NCBI RefSeq assembly: GCF_000831645.3
Contig: NZ_CP012559.1
Location: forward strand, 2,170,001 to 2,234,000
Direction: 5' to 3'
Length of the DNA stretch: 64,000 bases
Origin: Companilactobacillus heilongjiangensis
GTDB taxonomy: Bacteria > Bacillota > Bacilli > Lactobacillales > Lactobacillaceae
Part shown: in pieces, positions 1-64,000 of the stretch
Numbering within the stretch: position 1 is the stretch's first letter
Layout of the letters: the number at the start of each line of letters is the position of its first letter
The notes under the pieces: model-generated
Told to the model about the DNA's origin: nothing
Databases searched by the model: none
What the model saw: only the letters and a program-made list of their open reading frames with translations
Made by a program: the position numbers and the translations under genes

Positions 1-228
1 CGGAAGCTTAATCCGCTTGTCAAATACAAGCAGTTAAGAAAATAAAAATTCAAAGAACAATCATCGGTCGAACATACCTGTAAAAAAATCATCAATCTAA
101 AAGACAAGAGTTTGGAGCTTTATCCCACGCCCTTATTTTTTTACCATTCAAAACGGCCAATCATTTAGTTTTTTCCATCGTCTAATATAATATTTAGAAC
201 CTTCTAGATTCCATTAGAAGTATGATAT
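1..228. other. Gene-free stretch at window start
   Basis: I see no convincing reading frame, RNA gene or repeat in this AT-rich stretch. It lies downstream of the SLAP gene on the minus strand, beyond that gene's terminator. Any gene reaching the window edge would have to come from outside. Confidence 0.5.
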
Positions 229-280
229 CAAAAAAGTAGGAAAACTGACAATTTTAATTCGCCATTTTCCTACTTCTTAT
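229..280 (-). terminator. Terminator of the small SLAP gene
   Basis: Inverted repeat AAGTAGGAAAA ... TTTTCCTACTT, followed on the minus strand by a run of six T. It lies 40 bases beyond the stop codon of the minus-strand SLAP gene. Confidence 0.75.
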
Positions 281-319
281 AATCGCTATTAACATCTACT
301 TTGTACTTCTAACAAAAGA

Positions 320-823
320 CTACTTCCAAGCACCAACATCAGTTGCTTTTACCCAACCATTCGTTGATACTCTTACCCATGCAGGTAAACCAGAAGTATT
401 CCATTGTCTTGCAACTCCATTATAAGCCCACGTGCTATTTGTAGGTAATATTTGAGTAGTTAATCCACTAGTAGGTGAACTATAAACATACGTCAACTTA
501 TTAACATATATATTTCCATTTTCATCCCCGAGCTTATACGTATCATTCGTATTAACCCATTGATTAGGGGCAACCATTACATATGTATTACCGCCATCGC
601 CAATTTGAATAGAATTATAAGCCCATGATGAACCATTAGATAAGGTTCTACCAGCAGGATCAGATGAACTTGGAGAAGCATAAACTGTTGCACCACTTGA
701 TTTATTAATCATTATTGTATTATTCAAGGCAGCATTTGCAGTTTGCTCAGTACTCCCTAGGAATATCACAGCAAATATAGCAACAATTGATGCTAAAAAT
801 GATACTAAAACTTTCTTTTTCAT
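320..823 (-). CDS. Small secreted SLAP-repeat surface protein
   Basis: A 167-residue protein. It starts with a signal peptide (lysines at 2-4, hydrophobic core to about residue 25, likely cleavage near ANA-AL at 31-32). The mature part is two similar units of about 60 residues, roughly 40-95 and 105-165. Each has a Val-Tyr-Ala/Ser-Ser-Pro start, a Ser-Trp-Ala-Tyr-Asn centre and a Trp-Val end, the pattern of SLAP/SLPA cell-wall-binding repeats that attach lactobacillar proteins to secondary wall polymers. It is almost only wall-binding repeats, so it may be a minor surface protein or a remnant of a larger one. AGGAGGGC lies 6-7 bases before the ATG. The function beyond wall association is unknown. 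Confidence 0.75.
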   Translation of the reverse strand: MKKKVLVSFLASIVAIFAVIFLGSTEQTANAALNNTIMINKSSGATVYASPSSSDPAGRTLSNGSSWAYNSIQIGDGGNTYVMVAPNQWVNTNDTYKLGDENGNIYVNKLTYVYSSPTSGLTTQILPTNSTWAYNGVARQWNTSGLPAWVRVSTNGWVKATDVGAWK

Positions 824-969
824 ATCTTTGCCCTCCTATATTTCACACATACCGTAGCACTTAATAATTTATTATTCAATAAGGAAAAATACAATAATAT
901 AAATAATGAAAAATATGACAATCTTGGTACCAATCAATTACTAATATAAAGCAAACATATGAAACATAC
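824..969. promoter_or_regulatory. Upstream region of the small SLAP gene
   Basis: AT-rich intergenic DNA holding the ribosome binding site (AGGAGGGC) of the SLAP gene and presumably its promoter. I cannot fix -10 and -35 boxes with confidence. Confidence 0.3.
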
Positions 970-1177
970 CAATTAATGGAATCGTCAATTAAAAGCCATA
1001 ATCCTTAGTTACTTAGAGAATATTCGTAACTATAAGAAGAATAATACCGCTGCGGATACGTCAATCAGTACATTGCGTAAGAGCTTAAAATATGTAAGCA
1101 ATAATTGTCTATTTTCTTACTCCAATAGCACTATTGGTAAGCTTAAACACAATATCTATTGGGCCTATAAATCCTAA
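970..1177 (+). pseudogene. Possible ISL3-like transposase C-terminal remnant
   Basis: An open frame of about 65 codons without a start codon ends in TAA at about 1177. It reads ...LRKSLKYVSNNCLFSYSNS then TIGKLKHNI. The stretch Leu-x-x-x-Tyr-Ser-Asn-Ser ... Lys-Leu-Lys resembles the conserved tail of ISL3-family transposases (YSNG-PIEG-x-N-x-KIK). Nothing upstream continues the frame, so if the resemblance is real this is a decayed fragment. The match is weak and was judged by eye. Confidence 0.3.
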
Positions 1178-1274
1178 CTACATTTAAGGAATGGGACTGT
1201 TTTATGCAATAAAGCAACTCAATTAAGGGGTACCATCTGCTCAAAATCATTCATCAACACGATTTGACAAAGAA

Positions 1275-2030
1275 TAAAAACCACCCGTAAAACGGGTGGT
1301 TTTCTCTGAGGCTATAAGCCTCCATCACTAGCCAGCGCCTCAAGACGCTGGCTTTTGTGTATCAAAGCCAAATTGCTCTTACCACTGTTGCTTCCGCTTT
1401 AAGCGGTATTCGTACTACTTACGTGGACCCTTAAAAGGGTCCTCATATTCATGAGATATCAATTTATCCGTGACCATATCTTTCTTTTCCTGATCACGAA
1501 TGTATTTTTGTATAGTTGCTTCATTCATTCCTACAGTCGTTACGTAATACCCTTCTGCCCAAAAATGTCTGTTTCCAAATTTATATTTCAAATTTGCATG
1601 CTTATCAAACATCATCAATGCACTTTTTCCTTTTAGATATCCCATAAAACTGGCAACACTTATTTTAGGTGGAATACTTAACAACAAATGCACATGATCA
1701 GGCATCATATGACCCTCAATTATTTCAACACCTTTATATTTACAAAGCAATTTTATATAGTCTTGTAAATCACGTCGATATTGATTATATATTATTTTTC
1801 TCCTATACTTTGGAATGAATACGATATGGTACTTACACATCCATTTGGTATGTGCAAGACTATTGAGCTTATTCGCCATGATAGACGTCTCCTTTGTTTT
1901 TAAAATGTTTGGCTTCGACACCTACATTTTAAAACTTATGGGGGCGTTTTCGTATAACGAATTAATGCCCACCCGCATAGCGGGTGGTTTTTTGTTTCGC
2001 ACGCTTATGCGCACTCAACAGGGCCTAAAG
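1275..2030 (-). mobile_element. IS200-like insertion sequence
   Basis: A single transposase gene lies between hairpin-forming ends: AACCACCCGT/ACGGGTGGTT at 1281-1306, AGCCAGCGCCTC/GACGCTGGCT at 1331-1355, and CCACCCGC/GCGGGTGG at about 1969-1988. IS200/IS605 elements have subterminal hairpins recognised by TnpA instead of inverted terminal repeats, and no target duplication. There is no tnpB, so this is the IS200 type. The exact ends are uncertain by 10-20 bases. Confidence 0.7.
1415..1879 (-). CDS. tnpA: IS200/IS605-family transposase TnpA
   Basis: A Y1 HUH transposase of 154 residues from the chosen start. The HUH motif is His-Val-His at 62-64 within MMPDHVHLLL, and the catalytic tyrosine is most likely Tyr126 in the final helix (ATIQKYIRDQ). 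The enzyme nicks single-stranded DNA at hairpin ends and moves the element by peel-and-paste. The frame runs open further upstream (to 1921), but the ATG at 1877-1879 is preceded by AAGGAGAC at good spacing and gives the usual MANKLNSLAHTKW start. Length and motifs are intact, so the protein could be active. Confidence 0.92.
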   Translation of the reverse strand: MANKLNSLAHTKWMCKYHIVFIPKYRRKIIYNQYRRDLQDYIKLLCKYKGVEIIEGHMMPDHVHLLLSIPPKISVASFMGYLKGKSALMMFDKHANLKYKFGNRHFWAEGYYVTTVGMNEATIQKYIRDQEKKDMVTDKLISHEYEDPFKGPRK

Positions 2031-2040
2031 GCATAAAATC

Positions 2041-2080
2041 ATAAAAAAAAGAGCCTCACCACAGTGAGTCTCTTTTTTTG
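2041..2080 (-). terminator. Terminator of the S-layer-like gene
   Basis: GAGCCTCACC-ACA-GTGAGTCTC hairpin flanked by A and T runs on both sides, just beyond the minus-strand stop. The symmetric runs make it potentially bidirectional. Confidence 0.85.
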
Positions 2081-2102
2081 GAACTTATTAAGCAACTAAT
2101 TT

Positions 2103-3584
2103 CTAGTATGCTGAGTAAGTAACATTGTTACCTTGTAACCATTCACCAGTAGCAACGTGATATACAGTTGTGCCTTCTGCGTTAACAGCTGACTTGTCTG
2201 TGTACCATGCAGTATCACCAGCAACGGCACGGTTTGTTACTTGTTTGCCATTGTCATCAAACAATGGGTAAACGAAGCCTGAAGGGCCAGCAGTAACAAC
2301 TTTACCATTCAAAGCTTTAACGTCAGTGTATGCACCTTCGCCATTATTGTTATCAGTAGCTTTGTCTGAGAATGTTACATCGTTAGCGTCAATCCATTCG
2401 CTACCACCAACACGATATTGTTTGTTACCATTTTGGTCAACACGTACAGCATTTGTCTTCCAAGCAGTGTTCTTTGCAAGAGCACGGTTTGTAACGGCAT
2501 TGCCTTCGTCATCCTTCAATGTGTAATAAGCGTGGTCAGCCTTTGTTGTAACAACACCTTTAGTATCTGTAGTTGTCCATTCAGCTTCTGAATCAGAAAC
2601 ATTGATTGCACGTACAAATGAAATTGTAGCACGACTTGTTGTAAAGTCGTAACCAGCTGAAGCTTTTTTACCATTTACAAGAACAGTATATGATGAAGGA
2701 TCACCTTCATAGTTAGTAATGAATTTAGCAAGCTTTGTATCACTACCAGCAGTAAAGTTAACTAATTGATAGTATGTACCAGCAGTCTTAAATTCGCCAC
2801 CTGTAATATCTGTACCAAGAGTACCATCAGCATGTACATCTGTTGATGCAGCAGCATCCATAGCAGCCTTATATGTTCTGTAGAAGCCTTTACCGATAGT
2901 TGTACCTGTTGTTGAAACAGCTTCACCATCTTGATCTGTCAATGCAACATTAGTTGATGAAACTAATTGTGTAAGAGCAGTCTTTGAGTTTTTAGCAACT
3001 GAGATAGGTGTTGTAAACTTAGCATTAATTGTCTTAAGTTCTGTACCCTCGTCAGATTTGTTTAACTTAAATTGTGCAACTTGCTTAAATGTTGTACCGT
3101 TACCATTAATGTCAGTATCTTTAGCATAAACAGTAAATGTTACAGGCAACATTGAATCATCAGCATTAATAGCAGCATTCAAATTAGCAGAAGTATGATT
3201 TGTTGTACCATCATATACGTTACCCTTTGCATCAGTAGCAGTCATATAAGCAGTAACATTCTTACGATCTAATGTTCCAAGATAGTTTTTACCATCATTG
3301 TTACTTAATGGACTACCGATAACAGCAGCATTAGCGTTGTTAAATTCTGATGTCTTAACAGCAGCATTTTGACCAAGTTTTAATTTAGCATAAACGTTAG
3401 CTGAGACAGCATCTTTGTCAGTAAATTGACCGGCAAATTTGTTCTTAGCATTTGTAAATTCACTTGCTGGTGTATTTACAGTTGTATCTGTACCGGCGGC
3501 TTGTGAAACAACAGGAGCAGCAACTGGGGCAACAGCTAGAAGTGTTGCAGCAGCGATTCCTGCGTATTTAATAGATTTTTTCAA
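2103..3584 (-). CDS. S-layer-like secreted protein with C-terminal SLAP repeats
   Basis: A 493-residue secreted protein. Signal peptide about 1-30 (AAATLLAVAPVAAP core, cleavage after SQA-A). The middle (about 35-345) is rich in Thr, Ala, Asn, Lys and Asp and has no Cys, like self-assembling S-layer domains. Two SLAP-type wall-binding repeats of about 65 residues follow (about 349-412 and 420-493), each with Y-x-L, D-x-x-G, VTNRALA/AVA, TAW and a final EW. The start codon is TTG: GGGGAGGA stands 6-7 bases before TTG-AAA-AAA and there is no better ATG. The layout fits an S-layer or major surface protein of lactobacilli; whether it forms the main lattice cannot be read from sequence. Confidence 0.8.
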   Translation of the reverse strand: MKKSIKYAGIAAATLLAVAPVAAPVVSQAAGTDTTVNTPASEFTNAKNKFAGQFTDKDAVSANVYAKLKLGQNAAVKTSEFNNANAAVIGSPLSNNDGKNYLGTLDRKNVTAYMTATDAKGNVYDGTTNHTSANLNAAINADDSMLPVTFTVYAKDTDINGNGTTFKQVAQFKLNKSDEGTELKTINAKFTTPISVAKNSKTALTQLVSSTNVALTDQDGEAVSTTGTTIGKGFYRTYKAAMDAAASTDVHADGTLGTDITGGEFKTAGTYYQLVNFTAGSDTKLAKFITNYEGDPSSYTVLVNGKKASAGYDFTTSRATISFVRAINVSDSEAEWTTTDTKGVVTTKADHAYYTLKDDEGNAVTNRALAKNTAWKTNAVRVDQNGNKQYRVGGSEWIDANDVTFSDKATDNNNGEGAYTDVKALNGKVVTAGPSGFVYPLFDDNGKQVTNRAVAGDTAWYTDKSAVNAEGTTVYHVATGEWLQGNNVTYSAY

Positions 3585-3858
3585 TGTTAATCCTCCCCTG
3601 GACTACAAGAATTTATTATTTTAAATTGTCGTGGGGCTATCCCACTGACAACCATTATATGAAACTCTGGCTTATGAATCAACTCTAAATTGCAAAGTCT
3701 ACATTTTTGTAACACTTCTGTATTAAAAATCACAGTTCTGTAATAATCATACAGATAACCACAATATATTTGCTCTTTTTTGACCAAAGTCAACCTTAAA
3801 ATCACAAATCTATTACAGCCGTTATTCCAACGCATTCCTTACAACTTATTGCTTATCC
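3585..3858 (-). promoter_or_regulatory. Leader region of the S-layer-like gene
   Basis: About 270 bases precede the TTG start, with a strong Shine-Dalgarno (GGGGAGGA) at the end. An 82-codon frame here is probably chance, because it has no ribosome binding site and no recognisable features. Long untranslated leaders are known for S-layer genes; I cannot place the promoter exactly. Confidence 0.4.
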
Positions 3859-3859
3859 A

Positions 3860-3902
3860 AAAGAGCCTACTCTTATTCTAGTCGAAATAAGTCGTAGGCT
3901 CA
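3860..3902 (-). terminator. Terminator of the DUF1659-DUF2922 operon
   Basis: GAGCCTAC-CTTATT ... AATAAG-GTAGGCTC stem with TTTT on the minus-strand exit side, 50 bases after the DUF2922 stop. Confidence 0.75.
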
Positions 3903-3952
3903 AGGTTTATCCCTTAAATATTTTAATAATTTTATCTAGATACTGCATAATT

Positions 3953-4165
3953 CTAAAGAGCTTTGGTTTCAATGCGTTCAATATAGCTGGCACCAAGTAC
4001 TTCTTGAAAAAGTTGGACAGTATTTTGTTCAAAAAGTTTACTGGCACTAATCTTTGCCATCCCCGCTTTAACTTCCTCGGGCGTTAGATCAGCCTTAACA
4101 TAGTTCAATACCAAGTTCTTCTTGTGACCTTCAGCAGTCTTAAAACGCAATTGTAATTTTTTCAT
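3953..4165 (-). CDS. DUF2922 family protein
   Basis: A 70-residue cytosolic protein (MKKLQLRFKTAEGHKKNLVL...). Its pattern, an amphipathic beta start, then TPEEVKAGMAKI and ending in a short beta strand, is that of DUF2922. In Firmicutes this family is usually encoded right beside a DUF1659 protein, as here with a 13-base gap. The function is unknown. ATG is preceded by GAGGAGAATAAC. Confidence 0.85.
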   Translation of the reverse strand: MKKLQLRFKTAEGHKKNLVLNYVKADLTPEEVKAGMAKISASKLFEQNTVQLFQEVLGASYIERIETKAL

Positions 4166-4178
4166 CAGTTATTCTCCT

Positions 4179-4385
4179 CTATTTTGCACTTTGTTGTGTG
4201 TATTTAACGATTTCTGAACCAAGATAAGAATCCCCGTCTGATAACAAAACCAAACCTTCAGCGAATTGTTGAAGCTGTTCCTTAGTGGGTTCTTCCACGA
4301 TGTTGTTGAAGCGGATCACTTTGATTCCCTTTGGATACTTGTCATTTCCCATGGTGATTGTGATAGCAGTTTTCTTCCAGCTCAT
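4179..4385 (-). CDS. DUF1659 family protein
   Basis: A 68-residue protein and first gene of a two-gene operon with DUF2922. The core TKEQLQQFAEGLVLLSDGDS matches the DUF1659 family: an N-terminal beta segment, then a helix that ends in a glycine-rich turn. The function is unknown. Ribosome binding site AGAGGTC before the ATG. R1 copy 1 lies 112 bases upstream. Confidence 0.85.
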   Translation of the reverse strand: MSWKKTAITITMGNDKYPKGIKVIRFNNIVEEPTKEQLQQFAEGLVLLSDGDSYLGSEIVKYTQQSAK

Positions 4386-4496
4386 TTGTCTGACCTCTTT
4401 ATTATTATTTGTAAGAACTAACGGCCGTTAAGTAACTTACATAGATAGTAACGATTGAGAGTCTTTAAAACGGAAATACTAATTTAACTTTTTTCT

Positions 4497-4673
4497 GCCG
4501 CCAACGGGTGCGAGGGAGTCTAACCTGCTGTGGACCGGTGCGAGCCAAGGTCTCGCGCCTCGATTTTGAGCTTCGAGAAGTTCGCTCGAATCTCAAAATT
4601 CGTAGTGGAGTATGGACTAAAGTCCTTACTCCACTCCCACTGCTGGTTGACTCCCTCGCACCCGTTGGCTAGT
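4497..4673 (-). repeat. R1 structured repeat, copy 1
   Basis: R1 layout, seen in all full copies and read from the CTAGCCGG end: (1) an outer arm; (2) a hairpin containing a GTGG..GTTA / ..TTAC..CCAC stem; (3) a conserved GGACG; (4) a TTTTGAG...CTCAAAA-type hairpin; (5) CGAG; (6) a hairpin with GAGACC...GGCTC; (7) CGGTCC-CACAGC; (8) the complementary outer arm; (9) GGAGGCGG. In this copy the outer arm is GGGTGCGAGGGAGTC, perfectly matched on the other side, and the fourth hairpin has the short loop GAGACCTTGGCTC. Confidence 0.9.
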
Positions 4674-4932
4674 TTGTTTTTAGATATCTGATGTTCTGAT
4701 CCACTCCAGTTATATGGATAATTTAGTCTGAAAAATTGATATTCTGAACTAGATTCTTCCTATAACTAATGAATATCAGAATTAATTCCAGAATTAACTC
4801 ATAGAACTGTATCTTTAAATATTCGAACAATACTTCATCCAAAATTGTGTAAATCTACTATAGAAGTAATCCAATCATCTAAAAGTGAAAATTCCAGAAT
4901 CCAGAGTTATTTTAAAACCAACGAAATATCCC
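4674..4932. other. Gene-free spacer between inverted R1 copies 1 and 2
   Basis: 259 AT-rich bases with no reading frame or clear terminator. Short repeated words such as GAATATCAGAATTAATTCC occur but form no strong structure. The R1 copies on either side face each other. Confidence 0.4.
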
Positions 4933-5124
4933 AGCCTCTGATTGTCAGTGATGGAGTCTGCTGTGGTAGTGGAGTTAGGACGAGTGCATTTCTCGTTCTT
5001 ACTCCACAGGGACGACTTTTGAGACTTGCCGGTTTTGCAAGGCTCAAAATCGAGACTTGAGACCGCACTTTGGCTCAAGTCGGTCCCATAGCGGAACTCC
5101 ATCATCTGACAATCGGAGGCGGAA
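4933..5124 (+). repeat. R1 structured repeat, copy 2
   Basis: Complete R1 copy ending 61 bases before the lipoprotein start. Outer arm GATTGTCAGTGATGGAGT is matched by a near-perfect complement; the internal hairpin is GTGGAGTTAGGACGAG/CTCGTTCTTACTCCAC. Open frames running through it come from the repeat and are not genes. Confidence 0.9.
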
Positions 5125-5185
5125 TTTTTCAACAACCCCCTTGTCATGTTATAATCCAACCAGTATTCAATGGAGGAATTCAAAA

Positions 5186-6055
5186 ATGAAAAAAGCTTTA
5201 TTACTCGCAACAACAGGTTTGGCACTAATTATAGCCGGCTGCAGTAATTCTTCATCATCAAGCAAAAGCACTGACAACAGTGATGCTTACAAGACAGAAA
5301 TGACTAAGGGTAACGATGCCGTCAGCGACCAGAACTATTCACGTGCTGCTGACCACTTCGAGTCCGCCGTCAAAGCTAAGAAGACTGACAAAGCCACAGC
5401 TTCTGAAAAACAAGCTACTAATTTGGTAAAAGCTAAGAAATTGATGAACAAACGTCAATTTTCTGCCGCTAAAAAAGCTTTAACAATTGCTAAAGATCAA
5501 GATAATGGCAATAAGAAGATGACTGCTAAGGCAAAAACAATGCTCAAGCAAGTTGATAAAATTGAAGTAACACGCAATAACTTTAAACTAGATATTAAAA
5601 ACGCTAAGGCAATGATCAAGTCTGGTGATAATGACCAAGCTCGTTCATTGTTAGAACAAGTAGCTAAGTCTAAGAATGTTAAAGGCAAGTATTACTCTGA
5701 CCTTTATGCTCAAGCTAAGGAATTGTTAGACACATTACCAGCCGCTACCGTGACCGCTACTGATGAAACTAATACTGATAACAACGGTGATGATTCAGCC
5801 GACAATAAAGACGCAACAGATGATGACCAAAGCAATAATCCTGCCGCTAAGGGTGATTTCGATATTGAATCGAGAAAAGGCCAAGGTAAAGAAATTACTG
5901 ACGCTGATATTGCTAACGCCCGTCAACAATTGACTGACCAAGGTGTTAAGACAGTTGGTGCTTGGAGTGACAACGATATTATCCGTGCTATCAAGAATGC
6001 TCGTGCTGATGGTCGTGATACTATTCAACCTTCTGACGCTCAGATTCGTAACTAG
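5186..6055 (+). CDS. Lipoprotein with TPR-like helical region
   Basis: 289 residues from the chosen ATG, preceded by ATGGAGGAATT. Lipoprotein signal peptide with lipobox Ile-Ala-Gly-Cys (Cys at about 18), so it is probably anchored on the outer face of the membrane. Residues about 35-185 are Lys/Ala-rich helices with TPR-like character (DQNYSRAADHFESAVKAK; SGDNDQARSLLEQVAKS). An Asp/Asn/Thr-rich linker follows (about 190-225), then a short C-terminal domain (about 230-289). The frame is open upstream into the R1 repeat, but that part has no signal peptide logic and lacks a ribosome binding site. No known function recognised; it is a stand-alone gene with its own terminator. Confidence 0.8.
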   Translation: MKKALLLATTGLALIIAGCSNSSSSSKSTDNSDAYKTEMTKGNDAVSDQNYSRAADHFESAVKAKKTDKATASEKQATNLVKAKKLMNKRQFSAAKKALTIAKDQDNGNKKMTAKAKTMLKQVDKIEVTRNNFKLDIKNAKAMIKSGDNDQARSLLEQVAKSKNVKGKYYSDLYAQAKELLDTLPAATVTATDETNTDNNGDDSADNKDATDDDQSNNPAAKGDFDIESRKGQGKEITDADIANARQQLTDQGVKTVGAWSDNDIIRAIKNARADGRDTIQPSDAQIRN

Positions 6056-6082
6056 GTTTTGATTTGTTAAATATATAGTAGA

Positions 6083-6117
6083 AAAGCATCCAGTCGAAAT
6101 TGACTGGATGCTTTTTA
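6083..6117. terminator. Bidirectional terminator between lipoprotein and nucleotidyltransferase genes
   Basis: Perfect 11-bp stem AGCATCCAGTC/GACTGGATGCT with TTTT after it on the plus strand and AAAA before it. It serves the convergent genes; the minus-strand stop codon (6115-6117) sits in its T run. Confidence 0.9.
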
Positions 6118-6903
6118 GTTTGGTAATAAATTGTTTAAGTCTGTAATGACAACTATTTGATTGGGTCTTTCAGCTGCATTCATATGCCGAAATTTTAATT
6201 TGAATTCTCTTTTATCAGTATCCTCAACTAGTTTGATAAATTTCTTCAAATCCGATTGAACTCTCTCTGGAACTAAACTCAAATCGTAATTATTATCCGG
6301 TAACAGTTCTGTTAAGCGACAAACATCGTTAAAATGCTTTGTCTTATCACTTCTTTGCACCTGCTGACCATCCAAAATGCGTTTTCTTATATCCAAGTGT
6401 GCCTTAGCCTTAAATAAAATTAAGTATGCTGGGCTTAAAACAGGTGCACCCTCAGAACCAACCTGTATTCGTTCAACCCCTTTTTTGAGAATTTGATAAT
6501 AATCATCATCTAAAACAATTGCTGACAAACTGGGACCATTCTCAAAGTGCAATGGAGTTTTATGAACATCTGGTTCAATTAGGTCATATAAGAAAGGCTT
6601 TCTGCAAAAAAGTTCTATTTGACTTGGAACAGATTCATTCTTGGTGACAAACCTATAGTAACTTTTATCTTTATTCTTTCCAAAACCATCCATAGAGTAA
6701 CCATATTTCTCAACAAACTGCATAAAACGTTCCGAAAATCCTGCGGTGGCATTTTCGAAGATAACCACCATATCATAATCGTGTGTTGCTCTAAAATCCT
6801 GTCCCTCTTTATTCAGTAAGATAGATGCTGCGTTTCCACCAATAATCGTATAGCAGTCACTATATGATTTAAAAAAGTGAAAGAAGTTTTCAAATGGCAT
6901 CAA
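6115..6903 (-). CDS. AbiEii-like nucleotidyltransferase (putative toxin)
   Basis: 262 residues. Nucleotidyltransferase hallmarks: Gly-Gly-Asn-Ala-Ala at 22-26 and the metal-binding pair Asp42-x-Asp44 (HDYDMVV). A helix with KAKAHLDIRKR comes later, as in AbiEii/DUF1814-type toxins of type IV toxin-antitoxin phage-defence systems. Such enzymes add nucleotides to target RNAs, for example tRNA; the target here is unknown. Its start overlaps the stop of the upstream regulator by 4 bases, so the two are translationally coupled. That order (regulator/antitoxin first, nucleotidyltransferase second) is the usual one. Family and role are inferred from motifs and arrangement. Confidence 0.75.
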   Translation of the reverse strand: MMPFENFFHFFKSYSDCYTIIGGNAASILLNKEGQDFRATHDYDMVVIFENATAGFSERFMQFVEKYGYSMDGFGKNKDKSYYRFVTKNESVPSQIELFCRKPFLYDLIEPDVHKTPLHFENGPSLSAIVLDDDYYQILKKGVERIQVGSEGAPVLSPAYLILFKAKAHLDIRKRILDGQQVQRSDKTKHFNDVCRLTELLPDNNYDLSLVPERVQSDLKKFIKLVEDTDKREFKLKFRHMNAAERPNQIVVITDLNNLLPN

Positions 6904-8039
6904 TTGTCCCTCCAGATATTGTCTAGCATGTCTTCCAATTCAGAATCTACACGTTCGTCATAATTTTCTTTTGACATCATTAAATACAAGTCCAAAGGAT
7001 CAACTACATCCCCAGGGTATTCTTTATCCGTCTGTCTATAAAGTACGTTAAAAAAATTCAAATCATACTTTTGGACCTGAATTAAAAATTTCAAATCAGT
7101 ATTAAATGGCTCGCCCATTGATTCACTAGCTTCTCTAATTACAGTATTTGACAATGTATTAAACATGTTTTTATCCGTAACGAACGTTTTTCTCTGATTA
7201 TCGGAAATCATAGTTACCTGACTCAATCCTGTGAAGCCGCTCTTCAGTAGTTTTGAGTAATCTAAAGTTTCAACGATACCCCTGTTAACAGCAGAATCAA
7301 ACTTCAATTCTTTTTCATGCACAGGTGAAACTAGATATTCAAGACCAGCTTCAAAGTATGCCCGGCTTTCCAGTGGATACGTATATATTCGGTCAACCGT
7401 CTCACCTGATGCCTTGAGTAGTCCATGAGAAATCAAATCATTGGTTGCTCTGGAAAAACTGATTCTATTTTTGATACCAATATTTTTACCAACACGACTA
7501 TAAAATTCTTGTCCACCTTTAATAACCAACTGTCCCAGGTCATTAACTAAAATATTTTTAGCGCCTATTTCTACAAATACTGCTCGGTTTTTTTCTGCCA
7601 TAAGCATCATCATCAAAATGAACATATATAGTCTCTGACCAACTGGCGATAGAGTTTTATTGTCATTAAACATTTTGATTTTATTTGGGAAAAGCTTTGT
7701 TCCAAGAAATGGCAGAAATATTTCTCCTTCTAGAGTAATAAAAGGAATACCCTTCTCGATTAAGAATTTTCTATCGTCCTTGCCCAATTGAGTAACCATT
7801 ATGACAGAATCAAATTCATTATTCTCCCTTATTCTTTGAATTATGGACACTGCTCTTTTAACATTTCTGGCCTGATAATCTACAAGATTGATCTCTCTAC
7901 TAAGAATGGAGGCACGATAAACTACCGATACCCTTTTGTCTAAATTAGACATTGGTATCTCAAGTTGCTTCTTTATTTCTACCGATATTCCACTCTCTCT
8001 TCTGAAATAATCCAATTGATCAGAAATGTTATTTATCAT
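6900..8039 (-). CDS. AbiEi-like regulator/antitoxin with winged-helix domain
   Basis: 379 residues, larger than classical AbiEi. A stretch around 100-115 (DRKFLIEKGIPFITLEGEIF then LPFLG) matches the segment common to regulators encoded beside AbiEii-type nucleotidyltransferases. A winged-helix-like segment follows (NIGIKNRISFSRATNDLISH then GLL, then a beta wing ending YTYPL, about 185-225), then a C-terminal helical region that could bind the partner. It is the first gene of the pair, and a perfect 19-bp inverted repeat lies in its promoter, as expected for autoregulation. Role inferred from context. Confidence 0.7.
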   Translation of the reverse strand: MINNISDQLDYFRRESGISVEIKKQLEIPMSNLDKRVSVVYRASILSREINLVDYQARNVKRAVSIIQRIRENNEFDSVIMVTQLGKDDRKFLIEKGIPFITLEGEIFLPFLGTKLFPNKIKMFNDNKTLSPVGQRLYMFILMMMLMAEKNRAVFVEIGAKNILVNDLGQLVIKGGQEFYSRVGKNIGIKNRISFSRATNDLISHGLLKASGETVDRIYTYPLESRAYFEAGLEYLVSPVHEKELKFDSAVNRGIVETLDYSKLLKSGFTGLSQVTMISDNQRKTFVTDKNMFNTLSNTVIREASESMGEPFNTDLKFLIQVQKYDLNFFNVLYRQTDKEYPGDVVDPLDLYLMMSKENYDERVDSELEDMLDNIWRDN

Positions 8040-8065
8040 ATTAATTACCCTTTTGTCATATTTGT

Positions 8066-8137
8066 TTTTTTCTATTGTAACATTTTATATCGTATTGTTT
8101 CATTGCAATGTTACAATAGAAAAAAATAATGTTACAA
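8066..8137 (-). promoter_or_regulatory. Operator of the AbiE-like pair
   Basis: A perfect inverted repeat, TTTTTTCTATTGTAACATT (8066-8084) and its exact complement (8107-8125), flanks a 22-base centre with the -10-like sequence TATAAA on the minus strand. A third copy of the decamer AATGTTACAA lies at 8128-8137. The same decamer, with one variable base, recurs upstream of the ATPase gene at 9762-9823. Probable binding site of the AbiEi-like protein. Confidence 0.75.
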
Positions 8138-8209
8138 CTGATTGTAAAGACAATGTTCAGTGGGCGTACAGGTATTAATCAAATCAATTCACACCATTAA
8201 ATTTGTTCT

Positions 8210-8271
8210 ATAAATAAAGAAGAATATCAGACCGCTTCACTTTCAAGGGCTTGATATTCTTCTTATTTATA
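8210..8271 (-). terminator. Terminator of the AAA ATPase gene
   Basis: Long inverted repeat ATAAATAA-GAAGAATATCA / TGATATTCTTC-TTATTTAT, starting 10 bases past the minus-strand stop. Near-perfect over about 19 bp with a 16-18 base loop. There is no clean T run, so it could also be an mRNA-stabilising structure. Confidence 0.6.
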
Positions 8272-8278
8272 TTCTTGA

Positions 8279-9484
8279 TTAACTCATATCTGTGACGAAT
8301 TTAGAGGTTGCTTTCTTTAAAGCAAGATAGGCATCATATTCTGGTGCCGTTCCAGGTATACTGTCGGACATGAAAATATCTGACCGTAAAACATCGTTTC
8401 TCATATTGGTGCTGGAATATCTAGTCAATGAAATTTTATCTAGTCTTCTTGTTATATATATTTGATCATTTCTGTCCAAATCATCCAAGAATTCAGAATA
8501 ATGCGTTGTGAAAACTAATTTTGCATGATTTATATTTATTGATGGGTCTTTAAAATAATTTATAAAAGTTCTAGCTATGGCATGATTGAAATGATTCTCA
8601 ATTTCATCAACGAAAATAATTCCACCATTTTTTAAAGTATTCAATATCTGCGTATAAAGTGAAATACCTTTGGCCGTACCAGAAGATAAATAATACTCAA
8701 TCGTGGCAAAATTTCTATCAGTGATTTCTTCATCTTTATTTTTGAATTTTAATCTATAAAAAGTCTGTCTATTGTTATTTTCATCTACTCGCTCAATCTT
8801 AAGGTATTCAATACTTGGATCCAAATATCGCAAAATCTCACTTGGAACATATCCTAGATTAGAAACGAACAAATTCGTATTTGTAAAAATTGTATTATCA
8901 ACCACGCTAGGAATATTGTAATCATTAATTTTTATTATTGTTCTAAATATTGAATCATCTGGAGCCAATACTGCCGCAACCTCTGGACTGAGATTATTAC
9001 GATCCATAATCAATTTTGCCTTAGAAAAATCTAGTGATTTTTTCTTACTCTCATTAACTAAAGCTCTCTTTCGATAAATTTTTTCTGTTCTTATCTCAAG
9101 ATTATTGGATTCTGAATTTTCATTTTTAGCAATCGTAATCACATCTTTGTATAAAAATTTATCAGTCCCATACAAATAAATGTTAAATGTCACTGCTGAA
9201 TCATCAAATAATATTTCATTTAATTTAGTCTCTTCAATCGACCTATTGTTAAGTAGCAATGACAGTATACCAATGGTTAATTTCAAAATTGCTGTTTTAC
9301 CAGTGGCATTCTTACCTACTATGGTTGTCACATTATTCGTATAGTTATTTCCAAAGAGGTTAGTTAGAGATTCAGTGTGGCCTTTTGAAACTCTACTATC
9401 GGTTAGCAAAGAAAAATTCAGTTTATTCTCAAATAATGGATACCCTTCAATATCAAGTGATAGGAAGCGCAACTTATTTTCCAT
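8279..9484 (-). CDS. AAA (ABC/SMC-type) ATPase, putative defence protein
   Basis: 401 residues. Walker A GKNATGKT at 57-64, after an N-terminal beta domain of the kind seen in AAA_15/AAA_21 and OLD-type ATPases. Walker B GGIIFVDEIE with Asp293-Glu294, followed by the switch His in LVFTTHYSEFLDDL. The C-terminus stops about 75 residues later, so there is no TOPRIM or other nuclease domain. Such stand-alone ATPases are frequent in defence islands, where they act with a partner. It is a single gene here, 240 bases from the AbiE-like pair and with related operator decamers upstream. Partner and activity unknown. Confidence 0.75.
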   Translation of the reverse strand: MENKLRFLSLDIEGYPLFENKLNFSLLTDSRVSKGHTESLTNLFGNNYTNNVTTIVGKNATGKTAILKLTIGILSLLLNNRSIEETKLNEILFDDSAVTFNIYLYGTDKFLYKDVITIAKNENSESNNLEIRTEKIYRKRALVNESKKKSLDFSKAKLIMDRNNLSPEVAAVLAPDDSIFRTIIKINDYNIPSVVDNTIFTNTNLFVSNLGYVPSEILRYLDPSIEYLKIERVDENNNRQTFYRLKFKNKDEEITDRNFATIEYYLSSGTAKGISLYTQILNTLKNGGIIFVDEIENHFNHAIARTFINYFKDPSININHAKLVFTTHYSEFLDDLDRNDQIYITRRLDKISLTRYSSTNMRNDVLRSDIFMSDSIPGTAPEYDAYLALKKATSKFVTDMS

Positions 9485-9512
9485 TTCTTTACCTCGTCTT
9501 AAAACGTATTCG

Positions 9513-9531
9513 ATACATCATTTTGATGTAT
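9513..9531 (-). promoter_or_regulatory. Palindrome just upstream of the ATPase gene
   Basis: ATACATCA-TTT-TGATGTAT, a perfect 8-bp inverted repeat located 29 bases before the start codon on the minus strand. Its size fits a repressor site or a small hairpin covering the translation start region. It differs from the TTGYAACATT decamers further upstream. Confidence 0.45.
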
Positions 9532-9678
9532 TCAAGTAGTATGGTACCAGATAAAACGCCTTTTAACCATAAAATATGTTTGAAGACTATCTTTCGGTTT
9601 TAAAACATCCAACCATATGCCTGTATATATAGTAATTACGTAATTAGCCCATTTTTTATCTATAAAAAATTAACATTA

Positions 9679-9724
9679 GAAAAGCCCCAGGTTACTGAGT
9701 TCCATCAGTAATCTGGGGCCTTTG
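9679..9724. terminator. Terminator-like hairpin in a divergent intergenic region
   Basis: AAGCCCCAGGTTACTGA / TCAGTAATCTGGGGC stem with T and A runs outside. It lies between two divergently transcribed genes, so no annotated gene needs it as an end. On the minus strand it falls between the decamer operators (9762-9823) and the ATPase start and could act as a leader attenuator. Confidence 0.7.
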
Positions 9725-9761
9725 GAGATTATTCCAGGGACATATTCCGAAATTCCAAAGA

Positions 9762-9823
9762 TTGTAACATTATTTTTTCGATTGCAACATTGTAATGTTG
9801 CAATCGATTTTTAAATGTTGCAA
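9762..9823. promoter_or_regulatory. Cluster of four TTGYAACATT operator half-sites
   Basis: TTGTAACATT (9762-9771), TTGCAACATT (9782-9791), and AATGTTGCAA at 9794-9803 and 9814-9823. The middle pair forms a perfect 13-bp inverted repeat with a two-base centre (9779-9806). The decamer is the same as that in the AbiE-like promoter 1.7 kb away. Confidence 0.7.
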
Positions 9824-9872
9824 TTCAATACATTGAAATAAAAGCAGATTTTTAATGTTTCAAAAAAATTAG

Positions 9873-9878
9873 TATAAT
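9873..9878 (+). promoter_or_regulatory. -10 box of the small membrane protein gene
   Basis: Perfect TATAAT, about 36 bases before the ATG at 9915; the -35 region is poor. The decamer operators lie 50-110 bases upstream of it. Confidence 0.5.
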
Positions 9879-9914
9879 GGTATACGTTATATTTAATACG
9901 CATAGGAGAAATTT

Positions 9915-10373
9915 ATGACTGAGGAAAAAGTAAAAAAGCACACGACCCGAGCCATCTGGATCGCCTGCATTTTAATATTAATGGGGGCTTTTGGAATTCC
10001 TCAACTATATCGCAATTATCATTCTGCACCCTACTGCTATTCTTCGGGCAGCCAGATAACCTTGGAGAGCAAGCAGACGCACAAATTGAACAAATATCAG
10101 AAAAAGCAATTTATCAAAATGGCTCGTTTAGCAATCGACAAAAAAGATGGACCTTTTGACTGGCAAAACTATCAAAACGTTTCTATTAATGTCTACAAAA
10201 TGAAGAAACCTTCTGAATATGGTCTGATCTATAAAGTTAAACCCACGATACGTTCCAAGCAACATACAATCACCAATTCCATTATCGTAAAATTAGCTGA
10301 CCGTGATTTGAAGACTTACCATAAGTTTAAAATTAAGGGGTATTCTTCAGACTTTTCCAGCTTTTTTAACTAG
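9915..10373 (+). CDS. Small membrane-anchored protein of unknown function
   Basis: 152 residues. A charged N-terminus (EEKVKKHTTR), then one membrane helix at about 13-30 (AIWIACILILMGAFGIPQL), then an extracellular part of about 120 residues rich in Lys, Tyr and Ser with alternating beta-like pattern. No lipobox. I do not recognise a family. Ribosome binding site ATAGGAGAAA. Its TAG stop is 3 bases before R1 copy 3. It is divergent from the ATPase gene across the operator cluster; whether it belongs to the defence island is unclear. Confidence 0.65.
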   Translation: MTEEKVKKHTTRAIWIACILILMGAFGIPQLYRNYHSAPYCYSSGSQITLESKQTHKLNKYQKKQFIKMARLAIDKKDGPFDWQNYQNVSINVYKMKKPSEYGLIYKVKPTIRSKQHTITNSIIVKLADRDLKTYHKFKIKGYSSDFSSFFN

Positions 10374-10376
10374 GGT

Positions 10377-10558
10377 CCGTCTCCGGAGCTGAGCGAGAAG
10401 TATTTCGCCTGCTGTGGGACCGGCTCGAGCCATAGTGCGGTCTCGAGCCTCGATTTTGAGCCGGAAACCACGTCTCAAAATTCGTCCTGTGTTGTAATGG
10501 CTGACGCCCTAACAACACTGTCACTGCTGGTGAATACTTCTCGCTCAGCTCCTCCGAC
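10377..10558 (-). repeat. R1 structured repeat, copy 3
   Basis: Complete copy starting 3 bases after the stop of the membrane-protein gene. Outer arm GGAGCTGAGCGAGAAGTATT is perfectly complemented at the other end (AATACTTCTCGCTCAGCTCC), one of the best examples of the conserved pairing with private sequence. Confidence 0.92.
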
Positions 10559-10579
10559 TCATTGGGTTGGAGTTTTTTT
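10552..10579 (+). terminator. Terminator overlapping the R1 copy 3 end
   Basis: CTCCGACTC-ATT-GGGTTGGAG followed by seven T. The last bases of the R1 repeat form its left arm, so the repeat and the terminator of the 9915-10373 gene are fused. Confidence 0.7.
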
Positions 10580-10792
10580 ATTGGTTTTAGTTTTGTGATT
10601 TAAAGGCTAAAAAAAGCAAAACATAAAAATAATACTTTGCTCCTTAATATTGGAACTATTTAGTACTACGAGTTAACTGTCTTCGGTAATATAAATCAAA
10701 AGACAACTAGCAACTTCAAAAAATGGAGGTCACATTAAGCGGCTTCCCTTTGTATTCTTTATTTAGCTTTTAAGAAAGTTAGTCCAGAAATA

Positions 10793-11047
10793 TCATAAAT
10801 TCTCTAGTCGCTTCATAAGATATTCATGTTCATCATAAATATTGTTGGCTATTTCAAGAATATTCGGAGTAGCACTCTCTACTTTTTTGAATGTTATCTC
10901 TTTCCCATCAGGCGATACAGTTTTTTCAAATTTAGTACCTTCGTCAACCTTCATAAACTCGCAATCCTTTTTCGACATCCTAAAAGCATATGAATTTCCA
11001 TTTTTGAACATCTTAACTTTTTGATTTAGTGACTCCGAATTAATCAT
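10793..11047 (-). CDS. MazE/AbrB-like antitoxin, orphan
   Basis: 84 residues. Residues about 9-52 (VKMFKNGNSYAFRMSKKDCE, then a short turn and ITFKKV) match the swapped-hairpin SpoVT-AbrB/MazE DNA-binding fold, which starts with a variant of the family's K-x-GNS-x-x-xRIPK motif. The C-terminal 30 residues would bind a toxin. No toxin gene follows within the next 230 bases, where a mazF-like gene would be expected, so it is an orphan or the toxin was lost. The ATG is preceded by GGAGGGTGAC. It lies alone between R1 copies 3 and 4. Confidence 0.7.
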   Translation of the reverse strand: MINSESLNQKVKMFKNGNSYAFRMSKKDCEFMKVDEGTKFEKTVSPDGKEITFKKVESATPNILEIANNIYDEHEYLMKRLENL

Positions 11048-11257
11048 TAACTGTCACCCTCCATTCTACGTTTGTATATTATCATGCTGTACATATGTAA
11101 TACATAAATATATCTCATTTTTCCTAGTTTTATTAGTTTGAAAAAACGTGATGGATAAAACTATCCTAGTAAATGCTTTCAATTTATTGTTATTATTTTC
11201 CGATTCGTTTAACCGTAATACTGAATCAATGTAATCCACAGCACATCCAATTAACTT
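11048..11257. other. Upstream region of the MazE-like gene
   Basis: Contains the GGAGGGTGAC ribosome binding site of the minus-strand gene and an AT-rich promoter zone (TGTATATTATCATGCTGTAC, about 11074-11093). No other feature seen. Confidence 0.35.
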
Positions 11258-11436
11258 AGCCTTCGGGTGTGAGTGATGGAGCCTGCAGTGACAGTGGAGT
11301 TAGGACGGCGATTTTCCGTTCTTACTCCACAGACGTATTTTGAGATTTGCGCACTATGCAAAGCTCAAAATCGAGGTGCGAGACCTTGGCTCGAACCGGT
11401 CTCACAGCGGTGGAATCACTCACACCCGAAGGCGGC
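11258..11436 (+). repeat. R1 structured repeat, copy 4
   Basis: Complete copy. Outer arm GGGTGTGAGTGAT with complement ATCACTCACACCC. Very close in sequence to copy 7. Short fourth hairpin GCGAGACCTTGGCTCG. Confidence 0.9.
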
Positions 11437-11571
11437 ACTCCTCAAAAAATCAAAATCTATTTTTAAAGATTTGATAACATTTCCTTTAACTGTTTCTTAA
11501 AGCTATTGCGGATTTACCGATTGCATTATAGGTTTACTATGAACCGCAAATTAAAACGAGGAGGTATATTG

Positions 11572-12426
11572 ATGAAAAAGAATAAAGTTTTAATCGGCTC
11601 GGCATTAGCTTTGTTAATCGCTCCAACCGTCCTGTCTAATTTGTCACCTCAAAGCGTAAGTGCGGCAGATACAGCGGAAATCGGTGGTTTAGTCGGTACT
11701 GTCACTGGTAGCGGGGTCATGGTCGATGATCAGGGTCAAACTATCACCAGCACTTTTCTTCCAAACAACAGTGCTTGGAAACTTGGCAGCACTAAACAAA
11801 TCAACGGCGTAACATACTATCAAGTTGCTACAAACGAATGGATTTCTGCCAAAAATTTGAATATTAGTAGTCAAAATCAAGCTGCTCAAACGCAAGCACA
11901 ATCACAGGTACAAACTAGTTCATATGAAACTGCTGTTGCTAATACGGGTCAAACTGGAACAACTAAATGGGCAACGGCAGTCGTCAACAGCCAAGGCCAA
12001 GCAGTCAGTGGCATAATGTTACCAGCCGGTTCTTCATGGAATATCGGTCAAACCGTTACGATCAATGGCACAAGTTATATCCAAATTGCGACTGATGAAT
12101 ATGTGGCCGCAAGTAATCTGAATATTGCGACACCACAGACTGAAGCTCAAGCTGCAGCACAACAAACTGAACAAGCTCAACCAGTCGTTGGTACAGTGGT
12201 GAATGGTCCGGCGGATGTCTATGACACTTCAATGGATTCATTCTCTGGTCGTCAGTTGCAAGAAGGTACTCAGTGGAAAGTTGGTCAACAGGTTCAAAAT
12301 AAATATGGCTATACTTTCTACCAAGTTTCAACCAACGAATGGACACAGAGTTCAAACATGCAATTAAATCAAGCTAATCAAAATGTCACAAGCGAACCAG
12401 AATTTGCGACATCTGTTACACAATAA
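11572..12426 (+). CDS. Secreted protein with three SLAP-like repeats
   Basis: 284 residues from the ATG at 11572, which has GAGGAGGTATATT before it; an upstream in-frame ATG lacks a site. Signal peptide about 1-31 (cleavage near VSA-AD). Three units of about 60 residues (about 38-98, 128-185, 200-262), each with a central S/Q-x-W and ending in Y/F-x-Q-V/I-A/S-T-x-E-W/Y. Units are separated by Gln/Ala-rich linkers. Same wall-binding repeat type as the two surface proteins at the window start. No enzymatic domain, so it is probably a structural or adhesive surface protein. Transcribed alone. Confidence 0.78.
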   Translation: MKKNKVLIGSALALLIAPTVLSNLSPQSVSAADTAEIGGLVGTVTGSGVMVDDQGQTITSTFLPNNSAWKLGSTKQINGVTYYQVATNEWISAKNLNISSQNQAAQTQAQSQVQTSSYETAVANTGQTGTTKWATAVVNSQGQAVSGIMLPAGSSWNIGQTVTINGTSYIQIATDEYVAASNLNIATPQTEAQAAAQQTEQAQPVVGTVVNGPADVYDTSMDSFSGRQLQEGTQWKVGQQVQNKYGYTFYQVSTNEWTQSSNMQLNQANQNVTSEPEFATSVTQ

Positions 12427-12565
12427 TTAGGGATATTTCTATTTTTCACAATTTCTTCACATTTACCATTTATTATAGAAACTGGTAAACAAGAATATTG
12501 CGTTACTAAAAGATATGAGAAACATATATAAACAAACTAATACAATCTCCCTCCCTAATATAGAA

Positions 12566-12598
12566 GAAGGCCTCCCAATTTGTGGGAGGCCTTTTTAG
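12566..12598 (+). terminator. Terminator after the SLAP-repeat gene
   Basis: Perfect AGGCCTCCCA-ATTTG-TGGGAGGCCT stem followed by TTTT, 140 bases after the stop. The intervening stretch has no frame. Confidence 0.88.
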
Positions 12599-12649
12599 TA
12601 TTTAGGCTAATTAATAGATGTTAAAATACCGATAAAGAGGTGAAGTCGT

Positions 12650-13261
12650 ATGTACAAACATTTTATAGTAATTGCCGATAGTTATAAAAAAGGTTCTAGA
12701 ATTGCCTATAAAGAAACATCCCTAAGTACAGATAGAAGTCTATTAACTAAGATTACGAACATTAGCGATACGTTAAAAAACAATAATATAACTTCCTATT
12801 CGACTCATCTTATTGATACTGAAGGGGCATCATGGCAGTCAGTTATTGACTCCGATCCTTTCTTTAAAGATATCCTCATTCTGAACAATATTGAAAACTT
12901 CATTGCTGAATACAAAGACGAAATAACTTCCACAGATATTGCCGAATATATAACCGAGCGTTTTTCATTAACTGCCCCACCACTTATGAAATTAGTCTAC
13001 TTTGTATACTCCGACTTCTTAGCTGAGTATAAACGACCATTATTTGAAAACAATTTTGTTGCCTTTAAATATGGTCCAGTTGATGCTGGACTTTGGGAGA
13101 AGTATAAATTTAATTATCGTTCAAAAATAGAGCCTGCATTCAAATCAGATACTAATTCCATTTCTCCTGTAATTAGTAAACTGATAAAGGTCGGAGAATA
13201 TGAGCATGTTAAAAGTACTCTGAACTCTATAACAACGGACCAAATAATAACAATTAATTAG
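12650..13261 (+). CDS. Panacea (SocA-like) antitoxin-domain protein, possibly truncated
   Basis: 203 residues. The segment at about 118-152 (LMKLVYFVYSDFLAEYKRPL ... FKYGPV) is the signature of the Panacea/SocA domain, a general antitoxin domain that neutralises many unrelated toxins. The N-terminal 110 residues are unlike anything I recognise. The reading frame ends in a TAG that belongs to the first bases of R1 copy 5 (tagTCGGAAGAG), so the original C-terminus may have been replaced when the repeat arrived. No toxin gene is adjacent. Ribosome binding site AAGAGGTGAAG. Confidence 0.65.
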   Translation: MYKHFIVIADSYKKGSRIAYKETSLSTDRSLLTKITNISDTLKNNNITSYSTHLIDTEGASWQSVIDSDPFFKDILILNNIENFIAEYKDEITSTDIAEYITERFSLTAPPLMKLVYFVYSDFLAEYKRPLFENNFVAFKYGPVDAGLWEKYKFNYRSKIEPAFKSDTNSISPVISKLIKVGEYEHVKSTLNSITTDQIITIN

Positions 13262-13453
13262 TCGGAAGAGCTGGGAAATATTTGTGTGCCGTGGTAGTGG
13301 TATAAGTACGGGAAGAACTTCCCGTACTTATACCACCGGACGAGTTTGGAGACTTGACGAACTATGTCAAGGCTTCAAACCGAGGGCCGAGACCGCCTTT
13401 TGGCTCGGGCCGTTCCGCACAGCTTGAGAATATTTCCCAGCTCTGGAGACGGC
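13260..13453 (+). repeat. R1 structured repeat, copy 5
   Basis: Complete copy overlapping the stop codon of the Panacea gene. Outer arm GAGCTGGGAAATATT pairs with AATATTTCCCAGCTC. The second hairpin is long and perfect (GTGGTATAAGTACGGGAA and complement). Almost identical to copy 13, 15.7 kb away. Confidence 0.92.
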
Positions 13454-13492
13454 ATATTTAACCAGCACAACACGAACGTGTCTATTAACTCA

Positions 13493-13521
13493 AAAGTCTC
13501 CTAATCTGGGAGACTTTTTTT
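13493..13521 (+). terminator. Terminator after R1 copy 5
   Basis: AGTCTCC-TAATCT-GGGAGACT followed by seven T. It ends transcripts that run through the Panacea gene and the repeat. Confidence 0.85.
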
Positions 13522-13577
13522 GTCATCCAATTTTGTTCAGACTATAATTATAGTAATAGTTGCGAGGGGTGATAAAT

Positions 13578-13949
13578 TTGACTGAGGACAAAAAATTATC
13601 TGACGTTACTCAAAAAATCGATGATTTTAATGATGAAACCAAACTTAATTTGAAGTTGCACGTTGAACACGAATTGCACGAACACAACAAAATTTTACCC
13701 GGCGGTCTATCCTACGGTATTATTCATGAGGAAATTGAACAGGCTGTCGACAAACGGATGGCTGAATTTACCAGAAACACCGATTTAAAGCCTAAAGAAC
13801 TGTATGCCTTTCTCGAATTACAGTTGGCGCAAAATCCCAAACTTTCGAAACGGCAATTGCACTACCTAGCTTATGATCACTTGGCTCGGCAAACATCCAA
13901 CCGCTTTCTTAGAAAAATGTTCAAAACATTGCGTAGGAGGATGAGATGA
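13578..13949 (+). CDS. Unknown charged protein, start TTG
   Basis: 123 residues. The start is TTG at 13578, 6 bases after GAGGGGTG; an in-frame TTG further upstream has no site. Highly charged and helical. An N-terminal coiled segment with many His/Glu (HVEHELHEHNKI), a middle helix, and a basic C-terminus (RFLRKMFKTLRRRMR). No family recognised. It overlaps the next small gene by 4 bases (ATGA), so the two form a coupled pair. Confidence 0.6.
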   Translation: MTEDKKLSDVTQKIDDFNDETKLNLKLHVEHELHEHNKILPGGLSYGIIHEEIEQAVDKRMAEFTRNTDLKPKELYAFLELQLAQNPKLSKRQLHYLAYDHLARQTSNRFLRKMFKTLRRRMR

Positions 13950-14119
13950 TGAAGAAAATTGCTGAAATAAAGGCTCCAAAAGTTGTCGTAGACTTTATCG
14001 TTCATCAATCCACCAATTTCATCGCCAGCAAAGAATTCAAGAAACGTGTAACTGACTTCATATTTAACGCTGTGGATGACGTGGTTACGATGGTTTACAA
14101 CAATTCTAAGTCAAAATAA
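13946..14119 (+). CDS. Small unknown protein coupled to the preceding gene
   Basis: 57 residues starting MMKKIAEIKAPKVVVDFIVH and ending YNNSKSK. Its ATG overlaps the TGA of the upstream gene, and GTAGGAGG lies at the right distance. Amphipathic with alternating Val/Phe, without a clear membrane helix. Unknown function. A terminator follows at once, which supports it as the true operon end. Confidence 0.6.
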   Translation: MMKKIAEIKAPKVVVDFIVHQSTNFIASKEFKKRVTDFIFNAVDDVVTMVYNNSKSK

Positions 14120-14120
14120 A

Positions 14121-14160
14121 AGACAGAATTTCCAGTTTTGGAAGCTCTGTCTTCTTTTCA
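14121..14160 (+). terminator. Terminator of the two-gene unit
   Basis: GACAGA-ATT-TCC...GGA-AGC-TCTGTC stem followed by TTCTTTTC, directly after the stop of the 57-residue gene. Confidence 0.7.
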
Positions 14161-14199
14161 TTTTTATATCATGTTATATATTGAATTTATTAAAAAAAT

Positions 14200-14246
14200 T
14201 GCATAAAAAAATCCTTTAGACATCACATCTTGAAGTCTAAAGGAAA
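14200..14246 (-). terminator. Terminator of the 82-residue gene
   Basis: CCTTTAGAC ... GTCTAAAGG stem with a T run on the minus-strand exit side, 10 bases beyond the stop codon. Confidence 0.8.
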
Positions 14247-14255
14247 ATTAAAGAT

Positions 14256-14504
14256 TTATTTTTTAAGGTTCTTTTCGATGAAGTCGCGTACATCTGCATC
14301 CTTCATATCGAGGAATGGTTTTTCAGCTTCTTCAGTCTTAACTGTATCGTGATTGTTGTTCTCCATGAAATAATCCCAGATTGCGTCACGAACAACTGTA
14401 TCATCATCGCTCCAGTCGAAAGCCTCACTCATCTTTAGGTTCAATACTTCTGGTTCTTTTGCAATGGCTGCATCAGCCATCTTTGATGGATCTACTTCTG
14501 CCAT
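14256..14504 (-). CDS. Small acidic protein of unknown function
   Basis: 82 residues, strongly acidic (repeated Asp/Glu), no signal peptide or membrane helix, apparently helical throughout. I do not recognise a family. AGGAGGTTGTTGAATT precedes the ATG, a strong ribosome binding site, and it has its own terminator, so it is likely expressed well. Confidence 0.6.
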   Translation of the reverse strand: MAEVDPSKMADAAIAKEPEVLNLKMSEAFDWSDDDTVVRDAIWDYFMENNNHDTVKTEEAEKPFLDMKDADVRDFIEKNLKK

Positions 14505-14732
14505 AATTCAACAACCTCCTTTGTTACAAGACCATTATAGTTCTATTCTGAAAAAGTGACACATAAAAAGTCTATAATTTTTTACTATTTTATTAATTGG
14601 CATCATCTTTTCACTGATAAGACTTAATATCATTGGGTTTTATAAATAAATAATACTTTTTATACATTTTGTACAACAAATTCAATTGGATTTTGAGTAC
14701 ATTTCTTGACATACTCATGATATACTAAGTTC

Positions 14733-14816
14733 TCACACTAGTCAGAGTGTGAATCTCCTTACAACATAGAAGAACGCCGAAGGCCAACCATATACGTCCA
14801 GATATGGTTGGCTTTT
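14733..14816 (+). ncRNA. Candidate small RNA
   Basis: An extended -10 (TGATATACT, 14718-14726) is followed by hairpin TTCTCACACT-AGTC-AGAGTGTGAA and then a strong terminator (GCCAACCATAT ... ATATGGTTGGC then TTTTT, 14783-14816). No frame with a ribosome binding site lies between. Start position inferred from the -10. Confidence 0.45.
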
Positions 14817-14822
14817 TAGGTT

Positions 14823-15006
14823 GCCGTCTCCAGGGATGGAAAATATTCACCTGCTATGCGGACCGATTCGAGCCACAGTACGGTCTCGAATCTCGGTTTG
14901 AAGCCTTACCAAAGTACGGTAAGTCTCCAAACTCGCCCGGTGGTGTAATGGCTAAAGCCGTAACGCCACACCCACAGCTGGTGAATATTTCCATCCCTTC
15001 CGACTA
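14823..15006 (-). repeat. R1 structured repeat, copy 6
   Basis: Complete copy 7 bases after the preceding terminator. Outer arm AGGGATGGAAAATATTCACC pairs with its complement ending CCATCCCTT. Belongs to a close subgroup with copies 8, 9 and 18. Confidence 0.9.
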
Positions 15007-15100
15007 ATTTGCTTTCTGTTAATATAATTCCACTAGCATTATCCGATGATTGAAAGGATATCATTAAAGCAAAGTTAAGTTTCATAGATGTGAGGAATAG

Positions 15101-15280
15101 CATGGATGCGACCCAAAACTAAATATCTTTTCAAGATTCTAGGTAAACTAATTGACTATCTAGAGACCACATAGTAGTATTTGAACCATGAAATGACGAT
15201 TCGATCGTCAGCTAGCCTAGGTACAGCTGAAAGCTAGTCAGATCCATGGAGCCCGGAGTGCACTCTCGGCTCTTTTTTTG
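15101..15280 (+). ncRNA. Structured stand-alone RNA with its own terminator
   Basis: A closing stem CATGGAT (15101-15107) / ATCCATG (15242-15248) encloses CTAG...CTAG, TGACGAT-TCG-ATCGTCA and CTAGC...GCTAG hairpins. It is followed at once by terminator GAGCC-CGGAGTGCACTCT-GGCTC and seven T. No coding frame is present and the next gene is on the other strand, so this is an independent RNA of about 150-180 nt. I cannot assign it to a family. The size and closed-rod shape would fit 6S-like RNA, but I do not see enough to claim it. Confidence 0.6.
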
Positions 15281-15289
15281 TCCTCCAAA

Positions 15290-15640
15290 TTACTTACGCA
15301 ATATCTTATCCATCGACTTACCCTTAGCAACTTCATCAACTAATTTATCCAAATAACGGATTTTCTGCATCAACGGATCAGAAATATCTTCCACTCTAAC
15401 ACCACAAATAGTTCCCGTAACCAGGTGCGCATTTTCATTCAAAAATGGCGCTTGTTCAAAAAATTCTTCCATAGTCACATCAGCGGAAATTTGTTCTTGT
15501 AAACTATTTTCATCGTAACCTGTCAGCCAGTAAATGACCCTATCCAAATTCTCCTTAGGCTGATTCTTACGTTCAATCTTCTGAATATAAAGTGAATAAA
15601 TTTTACTAAAAGCCATCTGAAAAATTTTCGTATTAGCCAT
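15290..15640 (-). CDS. DUF2200 family protein
   Basis: 116 residues, full length for DUF2200. Recognised by FSKIYSLYIQKIERK near the start, YWLTGYDE, and the highly conserved tail ICGVRVEDISDPLMQKIRYL followed by DKLVDEVAKGKSMDKILRK. Cytosolic; the function is unknown. ATG with GGAGGGATATT before it. It lies, with the structured RNA, between R1 copies 6 and 7. Confidence 0.9.
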   Translation of the reverse strand: MANTKIFQMAFSKIYSLYIQKIERKNQPKENLDRVIYWLTGYDENSLQEQISADVTMEEFFEQAPFLNENAHLVTGTICGVRVEDISDPLMQKIRYLDKLVDEVAKGKSMDKILRK

Positions 15641-15730
15641 AATATCCCTCCAGCACCTATTTTTAACTTAAAGTATCTATACATAACCAACTCAAGTCAA
15701 TAAAAACAATTCAGTTATAACAAACAACTT

Positions 15731-15919
15731 AGCCTTCAGGTGTGAGTGATGGAGCCTGCAGTGACAGTGGAGTTAGGACGGCCGTTTTTGCCGTTCTTAC
15801 TCCACAGACGTATTTTGAAATTCGAGCGAACTTCTCGAAGTTCAAAATCGAGGCGCGAGACCGCACTTCGGCTCGCACCGGTCTCACAGCGGCGGAATCA
15901 CTCACACCCGAAGGCGGCA
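15731..15919 (+). repeat. R1 structured repeat, copy 7
   Basis: Complete copy ending 37 bases from the permease stop. Outer arm GGTGTGAGTGAT with complement. Nearly identical to copy 4, but the third hairpin (GAAATTCGAGCGAACTTCTC and following) and long fourth hairpin differ with pairing kept. Confidence 0.92.
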
Positions 15920-15927
15920 AAAGCCAC

Positions 15928-15957
15928 CAAAAAAGCAGCCTCCGAAGAGTCTGCTTT
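15928..15957 (-). terminator. Terminator of the permease/epimerase operon
   Basis: On the minus strand AGCAG-A-CTC-TTCG-GAG-G-CTGCT followed by TTTTTT; the loop is the stable TTCG type. Confidence 0.8.
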
Positions 15958-17413
15958 ATTTTTTACTATTTTTTTCAGCATCGGCTTTCTTGCCCAATGT
16001 AGAATGATGCATGCCATAAGCAAAGTAAACAACTAAGCCAATGGCAAACCAGATACCAGCGTATGTCTTTGCTTGAATATCAAGTCCCCAGAAAATAATC
16101 AGTGAACCGATAAAACCAAGTGCGGGTAGAACTGGATATAATGGAACTTTGAAATCAGGCATATTGATATCTTTACCCTCACGTTTTCTCAATGGATAAA
16201 TTCCCAAGGAAACGAACATGAACGCAATCAATGTTCCGGCTGAAATCAATTGAGCCAAGAATGCGAATGGACAGAAAGCTCCAATCAAGATACCAACGAT
16301 AGAAAGTACTAGTAACGCATGATTAGGAAGGTTATTTTTGTTCAACTTACCTAACCAACTTGGCAACATTCCGTCGCGTCCGAATGAGTAAACTAGTCTT
16401 GAGCCAGCCAACATCATCCCGATTAATGCGGTAAACATCCCGATAACAGCAATTGCCTGAATAATACTAGCAACAATTGGATGTCCTGCATGTCTCAAAG
16501 CCCAACCAACAGGTTCAGCGTTGTTAGCGTATGAAGAATATTTGAACATTCCGACAAGCACTAACGCAACAGCAACGAACAAGACAACGGCAATCAATAG
16601 TGAACCTAAGATACCACGAGGCATTGTCTTCCCGGGGTCTTTAGCTTCAGCGGAATTAGCGGCGATTGAATCAAATCCGATATATGATAGGAAAATCATT
16701 GATACACCAGCGTAAATTCCTTGCCAACCACCAAAGGCAGTTCCATCTGGATTAACACGATACTTAGGAATAAATGGGAAATAATTTTCCACGTGAATGG
16801 CAGTCAAACCAACGACGATAAACGTTAAAACGGCCAAAACTTTTAGCACAACTAGAATATTTTCAACTTTAGCAGCACCACCGGCACCATGAGAAATTAG
16901 CCACGCTACCGCCGCAATTACGACTACGGCCACCAAATCGACAACTCCACCATTGTTACCAAAAGTATTAGCAATGGCATTCGGGAAATGGACTCCCAAC
17001 GGCTCCAACAGTCCCCTGAAATTGGCGGACAACCCAGAACCAACGAACGCTAGGGCGATGAAATACTCTGCCAGCAAGGCCCAACCTGCGACCCAACCGA
17101 AGAATTCACCAAACATTACGTTGATCCAAGAATACGCCGAACCAGCGAATGGCATTGCAGCAGCCATTTCCGCATAGGCAAAAGCTACTAAACCGGCAAC
17201 AATTGCGGCAACGATGAATGAGAACACCACGGACGGACCAGTATGCTCAGCGGCAACCACTCCGGGCAATGTAAAGATTGACGTTGAAACAATTGTCCCA
17301 ACTCCTAATGCCAAGAAATCCTTAACTGTTAAAACTCGAACTAAATGTGAATCTTTATCCTCGTATATACTCGGATCTTCTTTTAAGGTCAAACGTTTAA
17401 AAAAATCACTCAT
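15956..17413 (-). CDS. APC-family amino-acid permease
   Basis: 485 residues with about 12-13 hydrophobic membrane helices. The N-terminus has the consensus LALGVGTIVSTSIFTLPGVV (first helix with broken glycine segment) and AEMAAAMPFAGSAYSW, typical of the cationic/branched amino-acid branch of the APC superfamily. A proton- or antiport-coupled importer in the cytoplasmic membrane. It follows isoleucine 2-epimerase by 19 bases, so it likely carries a branched-chain amino acid or its D-isomer (inferred from context). Start ATG preceded by AAGGGAGAGA. Confidence 0.88.
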   Translation of the reverse strand: MSDFFKRLTLKEDPSIYEDKDSHLVRVLTVKDFLALGVGTIVSTSIFTLPGVVAAEHTGPSVVFSFIVAAIVAGLVAFAYAEMAAAMPFAGSAYSWINVMFGEFFGWVAGWALLAEYFIALAFVGSGLSANFRGLLEPLGVHFPNAIANTFGNNGGVVDLVAVVVIAAVAWLISHGAGGAAKVENILVVLKVLAVLTFIVVGLTAIHVENYFPFIPKYRVNPDGTAFGGWQGIYAGVSMIFLSYIGFDSIAANSAEAKDPGKTMPRGILGSLLIAVVLFVAVALVLVGMFKYSSYANNAEPVGWALRHAGHPIVASIIQAIAVIGMFTALIGMMLAGSRLVYSFGRDGMLPSWLGKLNKNNLPNHALLVLSIVGILIGAFCPFAFLAQLISAGTLIAFMFVSLGIYPLRKREGKDINMPDFKVPLYPVLPALGFIGSLIIFWGLDIQAKTYAGIWFAIGLVVYFAYGMHHSTLGKKADAEKNSKK

Positions 17414-17432
17414 AAAAAAATCTCTCCCTTAT

Positions 17433-18797
17433 TTACCAACCTATTTTTTCGTTATTCGGAATAATTACTTGATTATTTTCTGCTGCGGCAAAAGCGTCGT
17501 CCAAAACGTCCAATGCTCTGTCCAATTCTTCACGGCTGATGACTAGTGGCGGTTGAAATCTAAGAATATTACCCTTTAATGTAATCATAACAACACCATG
17601 TTGAAATGCATAATAAATCACTTTGTTAGCAAAGTCGGGATTTGGTTCTTTGGAGTCACGATCTTTCACTAATTCGATTCCTCCATCGAGTCCATACATT
17701 CTCACATCCCCAATTTCTGGGTAATGCTTTTGCATATCTTTAAATCTCTTTTCAGCATGAAAGCCACCTTCTGTTGACTTTTCAAGCAAATCTTCTTCTT
17801 CCAAGACATCCAAGGTAGCTAAGGAAGCGGCGCAACAGACTGGATTACCGGCCGTTGTAAAGACGTGTGCAGGTGAATCAAGGCTTTCCATAATTTCTTT
17901 TCTACCAATTGTAGCAGATAAAGGCATTCCAGAAGCAAGGGATTTTCCAACTGACATCAAGTCGGGTTCGATGCCATCAAACTGTTGGTAACTCCACATT
18001 TTGCCGGTACGTCCCATACCTTGATTAATTTCATCGACCGCAAAGAGGATTCCGTGTTCGTGACAGTAGTCATAAACTAATTTCATATATTCTTCAGGAG
18101 CTTTACGAATGCCCCCATCCCCTTGAATCGGTTCAATCAAAACGCAGGCAACTTCATCAGGAGGTAGAAAACTTTCAAACGGTTCCTTGAATGCATCGAA
18201 GTAACGTAACGCTACATCATGCTCAGTTTCATTAGGATAACGGCGATACAAGTCTGGATATGGCACGTGCACGACTCCGGGCATCAATGGGCCCATCTTG
18301 CGAGTCATGTTCAAACTGACACCTGACAAAGCCATAGAGCCAAAGGTTGAGCCATGATACGCATCCATGTAGGACACGATATATTGGCGACCAGTGTATG
18401 CTCGAGCAAATTTAACAATTGCATCATTTGCTTCAGAGCCAGAATTTGAGAAAACAACTTTCTTTTCGCTGCCGGGAACTGATTTTGCCAAACGTTCAGC
18501 TAATTCCTGTCCGGGACGGTGATGAAAATAGGCAGGTGTGTAATGAATCAGCTTTTCAGCCTGCGCTTGAATTGCTTTAACGACTTTTTCATTAGTATGA
18601 CCAACGTTGATAGCAGACGCGCTTGCCAACAAGTCGATATACTCGTTTCCATCAGCATCGACCAAAGTTGCATCGTGAGCTGATTCTATGACTAAATCAT
18701 AGTAGTTGATACGAGATGCTTGAGCGTAGTACTTATTTTCGTTTTGAATCAAGCGGTGGTCCACCTCGTGATCATGATCTACATTTTGCGTTGTCAT
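17433..18797 (-). CDS. Isoleucine 2-epimerase (PLP, aminotransferase class III fold)
   Basis: 454 residues. Very similar along its whole length to what I recall of the Lactobacillus buchneri isoleucine 2-epimerase: ENKYYAQASRINYYDLVIES, LLASASAINVGHT, YTPAYFHHRPG, EPIQGDGGI, and the C-terminus KIGW. The PLP lysine is Lys285 in SVGKSLASG. The enzyme interconverts L-isoleucine and D-allo-isoleucine and also racemises valine and leucine. Generic annotation would call it an aspartate or 4-aminobutyrate aminotransferase; the overall match favours the epimerase. First gene of an operon with the permease. Promoter region 18800-18960 is AT-rich. Confidence 0.85.
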   Translation of the reverse strand: MTTQNVDHDHEVDHRLIQNENKYYAQASRINYYDLVIESAHDATLVDADGNEYIDLLASASAINVGHTNEKVVKAIQAQAEKLIHYTPAYFHHRPGQELAERLAKSVPGSEKKVVFSNSGSEANDAIVKFARAYTGRQYIVSYMDAYHGSTFGSMALSGVSLNMTRKMGPLMPGVVHVPYPDLYRRYPNETEHDVALRYFDAFKEPFESFLPPDEVACVLIEPIQGDGGIRKAPEEYMKLVYDYCHEHGILFAVDEINQGMGRTGKMWSYQQFDGIEPDLMSVGKSLASGMPLSATIGRKEIMESLDSPAHVFTTAGNPVCCAASLATLDVLEEEDLLEKSTEGGFHAEKRFKDMQKHYPEIGDVRMYGLDGGIELVKDRDSKEPNPDFANKVIYYAFQHGVVMITLKGNILRFQPPLVISREELDRALDVLDDAFAAAENNQVIIPNNEKIGW

Positions 18798-19024
18798 AAA
18801 GACACCCCCTAATTTTTTATTGTTGAAATATTGATATTTTAATGGTTTTTTAATTTAGTTGCAAGATTTTTATTATAGTTAAATCCTACACAATCAAGGT
18901 GAAAGCGTATTATAAGGCGTTACATCAGCCTATTTAAGTTAAAGAAAAATTAAAGATTTTTTAATTTATGAACAGTTGCTAATAATTAACTCAGGAACTA
19001 CCATGTTGGCGGAGGTATTTAACA

Positions 19025-19228
19025 ATGATCAATGACGATAAAAAATTGTTAGAATACATGTCGAATTTTTACAAAACACCTGTCGATTTATTGACGGAAA
19101 AATATACTATGGAACAACTTCAGGATGCTTATAACGAGATTGTCCAGAAGACTCGATATCAGAGATATTTGGATAGTGATAAGACACTTCCTAGCGAGTA
19201 TGTTATAAAGGAATTCAGTCCCTTGTAA
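19025..19228 (+). CDS. Small unknown protein
   Basis: 67 residues, charged and helical with no membrane segment (MINDDKKLLEYMSNFYKTPV...). Ribosome binding site GGCGGAGGTATTT before the ATG. No family recognised. Divergent from the epimerase operon; its TAA stop is 2 bases before R1 copy 8. Confidence 0.55.
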   Translation: MINDDKKLLEYMSNFYKTPVDLLTEKYTMEQLQDAYNEIVQKTRYQRYLDSDKTLPSEYVIKEFSPL

Positions 19229-19230
19229 CT

Positions 19231-19417
19231 TCCGTCTGCAGGACTGAGAAAATATTCACCTGCTGTGCGGACCGATTCGAGCCACAGTACGGTCTCGAAT
19301 CTCGGTTTGAAGCCTTACCAAAGTTCGGTAAGTCTCCAAACTCGCCCGGTGGTGTAACGGCTAAAGCCGTAACGCCACACCCACAGCTGGTGAATATTCT
19401 TATTCCTTCCGACTAGT
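19231..19417 (-). repeat. R1 structured repeat, copy 8
   Basis: Complete copy starting 2 bases after a stop codon. Same subgroup as copies 6, 9 and 18: the internal core is nearly identical to copy 6, while the outermost arm differs (ACTGAGAAAATATTCACC against GGTGAATATTCTTATTCC). Confidence 0.9.
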
Positions 19418-19478
19418 TTTTTCTATCAAGTTGCATATAAAATTGATTTAATCATATAAAAATAATGTTTAGACCAAC

Positions 19479-19518
19479 CAAAAAGAGTCGCAATTCCATA
19501 TTGGATTGCGACTCTTTA
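19479..19518 (-). terminator. Terminator of the pyruvate oxidase gene
   Basis: AAAGAGTCGCAAT ... ATTGCGACTCTTT, perfect 13-bp stem, A/T runs on both sides, so usable from both directions. Confidence 0.88.
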
Positions 19519-19540
19519 TTTACTCTAATTATCTATTTAA

Positions 19541-21265
19541 TTATAAAAATGAACGTAATATTTCTTTCATCGGTGGTAATTTTGGCATTGAACCTTTATC
19601 AAGGATGTGGTCAAAGCTAAATTTTGCATAACCTTGTGCTTCATCCATCATGATTTTTCCTGGCAATGGAGCTTCATCGGTTACGGCTACATCTAACAAT
19701 ACGGGCTTTTCAGGGTGACGATACTTTGCGATTGCTTCGGAAAACTCTTGGTCGGTTGTGATACGTTCACCAATTCCTCCACAGGCTTCCGCAAATTTGG
19801 CAAAATCAATTTCGGGCAAACTGATTCCGTAATTTTGTTGACCAGCTGACTGTTGTTCGTATTCAATAAATGCCAACAATTTGTTATTCAAAACAACATA
19901 GAGCATTGGCAAATTATATCTGACTGCTGTTGCGAAGTCTTGCATAACCATTGCAGTAGCACCATCTCCGGCAATTGCATATACGGGACGGTCTGGAAAG
20001 TCTTTCTTAGCGGCAATAGCTCCGGGCAACGCACAGCCCATAGTTCCTAGCCAGGCTGAGATTGTATACTTTTGACTGGATTTAGCTGTTAAAAATCTGG
20101 CACCGAATGCTGTTGAAGTCCCAACATCGATTGACCAAATTGTATCGCTAGGTGCGCTCTTACTAATATTGTGGAACATCAATGATGGCAAAACTCCTTG
20201 GTGTTTCTTGGAATAAACGTCTTGCATCCACTTGTGCCACTGACCAATTTTACCAACTGCTTCATCCAAATAGGGACGCTGCGGTACTTCAGTTCCTAAC
20301 TCATTCAAGCGTATCAAAGCTTCTTTAGCATCGGCTTGAATCGCAATGTTTACGTGACGACGTTTGCCTAATCGATCAGCGTTGACGTCAATTTGAATCG
20401 CATCTACTTTCTTATTTAGGTAAGCCGTATATGGATAATCTGTGCCGACCATAATTACTAAATCGGCCTTTTGCATCATTTCAAACGCGGGCTTAGTTCC
20501 TAGTTTGCCCAATTGTCCCAAATTATAAGGATGGTCATCGTCAACTAATCCTTTGGCAGGCATTGTCAAAATAATAGGCAATTTATATTTCTCAATAAAT
20601 TCCTTCATTTCCTTTTTGGCATCTTTAATACCAACTCCAGCTAAAACGATTGGATTAGCATGACTTTCAATCATTTCTAAGGCTTTCTTAATCTGCACAT
20701 CATCAACCTTGTAATTTTCCATGTGAAAGTTGTCAACATTAGGCTTGAAATTATCCTTAATCATATGGTCTGGAATGTCATCTGGAATCGTCAAAACAGC
20801 CACACCTTTTTTCGAAATGGCAGTCCTGATTGCTTCATCTATAATTCTTGGCAATGATTGGGGATCCATAATAATTTTGTTATAGACAGCAACATCGTCA
20901 AATAGCACATGAGTATCAACTTCTTGGAAGAAATCTGTGTTGAGCAATTTAGATTGAACCTGCCCCACAATAGCCAGAACTGGCACGTGATCCATCTTGG
21001 CATCGTAAAGTCCGTTCAACAAGTGGATTGCGCCGGGACCTCCGATTGATAAACAAACGCCCAACTTTCCAGTTAATTTAGCATGAGCAGCAGCAGATAA
21101 AGCGGCAATTTCTTCATGTAATACGTGAGTAAAGGTGATTTTATCTTGAACTCGGTATAAAGCGTCAATCGTAGTATCGACTGAATCTCCGGGCAAACCG
21201 TAAATATTATCTACGCCCCACTTTGTTAAAACATCAATCATTTCATCAGATGCACGAACAGCCAT
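19541..21265 (-). CDS. Pyruvate oxidase
   Basis: 574 residues from the ATG at 21265 (AGGAGACGAGATT precedes it). A thiamine-diphosphate enzyme of the POX family: the N-terminal PYR domain has the activating Glu in HVLHEEIAALSAAAHAKLTG, then a central FAD-binding domain, and a C-terminal PP domain with GDGATAMVMQDFATAV...LNNK. It converts pyruvate, phosphate and O2 to acetyl phosphate, CO2 and H2O2, giving ATP through acetate kinase in aerobic stationary phase. Slightly shorter than the L. plantarum enzyme. Acetolactate synthase is excluded by the POX-type N-terminus. Monocistronic. Confidence 0.85.
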   Translation of the reverse strand: MAVRASDEMIDVLTKWGVDNIYGLPGDSVDTTIDALYRVQDKITFTHVLHEEIAALSAAAHAKLTGKLGVCLSIGGPGAIHLLNGLYDAKMDHVPVLAIVGQVQSKLLNTDFFQEVDTHVLFDDVAVYNKIIMDPQSLPRIIDEAIRTAISKKGVAVLTIPDDIPDHMIKDNFKPNVDNFHMENYKVDDVQIKKALEMIESHANPIVLAGVGIKDAKKEMKEFIEKYKLPIILTMPAKGLVDDDHPYNLGQLGKLGTKPAFEMMQKADLVIMVGTDYPYTAYLNKKVDAIQIDVNADRLGKRRHVNIAIQADAKEALIRLNELGTEVPQRPYLDEAVGKIGQWHKWMQDVYSKKHQGVLPSLMFHNISKSAPSDTIWSIDVGTSTAFGARFLTAKSSQKYTISAWLGTMGCALPGAIAAKKDFPDRPVYAIAGDGATAMVMQDFATAVRYNLPMLYVVLNNKLLAFIEYEQQSAGQQNYGISLPEIDFAKFAEACGGIGERITTDQEFSEAIAKYRHPEKPVLLDVAVTDEAPLPGKIMMDEAQGYAKFSFDHILDKGSMPKLPPMKEILRSFL

Positions 21266-21439
21266 AATCTCGTCTCCTAACATCACATTTACATATAACG
21301 TACCACAAAGATTTCACAATAAAAGAAATTTGCTTTGGACTGGCTTGACATGGTGTTAATGGCTAAACAATTGAGATTGTGAAATAAGTGCTATCCACTG
21401 ATTCTCTTTTTAATCATTTCTGGTATCATATATCTATGG

Positions 21440-21618
21440 GACGCTACAGGGATGAGAACATTTGCCTGCTATGCGGAACGGTCTGAGCCACAGTGCGGTC
21501 TCAGGCCTCGGTTTGAAGCCTTGCAAAATCAGCAAGTCTCCAAACTCGCCCGGTGGTGTAATGGCTAAAGCCATAACGCCACACCCACAGCTGGCAAACG
21601 TTCTCACCCCTTCCGCTT
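21440..21618 (-). repeat. R1 structured repeat, copy 9
   Basis: Complete copy. Arm AGGGATGAGAACATTTGCC pairs with GGCAAACGTTCTCACCCCT. The fourth hairpin carries compensated changes against copy 6 (GTCTGAGCC...TCTCAGGCC instead of ATTCGAGCC...TCTCGAATC). Confidence 0.9.
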
Positions 21619-21742
21619 GTTTCTTCAATTAAATTGGTTGATTGATAACTGAATATTATGTACACCGATACTTTAGTTATCTACAACCATTAGATTATCC
21701 AATTTAATTTTTATACCATGTATTCATAACATTAAAAAAACT

Positions 21743-21918
21743 TAGCCGGAGGTTGACAGTGATTTTCACCAACAGTGAAGGTGGAGTTGGGACTTTAGTC
21801 CTTACTCCACGGACGACTTTTGAGACGTGATTTTCGGCTCAAAAGCGAGGTTCGAGACCGTACTTTGGCTCGAACCGGTCCTCACAGCAGGCGAAAAATC
21901 ACTGTCAACCGGAGGCGG
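21743..21918 (+). repeat. R1 structured repeat, copy 10
   Basis: Complete copy 30 bases before the DUF308 gene. Outer arm GGTTGACAGTGATTTTC / GAAAAATCACTGTCAACC. Close relative of copy 11 and of the truncated copy 20. It faces copy 9 across a 124-base spacer with no gene. Confidence 0.92.
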
Positions 21919-21948
21919 ATCAACACATATATCAGAGGGGATTTAAAA

Positions 21949-22470
21949 ATGGTTAGACAGTTCCAACTTTATCGTTGGTTACGTTTCATCTTCTTGTTGG
22001 TTGCTGGCATTTTAATTGTCGTTGCGCCAATCAAGAGTTTCGATATCATCATCTACATTGTTTCCAGTTACATTGCCATTTATGGCGTGTTGTCCATTTT
22101 TGACGGTTTAAGTATTCGACGAACCACGGGGGAAAATAATATTGCTGTTGGATTAGGGATTGGCGCATTATTCTTGGCTTTAGCAGTTTTATTATTCGCA
22201 AAATTGCTTGTCCCACTTGTTCCACCAGTTTTAGGAATCATCCTGCTAGTCAACGGTATCAACCAATACCGTGATTCACATGAGATGACAAAAAAGGCTC
22301 CGGTAACGCCATACCTTGATTATTTCTACTCAGCATTGTTGATGCTGGCCGGTATCGTGTTTATCCTGAACCCTTCTAAAACTATTATTTTCATATATCA
22401 ATTATTCGGTTTAAGCTTAATTATTTTAGCTTTCTTTGAAATCATAAACTCCAGAATCTATCGCAATTAG
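21949..22470 (+). CDS. DUF308 (HdeD-like) membrane protein
   Basis: 173 residues from the ATG at 21949 (AGAGGGGATTTAAAA before it). Six predicted membrane helices in three hairpin pairs, with the repeated Phe/Ile-Leu-x-Gly-Ile-Leu...Asn-P pattern of DUF308/HdeD proteins (LLVAGILIVVAPIKSF; LMLAGIVFILNPSKTI). Role unknown; E. coli HdeD is linked to acid resistance. The 3' end overlaps the convergent thioesterase gene by 4 bases. Confidence 0.85.
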   Translation: MVRQFQLYRWLRFIFLLVAGILIVVAPIKSFDIIIYIVSSYIAIYGVLSIFDGLSIRRTTGENNIAVGLGIGALFLALAVLLFAKLLVPLVPPVLGIILLVNGINQYRDSHEMTKKAPVTPYLDYFYSALLMLAGIVFILNPSKTIIFIYQLFGLSLIILAFFEIINSRIYRN

Positions 22471-22484
22471 ATCTGGATTTTTTT
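22450..22484 (+). terminator. Terminator overlapping the DUF308 stop codon
   Basis: TCCAGA-A-TCTA ... TAGATCTGGA followed by eight T. The TAG stop codon of DUF308 lies in the right half of the stem. Confidence 0.7.
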
Positions 22485-22835
22485 TAGCATTACGGTACTC
22501 AAACCATTGGGAATAGCGCTCTGTTCAAAGTGAGTTGTCGCTTGCCATGTCTGCACATTTTCACCGCTACGAACTGAGATGGCTTCAACAATGAGCGTTC
22601 CCAGTTTAAAGCTATTCAAATTGTGGACATTAACGCCCATGATGGCAGCTGAACTCTTCTGGTCAACATTCAAATTGGCACCGATACTGGCGGCTGTTTC
22701 GGAAAGCATTGCGTTGATACTGCCGGCTTTCTTCTCTTCCATATTTAAATGTTCTTCCGTCAAATCCATCTGCAAGACAACTTTATGTCTCCCTTGTTCA
22801 AGTACTTCGATTCCTAAATCCTTTAATAAACTCAT
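22467..22835 (-). CDS. PaaI/MenI-like hotdog-fold thioesterase
   Basis: 122 residues from the ATG at 22835 (TTGAGGTAC before it). Hotdog-fold pattern: HLNMEEKKAGSINAMLSETAASIGANL in the central helix, and GTLIVEAISVRSGENVQTWQATT in the last strands. Hydrolyses acyl-CoA or aroyl-CoA thioesters. It is divergent from a MenE-like acyl-CoA ligase, which suggests a 1,4-dihydroxynaphthoyl-CoA thioesterase-type role (inference). No other menaquinone gene is in the window. Confidence 0.75.
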   Translation of the reverse strand: MSLLKDLGIEVLEQGRHKVVLQMDLTEEHLNMEEKKAGSINAMLSETAASIGANLNVDQKSSAAIMGVNVHNLNSFKLGTLIVEAISVRSGENVQTWQATTHFEQSAIPNGLSTVMLKKIQI

Positions 22836-22946
22836 TTTGTACCTCAATTTTTTTCGATAATTAGTAAAAAATTCTTATATATGTGTTTTACAATAAATCA
22901 TAATGTATTAATCGTATCAAATTTTTGATTGAAAAGAGGTCATATT

Positions 22947-24404
22947 TTGGAAAACTGGTTAGTCAAACGTGCAAAACTCGATCCAAACAAAATTGCGTTG
23001 ATACTGGAACACGCGGATTTTACCTTCAGCGAGCTCAATTCAACTGTTCAACTCTTCGCCGGTAAACTTTATTCTAGCGGCATTCGCCAAAACGACCCCG
23101 TAGCGTTATTTACCGATAATTGTTTTAATGGCTACGTTGCCATTTTAGCACTTCAACAGTTGGGAACACGAACTATCTTCCTCGACACCGAGCTATCCCA
23201 AGCCACTTTGACCTACCAGTTGCACGACTGCAATCCCAAAATGATTCTAATCAGCGATTCAGCCAATACGAGAGAAATCAAGCAAATCACATGGAACAAA
23301 GCTTTCATGTCCGATATTTTGAGTCTGAGAAAAGACCCCAAATATCAACCAATATCGGAGTTCACCGATACTCAAGTTTCCTCCGTTTTCTATACGCCAA
23401 GCGCTGACAGTAACGACACCGGCGTTATGTTAACGTATGGCAATTACTTCTACTCCGCCATGGGTACCGCTTTAAACCTTGGTATCAACAAGAAAGATTC
23501 TTGGGTTCTGACGTTGCCACTTTTCAACGTGCCAGGGTTTATTATCATCATGCGGGCACTGATATACGGCATCGGCGTTTATTTAATTGATGGCTTCGAC
23601 ATCGACCATATCAACAAAGTTTTGATCAATGAACGAGCAACAATAATTTCTCTGATCCCTTCTTTATTGCGAGAACTATTAAATAATTTACCAAAAGGAC
23701 AGCGTTATAACGATAACTTCCGTTGTATTTTCCTAGGTACTGGTCGAATTGATAATTGGACCTTGTTGCGCTGTAATATGTTGGAAATCCCAGTTTTACA
23801 GTCATACGGCATGACCGAAACAACCTCGAATATATCGGCTTTGAACTTTGACGATGCCGAAATCAAGGCTGGATCCTGTGGCCAACCATTTTTCACAACT
23901 CAGATTCGAATTACCAATATCAATCAAGATAATATCGGTAACATCGAATTAAAATCACCTACAGTCGCAGTCGGCTACCTCAATAAACAGGAACTCTACC
24001 AATCTAGGTTCACTGAAGATGGCTTTTTCAAAACCGGTGATGTCGGTTACTTAGACGATGACAACTTCCTCTATATAAAAGGCCGCCAAGCCGATTTAAT
24101 CTATTCCGGCGACAAAATCATCTATCCCGAAGAAGTCGAAAACATCTTCCGCAGTGTCAACGGCATCATCGACATCTGTATCGTAGGCATTCCGGGCAAA
24201 GATGGCAAAGAAGTTCCAGTAGCATATTTAACAATGCAAGAAAATGCCTTTTTAACCAGCGCCGACTTGCAAGAATTTGGTCAACACAATTTAGTCGATT
24301 ATCAAGTTCCCAGCGAGTATCGTCAGATTGACAAGTTTCCCAAGTCAACGAACGGAAAGATATTAAGAAACAGACTTTTGAATTTAGACTATAAAACAAT
24401 TTAG
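22947..24404 (+). CDS. AMP-forming acyl-CoA ligase, MenE-like
   Basis: 485 residues. Start chosen as TTG at 22947, 6 bases after AAAGAGGT, giving MENWLVKRAKLDPNKIAL, the usual MenE N-terminus. ANL-superfamily motifs: a weak P-loop (FYTPSADSNDTGVMLTYGN), the core SYGMTETTSN, GFFKTGDVGYLDDD, and the C-terminal catalytic lysine in FPKSTNGKILR. Activates a carboxylic acid to acyl-AMP and then acyl-CoA; o-succinylbenzoate is the likely MenE substrate but another acid is possible. Its TAG stop is the first triplet of an R2 repeat. Confidence 0.72.
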   Translation: MENWLVKRAKLDPNKIALILEHADFTFSELNSTVQLFAGKLYSSGIRQNDPVALFTDNCFNGYVAILALQQLGTRTIFLDTELSQATLTYQLHDCNPKMILISDSANTREIKQITWNKAFMSDILSLRKDPKYQPISEFTDTQVSSVFYTPSADSNDTGVMLTYGNYFYSAMGTALNLGINKKDSWVLTLPLFNVPGFIIIMRALIYGIGVYLIDGFDIDHINKVLINERATIISLIPSLLRELLNNLPKGQRYNDNFRCIFLGTGRIDNWTLLRCNMLEIPVLQSYGMTETTSNISALNFDDAEIKAGSCGQPFFTTQIRITNINQDNIGNIELKSPTVAVGYLNKQELYQSRFTEDGFFKTGDVGYLDDDNFLYIKGRQADLIYSGDKIIYPEEVENIFRSVNGIIDICIVGIPGKDGKEVPVAYLTMQENAFLTSADLQEFGQHNLVDYQVPSEYRQIDKFPKSTNGKILRNRLLNLDYKTI

Positions 24405-24560
24405 AGAGTGAGACCAAACATGGCCAACTCTCGAACATTAAGATAAATATGGACTGTAATCCGATTTAGGATTGCGGTCCATATTTGGTTTAATAAGTGG
24501 AAAAGTTATGTTTTATCGCACGTTTACACCGCATATTTAATGAATATGACAGTTATGTCC
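24402..24560 (+). repeat. R2 structured repeat, copy 1
   Basis: Begins TAGAGAGTG, where TAG is the stop of the MenE-like gene. Central hairpin AATATGGACTGTAATCC ... GGATTGCGGTCCATATT; conserved outer words TCGAACATTAAG and GTGGAAAAGTTATGTTTT. Copy 4 at 60507 has the same outer words but a different hairpin (AATACCTCTAGTAATCC and partner), with pairing kept. Confidence 0.75.
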
Positions 24561-24662
24561 CAAGATTCTTTTGTTCGGCTCGAATTTAGATTTTGTTTCT
24601 AGTTTCAAAATCAAAAATTACACATCCTATCGCAATCTTAAAAACTTATTTATTAAACGAAC

Positions 24663-24839
24663 TAGCCGGAGGTTGACAGTGATTTTCGCCAGCAGTGAAG
24701 GTTGAGTTAGGACTTTAGTCCTTACTCAACGGACGACTTTTGAGACGTGATTTTCGGCTCAAAAGCGAGGTTCGAGACCGCTCTTTGGCTCGAACCGGTC
24801 CTCACAGCAGGTGAAAAATCACTGTCAACCGGAGGCGGC
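24663..24839 (+). repeat. R1 structured repeat, copy 11
   Basis: Complete copy 90 bases before the MarR gene, beginning CTAGCCGGAGG and ending CCGGAGGCGGC. Differs from copy 10 by a few bases; in the second hairpin both strands changed together (GTTGAG/CTCAAC against GTGGAG/CTCCAC). Confidence 0.93.
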
Positions 24840-24890
24840 ATCACAATTAACCATTGAACACAGGATAAATCAGTTGTAAGATAATTAATC

Positions 24891-24904
24891 GTTAGTCAGC
24901 TAAC
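24891..24904. promoter_or_regulatory. Possible MarR operator
   Basis: GTTAG-TCAG-CTAAC, a 5-bp inverted repeat directly upstream of the MarR/MFS operon; MarR proteins commonly bind such sites in their own promoters. Inferred only from position and symmetry. Confidence 0.4.
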
Positions 24905-24930
24905 GTTTAATTTAAATTGAGGTAAAAATT

Positions 24931-25356
24931 ATGTCAGAACATTATACCAATCGGCTTTTAAAAATTGCCGCTAACCAAATCACTCGCGAACTGGACCTCT
25001 TTGCTCACAAATACGATACAACTTGGATGCAAATGTCCGTTATCGACTACTTGAGTCGTCAAGGTGACAAAGAAATGTTTCAACGTGACATCGAACACGA
25101 ATTTTTCATCCAACGATCGACTGCCACAGTCCTTTTACAACGGATGGAAAAAAGAGATTTGCTCTATCGCCAATCTTCAACTACCGATGCACGTCAAAAA
25201 TCAGTTTTTTTAACCGATAAGTCTCGTAATTTAGAAACAGAGATCAATCAGTTTATGAATCACCAACAAAAAGTTTTAGAAGAAAATTTTTCGAGCGCTG
25301 AAATTGCTACATTTGAAAAGATTCTTAAATTTTACGCTAATGGAGGTGAAGCCTAA
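24931..25356 (+). CDS. MarR-family transcriptional regulator
   Basis: 141 residues. Winged helix-turn-helix at about 30-95 (QRDIEHEFFIQRSTATVLLQ; RMEKRDLLYRQSSTTDARQK, the latter ending in the wing's DxR). Dimerising helices lie at both ends. The stop overlaps the ATG of the MFS gene (TAATG), so it most likely represses its own operon with the exporter. A short palindromic stretch GTTAGTCAGCTAAC (24891-24904) about 27 bases before the ATG could be its operator. Confidence 0.88.
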   Translation: MSEHYTNRLLKIAANQITRELDLFAHKYDTTWMQMSVIDYLSRQGDKEMFQRDIEHEFFIQRSTATVLLQRMEKRDLLYRQSSTTDARQKSVFLTDKSRNLETEINQFMNHQQKVLEENFSSAEIATFEKILKFYANGGEA

Positions 25357-26744
25357 TGAATAAATCTGAAAAGATTCCTTTGAACGTTCTGCTAGCTGTT
25401 ATCGCGACTGGTTTAATGTCGTTTTGCGGCGTTATCGTCGAGACTTCCATGAATATTTCCTTCCCTACCTTGATGAGAGAATTCAACGTCACCACTTCGA
25501 CCGTACAATGGATGACAACTATTTATCTACTCATTGTCGCCATCGTTGTACCGTTATCATCATACTTAAAGAAAAATTTCAAAACTAAAACACTATTTAT
25601 CTTTGCCAACCTCTTCTTCATTTTTGGTGTTTTAGTTGATGCCATCGCACCTGCATTTCCAATCCTTTTGTTGGGCCGAATTATTCAAGGTCTTGGTACC
25701 GGAATTGCTTTGCCACTGATGTTCAACATTATTTTGGAAAATGTTCCCGAATCAAAAATTGGGCTAATGATGGGGATCGGAACACTAATTACGGCTGTGG
25801 CTCCTGCCATTGGTCCAACCTTTGGTGGTCTAGTCGTCAGTTCCCTTGGATGGCGCTACATCTTTGTAATTCTCTTGCCAATTTTGATTGTTTCTTTTCT
25901 ATTAGGAATTAAAAATATCCAACAAAAAAGCCAAATTCAAAAATCTAAATTTGACTCGCTCAGTTTATTCAGTTTGATTTTAACTTTTGGTGGACTGATC
26001 TTCGGATTCAGTAATATGAGCCAATTGAATCTCGTAGTACTTGCCGCATTTTTAGTAGGAATCATTGGCCTTATCAGCTTCATTCTCCGCTCAACTAAAA
26101 TTGCCAGCCCTATCGTCAATTTGAAAGTACTCAAGAATCACACTTTCAGCAGTCATGTAGCCAGTTTCTTCATTTTCCAAATTCTATCGCTAGGATTTGC
26201 ATTTATCCTGCCCAACTATATCCAACTTGTCAATAATAATTCAGCCACAGTTGCTGGTTTGGCAGTCTTTCCGGCTGGTGTCATCGGGGCAATCTTAGCT
26301 CCTTTAGGTGGAAAAGTTCTCGATGAAATGGGTGCTCGTTTGCCAATTTTATTTGGTGTCACATGTGCTGATATTTCCTTAATTATTTTCACAATCCTCA
26401 GTTTACATTTAACAAATACGATGATTGTCTGGATTTATATTCTCTACATGTTCGGAATGGGACTGTCATTTGGTAACATCATGACTAATGGTCTGAAATA
26501 TCTTTCTGGCCCCGATCAAGCCGATGGCAATGCCATTTTTAACACACTGCAACAATTTGCTGGAGCGACTGGTACATCAATTGTTTCTGCCATCATCGCT
26601 CAAAGTCAAAGCAATACTCATCTCAGCCTTGAGGTTTCAACTGCTATCGGTACCCAGCACGCCTTTATTGTTTTGGTAATTCTCGGTTTGCTCAATTTGT
26701 TCATCCTGTTCAAAGCTATTCCAAGTAATACTCAAAAAAGTTAG
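25356..26744 (+). CDS. MFS multidrug exporter (DHA2, EmrB/QacA-like)
   Basis: 462 residues, about 14 membrane helices, the DHA2 pattern. Motif C-like GIGTLITAVAPAIGPTFGG in helix 5 marks an antiporter; WMTTIYLLIVAIVVPLS is the typical helix-2 segment. Exports hydrophobic compounds in exchange for protons. Co-transcribed with the upstream MarR gene. Its last 29 bases overlap the convergent hydrolase gene. Confidence 0.88.
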   Translation: MNKSEKIPLNVLLAVIATGLMSFCGVIVETSMNISFPTLMREFNVTTSTVQWMTTIYLLIVAIVVPLSSYLKKNFKTKTLFIFANLFFIFGVLVDAIAPAFPILLLGRIIQGLGTGIALPLMFNIILENVPESKIGLMMGIGTLITAVAPAIGPTFGGLVVSSLGWRYIFVILLPILIVSFLLGIKNIQQKSQIQKSKFDSLSLFSLILTFGGLIFGFSNMSQLNLVVLAAFLVGIIGLISFILRSTKIASPIVNLKVLKNHTFSSHVASFFIFQILSLGFAFILPNYIQLVNNNSATVAGLAVFPAGVIGAILAPLGGKVLDEMGARLPILFGVTCADISLIIFTILSLHLTNTMIVWIYILYMFGMGLSFGNIMTNGLKYLSGPDQADGNAIFNTLQQFAGATGTSIVSAIIAQSQSNTHLSLEVSTAIGTQHAFIVLVILGLLNLFILFKAIPSNTQKS

Positions 26745-27468
26745 CTACTTTATCCATTAACCGTGGTTCAACCAAGTGTCCTGCTTTGTAACCAGTAATA
26801 AACGCTACTTGGTCGGCATAACTTTCATTATGAATACGGTCGAAAAAGTCTTTGGACTGGCGATAAGGAATTCGATAATCGTCAGTTCCATGCCAAAATA
26901 GCAGTGGTCGATGGGCAATTTTTTCTGGGTGTTGGCTCAAATCATACGTATTGATCCAACTTGTTAACTGTTCCAAATCATCTGGAACATAAATCCCACG
27001 GCGTTTAGCATCTCTTCGAACCAGTCTTGCATATGTCGAAAGATCTGGTGTACCCATAATGATGGTTGCTGCAGTGATTTCGGGGTGTGCCGTCAACAAG
27101 GCTCCCGTCGTCATCGCTCCCATCGAATAGCCGCCAACGCCAATTTTATTATCTTTGATTAAATCTTTATTAGAATAATAATCTCGAATCAACGAATATT
27201 CAGTCAAATTTCCTTGAATGCTATTCCAAAAGGTAAACGAGGGAATTGAAGAGACATCCGCCAATCTTTGCCCATGATTCATTGCATCGGGCAAGACGAC
27301 GCGGATATTTTTTTGCGCTAATTTTCGAGCTTGGGTCAAAACTAACTCCTTACTTGAGCGCCAACCATGATAAAAAATTACGAGGGGCAATTGTTTGTGA
27401 AATGCGTCCTCAGGAATCACCTCTAAAATTGGTACATCTTGTATCATTTGTTGATAAATTTTTGTCAT
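26716..27468 (-). CDS. Alpha/beta hydrolase
   Basis: 250 residues, cytosolic. Catalytic triad is Ser115 in GGYSMGA, an Asp at 196/197 in HGTDDYRIPY, and His231 in AGHLV. An oxyanion-type HGWRSSKE follows the second strand. Resembles prolyl-oligopeptidase/dienelactone-type esterases (YitV-like). Substrate unknown. Start ATG preceded by GAGGTGACAAA. Confidence 0.82.
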   Translation of the reverse strand: MTKIYQQMIQDVPILEVIPEDAFHKQLPLVIFYHGWRSSKELVLTQARKLAQKNIRVVLPDAMNHGQRLADVSSIPSFTFWNSIQGNLTEYSLIRDYYSNKDLIKDNKIGVGGYSMGAMTTGALLTAHPEITAATIIMGTPDLSTYARLVRRDAKRRGIYVPDDLEQLTSWINTYDLSQHPEKIAHRPLLFWHGTDDYRIPYRQSKDFFDRIHNESYADQVAFITGYKAGHLVEPRLMDKVANFFEYYLE

Positions 27469-27510
27469 TTTGTCACCTCGGAACTATAATATCACCCAGA
27501 ATACAAAAAA

Positions 27511-27541
27511 ATGTAGGAATAAAAAATATTCCTACACTATA
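27511..27541. terminator. Terminator, hairpin TGTAGGAATA/TATTCCTACA
   Basis: 10-bp perfect stem with five-base loop, A run upstream; directly beyond the stop of the 91-residue minus-strand gene. Confidence 0.75.
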
Positions 27542-27817
27542 TTAGATATATGGTAAATTTCTATTTTTAATTTTAAACAATAACTCCTCAACATCGCGAC
27601 TGTGACGATGACCTGTGTCCATATCAAACTTGATTAAGTCACTGCGGAAACTAATCAATTCAACTTCCAAATTTTCGTCATATTCAAGTTGCTTAAGATG
27701 TTTAAACACTAGCTTTATCAACGAACCTTCTGAACCTAAATTGAAGGATCCAACGGACTCCTCAACGGAACGGATAAAATTATCTCGCTCGACGTTGGAA
27801 ACTTTAACTTGTTTCAA
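27542..27817 (-). CDS. Small unknown protein
   Basis: 91 residues, soluble, mixed alpha/beta (EENVGSF-like start is absent; instead VKVSNVERDNFIRSVEESVG ... LEVELISFRSDLIKFDMDTG). No family recognised. AAGGGTGGTAAC before the ATG. Stands alone with its own terminator. Confidence 0.55.
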   Translation of the reverse strand: MKQVKVSNVERDNFIRSVEESVGSFNLGSEGSLIKLVFKHLKQLEYDENLEVELISFRSDLIKFDMDTGHRHSRDVEELLFKIKNRNLPYI

Positions 27818-28138
27818 AATGTTACCACCCTTCTATTTGGAAATTCCAAAACCCATATGCGATTTATTCTCATTTATTGTCATCATTATGCCTCAATTTT
27901 GATGGCATGTGCTTTCAACTTTATATAAAATACTTATACAATTTTGAACTTTTCATATAAAATCAGGAAACTCTCATTGACTAAATTATGACATCATAAC
28001 TATTTCATGTCATGTGATTTCACAAAGTAGCCAAGATAGTGTATCAAGTTGCCGAATAGTTTTAATATATTGCCATTTTTATCAAATTATATTAAAGAGA
28101 TTGTAGAAGTTTTTTAATATTGGACTTATAATTAATTT
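27818..28138. other. Gene-free AT-rich stretch
   Basis: No frame with a ribosome binding site. It contains a TATAAT at 28127-28132 that could be the promoter of the candidate small RNA that follows. Confidence 0.4.
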
Positions 28139-28299
28139 GGTTATATAGGCGAGATGTATATACCTAACAATATTTTCATTGTTATCCGTTTTGAAAGTAG
28201 TACTCCTTCTCAACTGCTTAGGAATCAGGGTTAGTGGTAGGCTCTGATTTAAAAATCTCTCGCAAAAATAAAGACTTGTGGTAGGTCTTTATTTTTTTT
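28139..28299 (+). ncRNA. Candidate structured small RNA
   Basis: Follows a TATAAT. A closing stem GCGAGA (28149) / TCTCGC (28257) encloses AACAAT-ATTTTC-ATTGTT, AGTAGT...ACTGCT and AATCAGGG...CTCTGATT hairpins. Then comes a terminator AAATAAAGAC-TTGTGGTA-GGTCTTTATTT with eight T. No coding frame. Branch layout and terminator argue for an independent RNA of about 150 nt; the family is unknown. Confidence 0.5.
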
Positions 28300-28326
28300 G
28301 CCCTTTTTTTGGAGTATTGAAAGACG

Positions 28327-28507
28327 GCCGCCTGTGGTTGTCAGTAGTGCAGTCTGCCATGTGACCGGTGCGAGCCAAGGTCTCGCGCCTCGATTTTGAG
28401 CTTCGCAAGGTACGCGAATCTCAAAATGCGTCAGTGGTGTAAGAGCAGAAAACCACTGCTCTAACGCCACTCTCACGGCTGTCTGCACTACTGACAACCA
28501 CAGGCTA
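28327..28507 (-). repeat. R1 structured repeat, copy 12
   Basis: Complete copy. Outer arm TGTGGTTGTCAGTAGTGCAG pairs with CTGCACTACTGACAACCACA, a 20-bp perfect stem unlike that of any other copy. Short fourth hairpin. Confidence 0.92.
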
Positions 28508-28761
28508 ATTTTTTGGCTCAAATAATAAATTTTTCCACGATTCTTCATTTATTAATCACTGTAAAGGTTGATGCAATAGCTTATAAATATTGTAATTACC
28601 ATTATTTTGCTGTCTTTGGTATTTTGCTGATCAAGAAAATATGCTGCTTATTTTCATATGATTGTAAATAGATTTTCGATTAATGAACCTGGGCTAGTTT
28701 TAACCTTTATTTCTTAAATTTGATCATCAGCGAATAGTATTAAAATATCGGTATAAGAGAC

Positions 28762-28832
28762 AAAAAAAGACAAAGCAATTATATTTGCTTTGCCATTAGC
28801 AACTATCATGATATATCCACGGTAGTTGCTCT
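28762..28832 (-). ncRNA. Weak candidate small RNA on the minus strand
   Basis: Read on the minus strand: hairpin AGCAACTACC ... GATAGTTGCT, then GGCAAAGCAA-TATAAT-TTGCTTTGTC-type stem followed by TTTTTTT. Terminator-like end without any gene upstream on that strand. Promoter not identified. Confidence 0.35.
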
Positions 28833-28923
28833 GCTTATCATTTATTTAAAAGTCTGTTTACCCGATTTGAATCAGTAATCACATGTGTTTAAACACTTCT
28901 ACATTCAACTAATAACGGTTAAC

Positions 28924-29117
28924 TAGTCGGAAGAGCTGGGAAATATTTGTGTGCCGTGGTAGTGGTATAAGTACGGGAGAAACTCCCGTACTTATACCAC
29001 CGGACGTGTTTGGAGACTTGACGAACTGTGTCAAGGCTTCAAACCGAGGTTCGAGACCGCTTTTTGGCTCGGACCGTTCCGCACAGCTTGAGAATATTTC
29101 CCAGCTCTGGAGGCGGC
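28924..29117 (+). repeat. R1 structured repeat, copy 13
   Basis: Complete copy ending 20 bases from the stop of the next minus-strand gene. Almost identical to copy 5. Differences in hairpins 2 and 4 are mostly in loops or compensated. Confidence 0.92.
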
Positions 29118-29137
29118 ATATTTAACTAGCACTCACA

Positions 29138-29425
29138 TTATTCTTCTTTTTTATTATTATATTCGGGATCATCTAAGTCTTTTACGATATCAACGCCATA
29201 AAGATTGTTAACTTCTGCATCTTTTGGAGCTGGATGCACGACCACGATGGCAATCGCACCTTTGCTGCTAACGTAACCAACAAAGGTTGTGACTTCCTCA
29301 ACGTAATATGGCAATCCGTCTGAGTGAATTATATATTGCCCAGCGACCGGCATACTTTCGATGTAAACTTTGTTCATTCGGATATAGTCGTCACCGTCAT
29401 GAAGCATGATTAATATTTTATACAT
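29138..29425 (-). CDS. Small unknown protein
   Basis: 95 residues from the ATG at 29425 (AAGGGTGTATTTC before it). A beta-rich N-terminal 65 residues (YKILIMLHDG...YIIHSDGLPYYVEEVTTFVG) and an acidic tail ending in Lys-Lys-Glu-Glu. No family recognised. Confidence 0.55.
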   Translation of the reverse strand: MYKILIMLHDGDDYIRMNKVYIESMPVAGQYIIHSDGLPYYVEEVTTFVGYVSSKGAIAIVVVHPAPKDAEVNNLYGVDIVKDLDDPEYNNKKEE

Positions 29426-29518
29426 GAAATACACCCTTTTCTTATTCTACCTATTGTTCTATCGTAATAGTTATGGAAAATAAATACTAGTTTTAAAAAC
29501 ATCTATGAGGAAGAAAAA

Positions 29519-30331
29519 ATGCAAAATAAGCGTCAGATCTATGCTGATCGAATCGTTGTCAAAATTGGTACTAGCACTTTAATTCGTCAAAATAGCAAGA
29601 TCAACTTAAATGTTATCAAAGAACTTGCCAAAGTTTTGAGTACCCTCAAAAAAGAAGGCAAAGATGTCGTCCTAGTTTCATCCGGTGCTATTGGTGTCGG
29701 TATGGGAGTTTTAGGAATCGATCAACGTCCGGTAAAAATTTCGAAACAACAAGCCGTTGCTGCTGTCGGTCAAGCCGAATTGATGCAAATTTATAATGAA
29801 GCTTTCCACGAGTACGGTATGTCAGTCGCCCAAATGTTGATTACTCGTGATATAATCGATTATCCGGAAAGTCACACCAACGTAATGAACAGTTTCCAAG
29901 AATTGTTATCAATGGATAATGCCATTCCCATCGTCAACGAAAATGATACAGTCACGGTTTCTGAATTGGACCATCACACAAAATTTGGCGATAACGACCA
30001 ACTTTCTGCCATTGTCACCAATTTAGTCGATGCTGACTTGTTGATTATGTTGTCAGATATCGATGGCTTTTTCACAGCCAATCCTTTGAAAGTTCCTGAT
30101 GCTCAATTAGTTCCTAGCATCGATTCTATCAGTCCTGCCATTATCGCAGCCGCTGGTGGTCACGGAACAAAATATGGTACTGGTGGCATGACAACTAAGT
30201 TAAAGGCCGCTGAGCGGATTTTAAAGCACAATCAACAGATGGTCTTAACTAACGGTAAAAATCCTGACATCATCTTCAATATTTTATCAGGCGATCCTGT
30301 TGGTACACTATTTTCTAAATCAAGCGACTAG
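29519..30331 (+). CDS. proB: Glutamate 5-kinase, short form without PUA domain
   Basis: 270 residues, against about 370 for enzymes with the C-terminal PUA domain; the amino-acid kinase domain itself is complete. Motifs: VVKIGTSTL, SSGAIGVGMG, NENDTVTVSELDHHTKFGDNDQLSA, and the GTGGMTTKLKAA segment. Phosphorylates L-glutamate to glutamyl-5-phosphate, the first step of proline synthesis. GAGGAAGAAAAA before the ATG. Partner proA is 1.75 kb downstream instead of adjacent. The TAG stop is 1 base before R1 copy 14. Confidence 0.93.
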   Translation: MQNKRQIYADRIVVKIGTSTLIRQNSKINLNVIKELAKVLSTLKKEGKDVVLVSSGAIGVGMGVLGIDQRPVKISKQQAVAAVGQAELMQIYNEAFHEYGMSVAQMLITRDIIDYPESHTNVMNSFQELLSMDNAIPIVNENDTVTVSELDHHTKFGDNDQLSAIVTNLVDADLLIMLSDIDGFFTANPLKVPDAQLVPSIDSISPAIIAAAGGHGTKYGTGGMTTKLKAAERILKHNQQMVLTNGKNPDIIFNILSGDPVGTLFSKSSD

Positions 30332-30332
30332 T

Positions 30333-30515
30333 GCCGCCTCCGGTCGTCAGTAATATAGTCCTGCTGTGAGGACCGGTTCGAGCCAAAATGCGGTCTCGAG
30401 CCTCGCTTTGAAGCCTTGCAAGACCAGCAAGTCTCCAAAGTCGTCCGTGGTGTAATTGCTAAAGCAATAACGCCACCTTCACCGCTGGACTATATTACTG
30501 ACGACCTCCGGCTAG
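30333..30515 (-). repeat. R1 structured repeat, copy 14
   Basis: Complete copy directly after the proB stop, ending CTCCGGCTAG. Outer arm GGTCGTCAGTAATATAGTCC pairs with GGACTATATTACTGACGACC: 20 perfect pairs. Confidence 0.94.
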
Positions 30516-30653
30516 TGTATTTTGAATTTTGAAACTGTACTACTACAGAATATGGCCGGCATAATACTCGTGCCATACAATTTACAATCATGTCCATTAA
30601 CAATGATGCTACAAATTCTTTCGACTGATCATATGACATTAAAAGAGCTAAAT

Positions 30654-30834
30654 TAGTCGGAAGAGCTGAGAGTATTCATATGCAGCGAAAGTGGCGTTAG
30701 AGCTTTAGCTCTTACACCACCGGGCGTGTTGGAGACTTACCGGTTTTTGGTAAGGCTTCAACCGAGGTTCGAGACCGCCCTTTGGCTCGGGCCGTTCCAC
30801 GCAGCATATGAATACTCTCAGCTCTAGAGATGGA
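30654..30834 (+). repeat. R1 structured repeat, copy 15
   Basis: Complete copy 26 bases before the MarR gene. Arm AGAGCTGAGAGTATTCATATG pairs with CATATGAATACTCTCAGCTCT (20 of these bases are strictly palindromic between arms). The right end reads AGATGGAAA, diverged from GGAGGCGG. Confidence 0.9.
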
Positions 30835-30860
30835 AAACAATTAACTATTAGGAGGCGATA

Positions 30861-31286
30861 ATGATGAATCCACAATTTCCAATTGAAAAAGCCATTATTA
30901 ACCTTATAAACAGTTATAAGAATCAAATTACTAAAAAAATGCGTCCTCTTGGCCTCTATCCTGGTCAAGATATGATTTTATTGGAATTATTAAAACATGG
31001 ACAGGTTTCTCAAAATAAACTTGTCGTAGAACTCTGTGTCGACCATTCAACAATTGCTAAATCCGTTCGCCGTATGGTCAGTAGTGATCTCATTCATACG
31101 GAAAAGTCTACTGAAGACAAACGTGTTACCCTCGTTAGCTTGACTGAGCATGGGCATGATCTAGCTAAAAAGGTTGAAGAAATTTGGGTCACTTCTGAGT
31201 GTTGTGCAACTGATGGTTTAAGTGAAGAAGAGCAACGTTTATTTATTGAAATGATTGATAGAATTACAAAAAATTTAAATAAGTAA
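30861..31286 (+). CDS. MarR-family transcriptional regulator within the proB-proA interval
   Basis: 141 residues. Winged helix at about 32-98 (GQVSQNKLVVELCVDHSTIA; KSVRRMVSSDLIHTEKSTED then KRVTLVSLT). TAGGAGGCGATA before ATG-ATG. Target unknown; it has no adjacent exporter or enzyme on its own transcript, and its own terminator follows. It sits between R1 copies 15 and 16, like a cassette placed between proB and proA. Confidence 0.85.
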   Translation: MMNPQFPIEKAIINLINSYKNQITKKMRPLGLYPGQDMILLELLKHGQVSQNKLVVELCVDHSTIAKSVRRMVSSDLIHTEKSTEDKRVTLVSLTEHGHDLAKKVEEIWVTSECCATDGLSEEEQRLFIEMIDRITKNLNK

Positions 31287-31350
31287 GTGTTTATGTTGAC
31301 GGCAACATATTAATCAACGATAACTAAAAAAACAAAATATTACTTAGACG

Positions 31351-31384
31351 TTAAATAGTGGATGCAGCCGTCCGCTATTTTTTT
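31351..31384 (+). terminator. Terminator of the MarR gene
   Basis: AAATAGTGGA-TGCAGCCG-TCCGCTATTT followed by a T run. Confidence 0.85.
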
Positions 31385-31415
31385 GTCTTTTGAAAAATTA
31401 ATCTGCTGGGCTGCT

Positions 31416-31597
31416 GCCGTCTCCGTGTGTGAGGAATTCTGCCTGCTGTGGGACCGGTGCGAGCCATAGTGCGGTCTCGCGCCTCGCTTTTGAGCCCTGC
31501 AAGTTCGGCAAGTCTCAAAAGTCGTCCTATGGTATAAGGGCTTACGCCCTTACACCATATCTTCACTGCTGGCAGATTCCTCACACACGGAGACTAG
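31416..31597 (-). repeat. R1 structured repeat, copy 16
   Basis: Complete copy ending GGAGACTAG. Arm CCGTGTGTGAGGAATTCTGCC pairs with GGCAGATTCCTCACACACGG; the second hairpin is built on AAGGGCTTACGCCCTT. Confidence 0.92.
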
Positions 31598-31706
31598 ATT
31601 AACTTTTTAAAAGACAAACCCGCTTTTTTATAATTGAGTTTGGTTTTACTTTAATTTGATATGAATTGATTCAAATTCCTTGGATTCAAAACCTCTTCCT
31701 ATTTGT

Positions 31707-31736
31707 AGCACTCGTAATGGTGATGAGTGCTTTTTT
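31707..31736 (+). terminator. Orphan terminator between R1 copies 16 and 17
   Basis: AGCACTC ... GAGTGCT followed by six T. No gene ends here; it may close a short RNA starting after TTGAGT/TGATAT-like promoter boxes near 31636-31664 (weak). Confidence 0.55.
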
Positions 31737-31860
31737 GTGTATACTAGAGATACATATCTAAATATTGAAAGCGGATAACATTTCATAATTGGAATACTTT
31801 CGCAATTAATACATTTACCTATCGTCATCATTCTGATGACAAAACTATATACGAATAACC

Positions 31861-32048
31861 TAGCCGGAGGGTGCCGGTGGATGGTAGTACGCGGTGGAGG
31901 TGGCGTTACGGCTTTAGCCGTTACACCACAGGGCGAATTTGGATACTTGCCGAACTATGGCAAGGATTCAAATCGAAGTTCGAGACCGCCTTTTGGCTCG
32001 AGCCGGTCCTCACCGTGAACTACCATTTCACCGGCACCCGCAGGCGGC
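31861..32048 (+). repeat. R1 structured repeat, copy 17
   Basis: Complete copy 37 bases before proA, beginning TAGCCGGAGGG. Arm GGGTGCCGGTGGATGGTAGT pairs with ACTACCATTTCACCGGCACCC with one small internal loop. Open frames across it come from the repeat. Confidence 0.92.
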
Positions 32049-32085
32049 ATCCTTCAATACAAAACAGTTTTAGGAGTGAAAAATC

Positions 32086-33333
32086 ATGACAGATCTAGAA
32101 AAAATGGGTCAAAATGCCCAAAGTGCAGCTTTTGAATTAGGCCAACTTGGTACTCAAAAGAAAAATAATGCCTTATTAAACATGGCCAATGCTTTGGTAC
32201 TCAACACTAAAAAAATTATTGATGCTAACAAGGAAGATATTGCTAACGCCAAGAAAAATGGTATTAAAGAAGCGATGATTGATCGTCTTTTATTAACGCC
32301 GGATCGTATCAACGATATGTCTGACGGTTTGCGTCAAGTAATGGATTTACCTGACCCTATTGGAAAAATTGAGCGTGGTTGGGAAACTGTGACTGGTCTC
32401 GATATTACTCAAGAACGTGTGCCTTTGGGTGTCATTGGCATGATTTATGAAGCCCGCCCTAACGTGACTGTCGATGCTGCTGGACTTTGTTTTAAAGCTG
32501 GTAACGCTGTAATTTTGCGTGGTGGTAAAGAAGCCATCAATTCCAATATTATTTTGTCAGAAACGCTTCGTTCAGCTCTGAAAGATTCCGGTATCACGCC
32601 TGATGCTGTCCAATTGATTGACGATGTCAGCCATGAAACAGCTCAGAAGATGATGGAATTAACTGACTACATCGACGTTTTGATTCCTCGTGGTAGCGGT
32701 AAATTTATCAAGATGGTTGTCAACAAAGCTAAGGTACCAATTATCGAAACTGGTGCCGGAAACTGCCATATTTACGTTGACAAAGGCGCTGATTTGGAAA
32801 AGGCTTTAAAGATTATTATCAATGCCAAAGTCCAACGCCCTTCCGTCTGCAATGCGGCTGAAAAAGTTGTCCTTCACAAGGATATTGCCAATCAATTTTT
32901 ACCAAAACTTTACAGTGCCTTGCGCGCCAATAACGTTGAAGTCCGTGGCGATACTCTAGCTAAAGCAATCGTTCCTGACATTGTGCCTGCTACTGATGAA
33001 GATTGGGGCACCGAATACGACGATTACATCATTGCTATTAAAATTGTGGACGGCATCGATGACGCTATCAAACACATCAACAAATACAATACAAAACACA
33101 GTGAATCAATCATCACCGAAAACTATTCAGCCAGTCGCCAATTCATGAAACAAATCGACGCTGCGGTGGTTTACACAAATGCTTCAACTCGTTTCACCGA
33201 TGGCCAACAATTTGGTTTCGGAGCTGAAATTGGTATCAGTACCCAAAAGCTTCACGCCAGAGGTCCTATGGGCGCCAACGAATTAACTACTACGAAATAC
33301 TTGGTACAAGGCGATGGACAAATCAGAGAATAA
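32086..33333 (+). CDS. proA: Gamma-glutamyl phosphate reductase
   Basis: 415 residues, full length. Aldehyde-dehydrogenase-like fold. Catalytic Cys255 in VQRPSVCNAAEKVV; other conserved parts are ERVPLGVIGMIYEARPNVTVD, the GSGKF nucleotide-binding turn, and the tail IGISTQKLHARGPMGANELT. Reduces glutamyl-5-phosphate with NADPH to glutamate semialdehyde, the second step of proline synthesis. GGAGTGAAAAATC before the ATG. Overlaps the acetyltransferase gene by 20 bases. Probably transcribed apart from proB because of the terminators between them. Confidence 0.95.
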   Translation: MTDLEKMGQNAQSAAFELGQLGTQKKNNALLNMANALVLNTKKIIDANKEDIANAKKNGIKEAMIDRLLLTPDRINDMSDGLRQVMDLPDPIGKIERGWETVTGLDITQERVPLGVIGMIYEARPNVTVDAAGLCFKAGNAVILRGGKEAINSNIILSETLRSALKDSGITPDAVQLIDDVSHETAQKMMELTDYIDVLIPRGSGKFIKMVVNKAKVPIIETGAGNCHIYVDKGADLEKALKIIINAKVQRPSVCNAAEKVVLHKDIANQFLPKLYSALRANNVEVRGDTLAKAIVPDIVPATDEDWGTEYDDYIIAIKIVDGIDDAIKHINKYNTKHSESIITENYSASRQFMKQIDAAVVYTNASTRFTDGQQFGFGAEIGISTQKLHARGPMGANELTTTKYLVQGDGQIRE

Positions 33334-33913
33334 TTTCAAAATTCAACCAATTGCAAAAATCACTTCTAAACATTACCAACTTTTCTTAGCTGCTGATCCG
33401 TCTCGAGAAATTGTAGATAGTTATCTTGACCGGGCTTACCAATTTGAACTTGTGCACAATGATGAGTTATTAGGTGTGCTGTTAATGCTTGATACCAGAC
33501 CGGAAACAGTGGAAATTGTGAATATTTCTGTGGATGAGTCGGTTCAAAATCACGGTTTAGGCGAAAAGTTAGTTTGTTTTGCCATTGATTGGGCTCAAAA
33601 AAGACAGTATCACACAATTGAAATTGGCACAGGTAGCACAAGTTTTGCACAGCTTTATCTTTATCAGAAATGTGGCTTTCGAGTTGTTAACATTGATCGT
33701 AACTTCTTTGTGGATAATTACGATGCTCCAATTATCGAAAATAAACTAATTTTGAGGGATATGATTCGAATGGAAAAGAAAATTAACTCTACATCAAGAG
33801 AAGTAGCCGAGAAAAATTTAGCAGAATCTATTAAAGATATACCTGTTGAACACCTTGAGAGCCAAAAGGACGTTGATAGTTGGCTTAAAGAGCATCCTGA
33901 AGATGATGAATAA
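33314..33913 (+). CDS. GNAT-family acetyltransferase with C-terminal extension
   Basis: 199 residues. GNAT core at about 10-150: acetyl-CoA site VDESVQNHGLGEKLV (Q-x-x-G-x-G type) and LYLYQKCGFRVV near the end. A charged helical extension (about 152-199, ending HPEDDE) is not part of the fold. The start lies inside the end of proA, so it is translationally coupled. Substrate unknown. Confidence 0.8.
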   Translation: MDKSENNFKIQPIAKITSKHYQLFLAADPSREIVDSYLDRAYQFELVHNDELLGVLLMLDTRPETVEIVNISVDESVQNHGLGEKLVCFAIDWAQKRQYHTIEIGTGSTSFAQLYLYQKCGFRVVNIDRNFFVDNYDAPIIENKLILRDMIRMEKKINSTSREVAEKNLAESIKDIPVEHLESQKDVDSWLKEHPEDDE

Positions 33914-33930
33914 TAATTTATAGTCAAAAA

Positions 33931-33971
33931 GAACTGTAACAATCATTCGCGATTGATACAGTTATTTTTTT
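33931..33971 (+). terminator. Terminator of the proA-acetyltransferase transcript
   Basis: AACTGTA-A-CAATC ... GATTG-A-TACAGTT with ATTTTTTT after it. Confidence 0.88.
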
Positions 33972-33972
33972 G

Positions 33973-34114
33973 ATATAGGCAGTGGCTCTAAAACGAGTTA
34001 CACAAGGGCAACTCCTTCCGCTTTGCCTAACTTCCCAAATCATCCGCAAAGTACGCGGATAATTCGTGAAGTCATGCAAATGCTCGGGAGCTAACCGCTC
34101 TTGTTTCACTCTCT
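33973..34114 (-). repeat. R2 structured repeat, copy 2
   Basis: Same layout as copy 5 at 63084 (ATATAGGCAGTGGCTCTAAA at one end, CACTCTCTA at the other). Central hairpin built on GCCTAACTTCCCAAATCATC ... with its complement and loop CCGC-AAAGTAC-GCGG. The outer-arm sequences differ from copy 5 (GCAACTCCTTCC against GGCCAATTTCTTCC). Confidence 0.75.
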
Positions 34115-34117
34115 AAT

Positions 34118-34243
34118 TTAAAACGAGTTCCGCAGGCCAATTTCTTCCGCTTTTCATATTATTGTAAATCGCCCGCAAAAACAGCGTGCAATTCACAATA
34201 ATACGAAAATGCTCGGAAATTCCCGGGCCTGCTCCACTCTCTA
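34118..34243 (-). repeat. R2 structured repeat, copy 3
   Basis: Tandem to copy 2. The central hairpin is TTCATATTATTGTAAATCGC / GCGTGCAATTCACAATAATA-type and differs from copies 2 and 5, while the outer parts (CGAGTTCCGCAGGCCAATTT; GGAAATTCCCGGGCCTGCTC) equal copy 5. The TAG at its TAGAGAG end is the stop codon of the adjoining gene. Confidence 0.75.
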
Positions 34244-34639
34244 AGATTGTGCCACGTAATTCTTAATGAACTTATAAATATGTAAATCTTTAGCAATCAA
34301 CAACATATCCCCGACCATCACTGCTGTGACAATCGCAAAGAAGAACATGATTTGATTTAACGAACCAGCATCCAACTGAATTCCTTGGAAGCGTAAATCC
34401 GTTAATAGTACATAAACAATATATCCAACTATCAAAAACTCCAACAATTCAAATGGAGCCTGAAAACGAACACCGAATCTTTTATTTAGATCACTATCTA
34501 AAGTATTTAGTTTTTCATCAGAAAAGAAAGATAATTCTATAATCGTGTTTCTCATGTTTAAAATTATTTCCAAAATCAATAATAATAACCAAAACAAGAA
34601 AACAAGCATGAATCCTATAAAACAATCACCAGATGACAT
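34241..34639 (-). CDS. Small integral membrane protein, unknown
   Basis: 132 residues from the ATG at 34639 (GAAAGGAAAAATA before it). Three or four membrane helices: about 5-28 (very hydrophobic, FMLVFLFWLLLLILEIIL), 62-80 and 90-115. No family recognised. Its stop codon lies inside R2 copy 3. Confidence 0.6.
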   Translation of the reverse strand: MSSGDCFIGFMLVFLFWLLLLILEIILNMRNTIIELSFFSDEKLNTLDSDLNKRFGVRFQAPFELLEFLIVGYIVYVLLTDLRFQGIQLDAGSLNQIMFFFAIVTAVMVGDMLLIAKDLHIYKFIKNYVAQS

Positions 34640-34849
34640 TATTTTTCCTTTCACGTATCTACTTTAATTTTAATACATCTGGGTTAATTCTCAACACTAT
34701 TTATTTTTGAAAACGTTGTCTTGGTAAAATATGCCAAATAATATTAATTCCATATAGACCTAAGCCTAACCATTTATACCAACAACAATTTCTGCACCTA
34801 TTAATATCCTTAACTTTCTTAAAAGTTAGTTTTCATTTTATTTAAATAC
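34640..34849. other. Gene-free stretch
   Basis: AT-rich, with the promoter and ribosome binding site of the membrane-protein gene at its left end. No structure or frame seen otherwise. Confidence 0.35.
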
Positions 34850-34882
34850 AAGAAAAGCACTCAACCTAATTATTGAGTGCTT
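34850..34882 (-). terminator. Terminator of the 64-residue gene
   Basis: AAGCACTCAA ... TTGAGTGCTT, with TTTTCTTG on the minus-strand exit side. Confidence 0.8.
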
Positions 34883-35075
34883 ACTTAATCCTCTTTAACT
34901 CTTCAACTGATAATGGTTGACTGGATTTTCTTATTTCAGTAAACCATCTACTCATTTGTTCTATTTCTTCTTTCGAATGCTGTGGCACCTCGGCACCGTA
35001 CGCCTTTGATTTAAGAGCGTTATCTTCAGCGATAACTTCGTCTAATAGATCTATGTCTTTATCCGTTAAGGTCAT
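34881..35075 (-). CDS. Small charged protein, unknown
   Basis: 64 residues, highly charged and helical (DKDIDLLDEVIAEDNALKSK ... SVEELKRIK). No membrane part or known motif. A GAAAGAAATGATA stretch gives a modest ribosome binding site. The terminator directly at its stop supports it as a gene. Confidence 0.5.
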   Translation of the reverse strand: MTLTDKDIDLLDEVIAEDNALKSKAYGAEVPQHSKEEIEQMSRWFTEIRKSSQPLSVEELKRIK

Positions 35076-35493
35076 ATTATCATTTCTTTCCGAAATATTT
35101 GAGTAACATTATTATCTGGTACACATCATTACTGGGAAGATCAAGTCCATAAGGTATTTTCTTATAATAACTTCTAATCTTTATTTTTAGTGTAAATCCA
35201 TTACCTTATCTTGTAAAACAAGGTGCACTCGACAGTATTTATCTTCCTTGGTACATAGCTGATATCTTTATCATTCGAGATATATCCGAATAAACCAACA
35301 TATTTTCCTACTAAACTTTATTGACAAAAAAAAGTTCCTAGCAAATGAATTAACATTTACTAAGAACTCACATTTAATTATCCATTTAATATATCGAACA
35401 TATACAGGAACCTCAACCAACTAGCCAAAGGATGTGAAGGATAAAGTCCGCTGGTGTGGCCTTTACCCTTCTTGCCCTCAGCAGCACACTCAA
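35076..35493. other. Gene-free stretch with terminator and a possible degenerate repeat
   Basis: Contains the dehydrogenase terminator (35330-35371) and, at 35419-35490, a stretch starting CTAGCCAAAGGATG that recalls the R1 left end but has no recognisable R1 core. It forms an imperfect AAGGATAAAG/CTTTACCCTT hairpin. Nothing else seen. Confidence 0.35.
35330..35371 (-). terminator. Terminator of the dehydrogenase gene
   Basis: AGTTCTTAGTAAATG ... CATTTGCTAGGAACT on the minus strand, followed by eight T. Confidence 0.85.
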
Positions 35494-36438
35494 CTAATAA
35501 CCTGTTGAATAATTTACTTCATTAACAACGACTTCGCCATTTTCCACGTATGACTTCAAGTTGCGTTTGAAAATATCGAAGGCTCTTTCTTCATAGTGAA
35601 CACTGTTGCCAGCATCGTGTGGTGTTATGATGACATTTTTCATATCCCACAATGGATTGTCGCTTGGCAATGGTTCTGGAGTTGTAACATCCAAACCGGC
35701 TCCGGCAATTTCTTCATTCTGTAAAGCTGCAATCAAATCGTCCATATTCGTTGTTTTTCCACGGCCGATATTGATGTAATAAGCTTTCTTAGACATAGCT
35801 TTGAACAATTCTTCATCAAACATGCCAATAGTTTCTTCGGTATCTGGCAAAGCGTTGACGACAAAGTGAACTTCATTGATTCTAGATTTCATTTCTGACA
35901 TAGGAATCATTTCGTCAATATATTCAGTATCTTGGTCAGTTCTTCTGACACCGATTGTCTTCATTCCCAAAGCTTTGGCATATTGAGCAATCAATTTTCC
36001 AATGTGGCCCACGCCAACAATCATGACAGTCTTGTTATAAACTTCATCATAACCATCATCTTGTTTCCACTCACGGGCATCTTGATGTCTAGCGGTCAAA
36101 TTCATTCGGCGCATGAACATCAACATGTAGGCCAAAGTTTGTTCCGCAATATTGATAGCATTGGCACCGGATCCGTTAGTTAAAATAACACCCTTTTCAT
36201 TCAATTCACGCAAAGGCAAAGCGTCGACACCTGCACGAACAACTTGAATCCAATTCAAAGTATCGCTCTTCAAAACGGCATCTTTCAAAGTATTTGACCA
36301 GTCATATAAAACTTCGACTCCATCAAGATCTTCAGGGGTAACCTTTTTAGGAGATACCACTTTTAAATCAATACCAGAGATTGATTGAATCTTCTCTGTT
36401 TGTTTCTTTGTTAAATTAACTAAACTAAGAACCTTCAT
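35494..36438 (-). CDS. D-isomer-specific 2-hydroxyacid dehydrogenase
   Basis: 314 residues. Rossmann NAD site VGVGHIGKLIAQYAKALGMK (G-x-G-x-x-G). Catalytic Arg in NIGRGKTTNMDDL, Glu in DVTTPEPLP, and His in NVIITPHDAG. Reduces a 2-keto acid to the D-hydroxy acid; substrate not determinable. The short N-terminal domain (KVLSLVNLTKKQTEKIQ) resembles the phosphoglycerate-dehydrogenase-like group rather than D-lactate dehydrogenase. Monocistronic. GAGGTAGAAAA before the ATG. Confidence 0.88.
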   Translation of the reverse strand: MKVLSLVNLTKKQTEKIQSISGIDLKVVSPKKVTPEDLDGVEVLYDWSNTLKDAVLKSDTLNWIQVVRAGVDALPLRELNEKGVILTNGSGANAINIAEQTLAYMLMFMRRMNLTARHQDAREWKQDDGYDEVYNKTVMIVGVGHIGKLIAQYAKALGMKTIGVRRTDQDTEYIDEMIPMSEMKSRINEVHFVVNALPDTEETIGMFDEELFKAMSKKAYYINIGRGKTTNMDDLIAALQNEEIAGAGLDVTTPEPLPSDNPLWDMKNVIITPHDAGNSVHYEERAFDIFKRNLKSYVENGEVVVNEVNYSTGY

Positions 36439-36568
36439 TTTTCTACCTCGTTTTTAGGATTAATTATCCAAAGATTGAAAGAGACTAACTCTTGTCACCG
36501 GAATAATAACTCAATTATATCTTTTGATAGTTAAATTCCAAGTAAAGTAATGCCATTTTTTTGAAAAA

Positions 36569-36747
36569 CTCCAGGGATGAGCATATTCACCTGCTATGCG
36601 GACCGATTCGAGCCAAAGTACGGTCTCGAATCTCGGTTTGAAGCCTTACCAAAATTCGGTAAGTCTCCAAACACGCCCGGTGGTGTAAGAGCTAAAGCTC
36701 TAACGCCACACCCACAGCGGGTGAATATGCTCATCCCTTCCGCCTAA
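36569..36747 (-). repeat. R1 structured repeat, copy 18
   Basis: Complete copy; arm AGGGATGAGCATATTCACC pairs with GGTGAATATGCTCATCCCT (19 pairs). The core is nearly the same as copies 6 and 8; the GGAGGCGG end is eroded on the outer side (AAAAACTCC). Confidence 0.91.
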
Positions 36748-36872
36748 TTTATTTCCTATAATTATAAATAATTTCATTAAGATTTTGATTATGTGTCTAT
36801 ATACTAAATGAACTCTACTCAATCTTAAGTGAGACCCGCAAGACAAAATACACTCCAGTCCATAAATAAACT
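36748..36872. other. Spacer between inverted R1 copies 18 and 19
   Basis: 125 AT-rich bases, no frame and no terminator seen. Confidence 0.35.
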
Positions 36873-37063
36873 AGTCTACGGGTGAGATGGATGAAGTCCT
36901 GCAGTGGCAGTGGTGTTAGGACGGGTGCTTTTCCCGTTCTTACAGCACAGGACGTGTTTTGAAATTCGAGTGCCTTTCTCGAAGTTCAAAACCGAGGGTC
37001 GAGACCGCATTCTGGCTCGAGCCGGTCCCACAGCGGACTTCATCCATCTCACCCGTAGGCGGA
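36873..37063 (+). repeat. R1 structured repeat, copy 19
   Basis: Complete copy beginning CTAGTCTACGG. Arm ACGGGTGAGATGGATGAAGTC pairs with GACTTCATCCATCTCACCCGT (20 or more perfect pairs). Confidence 0.93.
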
Positions 37064-37119
37064 AAAAACCAAAAGCAAAAACTTGTCGATTTTTCTGAAA
37101 ATGCCAAAAAATATTCGGA

Positions 37120-37213
37120 ATGTATGATACAATATTACACGTTGCTCATTATTTGATTTATTTTACTATTTATGTTAGTGAAGATTGCCCCTTATTGGTG
37201 GAGCAATTTTTTT
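37120..37213 (+). ncRNA. Weak candidate small RNA before glpF
   Basis: TATGATACAAT (-10-like, 37120-37130) lies about 50 bases before a terminator-like hairpin ATTGCCCC...GGAGCAAT with seven T (37184-37213). It is followed by the glpF leader. It could equally be an attenuator in a long glpF leader. Confidence 0.35.
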
Positions 37214-37367
37214 ACGTGAATTTTAGAAAATATTCACTCATAAAAGACAAATTATTACGAATTTATACGATTTAACCCATTTCTGAGTGAATTTTAATAT
37301 TCGTGTTTTGCTTAATAGTATAGGTCATGATGGGACAAATCAATTAAATTTAGGGGTAGTATTAATT

Positions 37368-38087
37368 ATGCATTATACATTGTTAGTACGTTGTATCGCT
37401 GAATTTATCGGAACAGCTATCATGGTTGCCCTCGGTAATGGTTCAGTTGCCAACGTTGAATTAAAAGGAACGAAAGGTTTCCACGGTGGGTGGATTTTGA
37501 TCGGATTCGGTTATGGTATCGGTGTTATGATTCCAGCCATGATGTTCGGTCCTATCTCAGGTGGTCAAATCAATCCAGCTATGACTTTAGCTTTGGCTTT
37601 CAATGGTGAATTTCCATGGGCCGAAGTTGGTCCATATCTAATTGCCCAATTCTTAGGTGCCATCTTTGGTCAATTGATGATTGTTGCTGCCTACAAGCCT
37701 TATTACAATCAAACAGAGAATGTTGAAAGTATTCTTGGTACTTTCTCAACAATCGATGCTGAAAACAGTCGTATGAATGGTTTCATTAACGAATTTATCG
37801 GTACCTTTATCTTGGTATTCGGTGCCGTAGCATTAACTTCTGATCATATCGACCCTCGTGCCGACTTTATCGGACTTGGATTCTTGGTTATGTGTTTGGT
37901 CGTTTCATTCGGTGGTCCTACAGGTCCCGCTTTGAACCCTGCTCGTGATCTTGGTCCTCGTATCTTGCATGCATTATTACCTTTAAATCCAAAGGGTTCT
38001 TCCCAATGGAAGTACAGTTGGGTACCAGTTGTTGCTCCAATACTTGGTGCCGTTTGTGCCGTTAAACTTTACGGACTATTCTTTTAA
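37368..38087 (+). CDS. Glycerol/water channel of the MIP family
   Basis: 239 residues from the ATG at 37368 (TAGGGGTAGTATT before it). Six membrane helices and two NPA boxes: SGGQINPAMTLAL and GPALNPARDLGPR, the second with the Asp after NPAR typical of aquaglyceroporins. Lets glycerol, water and, in lactobacillar GlpF paralogues, lactic acid cross the membrane. Single gene, so the physiological solute is uncertain. R1 copies lie on both sides. Confidence 0.9.
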   Translation: MHYTLLVRCIAEFIGTAIMVALGNGSVANVELKGTKGFHGGWILIGFGYGIGVMIPAMMFGPISGGQINPAMTLALAFNGEFPWAEVGPYLIAQFLGAIFGQLMIVAAYKPYYNQTENVESILGTFSTIDAENSRMNGFINEFIGTFILVFGAVALTSDHIDPRADFIGLGFLVMCLVVSFGGPTGPALNPARDLGPRILHALLPLNPKGSSQWKYSWVPVVAPILGAVCAVKLYGLFF

Positions 38088-38102
38088 ATAATGAAAATTT
38101 TG

Positions 38103-38136
38103 GACAATCTGGTGAAAACTAGGTTGTCTTTTTGTT
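38103..38136 (+). terminator. Terminator of the MIP channel gene
   Basis: GACAATCT ... AGGTTGTC followed by TTTTTG; it ends where the truncated R1 copy 20 begins. Confidence 0.75.
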
Positions 38137-38247
38137 TCCGCCTACGGTTGACAGTGATTTTTCGCCTGCTGTGAGGACCGGTTCGAGCCAAAGGGCGGTC
38201 TCGAGCCTCGCTTTTGAGCCGAAAACCACGTCTCAAAAGACGTCCGG
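38137..38247 (-). repeat. R1 structured repeat, copy 20, truncated
   Basis: Only the half from the GGAGGCGG side through the third hairpin is left (111 bases). The second hairpin and the partner outer arm are missing. What remains is nearly identical to copies 10 and 11 (arm GGTTGACAGTGATTTTTCGCC on this strand). A recent partial deletion. Confidence 0.88.
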
Positions 38248-38274
38248 CTCTTTGTCTCTGTTATATATTACGTC

Positions 38275-38312
38275 AAAAAAGCCAGCTTCAATTGTAAGTT
38301 GGCTTTTTTGGG
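38275..38312. terminator. Terminator of the GH84 gene (bidirectional)
   Basis: AAAAAAGCCAGCTT-CAATTGT-AAGTTGGCTTTTTT. Confidence 0.9.
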
Positions 38313-38346
38313 TTATCTTATTCGATTCTTGTTCCGCTAGAAATTC

Positions 38347-41238
38347 CTATTTACTACTCAACCCAAACTCATTTATTACAAACTCAGATGTATTACTATC
38401 AATTACTAGCTTAATGCCATCAATCGACCCACCTTCTATTTTTAACTTGGTTAATGACTGGTTATCCTCAACTCGACCTAATTCTTGCCATTTATTATTT
38501 TGATGGACATAGATAGTCCCACTAACCTTACCTGCTAGGTAAATTGTTTTAGCATCGGTCGATTCGAAGGTCTGTTCAATTGTTCCGGTTGTTTGACTGT
38601 CAGTTAGCATCCCGGTGAATGCTGTCTTGACGGTTCCATCAAACATCCCCTTGGAACTCGAATTATCAGTTGCTTGAATATTGTTGATACTCAAGCCCGT
38701 CTTACCGAAAACAGAAATATTTCTAATTTGGAGCCAATTGTCTGAATCGCTTGTGGCTGTGATAAAGATATATCTGGCTTTGATTGGTTGGTTCAAATCT
38801 AATTGATAATTTCCAGTCGGTGTCACTTCCCCAATAGCAAATTTATCGCTACCGTCAGCTGAATTTCCAGCATAGATTGTGGCCGCTTTAAAAATATCAC
38901 CTGATGTTGCATCATCTGAAATACCTTGATGTAGATTGATTCTTTGGATTTCTTGGCTTTCCTTCAAATCCACAGTGACTGTGTCGCCTGTTTTGATACT
39001 GCGATTACTCCAGAATTTCGTATTAAGGTCATTGTCGTTCATATTGCCTGGAGCGTAATCGCCATTTTGTGGAATATTGGTTGTAGCCGTACTTGCCAAT
39101 TGAGCTGTGCCTGTAACTAAAGTCTTCGTTCCCAAATATCCATCGACTGCTTGATTAGCTTTAGCAACAAAACTTTCAAACACGCCATCCCCAACTGTTG
39201 GTGTCAGCACTAAGTCAGGCTTTCCAGTCCGATTGTCTGGCAAAGATTTCTCATTGGCTAATTTAACTTGTTCATTGAGAGTACTGAAACTAGCACTCAA
39301 CTTGTCAGTCTGATTACTCTTGATTGCATCCATGATTTCCACGCTTGCAATCATCGCTTTCCCCCAGTGACTAGCGGCATTGATCCATGGCAACGAGTCA
39401 TTATAAAAACCACTTGTTTTCATCTTCTGCAATGTCGTTGGCATGTTACTAATGATATCCAAACGATCCAACAAATCCTTCTTGGCCTCTTGATAAGCTG
39501 CCGTACCGTAGTCTGCTTGTTCAAATTTATTCACAAAGTTTGATAAGATTGGCGCATGTACTTGGTCTTCTTCAGTCGCATAATTCCAATATTGATTCAA
39601 GTCAACAAACTGCTGCATAGCAACAACTACTTCTGGATCGCCACCAGCTAGTTCTCGAATCGTGTCTTGTAGATTTGCGTCCGGATTATATTTGTCAGCG
39701 TTCCACATGTAGTCACCATAACTAGATAAGCCAATCCACGAAGCATATGGTTGAACCATTGGATTACTTGTGAACCCATCCATGATTTGATAAAGCTTTT
39801 TACTTCTACTTCTGACCGGATTGAGATACAAACGTTCTTGATCTGAATCGTTTACTGGAAAATTATCCCAAATAAAAATGTGGTCCGTATGATATGTCTC
39901 TTTAGCTTTTTCAACTGACTCATTCGTGATATCACCTGAAAAGACGCCTTCACCTGTCCATTGCACACGAATGTTTTTGTCCAAAGCCTCACCTTGAGCT
40001 TCTTTGAATGGATCTCGCTTGGAACCGTTGTAATTAGTTGGCACTAACCAGAGGTCTGGTAAATTATTTTTCTTAACGTAATCTCTTTGGACCTTGTTCA
40101 CGTAAAAGGCTTGAGCATCAGCCAAACCTGACCATGGATTATTGGGATAGTTAGTTGTCGGATGATTTTTAAAAATTGCGGCATCGGCATCTGTCATCCC
40201 CAAAGGAATATCATCTAAAGCAATGTAAAATTGGGTCACGCCGATTGACTTCAATTGATTTAGCTTGGCGGCTGTCTTGTCGAAGTCTTCCTTACTAGAA
40301 TATGTAATGTCATTACCAGGTGATAATGTATAAACGAATTGCACATGATTCTTCTTAGCCGCATAAATTAAATCTTTAATCTGGTCGAGTTTATCTTGTG
40401 GATAAAGTTCTTTCCAATTCTTCCGCAAGTAGTCATCATCTTTAGGTGAATAGATGTAAACATTCATTTTGTGATCACCCATGAATTTAAACAAATCCTT
40501 ACGAGCTTGTTGTGACCAAGGTTCGCCATAAAATCCTTCAATCACACCACGAATTGACATCTGGGGCGATTCGGAAATGTTAATTTTAGATAAATCGGAT
40601 TTTTTAGCGATTAGATTATTCAAATGATTGATGCCATAAAATAATCCGGTAGCATCTTTTCCTTGAACGACCAAAGTTTTCTTACTATTAACTACGCCAC
40701 TCTTAATCAAATAACCGTCGTCGTTCAACTTAGCCGCTGTCGTTGCGTCCATATTTGCCAACTGTTGATCGACCACTTTGTCTCCAGCCAGTCCAAAATA
40801 TGCTTGGTCAACGTTGACTTGGTTGGCGTTCATCGTGTCTGTAGTCTTCTGAATCTCTTGATAAGTCTGTGTATCTTCAACTGAATTGCCGATTGTTGTC
40901 GTCACCGCCTTAGTTGATTTAGTTGCGACTGCTTTCGTTGGCGCTTGTTCGGTCGCAATATCGGAGGATGCCTGAACTTCATAATAAGCACTCACCTTAT
41001 TGGTATCACTAGTATTGTCTGTTGCAGTCGAATCTGTTTCTTTGGCGCTAGGATCAGTTGGAGCTGTTGCCGTATCAGTATCGTTCGTACTTGTGGAAAC
41101 TGTCGCATCCGTTTCATCAGCGTGAACTGTGGTTGGCGAACTGATGAAAACTAGCATTGCACTAAAAGTAGTCACGCCGAGTAAAAACAGCTTTTGACTA
41201 CTTCTGAAACCCCCATGTTGATTCTGTTTTGCAGACAT
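38347..41238 (-). CDS. Secreted GH84 beta-N-acetylglucosaminidase
   Basis: 963 residues. Long signal peptide (about 1-41, KLFLLGVTTFSAMLVFIS, cleavage at VHA-DE), then a Thr/Asp/Ser-rich linker (about 42-105). An N-terminal alpha/beta domain (about 110-205, ending GLFYGINHLNNL) precedes the GH84 catalytic barrel beginning SIRGVIEGFYGEPWS. The catalytic pair is Asp342-Asp343 in YIALDDIPLG. A helical region follows, then an F5/8-type carbohydrate-binding module (about 730-850) and a short C-terminal beta domain. No LPXTG. Probably removes terminal GlcNAc from glycans outside the cell. A cre-like site lies in the promoter. Confidence 0.9.
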   Translation of the reverse strand: MSAKQNQHGGFRSSQKLFLLGVTTFSAMLVFISSPTTVHADETDATVSTSTNDTDTATAPTDPSAKETDSTATDNTSDTNKVSAYYEVQASSDIATEQAPTKAVATKSTKAVTTTIGNSVEDTQTYQEIQKTTDTMNANQVNVDQAYFGLAGDKVVDQQLANMDATTAAKLNDDGYLIKSGVVNSKKTLVVQGKDATGLFYGINHLNNLIAKKSDLSKINISESPQMSIRGVIEGFYGEPWSQQARKDLFKFMGDHKMNVYIYSPKDDDYLRKNWKELYPQDKLDQIKDLIYAAKKNHVQFVYTLSPGNDITYSSKEDFDKTAAKLNQLKSIGVTQFYIALDDIPLGMTDADAAIFKNHPTTNYPNNPWSGLADAQAFYVNKVQRDYVKKNNLPDLWLVPTNYNGSKRDPFKEAQGEALDKNIRVQWTGEGVFSGDITNESVEKAKETYHTDHIFIWDNFPVNDSDQERLYLNPVRSRSKKLYQIMDGFTSNPMVQPYASWIGLSSYGDYMWNADKYNPDANLQDTIRELAGGDPEVVVAMQQFVDLNQYWNYATEEDQVHAPILSNFVNKFEQADYGTAAYQEAKKDLLDRLDIISNMPTTLQKMKTSGFYNDSLPWINAASHWGKAMIASVEIMDAIKSNQTDKLSASFSTLNEQVKLANEKSLPDNRTGKPDLVLTPTVGDGVFESFVAKANQAVDGYLGTKTLVTGTAQLASTATTNIPQNGDYAPGNMNDNDLNTKFWSNRSIKTGDTVTVDLKESQEIQRINLHQGISDDATSGDIFKAATIYAGNSADGSDKFAIGEVTPTGNYQLDLNQPIKARYIFITATSDSDNWLQIRNISVFGKTGLSINNIQATDNSSSKGMFDGTVKTAFTGMLTDSQTTGTIEQTFESTDAKTIYLAGKVSGTIYVHQNNKWQELGRVEDNQSLTKLKIEGGSIDGIKLVIDSNTSEFVINEFGLSSK

Positions 41239-41257
41239 ATATTTAATACCCCTTTCC

Positions 41258-41295
41258 TCTATACGTGGAGTATACCTGCAAGCAAAACGCTTTCA
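41258..41295 (-). promoter_or_regulatory. Promoter and cre-like site of the GH84 gene
   Basis: On the minus strand TTGCTT (41280-41285) and TATAGA (41258-41263) are separated by 16 bases. TGAAAGCGTTTTGC (41282-41295) matches the CcpA consensus TGWAARCGYTWNCW except in the last two fixed positions and overlaps the -35 box. This suggests repression when a preferred sugar is present. Confidence 0.5.
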
Positions 41296-41366
41296 TATAC
41301 ATTTTGTATAAAAAATACCACTATAAATGCAATTTAATATGCAAATATAATGGTATTTATTTTTAT

Positions 41367-41433
41367 TGCCACCTCCGGATGCCAGATGATTGTTCCAGCT
41401 ACGCAGGTACATTCTCTGGTATCCTCCGGCTAG
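41367..41433 (-). repeat. R1 copy 21, core-less mini form
   Basis: Only the ends and outer arms remain: GCCACCTCCGGATGCCAGA ... TCTGGTATCCTCCGGCTAG, 67 bases. All inner hairpins are absent. Confirms where the R1 boundaries lie. Confidence 0.85.
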
Positions 41434-41478
41434 TTTATGTCTAACTTTAGGAATAAAAGACTAATTAAAACCAATCTT

Positions 41479-42711
41479 CTATTTAGTATATGAAACTCCT
41501 CTTTTAAATCTCTTCCAGAAACTTGAATCGTCTGTTTGTAACATCAATCCTTGATAGATTTTTCCAATGTATCCTGCTAAAAGAACGATACTCAACGCTA
41601 AAATCACAATCGACAAGACAATCTCTAATGTTGATGCGTCGTTGTTGATTATTCTTAACGGCATGAAATATGTTGAGAAAAATGGAATATACGAAAGTAC
41701 TTTTACTACCATCGAATCGAGGTTATTTTGGAATGGGAAAGTGATGAAGAACGCTGCTAGATTCAACATAATAACTGGTTGAGCAGCTTTCGAGGCATCT
41801 TCTGCTTTGGCTACCAATGCTCCGGAAAATGCGGCCAAAATTGTATAAATTACTACGCCTAGCAACAAATAAATCAGATTGACACTTAATAAATTTTTCA
41901 AAACTGATGTTATCAACGATTGATACTCATGCATAAACGGCTTGGTTAGGGACGAGTTTTGGGCAAAGACATACGCTCCCCATCCGCCTAATAGATAAAT
42001 CAAAACTTGTGTCAAAATCACTAACATCACTCCAAAGATTTTTCCCAAGAAATATTTCACGGCTGTTGTGCTGGAAAAAATAATTTCCATAATCTTAGTC
42101 CCTTTTTCAGAAGCAATTTCTTGAGCGGTAATGGTTGTATAGGTAATTAAAATTATATAAACCATAACAACTGTGATCCAGAATGAAAGTTGCTTAGCTA
42201 TATTTGCCGTTCCAGCGCTCTTCTTGATTGATTCTTTCAATACCGGTTGTTGCTGTAAAGTTTTAATTTGGCCAGTGGTTAATTTGGCATTGGCAAGATT
42301 TAATTGTTGCTGTGTCTGCATTAAATAATTATTAATACGAGACTTCGTACCCGTTCCTAGTGAGGTTGTCCCTGTATAATGGGCACTGACCTTGCCAGAA
42401 ACTATCTCTAATTCCAAATATCCAGCTAATTTGTTATGATTCATTTTCTTAGTAGCTGTCTTTTTATCAGTAACTGATTTATTGACATCGTCTTTATTAC
42501 TCTTGATAAAACTGTTGCGCAACTGTGGCTGAGTACTGATAACTGCAATCTTATCGGCACCTTGGTTACTTTGAGCACCCATATAACCGGCACCAATGGA
42601 AATCCCAAACATCAAGAATGGTCCTAAAATTAATAGTACGAAACTCCACGACTTGATTTGACGTAGAAATGTTTCCATCGTAACAATCCAAAGTTTATTC
42701 ATCTTTTTCAC
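41479..42711 (-). CDS. ABC-2 type transporter permease (NatB/YhaP-like)
   Basis: 410 residues. One membrane helix near the N-terminus (about 22-44), then an extracellular domain (about 50-170), then about five more helices with TAQEIASEKGTKIMEIIFSS, the conserved segment of NatB/YhaP-type permeases. Works with the ATPase encoded just before it, with which it overlaps by 17 bases. Such exporters handle ions, peptides or lipophilic compounds; the substrate is unknown. Confidence 0.85.
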   Translation of the reverse strand: MKKMNKLWIVTMETFLRQIKSWSFVLLILGPFLMFGISIGAGYMGAQSNQGADKIAVISTQPQLRNSFIKSNKDDVNKSVTDKKTATKKMNHNKLAGYLELEIVSGKVSAHYTGTTSLGTGTKSRINNYLMQTQQQLNLANAKLTTGQIKTLQQQPVLKESIKKSAGTANIAKQLSFWITVVMVYIILITYTTITAQEIASEKGTKIMEIIFSSTTAVKYFLGKIFGVMLVILTQVLIYLLGGWGAYVFAQNSSLTKPFMHEYQSLITSVLKNLLSVNLIYLLLGVVIYTILAAFSGALVAKAEDASKAAQPVIMLNLAAFFITFPFQNNLDSMVVKVLSYIPFFSTYFMPLRIINNDASTLEIVLSIVILALSIVLLAGYIGKIYQGLMLQTDDSSFWKRFKRGVSYTK

Positions 42712-43591
42712 CTGCTTTCAAACGGAAAATTTCATCCAAAGTTGGTGGCTGCTGACTGAATTCTTCGATATATTTACCTTGAGTCAACTTATCAAAAATC
42801 TCTTCACCGGCTGTTTCATCATCTAAATCTAAGACGAAACGTTTCTCCTCGTGCCGTTCAACTTTGATGACATGTGGCAAGTTTTCTAATTGTTCTTTCG
42901 TCCAATCCGTCGTCACTAAAATTCTGGTTTTACCAAATGATTGGCGAACTTCACGAACAGTTCCATATAAAATAGCCCGTCCATTACGCAACATAACCAA
43001 TTTGTCACACAATTCCTCAACGTTTTCCATATCGTGACTGGAGAAAATAATGGCTGCTCCCTGCTCTTTGGCAGTTAAGATGGCTTGTTTCAAAAGGTCG
43101 GCGTTGACCGGATCTAGTCCACTAAAAGGCTCATCCAAAATTATCAGCTTAGGTTTATGAATTAGGGTACAAATTAATTGAACTTTCTGCTGATTCCCTT
43201 TTGATAAATCCTTAATTCTATCTTTCTTATTCCCCTTAACCGCAAATCGTTGTAGCCACGTATCAATTTGGGGGCGAATCTCTTTGGCCGATTTATCTTT
43301 GAGTCGTGCCAAATAAATAATCTGTTGTTCAATCGTTAATTTGGGCATCAAACTACGTTCTTCGGGCAAATAACCAATCTCATCAAAGACTGACTCAGTT
43401 ATCGGTTGCCCATTCCACGTGATTGTTCCGGAATAGTTGAGAAAGTTCAAAATACTGTGAAAAGTAGTCGATTTTCCGGCACCATTTTGGCCAATTAATC
43501 CCATAATTTGGCCGTCAGCTACATCAAATGAGACATCATTTAAAGCTTGCAATGATCCGAAATTCTTACTAATATCTTGGATTTTGAGCAT
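42695..43591 (-). CDS. ABC transporter ATP-binding protein (NatA/YhaQ-like)
   Basis: 298 residues. Walker A GQNGAGKST at about 35-43, signature LSKGNQQKVQL, Walker B LIILDEPFSGLDP and switch His in SSHDME. The C-terminal 80 residues are the extension found in NatA/YhaQ-type ATPases. First gene of the two-gene operon. TAGGAGGAACGCTT before the ATG. Confidence 0.9.
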   Translation of the reverse strand: MLKIQDISKNFGSLQALNDVSFDVADGQIMGLIGQNGAGKSTTFHSILNFLNYSGTITWNGQPITESVFDEIGYLPEERSLMPKLTIEQQIIYLARLKDKSAKEIRPQIDTWLQRFAVKGNKKDRIKDLSKGNQQKVQLICTLIHKPKLIILDEPFSGLDPVNADLLKQAILTAKEQGAAIIFSSHDMENVEELCDKLVMLRNGRAILYGTVREVRQSFGKTRILVTTDWTKEQLENLPHVIKVERHEEKRFVLDLDDETAGEEIFDKLTQGKYIEEFSQQPPTLDEIFRLKAGEKDE

Positions 43592-43698
43592 AAGCGTTCC
43601 TCCTATATAAAACGAATTATACAGTACTAAATATTTCTTTGCTTGAGAGATATCATCAGTGTTAGCATGATATTTAACATGTCTTAGGGGAGATTTTT

Positions 43699-44628
43699 AT
43701 GACAGACAAACAAAAGGGGTTCTTTTACGCGATTGCTGGTCCCGTACTCTGGGGATTTTCTGGCAGTATCGCCCAATATTTATTTACACAAGAAAACATC
43801 CCAACACAGTGGATCGTGGGTATTCGCTTGATTTTCGCCGGTTTAATGCTAGTTATCTGGTGTTACTTCGTTGATTCTAAAGAATTATTCGCCATCTTAA
43901 AGAAACCACGCTATGTCGTGCAACTGTTGGCATTTGGACTTTTGGGGATGTTACCGGCACAATACACATACTTTATGGCGATTAAATATGGCAATGCGCC
44001 AACCGCCACTGTTTTACAATTTTTAGGGCCATTATTCATCATCTTATACATCTCATTGAGAAAACTACAACTGCCAAGAAGAATTGACGTAATATCCATT
44101 TTCTTAGCCCTTCTAGGGACTTTTCTCTTAGTGACACACGGACACATTAATCAGCTAATGTTGTCACCTGCGGCCGTTTTATGGGGAGTTGGAGCTGGTA
44201 TCAGTCAGGCATCATATACATTATTGCCAAGAGAATTATTAAAACGTTTCGATGCGAGAATTGTCACCGGCTGGTCAATGTTATTAGGCGGCATCGTCTT
44301 CGCACCATTCGCCAACTTGACCCACGTGCCAGCAATGACACCAACAGCTTGGATCTGTATTATTTTCATCGTTACCGGTGGAACAATGTTTTCATATCTA
44401 TTCTATCTACAAAGTCTCAACTATCTAACACCAGCAACAACCGGAATGTTAAGTGCGTTCGAGCCACTAACAGCAACATTTCTAGCTGTAACAGTGTTAA
44501 AAACACACGTCAGCGCTGCCGAATTAGCGGGAGCATTGCTAATCTTAGGTATTACCTTCTTACAAGCATTGCCGCCCAACCTATTCAATTTAAGGCACTA
44601 TCAAAAAAATCATTCTTCCGATAATTAG
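43699..44628 (+). CDS. EamA-family (DMT) transporter
   Basis: 309 residues with ten membrane helices in two repeated EamA halves (WGFSGSIAQYLF near the start and ALEPLTA-like FEPLTATFLAV in the second half). Exporter of metabolites or amino acids; substrate unknown. TTAGGGGAGATTTTT before the ATG. Divergent from the ABC operon; its own terminator overlaps the stop. Confidence 0.85.
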   Translation: MTDKQKGFFYAIAGPVLWGFSGSIAQYLFTQENIPTQWIVGIRLIFAGLMLVIWCYFVDSKELFAILKKPRYVVQLLAFGLLGMLPAQYTYFMAIKYGNAPTATVLQFLGPLFIILYISLRKLQLPRRIDVISIFLALLGTFLLVTHGHINQLMLSPAAVLWGVGAGISQASYTLLPRELLKRFDARIVTGWSMLLGGIVFAPFANLTHVPAMTPTAWICIIFIVTGGTMFSYLFYLQSLNYLTPATTGMLSAFEPLTATFLAVTVLKTHVSAAELAGALLILGITFLQALPPNLFNLRHYQKNHSSDN

Positions 44629-44646
44629 GAGGAATGATTTTTTTGT
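44604..44646 (+). terminator. Terminator of the EamA gene
   Basis: AAATCATTC-TTCC ... GGAGGAATGATTT with seven T; the stop codon lies in the loop. Confidence 0.85.
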
Positions 44647-44724
44647 TTTTAAAAGTTTTTTGACCATTTTAATTAAAGCGGACGAAAACTTACAACATTG
44701 ACCAATTCAAAAAGACGAAAACGT

Positions 44725-46077
44725 TTATTTAAAGCCGTTCGCCTTATTCAGAGTAGTTAAATTATCGTTGATATTCTTATCAGCTGTATTTAAAGCAGTC
44801 TTAATATCACCGCCATTATAAACTGTCTCCATGGCAACTTCTTCTAATTGACGTGTCAATTGCATACCTTCCATCAAAATACCGGAATTCGAGAAGTTAG
44901 CTTTGGCATTAGCTAATTGTTCTCCTGGTACTTTTGATTCAGGACTCTTGGCATATAAGTCCTTTAAGATATCAGTCTTTTGTGAATCTTTGTTAAGAGC
45001 TAAGTAACCAGTAGACTTTTGCCATTGAGCTTGAACTTCTGGCTTCAAAGTATACTTGATAAATTCGAAGGCTCCACGTTGAACGTCCTTAGGCTTGTCA
45101 TTTGAAATCCAAAGGGCTGCCCCACCAATAGAAACACCGTTAGCTTTTTTGCCATCGGGATGTGGGAAGTATGTGATACCTAATTTGTTCTTATTGCTCT
45201 TGCTCAATTGACCGATACTTGCTGAAGATTGGATGAAAATTCCAACCTTGTCAGAAAGGAAACCGGCAGTTTGGTTAGCGCCGGCACTGGCACCTGAACC
45301 ATAATCGATAAAGTCGCTGGCTTTAATATTTTCCTTGATCCAGTTCAAGAATTCAACTGTATCTGGATTATTAATATTAACCTTCGTTGGGTTACCAGTG
45401 TGACCATCGTTGTTGTTTGCTAATTGTCTGTTGGCATTAGCTAAAGCTTGTTCTAGGAACCAACCATAAACTTGAACAGTCATACCTTTAACTTTGTGAC
45501 CTGACTTCTCGTACAATTCTTTGGCAACACGAGTAATGTCACTGTATGAAGGTGAAACTGGTGGTGGTGTAATTCCGTATTTCTCTAATAGAGAGGCATT
45601 GAAATACAACACTGGCTGTGAAGTATTGAATGGCATAGCTTGTTGCTTACCACCATTGGCGTAGAAAGCTCTAGCAACGGCAGAAATCTTACTTACATCG
45701 TATTTGTCTTCATCAATGAAGTTTTGAACTGGTGTTGTATAACCACTGTGTAACATTTGAGCAGTTGAAATATCAAATGCTTGGAAAACTGCTGGTGATG
45801 TACTTGTGTTATGTGTTTGCAGAATCTTTTGAATCGCTTCATCATAAGATCCTTGGTACTTAGGAACAACGCGATACTTGTTTTGTGACTTGTTGAAACC
45901 ATCAACAACTTTATACAAAGCTTGTTCAGAAGGTCCACCCATTTCGTGCCAGAAAACAACTTGTGTCCGATTATCTTTAACCGCAGATTTAGCTGAAAGA
46001 GATTTACCAAACAAGGCAACTAAAACAACTCCTAAAACTAAAATCAACGGGATTGTTAATTTTTTAAATTTCGACAT
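44725..46077 (-). CDS. ABC importer substrate-binding protein (UgpB-like) without lipobox
   Basis: 450 residues. Family 1 solute-binding protein: VVFWHEMGGPSEQALYKVVD at the N-terminus of the mature part and MPFNTSQPVLYFN, both close to UgpB, the glycerol-3-phosphate binder. In Gram-positive bacteria such proteins are usually lipoproteins. This one has no cysteine near the signal segment (KLTIPLILVLGVVLVALFGK), so it is either anchored by an uncleaved helix or released. Last gene of the C-A-E-B operon; its start overlaps the UgpE stop. Confidence 0.82.
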   Translation of the reverse strand: MSKFKKLTIPLILVLGVVLVALFGKSLSAKSAVKDNRTQVVFWHEMGGPSEQALYKVVDGFNKSQNKYRVVPKYQGSYDEAIQKILQTHNTSTSPAVFQAFDISTAQMLHSGYTTPVQNFIDEDKYDVSKISAVARAFYANGGKQQAMPFNTSQPVLYFNASLLEKYGITPPPVSPSYSDITRVAKELYEKSGHKVKGMTVQVYGWFLEQALANANRQLANNNDGHTGNPTKVNINNPDTVEFLNWIKENIKASDFIDYGSGASAGANQTAGFLSDKVGIFIQSSASIGQLSKSNKNKLGITYFPHPDGKKANGVSIGGAALWISNDKPKDVQRGAFEFIKYTLKPEVQAQWQKSTGYLALNKDSQKTDILKDLYAKSPESKVPGEQLANAKANFSNSGILMEGMQLTRQLEEVAMETVYNGGDIKTALNTADKNINDNLTTLNKANGFK

Positions 46078-46907
46078 TATTTAACTGCCCCCTCGTTCAT
46101 ACCCGACTTGAAGTAATGTTGACCGACGAAGAGCACAATAATTGTTGGAATAACAATGATAGCCGCACTGGCTTGAATCATTCCCCAGTCATTGAAAGTT
46201 TCTTCTGACTTCAATTGCTTCAAACCATTTTGAATAACACGTGAGTTATTACTAAAGGTTGTCAACATTGGCCAGAGGTATTGATTCCAGGCACCCAAGA
46301 AACTGTATGCACCAAGCGTAATCATACTGATCTTGTTATATGGCAAAACAATTTTCCAGTAAAATTGGAAATGATTCAAGCCTTCAATATCTGAGGCTTC
46401 TTTCAATTCGGCTGGTGTTTGCATGAATGATTGACGAAGCATGAATGTACCAAACGCTGAAGTTAAGAATGGAATAATCAAGGCTCCGAAGTGATCCAAT
46501 AATCCCATTTGCTTGATTGTGGCAAAGTTAGGGATGATTTCTGCTTCAAAAGGCAACATCATTGTAACTAAGAACAATGTGAAGAATGTCTTTCTAAATC
46601 TGAACTTGAGAAATACGAAAGCATACGCACTCATTGAACAGAAGAGTAATTGTGCAAGCATGGTAACTGTAGCAATAACAACTGTATTACCGAGATAACG
46701 TAAAATCGGTGTTCTCGTAAAGGCGGCTACATAATTATCAAGTGAAACATTGGTACTGAACATATTACCTTTGGCAATATCCATTGTTGGCAAGAAACTA
46801 GTCCAAATACCAATAAAGAATGGTCCCAAGATAATCAAAGCTAATAAGATCATCAAGATATAACTGAAAACACGTTTTAGAACAGCACTTTCATCAAGAC
46901 TTTGCAT
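46077..46907 (-). CDS. ABC importer permease (UgpE-like)
   Basis: 276 residues, six membrane helices. Binding-protein-dependent transport signature EASDIEGLNHFQFYWKIVLP (EAA loop) in the second half. Forms the membrane channel with the UgpA-like protein. Adjacent genes overlap or abut, showing one operon. Sugar-phosphate or glycerol-phosphodiester uptake is likely from the UgpB similarity. Confidence 0.87.
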   Translation of the reverse strand: MQSLDESAVLKRVFSYILMILLALIILGPFFIGIWTSFLPTMDIAKGNMFSTNVSLDNYVAAFTRTPILRYLGNTVVIATVTMLAQLLFCSMSAYAFVFLKFRFRKTFFTLFLVTMMLPFEAEIIPNFATIKQMGLLDHFGALIIPFLTSAFGTFMLRQSFMQTPAELKEASDIEGLNHFQFYWKIVLPYNKISMITLGAYSFLGAWNQYLWPMLTTFSNNSRVIQNGLKQLKSEETFNDWGMIQASAAIIVIPTIIVLFVGQHYFKSGMNEGAVK

Positions 46908-47848
46908 TAGTAGTTCACCTTCTTCTCAAGGAATTTGAATTGAAGCAATGTGAAGAAGGCAATAATAACTGTCAAAATGATTGCTTCTGCACTAGATTTA
47001 GAATAATTTCCACTGTAAAAGGCATCTTTATAAATTCGGTAAACTAGCATGTTAGTGGCATTTGTAGGACCACCCTTAGTAATCATATCGATTAGACCGA
47101 AACTCTTAAATGAACCGATGATAGTGATTGTGGAAACGAAGAACAATGTTGGTGAGATCATTGGAACAGTAATGTGGAAAAATTGGAAGTTTGATGAAGC
47201 ACCTTCAACGTCGGCGGCTTCATACAAAGTATTTGGAACTGATTGAATAGCACCCAATAAAATTAAGAAAGTAAATCCAAGATTCATCCAAACGGTTGTG
47301 ATAATAACAGCCCACATGGCACTAGTTGGATTAGTTAACCAGTTCATGACTGGTAAGTTAAACATGCTACTCATTAGAGCAAAGAAACCAGTTGATGGAT
47401 TAAAAATGAAGAGCCAGAAAATAGCTGCGACAGCTACTGAAACACCCATTGTAACTGAATAAAGTGTTCTAAAAATGGCAATCCCTGGTAACTTTTGACT
47501 TGCTAAGTTAGCTAGTAGTAATCCGAGCGCTACGGTAAAGAAAGTTACCGCAAAAACATAAAATAACGTAACAAACATACTAGAAATAAAATCCGGTGAA
47601 GAAATTAGATTTACATAATTACCTAATCCCACATAGACAGTCGTTTTACCAAGTGTATTAGTTAAAAAGAGACTGATATAAAGTGTCTTAAGCATTGGAT
47701 AGAAAACGAATAATCCTAAAACTAATAATGAAGGACCTAAAAAGATAGATGCATAATATTTGTCATTCGCATTCAAACGAAAACTGTGACGTTGTGTGGC
47801 TTTAACCTTTTTTTCTGGAACAGCGTCAGTTGTTGAAGTCTTAAGCAT
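46907..47848 (-). CDS. ABC importer permease (UgpA-like)
   Basis: 313 residues. A hydrophilic N-terminus of about 35 residues, then six helices and the EAA loop EAADVEGASSNFQFFHITVP. Partner of the UgpE-like permease. Its start lies 8 bases inside the end of the ATPase gene. Confidence 0.87.
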   Translation of the reverse strand: MLKTSTTDAVPEKKVKATQRHSFRLNANDKYYASIFLGPSLLVLGLFVFYPMLKTLYISLFLTNTLGKTTVYVGLGNYVNLISSPDFISSMFVTLFYVFAVTFFTVALGLLLANLASQKLPGIAIFRTLYSVTMGVSVAVAAIFWLFIFNPSTGFFALMSSMFNLPVMNWLTNPTSAMWAVIITTVWMNLGFTFLILLGAIQSVPNTLYEAADVEGASSNFQFFHITVPMISPTLFFVSTITIIGSFKSFGLIDMITKGGPTNATNMLVYRIYKDAFYSGNYSKSSAEAIILTVIIAFFTLLQFKFLEKKVNY

Positions 47849-48929
47849 TGACTACATCCTCCGCGTTTCTAGTGATATTTACACCATCGCCATTGAATAA
47901 TAGAACATTGTCAGAAGCAGAAACTTTGATTGTGTCATAAGCTTTGAAATCAGCATCACTGGCAACAACAGCTGCTACTTCCAAATCATTGTTACTCATC
48001 TTGGCATAAACAATCTTTTCATCACCTAAGAATTCAATTGATTTAACAGAAGCATTAGCATGCAATTCATCTGTTTGTTCAATCACCAATTCGTTAGGTC
48101 TAATACCAATTTTGAAGTTATCAGTTGGTACTTGTTGATCGATATTAACTTCAAAATCATTGTTAACATTTACTTTTCCATTTGAAACTTTCACAGCAGG
48201 CAAAATGTTGATTGGTGGAACTCCGAAGAAACTGGCAACGAATTCGTTAGCTGGGTATTTGTAGATTTCAGCTGGTGTACCAATTTGTTGAACTTTAGAA
48301 TCATGTAAAACCATGATGTGATCAGCCATAGTCATAGCTTCAACTTGATCATGGGTAACATAAATCAGTGTTAAACCAAGTTTTCTTTGGAGTGCATAAA
48401 TTTCTTGGCGCATCTTGATTCTCAATTGAGCATCCAAGTTAGATAGTGGTTCATCCATCAAACAAATCTTGGCATCACTGGCAACGGCACGGGCTAAAGC
48501 AACACGTTGTCTTTGACCACCAGAAAGTTCACGAGGTTTTCTATCCTTTAGAGTTTCAAGGTTAACCATTTTCAAAGCATCATTAACACGAGTTTCAATT
48601 TCAGCTTGAGATGTACTCTTTCTAGCTTTCAAACCAAAAGCTACGTTATCCCAAACATTCAAAAATGGGAAAAGTGCATAACTTTGGAAAACCATTGTTA
48701 AGTTACGATCCTTAGGTGGCAATCCGTTGACAACTTTATCGTTGATACGAATTTCCCCATCACTGATTGGTGTTAGACCAGCAATCATTCGTAGTAAAGT
48801 ACTCTTACCACAACCTGATGGGCCAACGATTACAAAGAATTCCCCGGTTTGGATTTCGGCGTTGACATCACTCAAGACCGCTTTCTCTGAATCGTAATTC
48901 TTAGTAATATTCGTTAATACTGTAGACAT
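47841..48929 (-). CDS. ABC importer ATP-binding protein (UgpC/MsmK-like)
   Basis: 362 residues. Walker A GPSGCGKST at about 37-45, Q-loop MVFQSYALFP, signature LSGGQRQRVALARAVA, Walker B ICLMDEPLSNLDAQLR, switch His in YVTHDQVEAMTMAD, and the C-terminal TOBE regulatory domain (about 240-355). This is the CUT1 carbohydrate-importer type of ATPase. First gene of the four-gene operon. GGAGGGATTAGATA before the ATG. Confidence 0.9.
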   Translation of the reverse strand: MSTVLTNITKNYDSEKAVLSDVNAEIQTGEFFVIVGPSGCGKSTLLRMIAGLTPISDGEIRINDKVVNGLPPKDRNLTMVFQSYALFPFLNVWDNVAFGLKARKSTSQAEIETRVNDALKMVNLETLKDRKPRELSGGQRQRVALARAVASDAKICLMDEPLSNLDAQLRIKMRQEIYALQRKLGLTLIYVTHDQVEAMTMADHIMVLHDSKVQQIGTPAEIYKYPANEFVASFFGVPPINILPAVKVSNGKVNVNNDFEVNIDQQVPTDNFKIGIRPNELVIEQTDELHANASVKSIEFLGDEKIVYAKMSNNDLEVAAVVASDADFKAYDTIKVSASDNVLLFNGDGVNITRNAEDVVNA

Positions 48930-48976
48930 TATCTAATCCCTCCAAATAAGTCATTAGCTATAGTATGGAGACGGGA

Positions 48977-49004
48977 TGTATATATATAATCTATTTAATG
49001 TAAA
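48977..49004 (-). promoter_or_regulatory. Probable promoter of the ugp-like operon
   Basis: TTTACA (48999-49004) and TATACA (48977-48982) separated by 16 bases on the minus strand, about 48 bases before the ATG. Confidence 0.5.
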
Positions 49005-49011
49005 AAAAGCG

Positions 49012-49041
49012 TAAAAAAAATAGACCATTTTCTCGGTCTAT
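49012..49041 (-). terminator. Terminator of the SDR/cupin/CMD operon
   Basis: ATAGACC-GAGAAAAT-GGTCTAT followed by eight T on the minus strand; separates this operon from the ugp-like operon. Confidence 0.85.
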
Positions 49042-49180
49042 AATTTTGTGATATAAGTTATATTTTCGGAAATTCACAGTTAATTTTAACAATTATTAAA
49101 TATCAAAATATTGAATTTATCACTTGCTAAAATTTCAAATATCAGTTTATTTTTTAAACAACTAAAACAAACTCACTATT

Positions 49181-49816
49181 TTAGTAAAATGACGGTTTGT
49201 CCCACTCAGTGTTGGGCTCAACTACACCGATATTTTGTTGACCGTAAAGCGATGGCTTTTTAACAATATCTGTAATCAATTGTGCTACTGCCTGACGAGT
49301 AACCTGTGTCCCTTTATAGGGCTGACCTTCAGGAACAATTTCATATTTCGTATTATTATCTTGGTCATACAACCAAGTCATTCGTAAAAATGTTACATCT
49401 AAATCTGGATCACACAATGCAAATGATGCTTCCTTGATGGCTGTATAATCGCCAATCATCCGTGCATTCCATTCACCAAACTTTCCAGCAACTTCATCAA
49501 AAATACCAAGTCCACCGGCTACAATTAATCGTTTAACACCAGCCTGTTTCATTGCAGCAACGATTTTCTTCGATACTGATGTATTGGGAACTGTGGCCAA
49601 ATAAACGATACCTTGACCTTCTAAAGCTGCTACCAATTCTTCAGTATTAGTCCAGTCGCCATCAATAATTCCTGCTTTATCTTGGAAATTTTTCAAACGA
49701 CGATTACCATTACGGGCAAACAAGGTTAATTTAGCATCTGTCTGTTCCAATAAATCAGGAATCAAATATCGACCAATTTGACTAGCAGCTCCCAAGATTA
49801 AAACTTTTTCTACCAT
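49181..49816 (-). CDS. NAD(P)-binding atypical SDR (NmrA/YwnB-like)
   Basis: 211 residues. Rossmann start VLILGAASQIGRYLIPDLLE (G-x-x-x-x-x-G), followed by LFARNGNRRL, VYLATVPNTS and a short substrate part. Lacks a clear YxxxK, as usual for the NmrA-like/atypical group, so it may be a reductase or a redox sensor. Third gene of the CMD-cupin-SDR operon preceded by a MerR-type promoter. Confidence 0.8.
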   Translation of the reverse strand: MVEKVLILGAASQIGRYLIPDLLEQTDAKLTLFARNGNRRLKNFQDKAGIIDGDWTNTEELVAALEGQGIVYLATVPNTSVSKKIVAAMKQAGVKRLIVAGGLGIFDEVAGKFGEWNARMIGDYTAIKEASFALCDPDLDVTFLRMTWLYDQDNNTKYEIVPEGQPYKGTQVTRQAVAQLITDIVKKPSLYGQQNIGVVEPNTEWDKPSFY

Positions 49817-49825
49817 TTTTACCTC

Positions 49826-50236
49826 TTATAATTTGTTATATTCAGCATCAGTAACTTTCTCAAGCCATTCTGTTGTACCTTTAGTAATTGCAACATGACT
49901 GAACCAACTGTCCTTAGTTGCACCGTGCCAATGCTTAACGCCCTCTTTAATAACGACAACGTCACCTTGCTTCAATAATTGAGCTGATTTGCCCCACTCT
50001 TGATACCAACCTTCGCCACCTGTAACCAAAAGAATTTGGAAACCATCATGGTGAATGTGCCAATCGTTACGACATCCCGGTTCAAATGTAACGTTACCAA
50101 CACCAAAGTCGATATTGTCTTCAGGACTTACTAAACCTTTGAGGTAGCTTTGTCCGATAAAGTATTGTGCATATGCATCATTTTTGTCACCAACGAGAAA
50201 AACTCCGTCTGTCTTTAATTCTTCATTTTTTGCCAT
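49826..50236 (-). CDS. Cupin-domain protein
   Basis: 136 residues, a single cupin barrel: G(X)5HXH-type metal motif in RNDWHIHHDGFQILLVTGGE and the second motif GDVVVIKEGVKHWHGA. Often encoded with carboxymuconolactone decarboxylase-like proteins in small redox/aldehyde-stress operons. Enzymatic activity unknown. It follows the CMD gene by 2 bases. Confidence 0.88.
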   Translation of the reverse strand: MAKNEELKTDGVFLVGDKNDAYAQYFIGQSYLKGLVSPEDNIDFGVGNVTFEPGCRNDWHIHHDGFQILLVTGGEGWYQEWGKSAQLLKQGDVVVIKEGVKHWHGATKDSWFSHVAITKGTTEWLEKVTDAEYNKL

Positions 50237-50238
50237 AA

Positions 50239-50562
50239 TTATTTTTCATCCTTCCAAATTTCTTTAGCTCTGTTAAATGCAGACCATGCCTTAGGCCAAC
50301 CTGCGTAAAATGATAAATGAGTAATTTCTGCAACGATTTCTTCTTTAGTAATACCGTTTTTCTTACCAATTTTTAAATGTGCATCTAATTGTTCAAGGTT
50401 ACCTGCTGAAATAATACTTGCGATTGTGATTAGAGAACGATCATGCGCAGAAAGTTCAGACTCTTTACTCCAAACTTCTCCGAATAATACATCATCATTT
50501 AATTCAGCAAATTGTGGAGCAAAATCTCCTAATAGGTCATGTCCTGCTGTTTGTTTTGCCAT
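50239..50562 (-). CDS. Carboxymuconolactone decarboxylase (AhpD-like) family protein
   Basis: 107 residues from the ATG at 50562, which has AAGGAGGAATTG before it; the frame is open further upstream through an R1 repeat, but that part is not protein-like. All-helical CMD fold (FGEVWSKESELSAHDRSLIT; GKKNGITKEEIVAEITHLSF, ending YAGWPKAW). It lacks the CxxC of AhpD, so it is not a peroxidase-type member. First gene of the three-gene operon. Confidence 0.87.
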   Translation of the reverse strand: MAKQTAGHDLLGDFAPQFAELNDDVLFGEVWSKESELSAHDRSLITIASIISAGNLEQLDAHLKIGKKNGITKEEIVAEITHLSFYAGWPKAWSAFNRAKEIWKDEK

Positions 50563-50585
50563 AATCAATTCCTCCTTGATGATTT

Positions 50586-50622
50586 CTATTAAACTACTTA
50601 AAGTTAACTTTAAGTCAAGGAC
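50586..50622 (-). promoter_or_regulatory. MerR-type promoter and operator of the CMD-cupin-SDR operon
   Basis: ACTTAAAGTTAACTTTAAGT (50596-50615) is a perfect palindrome. On the minus strand it lies between TTGACT (-35) and TTTAAT (-10), which are 19 bases apart, the over-long spacing that MerR-family activators correct. A sister site (ACTTAAAGTTGGCTTTAAGT) stands in front of the MerR gene at 51661-51680. Confidence 0.8.
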
Positions 50623-50644
50623 AATCTGAATTTTATTTAAATAT

Positions 50645-50821
50645 GCCGCCTCCGGGTGCCAGAGATTTTTCGCCTGCTGTGAGGACCGATCCGAGCCAAA
50701 GTACGGTCTCGAATCTCGATTTTGAGCCGAAAACCACGTCTCAAAATCGTCCTGTGTTGTAATGGCTAAAGCCATAACGACACCTTCACTGCTGGTGAAA
50801 ATCTCTGGCACCCTCCGGCTC
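50645..50821 (-). repeat. R1 structured repeat, copy 22
   Basis: Complete copy just upstream of the MerR-type promoter. Arm GGGTGCCAGAGATTTTTC pairs with GAAAATCTCTGGCACCC; ends GCCGCCTCC and CCTCCGGCT are intact. Confidence 0.92.
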
Positions 50822-50919
50822 AGTCTTAAATTATATTTTAGAATCCTTTGATTGAATCAACTTCAAACGTAACTGACATGGAAGAAATGAATTATGCTTT
50901 TTTGATTGTATTAATTCAA

Positions 50920-50964
50920 AAAAAATAATCGTCTACTTTTCCATAAAGTAAGCGATTATTTTTT
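50920..50964 (-). terminator. Terminator downstream of the MerR gene
   Basis: AAATAATCG-TCTACTTT...AAAGTA-AGCGATTATTT stem with A/T runs on both sides; between R1 copies 22 and 23. Confidence 0.82.
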
Positions 50965-51010
50965 ATACTATTAATATTTTTAAGATTCAATTTCAAACAA
51001 ACCAATACAT

Positions 51011-51197
51011 TAGTCAGAGGTTGCGAGGGATTGAGTCAGCAGTGGAAGTGGCGTTAGGCCGGTGAACTTCCGGTCTTACACCACAGGACGTATTTTGAGA
51101 TTCGCGTACTCTGCGAAGCTCAAAATCGAGGGTCGAGACCGCTCTTTGGCTCGAGCCGATCCCACAGCAGGCTCAATCCCTCGCAACCTCTGACGGC
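51011..51197 (+). repeat. R1 structured repeat, copy 23
   Basis: Complete copy ending 2 bases from the MerR stop codon. Arm AGAGGTTGCGAGGGATTGAG pairs with CTCAATCCCTCGCAACCTCT (20 perfect pairs). Confidence 0.93.
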
Positions 51198-51199
51198 TA

Positions 51200-51646
51200 T
51201 CATCTATCCTGCAAATACCCGTGATTCAAGCTTTCCAAGTATTCAGAAAACTGTTCACTATCTTCGATATGACCGCCCATTTTACCCTTGTACCAATCCA
51301 ACTTATCATTCAGAATAGTCCAACTATCTTGTAATTGTTGAAATTCGACTTCAAAGTTTTTACGAACTTCCTCAAGCAATTCGATTCGTTGATTAATCGT
51401 TGAATCGCCTTCAGCACGCAATTTAACATAAAGTTTCAACTGCTCGATTGTCATCCCCGTACTCTTCAAATGTAACAAGAAACGGACCCATCTAGCATCC
51501 ATATCAGTATAATAACGGACTCCATTATCAGTCCGGTGTGGTTTGATCAGTCCTTCTTTTTCGTAATAACGAAGTGTTGGGCTATTCAATCCGACCAATT
51601 CGGAAAAGTCACCAATACGGTATCTTTTTTCAATTTCTACTGGCAT
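51200..51646 (-). CDS. MerR-family transcriptional regulator
   Basis: 148 residues. N-terminal MerR helix-turn-helix (YRIGDFSELVGLNSPTLRYY, then EKEGLIKP and YTDMDARWVRFLLHLKSTGM), then a long dimerising helix. No cysteine anywhere, so it cannot sense by the thiol chemistry of NmlR/AdhR proteins although its operator looks like theirs. Likely activator of the CMD-cupin-SDR operon 640 bases downstream and possibly of itself. Its own upstream palindrome is at 51661-51680. Confidence 0.87.
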   Translation of the reverse strand: MPVEIEKRYRIGDFSELVGLNSPTLRYYEKEGLIKPHRTDNGVRYYTDMDARWVRFLLHLKSTGMTIEQLKLYVKLRAEGDSTINQRIELLEEVRKNFEVEFQQLQDSWTILNDKLDWYKGKMGGHIEDSEQFSEYLESLNHGYLQDR

Positions 51647-51660
51647 TATTTTTCACCTCT

Positions 51661-51680
51661 ACTTAAAGTTGGCTTTAAGT
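51661..51680 (-). promoter_or_regulatory. MerR operator upstream of merR
   Basis: ACTTAAAGTTGGCTTTAAGT, palindromic except for the two central bases and matching the site at 50596-50615 in 18 of 20 positions. It lies between the SDR stop and the MerR start. I see no good -10 after it, so here it may act by blocking rather than activating. Confidence 0.7.
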
Positions 51681-51690
51681 GTAACACCTC

Positions 51691-52395
51691 TTAGAGGTCA
51701 ACTCCACCGTCAACTCTCAAGACTTGACCAGTGATAAAGTCGTTTTCCATCAAATAAATATAAGCGGAGGCAACTTCATCGATTCTTGCCACACGACCTA
51801 ACGGCACATTTTCAGCCACATTATCTTTTTGTTGAGCCAATTGTTTGGAATTCATATCACGCCACAATCCAGTTGGGGTCCAGGTTGGCGATACGGCATT
51901 GATTCTGTGATCTGGAGCTAATTCAACGGCTGTCCCTTCAACCATCGTATTAATGGCTTGATTACCGATAATTGCTCCTGAAGCGTCATAAGGATGACCA
52001 CCGGAACCAGATGTCAAAATAATTGAGCCTTTATTACGTAAATGTTTGCTTGCGATTTGAACTAACTGTAAATTGGCGAAGAATTTATCCTCAATTGCTT
52101 CACGAATTTCTGCCATGGGACTATCCAAAAATCCACCGCCCATAGCGCCACCGAGCATCGATACAATGTGGTCAAATGAGCCATATTTATCAAAGAAATG
52201 GTTCAACTGTTCCTTATTTTGTGCATCTAATGAACTACCTTGAATGTTTTCCTCATATCTTAATTGATTCACACGTTCTTGATCACGGCCAATGACATAA
52301 ACATCAGCTTTTTTGTGCTTAGCCATAATGGCAACTTCTTTACCAAAACCTGAAGTACCACCAATTATCAGAACTTTATCGTTCTCTAGACTCAT
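51691..52395 (-). CDS. SDR-fold protein lacking the YxxxK motif
   Basis: 234 residues from the ATG at 52395 (TTGAGGGTAGTATT before it). NAD(P) site IIGGTSGFGKEVA (TG-like GGTSGFG), SMLGGAMGG in place of NNAG, and catalytic-type Ser in LTSGSGGHPYD. The Tyr and Lys that should follow about 12 residues later are replaced (SGAIIGNQAIN). The usual SDR reaction is therefore doubtful; it may be a variant enzyme or a sensor. Encoded directly after the ABC permease and before merR. Confidence 0.8.
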   Translation of the reverse strand: MSLENDKVLIIGGTSGFGKEVAIMAKHKKADVYVIGRDQERVNQLRYEENIQGSSLDAQNKEQLNHFFDKYGSFDHIVSMLGGAMGGGFLDSPMAEIREAIEDKFFANLQLVQIASKHLRNKGSIILTSGSGGHPYDASGAIIGNQAINTMVEGTAVELAPDHRINAVSPTWTPTGLWRDMNSKQLAQQKDNVAENVPLGRVARIDEVASAYIYLMENDFITGQVLRVDGGVDL

Positions 52396-52409
52396 AATAC
52401 TACCCTCAA

Positions 52410-54935
52410 TCATTCATTCGATTTTAGTGCACCAATCATGTCAATATGTTGCAATTTCTTATGCGTTACAAGCATAACAATAGCTGTGAAAATTATCATC
52501 AATAAAGTTGCAACTAAGTAGCCAATCCAGCTGATTGTCAGTGGGAAAATCACCAATTAGGTCGCAGCTTGATTAAGGATATAAGCTGTCAATAAATTAC
52601 CGACTCCGTAACCAACGATAATCCCAAATATCGTCAAAATAATATTTTCTCTGACAATATACATCGTCACTTCATTGTTATAAAATCCTAAAACTTTGAT
52701 AGTCGACAACTCTCTAATTCTTTCCGAAACGTTGATGTTGGTTAAATTATATAGCACAACGAACGACAAAACTCCTGATAATAAGATAAAAATCAAAACG
52801 ATTGGTTTCAATGATGATGACATTTTTGAAACGGTACTCAAAACATCATGCGTATAACTAGTGCCCATCACTTCACCAGAATCCAATAACTTATTAGCCA
52901 AATGCTTTCGTTGACCACTCGTCTGGTTCTTCAAATGTAGCAACAAAGTATTTGCGGTTGCCGATTCGCCAAACTTATCTTGATAAACTTCTGGACTCAA
53001 GTAGAGAAAATGTCCGATAAAGTTTTCCGTTATGGCGCCGACTTTGACAGTAACTTTCTTGCCACCAGTTGCCGCAACGTTTAGTTTATCGCCTTTTTTA
53101 ACATCCAACAGTTGAGCTGTCTTCTTTGATAAAATTACGTCATGTTTATTTAAACTAGTCCCCAAATGAACAAATTTATCGAATTTATTTATTGATGTTG
53201 GCGTATAAATATTTACATCGTTAACTTGTTCTCCATTAGCTTTCAACTTGGCAGTCGTCGAATTAATAGCTGTACTACTTTGATACTGCCCATTATCATT
53301 TAAAACTTGTTTAACTTTCATCAAATTAGCATCGTCATTCAGCTTCACAACCGCTTGATAATCAAAAATCTCACTATATTGACGGTTTCCACTTGCTCCA
53401 ATAGAATTTTGAATTCCGAATCCTGTCAAAATCAGAGCTGTACCACCGGCAATACCGATAATTGTCATAAACATTCGTGACTTGAATCGGAACAAATTCC
53501 GATAACTGACTTTGCTATTGAAACTCAAGTGATTCCAGAGTGGCTTGATTCGCTCCATCAAAATCTTCTTAGCAGATTTAGGAGCTTTCGGACGCATTAG
53601 AGCCGCTGGGCCTTCAACTAATTCTTTTCTAATAACGATTACAGCCGCTCCCAAAGTTGCCAAGAGCGAGAAAATCATGGCAATGAGAATGACCCACCAC
53701 TGCAAACTAACCACCCAATCGAGGGCAATATATTGCTTATAGAGCGCTAGAACAATTCTTGGCAAGCTCTCATTTCCAATCAACGCTCCTAAAATGGCTC
53801 CGATTACTCCGGCAGAGATCGCATAGTAATAGTAGTTTTTAGAAATTTCCCACTTCGTATAACCGAATGCCTTGAACGTTCCGATTTCACTTCTGGCCTC
53901 TTCAACCATCCGAGTAATTGTTGTGAACGTTATTAAAGCAGCGATTAGGAAGAAGAACACTGGAAAGACGTTGGCAATGGCAGCGATTCGATCTGAACTC
54001 TCACCATATGCTGAAAAGCCGGGCATATCATTTCTCGTTTGCCATGTATAACTCGTCTTAGCTTTCTTTAAAACCTTTGCTTTCGCAGCATTCAACTGTA
54101 CTTGTTGTTGACTGGCAGCTTGCGGATCCATTGCACGTAACTGGTCCAACTGTGCTTGTTGCTGGTCGAATTGAGTTAAATAGTCGGCTGTAACTTCAGT
54201 TGTCCGTTGATACTTGCGATTTTTAAACTTCTTCTTTAGTATTGTTAATTTTTTATCAACTGCGTCTTTATAGGCATCGCTGAACGTATTTTTATCCTTC
54301 AAAGAATTAAAATGTAAATTCAGCATTGTTGCTACAGACATATCCAGTTGATTTTCCGGAATATACGCAAATAATTGCACTTGTCCATCCGCGATATTGG
54401 TTGAGCCACGTGACTGGTTATCAATATATTGTGGCGAATCAGCAAACCCAACTATCTTGTATGACTTTTGGTTTAACCCAGAATCATTAGCAAAATGGAA
54501 CTGCTGTCCCAATTTATAGCCATACTTGGATTTAGCATTCTTATCCAAAACAACCTCATTATTATGCTCAGGCAAACGTCCACTACGCATGATCAATTGA
54601 TTCTGCTTGGCAGTTTCATCATAGCCATAGAGCGCAACGGCCACTTTACTTTTACCACCAATAACATACTTGAATTTTGTAGCTTCAACTTGAGCCCCTG
54701 GAACTTTTCGAGCTAACTTCAAGTCGGTTTCTGAAAAGCCAGTTGTTGACAACATTTGAATGTCAGATAAATTCTTGTCGGAAACTGTTTTGTCCAACGA
54801 ATCATTCAAACTCGGACCGGCAGCTTTGACACCAACGAAAATCAAGACACCTAACATGATAATCAAAATAATGGCGATAAATCGTCCTTTGGATTTCTTA
54901 ATATCGCGCAACATATTTCTCGTTAAAGGACTCAT
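52410..54935 (-). pseudogene. FtsX/MacB-type ABC permease interrupted by an in-frame stop
   Basis: Reads open from 54935 to a TAA at 52557-52559 (792 residues). After that stop the same frame continues for 48 more sense codons (LVIFPLTISWIGYLVATLLM ... GALKSNE) to TGA at 52410-52412. That tail contains the last membrane helix expected in this family. The main part has an N-terminal helix, a large extracellular domain, three helices near 320-430, a second helix and domain (about 480-720), and the final FtsX helices, of which the last is cut off. Either a nonsense mutation, readthrough or a sequencing error. Partner ATPase upstream. Confidence 0.8.
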
Positions 54936-54945
54936 ATTTTATCAC

Positions 54946-55647
54946 CTACCATTCAATATCTTGGACTGGAGTTGGATAAGGATTATCTTCAATTGATTGA
55001 ACCTTGGCATCGTGAATTCGAATCACTCGATCAGCCATTTTTGCCAAAGCCGAGTTGTGAGTGATGACGATAACCGTCTTATTATCAATGTGACTGGCAT
55101 TTTGTAACAGCGTTAGAACTTGTTTACCAGTTTCATAATCCAAAGCACCCGTTGGTTCATCACACAGCAACAACTTGGGATTCTTGGCCAAAGCCCGAGC
55201 AATTGCAACACGCTGTTGCTCACCACCCGATAATTGTGATGGGAAATTATCAACACGATCTCCCAAACCAACTGCCTGCAAGATTCTGGTGGCATCCAAA
55301 GCATCTTTAACAATGGCCGAAGCCAATTCAACATTTTCTTTAGTCGTTAAATTAGGAATCAAATTGTAGAATTGAAAAATAAAACCGACATCATTACGGC
55401 GATACGTGGTCAATTCACGCTCAGAGAACTGGGCAATATCCGTCCCATCAATAATAACTTGACCCTCAGTGGGAGTATCCATGCCACCCAAAATGTTCAA
55501 GATAGTTGATTTACCAGCACCACTAGGCCCTAAAATGACAGTAAGTTTCCCCTTATCAACATTAAAATTCAGATTATTATTAGCAATAATCGTCGTTTCC
55601 CCCATGTGATAACGTTTCGATTCATTTCTAACTTCAATGTATGCCAT
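54946..55647 (-). CDS. ABC transporter ATP-binding protein (MacB/LolD-like)
   Basis: 233 residues. Walker [10 protein letters not shown] at about 39-47, signature [15 protein letters not shown], Walker [17 protein letters not shown], switch His in ITHNSALA. Pairs with the FtsX-type permease 10 bases downstream. Such exporters act in antimicrobial-peptide resistance or envelope processes; no two-component system is adjacent. Ribosome binding site AAAGGTGAGG. Confidence 0.92.
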
Positions 55648-55731
55648 TAGACCCTCACCTTTCTTTGTTACCTACTATTATATAAGAAAACGTATACATC
55701 ACAAAAAATAAAAAAATATTTTTAGTTTTTT

Positions 55732-55914
55732 TCCGCTTCCGGGTGACAGAGAAATTTTTTTACCTGTGGTGGGACCGGTGCGAGCCAAGGTCTCGCGCCT
55801 CGCTTTGAAGCCTTACCAAAGCCCGGTAAGTCTCCAAAGTCGTCCGTGGTGTAATTGCTAAAGCAATAACGCCACCTGCACCACCGGTAAAAAAATTCTC
55901 TGTCACCCTCCAGC
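55732..55914 (-). repeat. R1 structured repeat, copy 24
   Basis: Complete copy. Arm GGGTGACAGAGAAATTTTTTT pairs with AAAAAAATTCTCTGTCACCC. Closest relative is copy 26; short fourth hairpin loop. Confidence 0.91.
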
Positions 55915-55975
55915 TCTTGGTATGCTTGGTTGTATGCTCTCCAATATTGATTTAACTTTAATTCGAATTGTAGAA

Positions 55976-56022
55976 CCAAAAAACTGTAGCAATCCTTTTT
56001 ATGAGATTACTACAGTTTTTTT
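55976..56022 (-). terminator. Terminator of the MFS gene
   Basis: ACTGTAG-CAATC ... GAT-TACTACAGT with A and T runs outside, between R1 copies 24 and 25. Confidence 0.75.
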
Positions 56023-56118
56023 GATCAATTAAAATGACGTCATTCAAATAATAGTGTTTTAACACTCCATATATTTTTATATCATTACACTTCAATACAA
56101 ATAAAAACATCCAACCAA

Positions 56119-56310
56119 CTAGCCGGAGGTTTCGAGGGAGTGAGGTAGCCAGCCGTGGCAGTGGTGTTAGACCGGCGATTTTCCGGTCTTACACCACAGG
56201 ACGTATTTTGAGATTCGCGTACTTTGCGAAGCTCAAAATCGAGACTTGAGACCTTGGCTCAAGTCGGTCCCACAGCAGGCTACCTCATCTCCCTCGAAAC
56301 CGGAGGCGGA
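56119..56310 (+). repeat. R1 structured repeat, copy 25
   Basis: Complete copy with both ideal ends (CTAGCCGGAGG and CCGGAGGCGGA), ending 3 bases from the MFS stop. Arm GGTTTCGAGGGAG...GTAGCC pairs with GGCTAC...CTCCCTCGAAACC with a small mismatch. Confidence 0.93.
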
Positions 56311-56313
56311 AAA

Positions 56314-57564
56314 CTAATCAATTTCTTTTTGCAATTCTTTATCGTAATTTCGTGTTGTAGCATTCATAAATACAAAAATGCCACAGACTATTGTTCCCAA
56401 TCCTGCAATTACAAATAAATTGTTAACGCCAATTTTATCAGCCAATGGTCCGGCAAATATCAATCCTACTGGTCCTGCCAAACTCATTAATGAATTCATA
56501 ATTCCTAAGACTCGGCCTAACTGTTCTGGCGGATAACTTTGCTGAATCATTGCCATCAACAGTGTATTAAAGAACGGTGTGGCTATTCCGGAAATGGCAT
56601 TCAAGGCGAAGAACCACAGAAATCCTGTGTAATTTTGTGGTAGAAAGCCACTCATGCCCATCGTGATTCCCATAATGAACATTGACCATATCAACGGTCT
56701 GATTCGATCTGACCAATTACCTAAAAATCCGATAATCGTTCCACCAATCAGCGCTCCGACTGAATAAATCATTTCAATGATACCTGCCTGAGCAACTGTA
56801 CCTTTGAAATATGACATTGTCATTAATGGATACATGCTGACTGCTGGCATAAATAATAATGTGAATACGGTTCCCATTAAAGTCATGTACCACAAGCCTT
56901 TTTTCGAACGTAATAAGTCTAATCCGAATTTGGCATCTGCCAATACACGAACTTTTTCATCTGTTTTAGGATATTCTGGGATTTTTACGAACAAGATAAT
57001 CGTTACCCCGATAATGGCTCCTAAAACGTCAAATAAAATCAATACGGGCATGGAAATGATAGCGAAAAGAAAGGCTCCTAATGCTGGTGCAATGATGTAA
57101 TTGGCTGATTGAACCATTCCTAATTGACCATTAATTTTCGTCAACTGGTCTTGCGGTACCATTGTTGGCAAAATTGATTGAATCGTTGGCATTTGGAAAG
57201 TCTGCACGATAGCTCTAATAACTAATGAAATAAACACTAGCCAAATTGGAAATTCATGTGTCAGAAAGCCTACCATGGCCAATACTATCGCCACTAAAGC
57301 CGCAATAATATCAGGTATGATCAACAGTGCTTTCTTGTTAGTTCGGTCGACGTATGGGCCCACAAATGGACTCAACAGAATCATCGGCAACATTCCTAAC
57401 AATGTCGCCATGCTCAGAACTGTCGCTGATCCTGTCTGTTTGGTCAAATACCAAATAATGGCGTACTGAACAATCATGCTGGTAATCCCTGACAAAAATT
57501 GACCGGTTAAAAATAGATAAATATTTCGGCGCCAATTTTTTATTGCAAAAGTTTCTTGTTCCAT
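56314..57564 (-). CDS. MFS exporter (macrolide-efflux-like)
   Basis: 416 residues, 12 membrane helices, DHA3 pattern: GQFLSGITSMIVQYAIIWYL in helix 1, PFVGPYVDRTNKKALLIIPD (motif A-like) between helices 2 and 3. Similar in layout to Mef/Tet(V)-type exporters. Substrate unknown. GGAGGGATTTTT before the ATG. Confidence 0.85.
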   Translation of the reverse strand: MEQETFAIKNWRRNIYLFLTGQFLSGITSMIVQYAIIWYLTKQTGSATVLSMATLLGMLPMILLSPFVGPYVDRTNKKALLIIPDIIAALVAIVLAMVGFLTHEFPIWLVFISLVIRAIVQTFQMPTIQSILPTMVPQDQLTKINGQLGMVQSANYIIAPALGAFLFAIISMPVLILFDVLGAIIGVTIILFVKIPEYPKTDEKVRVLADAKFGLDLLRSKKGLWYMTLMGTVFTLLFMPAVSMYPLMTMSYFKGTVAQAGIIEMIYSVGALIGGTIIGFLGNWSDRIRPLIWSMFIMGITMGMSGFLPQNYTGFLWFFALNAISGIATPFFNTLLMAMIQQSYPPEQLGRVLGIMNSLMSLAGPVGLIFAGPLADKIGVNNLFVIAGLGTIVCGIFVFMNATTRNYDKELQKEID

Positions 57565-57650
57565 AAAAATCCCTCCTTTATTTTTGGATTTGTCACAAGC
57601 TGAAAAATTTTATCATATTTGTTTTGGGTTATCAATAATTTTATCTTTTG

Positions 57651-57830
57651 GCGCTCCGGGTGACAGAGAAATTTTTTACCTGTGGTGGGACCGGTGCGAG
57701 CCAAGGTCTCGCGCCTCGATTTGAAGCCTTACCAAAGCCCGGTAAGTCTCCAAAATCGTCCGTGGTGTAATGGCTAAAGCCATAACGCCACCTGCACCAC
57801 TGGTAAAAAATTTCTCTGTCACCCTCCGCT
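57651..57830 (-). repeat. R1 structured repeat, copy 26
   Basis: Complete copy; ends eroded (GCGCTCCGGG and CCCTCCGCTT). Arm GGGTGACAGAGAAATTTTTT pairs with its complement. The core nearly equals copy 24, with GTAATGGC/GCCATAAC-type compensated changes in the second hairpin. Confidence 0.91.
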
Positions 57831-57869
57831 TTGTTCCTTTGCTTCCATGCCTTTTAGACCTTTAAGATC

Positions 57870-57950
57870 CAAAACCTTTAAATTCAAAACCTTTAAATTC
57901 AAAACCTTTAAGTTCAAAACCTTTAAGTTCAAAACCTTTAAGTTCAAAAC
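57870..57950. repeat. 15-bp tandem repeat
   Basis: Five full units of CAAAACCTTTAARTT (two with A, then three with G at the variable place) plus a partial sixth unit. Start points at 57870, 57885, 57900, 57915, 57930 and 57945. No frame; unknown role. Slippage-prone minisatellite. Confidence 0.9.
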
Positions 57951-58011
57951 ATAGCCTGGGCTTCGCCTGCGTAGTGCTTTAGAGGAAAACCATTTTGTAG
58001 AACCTTTAGTT

Positions 58012-58053
58012 CAAAAAAAAGACCTCAACAACCTTCTGCGGCTGATGAGATCA
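58012..58053 (-). terminator. Terminator of the first pepO gene
   Basis: GATCTCATCA-GCC ... GG-TTGTTGAGGTC on the minus strand followed by eight T. Confidence 0.82.
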
Positions 58054-58097
58054 ATTAATTTTTATAAATTAAATCATGGTGCTAGTTGATTGCCTAT

Positions 58098-58126
58098 TTC
58101 AAATATTTTCCAGCTCTGGAGACGGC
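58098..58126 (+). repeat. R1 copy 27, right-end remnant
   Basis: AATATTTTCCAGCTCTGGAGACGGC matches the last arm and end of copies 5 and 13 (AATATTTCCCAGCTCTGGAG). Only about 25 bases are left, touching the pepO stop codon. Confidence 0.75.
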
Positions 58127-60073
58127 TTACCAAATATTAATACGTTTATCCGTTGCTAGCCACATTCCGTCTCCTTCTTTGACATCAAATGCCTCAAAGA
58201 ATTCATCTAAATCTTGTGACATTACGTTTGCCCGCATTGGTTGTGGTGCATGTACATCGGTTGCTAATAAATCTTCGTTATACTCTTGTGTTGCCTTGAA
58301 CCTCCATGATTTAGCCCACTGGATGAAGAATTGTTTAGGGTCATAGTCTGGTTCTGACTTGGCCGCTTCGATTCCACAGCGCATTCCTCCGACATCGGCA
58401 ATATTCTCACTTACAACTAGTTTTCCATTAACCTTGCCGCCTGCATAAACGATGCCTTGGAACTGGTCAATCATTTCTTGTGTCAATCCTTTGAAATGTG
58501 CGTAATCTTCTTTTGTCCACCAATTATGCATATTTCCATATTCATCAAATTGTGCACCGTTGTTATCGAAAGCATGAGAAATTTCGTGTGCTATTGTTGC
58601 TCCGATCCCTCCATAATTTTCGCTGCTTGTCTGCTTCAAGCTGTAGAATGGTGCTTGCAAAATTGCGGCTGGGAATGTGATGTCATTGCGTGTTGGATCG
58701 TAACATGCGTTGACCATATGTCCTGGCATTGCCCATTTTGTTCGGTCGACTGGTTTGTGATAATCATCCAAGTTATCTTGTACCAAAACTTTATTCAGTT
58801 GGACCATATTGTCATAAAGAGTGGCATTTTCATCAACTTTTAGCTTTTTATAAATTGCTTCAACTTTATCGGGATAACCAACTTTAAGAACAATCTTTTC
58901 CAACTTAACGATAGCCTTTTTCTTGGTATCTTCACCTAACCAATCGTTGTCATTGATTCGTTGTTCGTAAATATTAATCATTTTCTTGATCATTTCACGG
59001 ACATCTGCTTTGGCCTTTTCACCAAAGTATTTCTTACCATAATAAACTCCGACAACTTCGCTAAATGTACGTTCTGCCAAATGATAGGCGTATTTAGTTC
59101 TTGTAGGTAATTCTTTGGCACCACTACGAGCCAATTTAAATTCACCATAAATCTGACGGAAATCTTCACTGACAAATTCTGCGTTATCCATCAAATATCT
59201 AACAATCATCCACGCCTTGATATTTTCAAAATTATCGTCATTAACAAGCTTATTTAGATTGTCCATATATCTTGGCTGTACAACGATAACTTTTTCTGGA
59301 GTTGCCTTGATTTCATCGGTAACCCAAGTCTTCAAGTCCAAAGTATCTGACTTAGCGCCAAAATCATTAAATTCATAAGGGTTATAAATTTCGGTATATT
59401 CAGCCCATTCTTCCGCTGTCTTTACAACTGGAACCAACAAGTTATCAAAGGCTGAAGCTTTCTTCACAGTATCTTTGGCATCTGCATCGCTGTATCCCAA
59501 TTTTTCCAATAATTTAGTAGCGACGTCGACATATTTAGCCAACAATTTATGACCAAATTCATTGTCTTCGTCATAGTAAGATTTGTCAGGCAAGAATAAA
59601 TCGGCACCATTCACAAAGACAACGTTTTTAGCGGTATTTTTCATATCGGCTTCAACGAACATTTCTAATGGCAAAATAAAATTATCTTTACTCAAGCTGG
59701 CAAAATTTTTACTCAAATCATTTACTGAACTCAATGCTTTGATACGATCAATATCCTTCAAAATGGAGTTATTTTGTACCATTTGAGAAGTTTCTTCATT
59801 GTTAGCTACTCGATATAGTTTGATGGCTTGCAAAAGTTCTGAGTCATTAATTGAACTATCATCTTTAGCAAAATCGTGGAATTCCTGCATGAGATTCTTT
59901 TCAATCTCCAATTCCAAATCAACGGAAGCTCCGGCACTGGATTTATCAGCTGGAATCTCAGCTTTTTCCTGCCACTTACCATTAACTGCTAGATATAGAT
60001 TGTCTTTATAATCAGTTGGTTTTGTATCAAGTGCCAAATCCCCGGCACCACCAATAATTTTATTAATTCTCAA
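58127..60073 (-). CDS. pepO: Neutral endopeptidase PepO (M13 family)
   Basis: 648 residues, the normal length of lactic acid bacterial PepO. Zinc motif HEISH at 496-500, third ligand in SENIADVGG, and NGAQFDEYGNMHNWW, which binds substrate. No signal peptide, so cytosolic. Cleaves peptides of up to about 30 residues and takes part in peptide use. TTG start (AAT-TAA-TTG-AGA-ATT) after GGCGGTGAAT; no ATG fits. Clearly a paralogue of the next gene upstream. Confidence 0.93.
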   Translation of the reverse strand: MRINKIIGGAGDLALDTKPTDYKDNLYLAVNGKWQEKAEIPADKSSAGASVDLELEIEKNLMQEFHDFAKDDSSINDSELLQAIKLYRVANNEETSQMVQNNSILKDIDRIKALSSVNDLSKNFASLSKDNFILPLEMFVEADMKNTAKNVVFVNGADLFLPDKSYYDEDNEFGHKLLAKYVDVATKLLEKLGYSDADAKDTVKKASAFDNLLVPVVKTAEEWAEYTEIYNPYEFNDFGAKSDTLDLKTWVTDEIKATPEKVIVVQPRYMDNLNKLVNDDNFENIKAWMIVRYLMDNAEFVSEDFRQIYGEFKLARSGAKELPTRTKYAYHLAERTFSEVVGVYYGKKYFGEKAKADVREMIKKMINIYEQRINDNDWLGEDTKKKAIVKLEKIVLKVGYPDKVEAIYKKLKVDENATLYDNMVQLNKVLVQDNLDDYHKPVDRTKWAMPGHMVNACYDPTRNDITFPAAILQAPFYSLKQTSSENYGGIGATIAHEISHAFDNNGAQFDEYGNMHNWWTKEDYAHFKGLTQEMIDQFQGIVYAGGKVNGKLVVSENIADVGGMRCGIEAAKSEPDYDPKQFFIQWAKSWRFKATQEYNEDLLATDVHAPQPMRANVMSQDLDEFFEAFDVKEGDGMWLATDKRINIW

Positions 60074-60166
60074 TTAATTCACCGCCACAACTTATTTTGT
60101 ATTTCTATGGTACTCTTCTAATTTAATTAGAGCAATTATAATATTAAGAAATGTTGTTTATATATT

Positions 60167-60347
60167 GCCGCCTCCGGTTGGTAGAGAAATTTGGTCTGCT
60201 GTGAGGAACGGCCCGAGCCAAAGTGCGGTCTCGGGCCTCGCTTTTGAGCCGAAACCCGCGTCTCAAAAGTCGTCCTTGTATTGCAAGAACTTCGTTCTTA
60301 CAATACATTTCACTGCGGACCAATTTCTCTACCAACCTCCAGCTAAG
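60167..60347 (-). repeat. R1 structured repeat, copy 28
   Basis: Complete copy 93 bases upstream of the pepO start. Arm GGTTGGTAGAGAAATTTGGTC pairs with GACCAATTTCTCTACCAACC; second hairpin TGTATTGCAAGAAC/GTTCTTACAATACA. Confidence 0.92.
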
Positions 60348-60506
60348 TTTACTTTTAGAATTGAATATTACGCAAATCATTAGCTTCTTTTATACAAATA
60401 CTCAATATATTATGTAATTAATTTTGATTTAGGACTATTCCGCTCTTCAAATACAGCAACACAATCTTAATTAGGGAAAAGGCAGCGGCATAAAAAAAGG
60501 GGGGCT
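60348..60506. other. Gene-free spacer
   Basis: AT-rich, with a run AAAAAAAGGGGGG at about 60492. No gene, terminator or repeat core recognised between R1 copy 28 and R2 copy 4. Confidence 0.35.
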
Positions 60507-60662
60507 GTGACATAACTATTTTTACCTTAAACATGCGGCCATAAACGTGCAACAAAACATAGCTTTTTCCGCTTAAAACAAATACCTCCAGCAATCCAAA
60601 TCGGATTACTAGAGGTATTTGCCTTAATGCTCGAAAGCTGACCATGTTTTGTCACACTCTCG
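60507..60662 (-). repeat. R2 structured repeat, copy 4
   Basis: On the minus strand begins GAGAGTGTGACAAAACATGG and shares TCGAGCATTAAG, TAATCCGATTTGGATT and GCGGAAAAAGCTATGTTTT with R2 copy 1. The middle stem is CTCTAGTAATCC...GGATTGCTGGAG. It ends 14 bases from the stop of the second pepO gene and may help end its transcript. Confidence 0.75.
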
Positions 60663-60676
60663 CTTATAATTTAATT

Positions 60677-62620
60677 TTACCAAATATTAACTCGCTTATC
60701 TGGATCTAACCACATACCGTCGCCTGGTTTAACATCGAATGCATCATAGAATTCATCCATGTTTTGAGCCATAACATTAGCACGCAATGGAGCTGGCGAG
60801 TGGACGTCAACTGACAAGAACATTTCTGTTAATTGCTTAGTTGACTTATTTCTCCAAACTTTAGCCCAGTTAGTGAAGAATGCTTTGACATCAAAGTCTG
60901 CGTCTTCCTTAGCTGCTTCTAGAGCACAACGTAATCCACCGACATCGGCCACGTTTTCACTGACAACCAAAGTACCGTTGACCTTGCTACCAGCGTATGG
61001 AATGCCGTCAAATTCATCGATCACTTTCTTAGTTAGTTCTTGGAACTTAGCGTAATCTTCTTTTGTCCACCAGTTGTTCATATTACCGTATTCATCAAAT
61101 TGCGCACCGTTGTTATCAAAGGCGTGGGAAATTTCATGAGCGATAACAGCACCGATACCACCAAAGTTTTGACTGCTTGTTTGGTCCAAGCTGTAGAATG
61201 GTGCCTGCAAAATAGCTGCTGGGAATGTGATGTCATTTCTTGATGGATCGTAACAAGCGTTAACCATGTGTCCTGGCATCAACCATTTTTCACGGTCAAC
61301 TGGCTTGTGGAATTGATCCAATGAATCTTGTGTAATAATCTTCTTGATTCGCGAAACGTTGTCATACAATGAATCATTTTCGTTAATTTGGAATTTACTG
61401 TAAATATCTTGAATCTTATCAGGATAACCAACTTTAATAACAATCTTATCAAGTTTAACGATAGCTTTCTTCTTAGTATCTTCGCTCAACCAATCGTTGT
61501 TAGAAAGTCTTTGCTCGTAAATTGAAATCATCTTCTTGACCATTTCACGAACGTTAGCCTTAGCTTTTTCACCAAAGTATTTCTTACCATAATAAGCACC
61601 GACAACTTCACTGAACATACCTGAAGCAAAGTGATAAGCATACTTAGTTCTATTTTGAAGTTCCTTGGCACCACTCTTAGCAAGTTGATACTCACCAATT
61701 GTTTGACGGAATTCTTCATCAAGAATTGAAGCGTTGCCTGTTAGGAATTTAACCATCATCCAAGCTTTAATATCTTCAAAAGTATCGTCATTAACTAACT
61801 TGTTCAAATTATCCAAGTATCTTGGCTCAGTGATAATAACTTTTTCAGGAGTATCGTTAATCAAATCTGTTACTAAACTCTTCAAATCAAGCTTGTCTGA
61901 TTTAGTAATAAACTCGGTAAAGTCCATTGGGTTATAAACTTTTGTATAGTCAGCCCACTCCTCAGAACTCTTAACGATAGGAAGCAATGCCTTATCAAAA
62001 GCCAAAGCCTTATCGACGATTTCTTTAGCATCGTCCAACTTGTAGCCAATCATTGAAAGCAAACGGCCGGCAATTTCAGCGTATTTAGCCAACAATTTCT
62101 TACCTGATTCATTGTCTTTATCATAGTAAGATTTATCAGGCAAAATTAGACTAGCGCCACCGATGTACAAGGCATTCTTAGCGGTATCTTTCATATCAGC
62201 GTCAACTTCACCATCGATTGGCAATGGGAAACCATCTTTTGAAAGTTGAGCCATATTTTCACTTAAGTCTTGCAAATTGTTCAAATCGCTGATTCTTTGC
62301 ATATCTTTCAAAATTGGTTGTTGGTGAAATTTACTCAAGTGGTCAACGTTATTCGTCAAACGATATAACTTAACAGCTTGTTCCATCAATTCGTCATCTA
62401 ATTCTTTTTCCCCGTCAGCGAATTCATGGAATTCTTTCATCAATTTCTTCTCGACACCTTCGTCAAGATCCATGAAACCACCAGTACGTGACTTATCTGA
62501 AGGAATCTCAGCCTTTTCTTGCCAAGCACCATTGACAGCCAAATACAAATTATCTTTAAAATCGGCTGGCTTGGCGTTAACCATGTCACCTGCACCACCG
62601 ACAACTTTACTCATTAACAT
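60677..62620 (-). CDS. pepO: Neutral endopeptidase PepO, second paralogue
   Basis: 647 residues. HEISH at 495-499, ENVADVGG, NGAQFDEYGNMNNWW. Aligns with the other PepO along the full length with only a few single-residue gaps and well over half the residues equal by eye. Conserved start GGAGDM and end PDKRVNIW. Cytosolic peptidase. Two ATGs are close together; the first has GGCGGTGAATTATAT at better spacing. Each paralogue has its own upstream R1 copy, so the duplication may have included the flank. Confidence 0.93.
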   Translation of the reverse strand: MLMSKVVGGAGDMVNAKPADFKDNLYLAVNGAWQEKAEIPSDKSRTGGFMDLDEGVEKKLMKEFHEFADGEKELDDELMEQAVKLYRLTNNVDHLSKFHQQPILKDMQRISDLNNLQDLSENMAQLSKDGFPLPIDGEVDADMKDTAKNALYIGGASLILPDKSYYDKDNESGKKLLAKYAEIAGRLLSMIGYKLDDAKEIVDKALAFDKALLPIVKSSEEWADYTKVYNPMDFTEFITKSDKLDLKSLVTDLINDTPEKVIITEPRYLDNLNKLVNDDTFEDIKAWMMVKFLTGNASILDEEFRQTIGEYQLAKSGAKELQNRTKYAYHFASGMFSEVVGAYYGKKYFGEKAKANVREMVKKMISIYEQRLSNNDWLSEDTKKKAIVKLDKIVIKVGYPDKIQDIYSKFQINENDSLYDNVSRIKKIITQDSLDQFHKPVDREKWLMPGHMVNACYDPSRNDITFPAAILQAPFYSLDQTSSQNFGGIGAVIAHEISHAFDNNGAQFDEYGNMNNWWTKEDYAKFQELTKKVIDEFDGIPYAGSKVNGTLVVSENVADVGGLRCALEAAKEDADFDVKAFFTNWAKVWRNKSTKQLTEMFLSVDVHSPAPLRANVMAQNMDEFYDAFDVKPGDGMWLDPDKRVNIW

Positions 62621-62711
62621 ATATAATTCACCGCCGTTATTTTTTAGTGACTACTATATCACTCTTTATAATTTATTAGAATATTTATGTTTCAGTTTTA
62701 TTCTTTTCACT

Positions 62712-62904
62712 GCCGCCGGAGGGTATTAGAAATTTTCGCCTGCTGTGGGGACCGGTCCGAGCCAAAGTTCGGTCTCGGGCCTCGTTTTTGAGCCTTGCAA
62801 AACCGGCAAGTCTCAAAAATCGTCCTAGAGGAGTAAGAACGAGAAATTCACTCGTCCTAACTCCTCTTCCCACTGCCGGTGAAATTTCTAATACCCTCCG
62901 GCTC
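62712..62904 (-). repeat. R1 structured repeat, copy 29
   Basis: Complete copy 91 bases upstream of the second pepO. Arm GGGTATTAGAAATTTTCGCC pairs with GGTGAAATTTCTAATACCC; second hairpin GAGGAGTAAGAACGAG and complement. Confidence 0.93.
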
Positions 62905-62966
62905 TGTTCTTCTGGAAGTTTTTAATACTTAGCAATGCTCTAAATCAAGAAACTCTTGATACCCTA

Positions 62967-63004
62967 CTAAAAAAGCGGACATCTTATTTAGATTGTCCAC
63001 TATT
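62967..63004 (-). terminator. Terminator downstream of uspA-like gene and R2 copy 5
   Basis: GTGGACA-ATCT-AAATA-AGA-TGTCCGC on the minus strand followed by six T. Confidence 0.75.
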
Positions 63005-63083
63005 TTATTTGTTATTTATTTTTCGTACTTTTTTTGTAAGTGCTTTTTCTTTATTGGTAGATTGGGTGTTAAAACCTCTGCTT

Positions 63084-63224
63084 ATATAGGCAGTGGCTCT
63101 AAAACGAGTTCCGCAGGCCAATTTCTTCCGCTTTGCCTAACTTCCCAAATCATCCGCAAGGTAAGCGGATAATTCGTGAAGTCATGCAAATGCTCGGAAA
63201 TTCCCGGGCCTGCTCCACTCTCTA
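63084..63224 (-). repeat. R2 structured repeat, copy 5
   Basis: Reads from the usp stop (TAG-AGAGTGGAGCAGGCCCGG) to GAGCCACTGCCTATAT. Arms GCAGGCC/GGCCTGC pair; the central hairpin GACTTCACGAATTATCCGC / GCGGATGATTTGGGAAGTT is long with G-T pairs. Confidence 0.8.
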
Positions 63225-63686
63225 TCTAATCACACTAACCGAGCATCTAGAATTATTCACAATCTTTGCAGCTTGCGAACCGATTGTATTACGTGTTCTG
63301 TTCTTCTCTTCAACACCAACAATCACTAAATCTGGTTTGAAACTTGGAATGACTTTATCAACTATTGTTGTACCTGGTGTTCCTTCTGTTACCATCAAAT
63401 GGATATTCTTAACTCCATAGTCTTCGGCTTTTTCGCCATACATTGCTAGAAGTTCTTTAATCTCTTCACGGCGTTCTTTCAAAACTTCTGGATCTAGTGA
63501 TTGAAAAATATTCAAATCGCCAGTTTCCAGCACTGAAACAATCCCTAGTTCGGCATTATGGTGTCTTGCTAGTGAACAGGCATAATTAAAAGCGTTTTTC
63601 GATGACACAAAATCGTCTGAATCGACACAGATTAAAATCTTAGAATAATCTACTTTTTTAACTTTGTATCCTTTTATTTCGTCCAT
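63222..63686 (-). CDS. Universal stress protein (UspA family)
   Basis: 154 residues from the ATG at 63686 (TTAGGGGGCTTTATTG before it; an in-frame TTG one codon upstream is less likely). ATP-binding Usp pattern: ILICVDSDDFVSSKNAFNYA at the N-terminus and VIVGVEEKNRTRNTIGSQAA, then KIVNNSRCSVSVIR at the end (G-x2-G-x9-G-S/T type, here degenerate). 17 bases after the stop of the upstream gene, so in one operon with it. Its TAG stop lies in R2 copy 5. Confidence 0.87.
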   Translation of the reverse strand: MDEIKGYKVKKVDYSKILICVDSDDFVSSKNAFNYACSLARHHNAELGIVSVLETGDLNIFQSLDPEVLKERREEIKELLAMYGEKAEDYGVKNIHLMVTEGTPGTTIVDKVIPSFKPDLVIVGVEEKNRTRNTIGSQAAKIVNNSRCSVSVIR

Positions 63687-63703
63687 CAATAAAGCCCCCT
63701 AAG

Positions 63704-64000
63704 TTATTTAAAGTCACGTCCTTTGTTCTCTTCGAAGTACTCATCAAATCTCTTAACGTAATTGTGGAACATGTATGTCAACAACATCCAACGTCTGAAT
63801 GATCTGTCTTTATCATAGAAAACAGTTGTTCCAACGCGGTCTTGTTTGATTAATTCGTCAGCATATTTAGTTGCATCGTTTTTAGCAGCATACTTGTTGA
63901 AGACTTTAACTGGTACACCTAACCAAAGCTTATGTTGAGCCTTGTTCTTGTTGGCATAGACAGTTGGTTCGTTCTCAAGACTGCCTTCAACGTAATCTTC
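63704..64000 (-). CDS. C-terminal part of an unidentified protein (cut by the window edge)
   Basis: 98 residues of sense frame on the minus strand up to TAA at 63704-63706. Hydrophilic (TVYANKNKAQHKLWLGVPVK; DRSFRRWMLLTYMFHNYVKR; ends EENKGRDFK). It looks like the soluble tail of a longer protein. I cannot name the family from this part. Same operon as the usp gene. Confidence 0.6.
   Translation of the reverse strand, partial: EDYVEGSLENEPTVYANKNKAQHKLWLGVPVKVFNKYAAKNDATKYADELIKQDRVGTTVFYDKDRSFRRWMLLTYMFHNYVKRFDEYFEENKGRDFK

Follow-up and report, generated by a model that had tools for sequence, protein, structure and literature searches.

A putative mobile AbiE/MenAT-like toxin-antitoxin module with a four-site operator, and a second copy of that operator, in Companilactobacillus heilongjiangensis

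The window analysed here (the whole 64-kb stretch of Companilactobacillus heilongjiangensis DNA) contains a regulator/nucleotidyltransferase gene pair, a neighbouring AAA ATPase gene and two clusters of the decamer TTGYAACATT, one in the promoter of the pair and the other on the upstream side of the ATPase gene. The relevant features are the following:

6115..6900, minus strand: nucleotidyltransferase (NTase), putative MenT/AbiEii-type toxin, 261 aa when counted from its ATG at 6900 (the ORF was listed from a TTG at 6903)
6900..8039, minus strand: regulator, putative antitoxin, 379 aa
8074..8138, minus strand: array A, in the regulator promoter, with half-sites at 8128, 8107, 8095 (degenerate) and 8075
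8075 (+), 8107 (-) and 8128 (-): exact decamers of cluster A
8279..9484, minus strand: AbiLi-like AAA ATPase, 401 aa (PADLOC AbiLi, E 3.2e-34; Pfam AAA_21, E 4e-12)
9540..9586, minus strand: predicted promoter-like block of the ATPase itself, AAACA..TTTTATGGTTAAAA...TGgTAccATA
9680..9723, minus strand: terminator-like hairpin separating the ATPase from array B (-26.8 kcal/mol, z -4.6)
9761..9824, minus strand: array B, a second full array of four half-sites, on the right-hand edge of the inserted block
9762 (+), 9782 (+), 9794 (-) and 9814 (-): exact decamers of cluster B
9915..10373, plus strand: 152-aa protein whose N-terminal stretch looks hydrophobic by eye, the resident right-hand neighbour of the insertion

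All seven exact decamers of the window fall inside the two clusters (8075-8137 and 9762-9823), three in the promoter of the pair and four upstream of the ATPase, as originally noted. Genome-wide (2.79 Mb) the decamer occurs 43 times; the other 36 copies are dispersed, with a mean of roughly one every 78 kb, and nowhere else do three of them fall within 2 kb of each other. The inverted arms of cluster A (8062-8084 and 8107-8129) are 23 nt long each and differ by one mismatch (96%). The inverted repeat that had been claimed for this promoter is therefore real, but its perfect run measures 20 bp rather than 19 bp; the perfect 13-bp repeat claimed near the ATPase was recovered as a palindrome at 9778-9807 with at least 13 perfect pairs. 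The two clusters are copies of one structure, positions 8074-8120 and 9761-9807 forming direct repeats that are 74% identical. Since a degenerate fourth half-site (TTGTTTCATT) can be read from the sequence of cluster A at 8095, a four-site plan is common to both clusters: each array spans 64-65 bp and is laid out, on the basis of the decamers, as > 20 > 12 < 20-21 <. The leftmost site of array A contains an extended -10 (TGTTACAAT) on the minus strand. Array B is less distant from the start of the divergent 152-aa gene (9915) than from that of the ATPase (9484). An Rfam scan of positions 5000-12000 returned a single, sub-threshold match.

It could be argued, given the 36 further decamers in the genome, that the clusters arose by chance, or as AT-rich repeats, and have no regulatory role. 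This reading has a practically negligible probability: the two clusters share an identical geometry within one genome, the array is kept across genera, and both a survey of regulator promoters and a pattern search of 397 genomes contradict it. In the former, a four-site array was found just upstream of 14 of the 15 regulator homologs examined in Lactobacillaceae, and 14 of the 15 promoters outscored all of their 30 shuffles each (among the promoters scored, the pairs L013/L125 and L016/L017 are near-identical). The promoter of L018, which outscored its shuffles in this test, was equalled by one of 60 shuffles in a second test, and a different repeat precedes the regulator of L019. The same geometry, in different letters, lies upstream of homologs on Pseudomonas plasmids and of one on a phage contig, and the operator layout stays with the protein family down to 20-35% protein identity. 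A significant array was not found in the distant promoters L133 and L138; L137 and L138 possess no annotated start codon, and their upstream region was counted from the edge of the match. In the pattern search, a strict array pattern, which misses imperfect arrays including array A itself, matched in 19 of the 397 genomes of the family and on both strands (four sites) in 12, of which nine belong to the 13 regulator-carrying genomes and three to the other 384, while the reversed control gave zero in every listed row. A search for a wider regulon in 14 genomes with the regulator, using a two-half-site pattern, yielded 51 hits: 21 are arrays at regulator promoters, array B, or one scar in G234, and the remaining 30 are about as numerous as the hits of the reversed control (34), so that no wider regulon was found. 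With the array present at 14 of 15 regulators, the proposal that the decamer is an operator half-site of the pair is supported at the sequence level, and the array is best read as the autoregulatory operator of this regulator family. Arrays or array fragments without a regulator in G347 and G323 sit exactly where sister species carry the pair, which identifies them as scars of lost modules; the one in G347 is accompanied by an identical 13-aa remnant of the NTase.

The start of the NTase gene and the stop of the regulator gene overlap (TGATG). The structural model of the NTase adopts the MenT fold, matching MenT3 (6y5u; Z 11.4 over 214 residues) and MenT1 (8an4; Z 11.2), and this match over most of its length lends model-based support to the idea of an AbiE-like regulator/nucleotidyltransferase pair. 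The invariant elements are GG, R-x3-D-x-D, K165 and KHxxD, with G22, G23, R38, D42 and D44 invariant in both sequence sets (9/9 and 10/10). Motifs I and II of DUF1814 toxins (hG[G/S] ... DhD with Arg) are present, the G23-D42 gap amounting to 18 residues versus the 15 quoted for AbiEii. The regulator was modelled as a PD-(D/E)XK-like domain (residues 1-110), a winged helix (124-237) and an NTase-like domain resembling the C-terminal domain of AbiEi (248-379). These domain readings rest on VIA-align rows, with modest fold matches (Z about 5-8 overall; about 5-7 for the winged helix and the NTase-like domain, to which the N-terminal domain adds a third); Foldseek returned no match at E <= 0.001 for either the regulator or the NTase model, and profile searches of solved-structure sequences with both proteins gave nothing credible. 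In distant homologs the winged helix coincides with MarR_2 matches, of which one exceeds the Pfam cut-off (L130, 27.6 vs 27 bits). The C-terminal domain fold-matches LnuA (4fo1) and ANT(2'')-Ia, and antibiotic nucleotidyltransferases, along with 5UVD, are likewise among the structural neighbours described for the C-terminal domain of AbiEi (excerpts of PMC7319586). No phage record was found for the window regulator; two were found for a distant homolog.

Comparison with AbiE of Streptococcus agalactiae (AbiEi/AbiEii), as described in excerpts of PMC3985639 and PMC7319586, reveals the same gene order, regulator then DUF1814-like NTase, the hGG and R-x3-D-x-D motifs in the NTase, and promoter repeats; an NTase-like C-terminal domain on the antitoxin, as in AbiEi, is suggested here by the model. 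There are also differences: AbiEi consists of two domains, whereas the 379-aa regulator carries an extra modelled, nuclease-like domain at its N-terminus; the operator comprises four half-sites with about 20-bp spacing rather than two 23-bp repeats 3 bp apart; and AbiE motif IV, +DxxD, is replaced by KHxxD (K189, H190 and D193 invariant). Furthermore, neither window protein matched the AbiEi/AbiEii models of Pfam, NCBIfam or PADLOC, the sole match among the homologs scanned being a weak one of the L127 NTase to PADLOC AbiEii (E 0.032, residues 22-71). With MenAT of Mycobacterium (MenT1, MenT3 and MenT4 structures) the NTase shares its fold (Z 8.5-11.4), although identity in the structural alignments is 10-16%; the Rv2827c promoter likewise has four repeats, but according to the same excerpts of PMC7319586 antitoxin architecture and the sequence and spacing of the repeats differ. 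Excerpts of PMC3985639 also name COG4861/COG4849 pairs (COG4861 appears in those of PMC3968373, too), in which a regulator accompanies a DUF1814-type NTase and which are set close to AbiE; these may well include the family of the window pair.

The original prediction had further made the ATPase the third member of the unit, under control of the antitoxin; array B would then drive the ATPase leftward under the regulator, and the toxin pair and the ATPase would act together. Array B, like array A, does contain the leftward extended -10 (TGTTACAAT), the first gene to its left is the ATPase, and the usual downstream partner ORF of the ATPase was not found in the window, so that the pair could have taken the place of this partner. 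However, the terminator-like hairpin at 9680-9723 separates array B from the ATPase and is strong (0 of 200 shuffles as good), and the ATPase has a promoter-like block of its own that is common to all four orthologs aligned. In 36 further loci of the pair, from 28 distinct places and with flanks of 0-6 kb, the ATPase never appears. Some ATPase match exists in six of the 13 regulator-carrying genomes of the family, but among the 397 genomes it is adjacent only in the window genome (G000). A lack of co-occurrence elsewhere, named beforehand as one of two observations that would refute the unit, was observed in the loci and genomes covered. In G333, the genome of a sister species, the regulator is present together with both arrays but there is no ATPase match; conversely, the two orthologs most similar to the ATPase (78% and 77%) adjoin the same 152-aa gene with neither array nor pair. 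By tblastn, 19 of the 27 loci homologous to the ATPase locus have a different, small partner gene (L083-L085, with weak partial matches and no partner hit, were left out of the 27). The match to the PADLOC AbiLi model and the small gene that follows in relatives recall AbiL (AbiLi ATPase plus AbiLii, the toxicity of the latter being treated in excerpts of PMC3985639), but this small partner has no database match, is absent from the window, and its identity with AbiLii is unproven. On the locus survey, the hairpin, the separate promoter-like block and G333, the ATPase was rejected as a member of the unit of the pair. A three-gene unit is thus highly improbable, and the ATPase is most likely part of another defence system that happens to lie beside the pair; a plausible but unsupported merging of two defence systems is hereby corrected.

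We therefore favour, with a probability of roughly 0.8, a reading in which the window holds a mobile AbiE/MenAT-like two-gene toxin-antitoxin module with a four-site operator, the ATPase being a separate AbiLi-like component and array B a second copy of the operator. TTGYAACATT most likely serves as the site at which a self-regulating toxin-antitoxin pair docks, four such sites being set in a fixed pattern that is also seen in relatives from other bacteria. The NTase would be the toxin and, judging from its fold and motifs, probably transfers nucleotides, and the 379-aa regulator would serve as antitoxin and autorepressor. It would bind the half-sites of a 64-bp dyad, in which two sites about 20 bp apart are followed, across a short centre, by their mirror image; the last site overlaps the predicted extended -10 of the regulator's own promoter, and occupancy of the operator would shut off the pair operon. 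The module would have entered between a TPR lipoprotein gene and the 152-aa protein gene, at a place that in relatives holds another defence-like gene pair. The ATPase would be an AbiLi-like component of that separate system, its partner gene missing and its promoter-like block its own, and array B would probably still be bound, with no tie to the ATPase. Four half-sites in a fixed geometry would also provide a recognisable DNA signature for this family of NTase toxin-antitoxin modules, which is not named in Pfam, NCBIfam, PADLOC or PHROGs.

Relative to G333, three of 40 half-site bases are changed in array A (65 of 148 elsewhere) and none of 40 in array B (26 of 137 in its surroundings). The half-sites of array B hence look selected, and this conservation suggests that the regulator does bind 9762-9823, probably to this day. 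Tentatively, and somewhat short of even odds, array B may be a working remote operator through which the bound regulator governs the divergent 152-aa gene or a short transcript that runs leftward to 9680, or loops to array A. Besides the unchanged half-sites, in both species TACAAT is retained solely in the site that overlaps the -10, the other three having TGCAAT, as though a leftward promoter were still in use, and the right edge of the array, which ends about 90 bp upstream of the 152-aa gene start, adjoins the promoter of that gene, where homology with pair-less relatives resumes (9848-9864). On the other hand, the comparison involves two genomes only, and in G333 the hairpin left of array B is not better than shuffles (z -1.0). 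Homologs of the 152-aa protein occur in 21 of the 36 genomes of the genus, and an array accompanies their loci only in the two genomes with a window-type regulator at this locus. The other 25 of the 27 homologous loci have no array (five of the 25 show one stray near-match within 400 bp); the gene is thus not a native target, and array B was rejected as its native operator.

Alternatively, array B could be the scar of a second module copy whose genes were deleted, a possibility we regard as slightly less likely still. The scars of G347 and G323, at loci occupied by the pair in sister species, provide precedents, in G234 a second array is followed by a decayed regulator-like start (read by eye), and start-like codons follow array B in G333; yet the half-sites look selected and not drifting, and no credible protein remnant lies beside array B in either species. 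The best tblastn hits there (E 0.02-0.2) are at chance level, but the same search also missed the by-eye remnant of G234 and is consequently not a sensitive test. A more far-reaching reading, which we consider unlikely, is that the spare array has come into service at this locus, giving the antitoxin control over a further transcription unit (the 152-aa protein or a short leftward RNA), within a phylum-spanning, unnamed class of AbiE-like modules having a nuclease-fold sensor domain on the antitoxin and a four-site operator copied or left behind at new promoters. As arrays persist as scars after their genes are lost, and one spare array has the look of being under selection, the spread of an antitoxin's operator is directly testable here. 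Members of the family are found on conjugative plasmids, phage contigs and chromosomes.

Sharing of the decamer TTGYAACATT between two clusters, as put forward in the original prediction, was borne out: all seven exact copies in the window lie inside the two named clusters, while the 2.79-Mb genome holds 43. The features concerned are the following.

6115..6900 (-), nucleotidyltransferase (NTase), putative toxin
6900..8039 (-), 379-aa regulator, putative antitoxin, forming a pair with the NTase
8074..8138, array A, in the regulator promoter
8279..9484 (-), AbiLi-like ATPase
9761..9824, array B, at the right end of the inserted block
9915..10373 (+), 152-aa gene, the right-hand neighbour

At the sequence level, both clusters are versions of one structure, positions 8074-8120 and 9761-9807 being direct repeats that are 74% identical. 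Arrays A and B have a common plan of four half-sites oriented > > < <, three exact and one degenerate (8095) in array A and four exact in array B. When ATTGTAACAT half-sites are scored, start-to-start spacings are 20-21, 14 and 20 in arrays A and B alike, and also in both arrays of G333, a sister-species genome with the regulator and no ATPase match. Central spacing is 14 in 16 of 18 arrays scored (15 promoters, two B arrays and one scar) and 15 in the other two.

The regulator is present in 13 of 397 Lactobacillaceae genomes. We examined 15 promoters, namely those of the 13 genomes' regulators, a same-genus homolog (L054) and a plasmid homolog (L125); the independent ones are fewer, because L013/L125 and L016/L017 are near-identical. 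The four-site array outscored all 30 shuffles of each promoter in 14 of the 15, the sole exception being L019. A second, consensus-free test with 60 shuffles included six of these promoters: the window's own, L011, L015 and L021 exceeded 60/60 shuffles, L018 was marginal (1/60 equally good), and L019 was again negative (19/60 as good). Since the homologs share only 20-35% protein identity with the window regulator (84% in G333) and yet keep the array, the operator plan persists as long as the protein, and the four-site array, a predicted operator, belongs to the regulator. In the 400 bp upstream of the 28%-identical L019 regulator, a long inverted repeat (ATTGGTGCATAAAATTAAGTATA...) occurs twice, about 140 bp apart, giving two arrays again.

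A strict three-half-site pattern matched in 19 of the 397 genomes, and on both strands, equivalent to four sites, in 12: nine of the 13 with the regulator and three of the 384 without (G152, G352 and G347). The match is array B in G000 (the window's genome) and G333, and a second array in G234. The other seven genomes had the pattern on a single strand. The G323 match is an array fragment; those of G092, G118, G158, G253, G265 and G357, together with one more hit in G061 (C12), have wider spacing, all but G265 being mutually alike, and were judged unrelated. A reversed control pattern gave 0 in each listed row of the census. In G152, the array (L141, 1501-1561) stands without a regulator, and a gene at 1729-2322, about 170 bp off and oriented toward it, encodes a 197-aa AbiEi-looking antitoxin, of classical type by eye.

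Several arrays that stand without intact genes are read as scars. The G347 array sits beside the two genes between which G317 carries the pair, and a remnant of 13 residues, identical to the G317 NTase, comes after it. In sister species, the two genes on either side of the G323 array sit beside the regulator or the pair: G243 and G332 have both genes there, and G258 has just the upstream gene. In G234 the second array precedes what by eye appears to be a decayed regulator start, which was not among the matches listed in a tblastn search for module remnants. Arrays therefore outlast their genes.

Outside Lactobacillaceae, a scan of viral contigs with the NTase profile gave two relatives. Starting from one of these, the distant locus L127, homologous regulators were found in 33 plasmid records, chiefly Pseudomonas and Alphaproteobacteria and mainly annotated as hypothetical, and in two phage records. 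In the consensus-free test, nine of 11 distant promoters lay above all 60 shuffles, and L133 and L138 had no array above them. Five were clearly so, L127 and four Pseudomonas plasmids (three closely related); the Pseudomonas and phage-contig branches, if no others, therefore share the geometry, written in different letters (TGTAAACCAC, TTAACATACT).

The ATPase (PADLOC AbiLi, E 3.2e-34) had been proposed as a third gene of the unit. As a conserved companion it does not hold up: it occurs in 0 of 36 other pair loci, which represent 28 distinct places (eight show already counted genomes at greater width), some with one gene or a remnant only, and with flanks of 0-6 kb. Some ATPase match exists in six of the 13 regulator genomes, elsewhere in the genome save in G000. 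Among 27 ATPase loci, a number that counts the window's own, 21 have by eye a downstream same-strand ORF with a common N-terminal motif, and the G275 partner was matched by tblastn in 19 of 27, G275 itself counted; the window ATPase has no downstream partner ORF. We take the motif to be Toprim-like, a reading for which no database match was obtained. In G275 and G213, whose ATPases are 78% and 77% identical, ATPase and partner adjoin the 152-aa gene with neither pair nor array; the G213 partner is split, and in that genome the TPR lipoprotein gene flanks the two on their other side. A block AAACA..TTTTATGGTTAAAA upstream of the ATPase is common, with changes, to 4/4 aligned orthologs, and a hairpin (-26.8 kcal/mol, z -4.6) separates array B from the ATPase. 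From the partner, block, hairpin and lack of co-occurrence we conclude that two separate defence modules share one insertion site. A small inverted repeat at 9513-9531, ATACATCA-TTT-TGATGTAT, also upstream of the ATPase, is absent from the orthologs aligned.

Homologs of the 152-aa gene occupy 27 loci in 21 of the 36 genus genomes, and only in G000 and G333 does an array stand upstream. In G313 this gene directly follows the TPR gene end (by eye), which makes the pair with its arrays an inserted block, bounded on the right by array B. When the G000 and G333 sequences are compared, 0/40 bases in the half-sites of array B differ against 26/137 around them (p = 0.0007), and 3/40 of array A against 65/148 elsewhere; on this two-sequence comparison, the half-sites appear to be under selection. 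Array B may act as an operator at a distance, on the 152-aa gene or on a short RNA transcribed leftward; it may be a loop partner of array A; or it may be a scar, retained because the regulator, presumably, still binds. In G333 most of the NTase gene is gone, and both arrays remain. Leftward of array B in G333 (L010, 1305-1361), 18 codons can be read from start to stop (VSIEQLQKALVVLLLFVE), overlapping a weak hairpin; they may be what is left of a regulator start, or may mean nothing.

The regulator model (pLDDT 81.5) has three parts, and since the Z values are modest their reading is probable at most. Residues 1-110 resemble XisH (2inb, Z 7.9) and EndoMS (5gkj, Z 7.6), which we take to have the PD-(D/E)XK fold, and are probably PD-(D/E)XK-like. 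Residues 124-237 (4pql, Z 6.8; CooA 1ft9, Z 6.3) are modelled as a probable winged helix, where distant homologs have Pfam MarR_2 matches, one exceeding the cut-off, and weak PADLOC CARF matches. Residues 248-379 are probably nucleotidyltransferase-like, judging from MenT1 (8an5, Z 6.2) and LnuA (4fo1, Z 5.4); the parts consulted of PMC7319586 likewise place antibiotic nucleotidyltransferases, 4FO1 among them, as structural neighbours of AbiEi.

The NTase had no match in NCBIfam, PADLOC or PHROGs, and its Pfam rows were at chance level only. For the greater part of its length, its model (pLDDT 78.7) matched MenT3 (Z 11.4, 214 residues), MenT1 (Z 11.2), JHP933 (Z 9.8) and MenT4 (Z 8.5). A weak PADLOC hit to AbiEii (E 0.032) was obtained for the distant L127 NTase. 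According to the sections consulted of PMC3985639, DUF1814 toxins have a glycine pair and an R-x3-D-x-D motif, both also invariant here, and a motif IV of +DxxD, which is KHxxD here. An intact adjacent NTase gene was not seen in five of 14 aligned loci (internally deleted in L010, shortened in L018, split in L019, none detected beside the regulator in L017 and L021), a pattern that a costly NTase would be expected to give. In the parts of the literature searched, including PMC7319586, PMC3985639, PMC11375011 and PMC3968373, no description of the four-site operator plan or three-domain regulator was found. COG4861/COG4849 pairs, named as AbiE relatives in the sections consulted of PMC3985639 (COG4861 also in PMC3968373), may include the present family.

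An apparently intergenic dispersed repeat of about 80-200 bp recurs every 2-3 kb or so through the 64-kb window (4956-5130, 10371-10580, 11261-11450 and some 20 more, in both orientations); one copy as blastn query gave 25 matches besides itself, and the repeat is also in G333. Nearby, 10793-11047 and 12650-13261 encode an 84-aa protein, with a weak match to TIGR02609 (doc-partner antidote), and a SocA/Panacea-domain protein.
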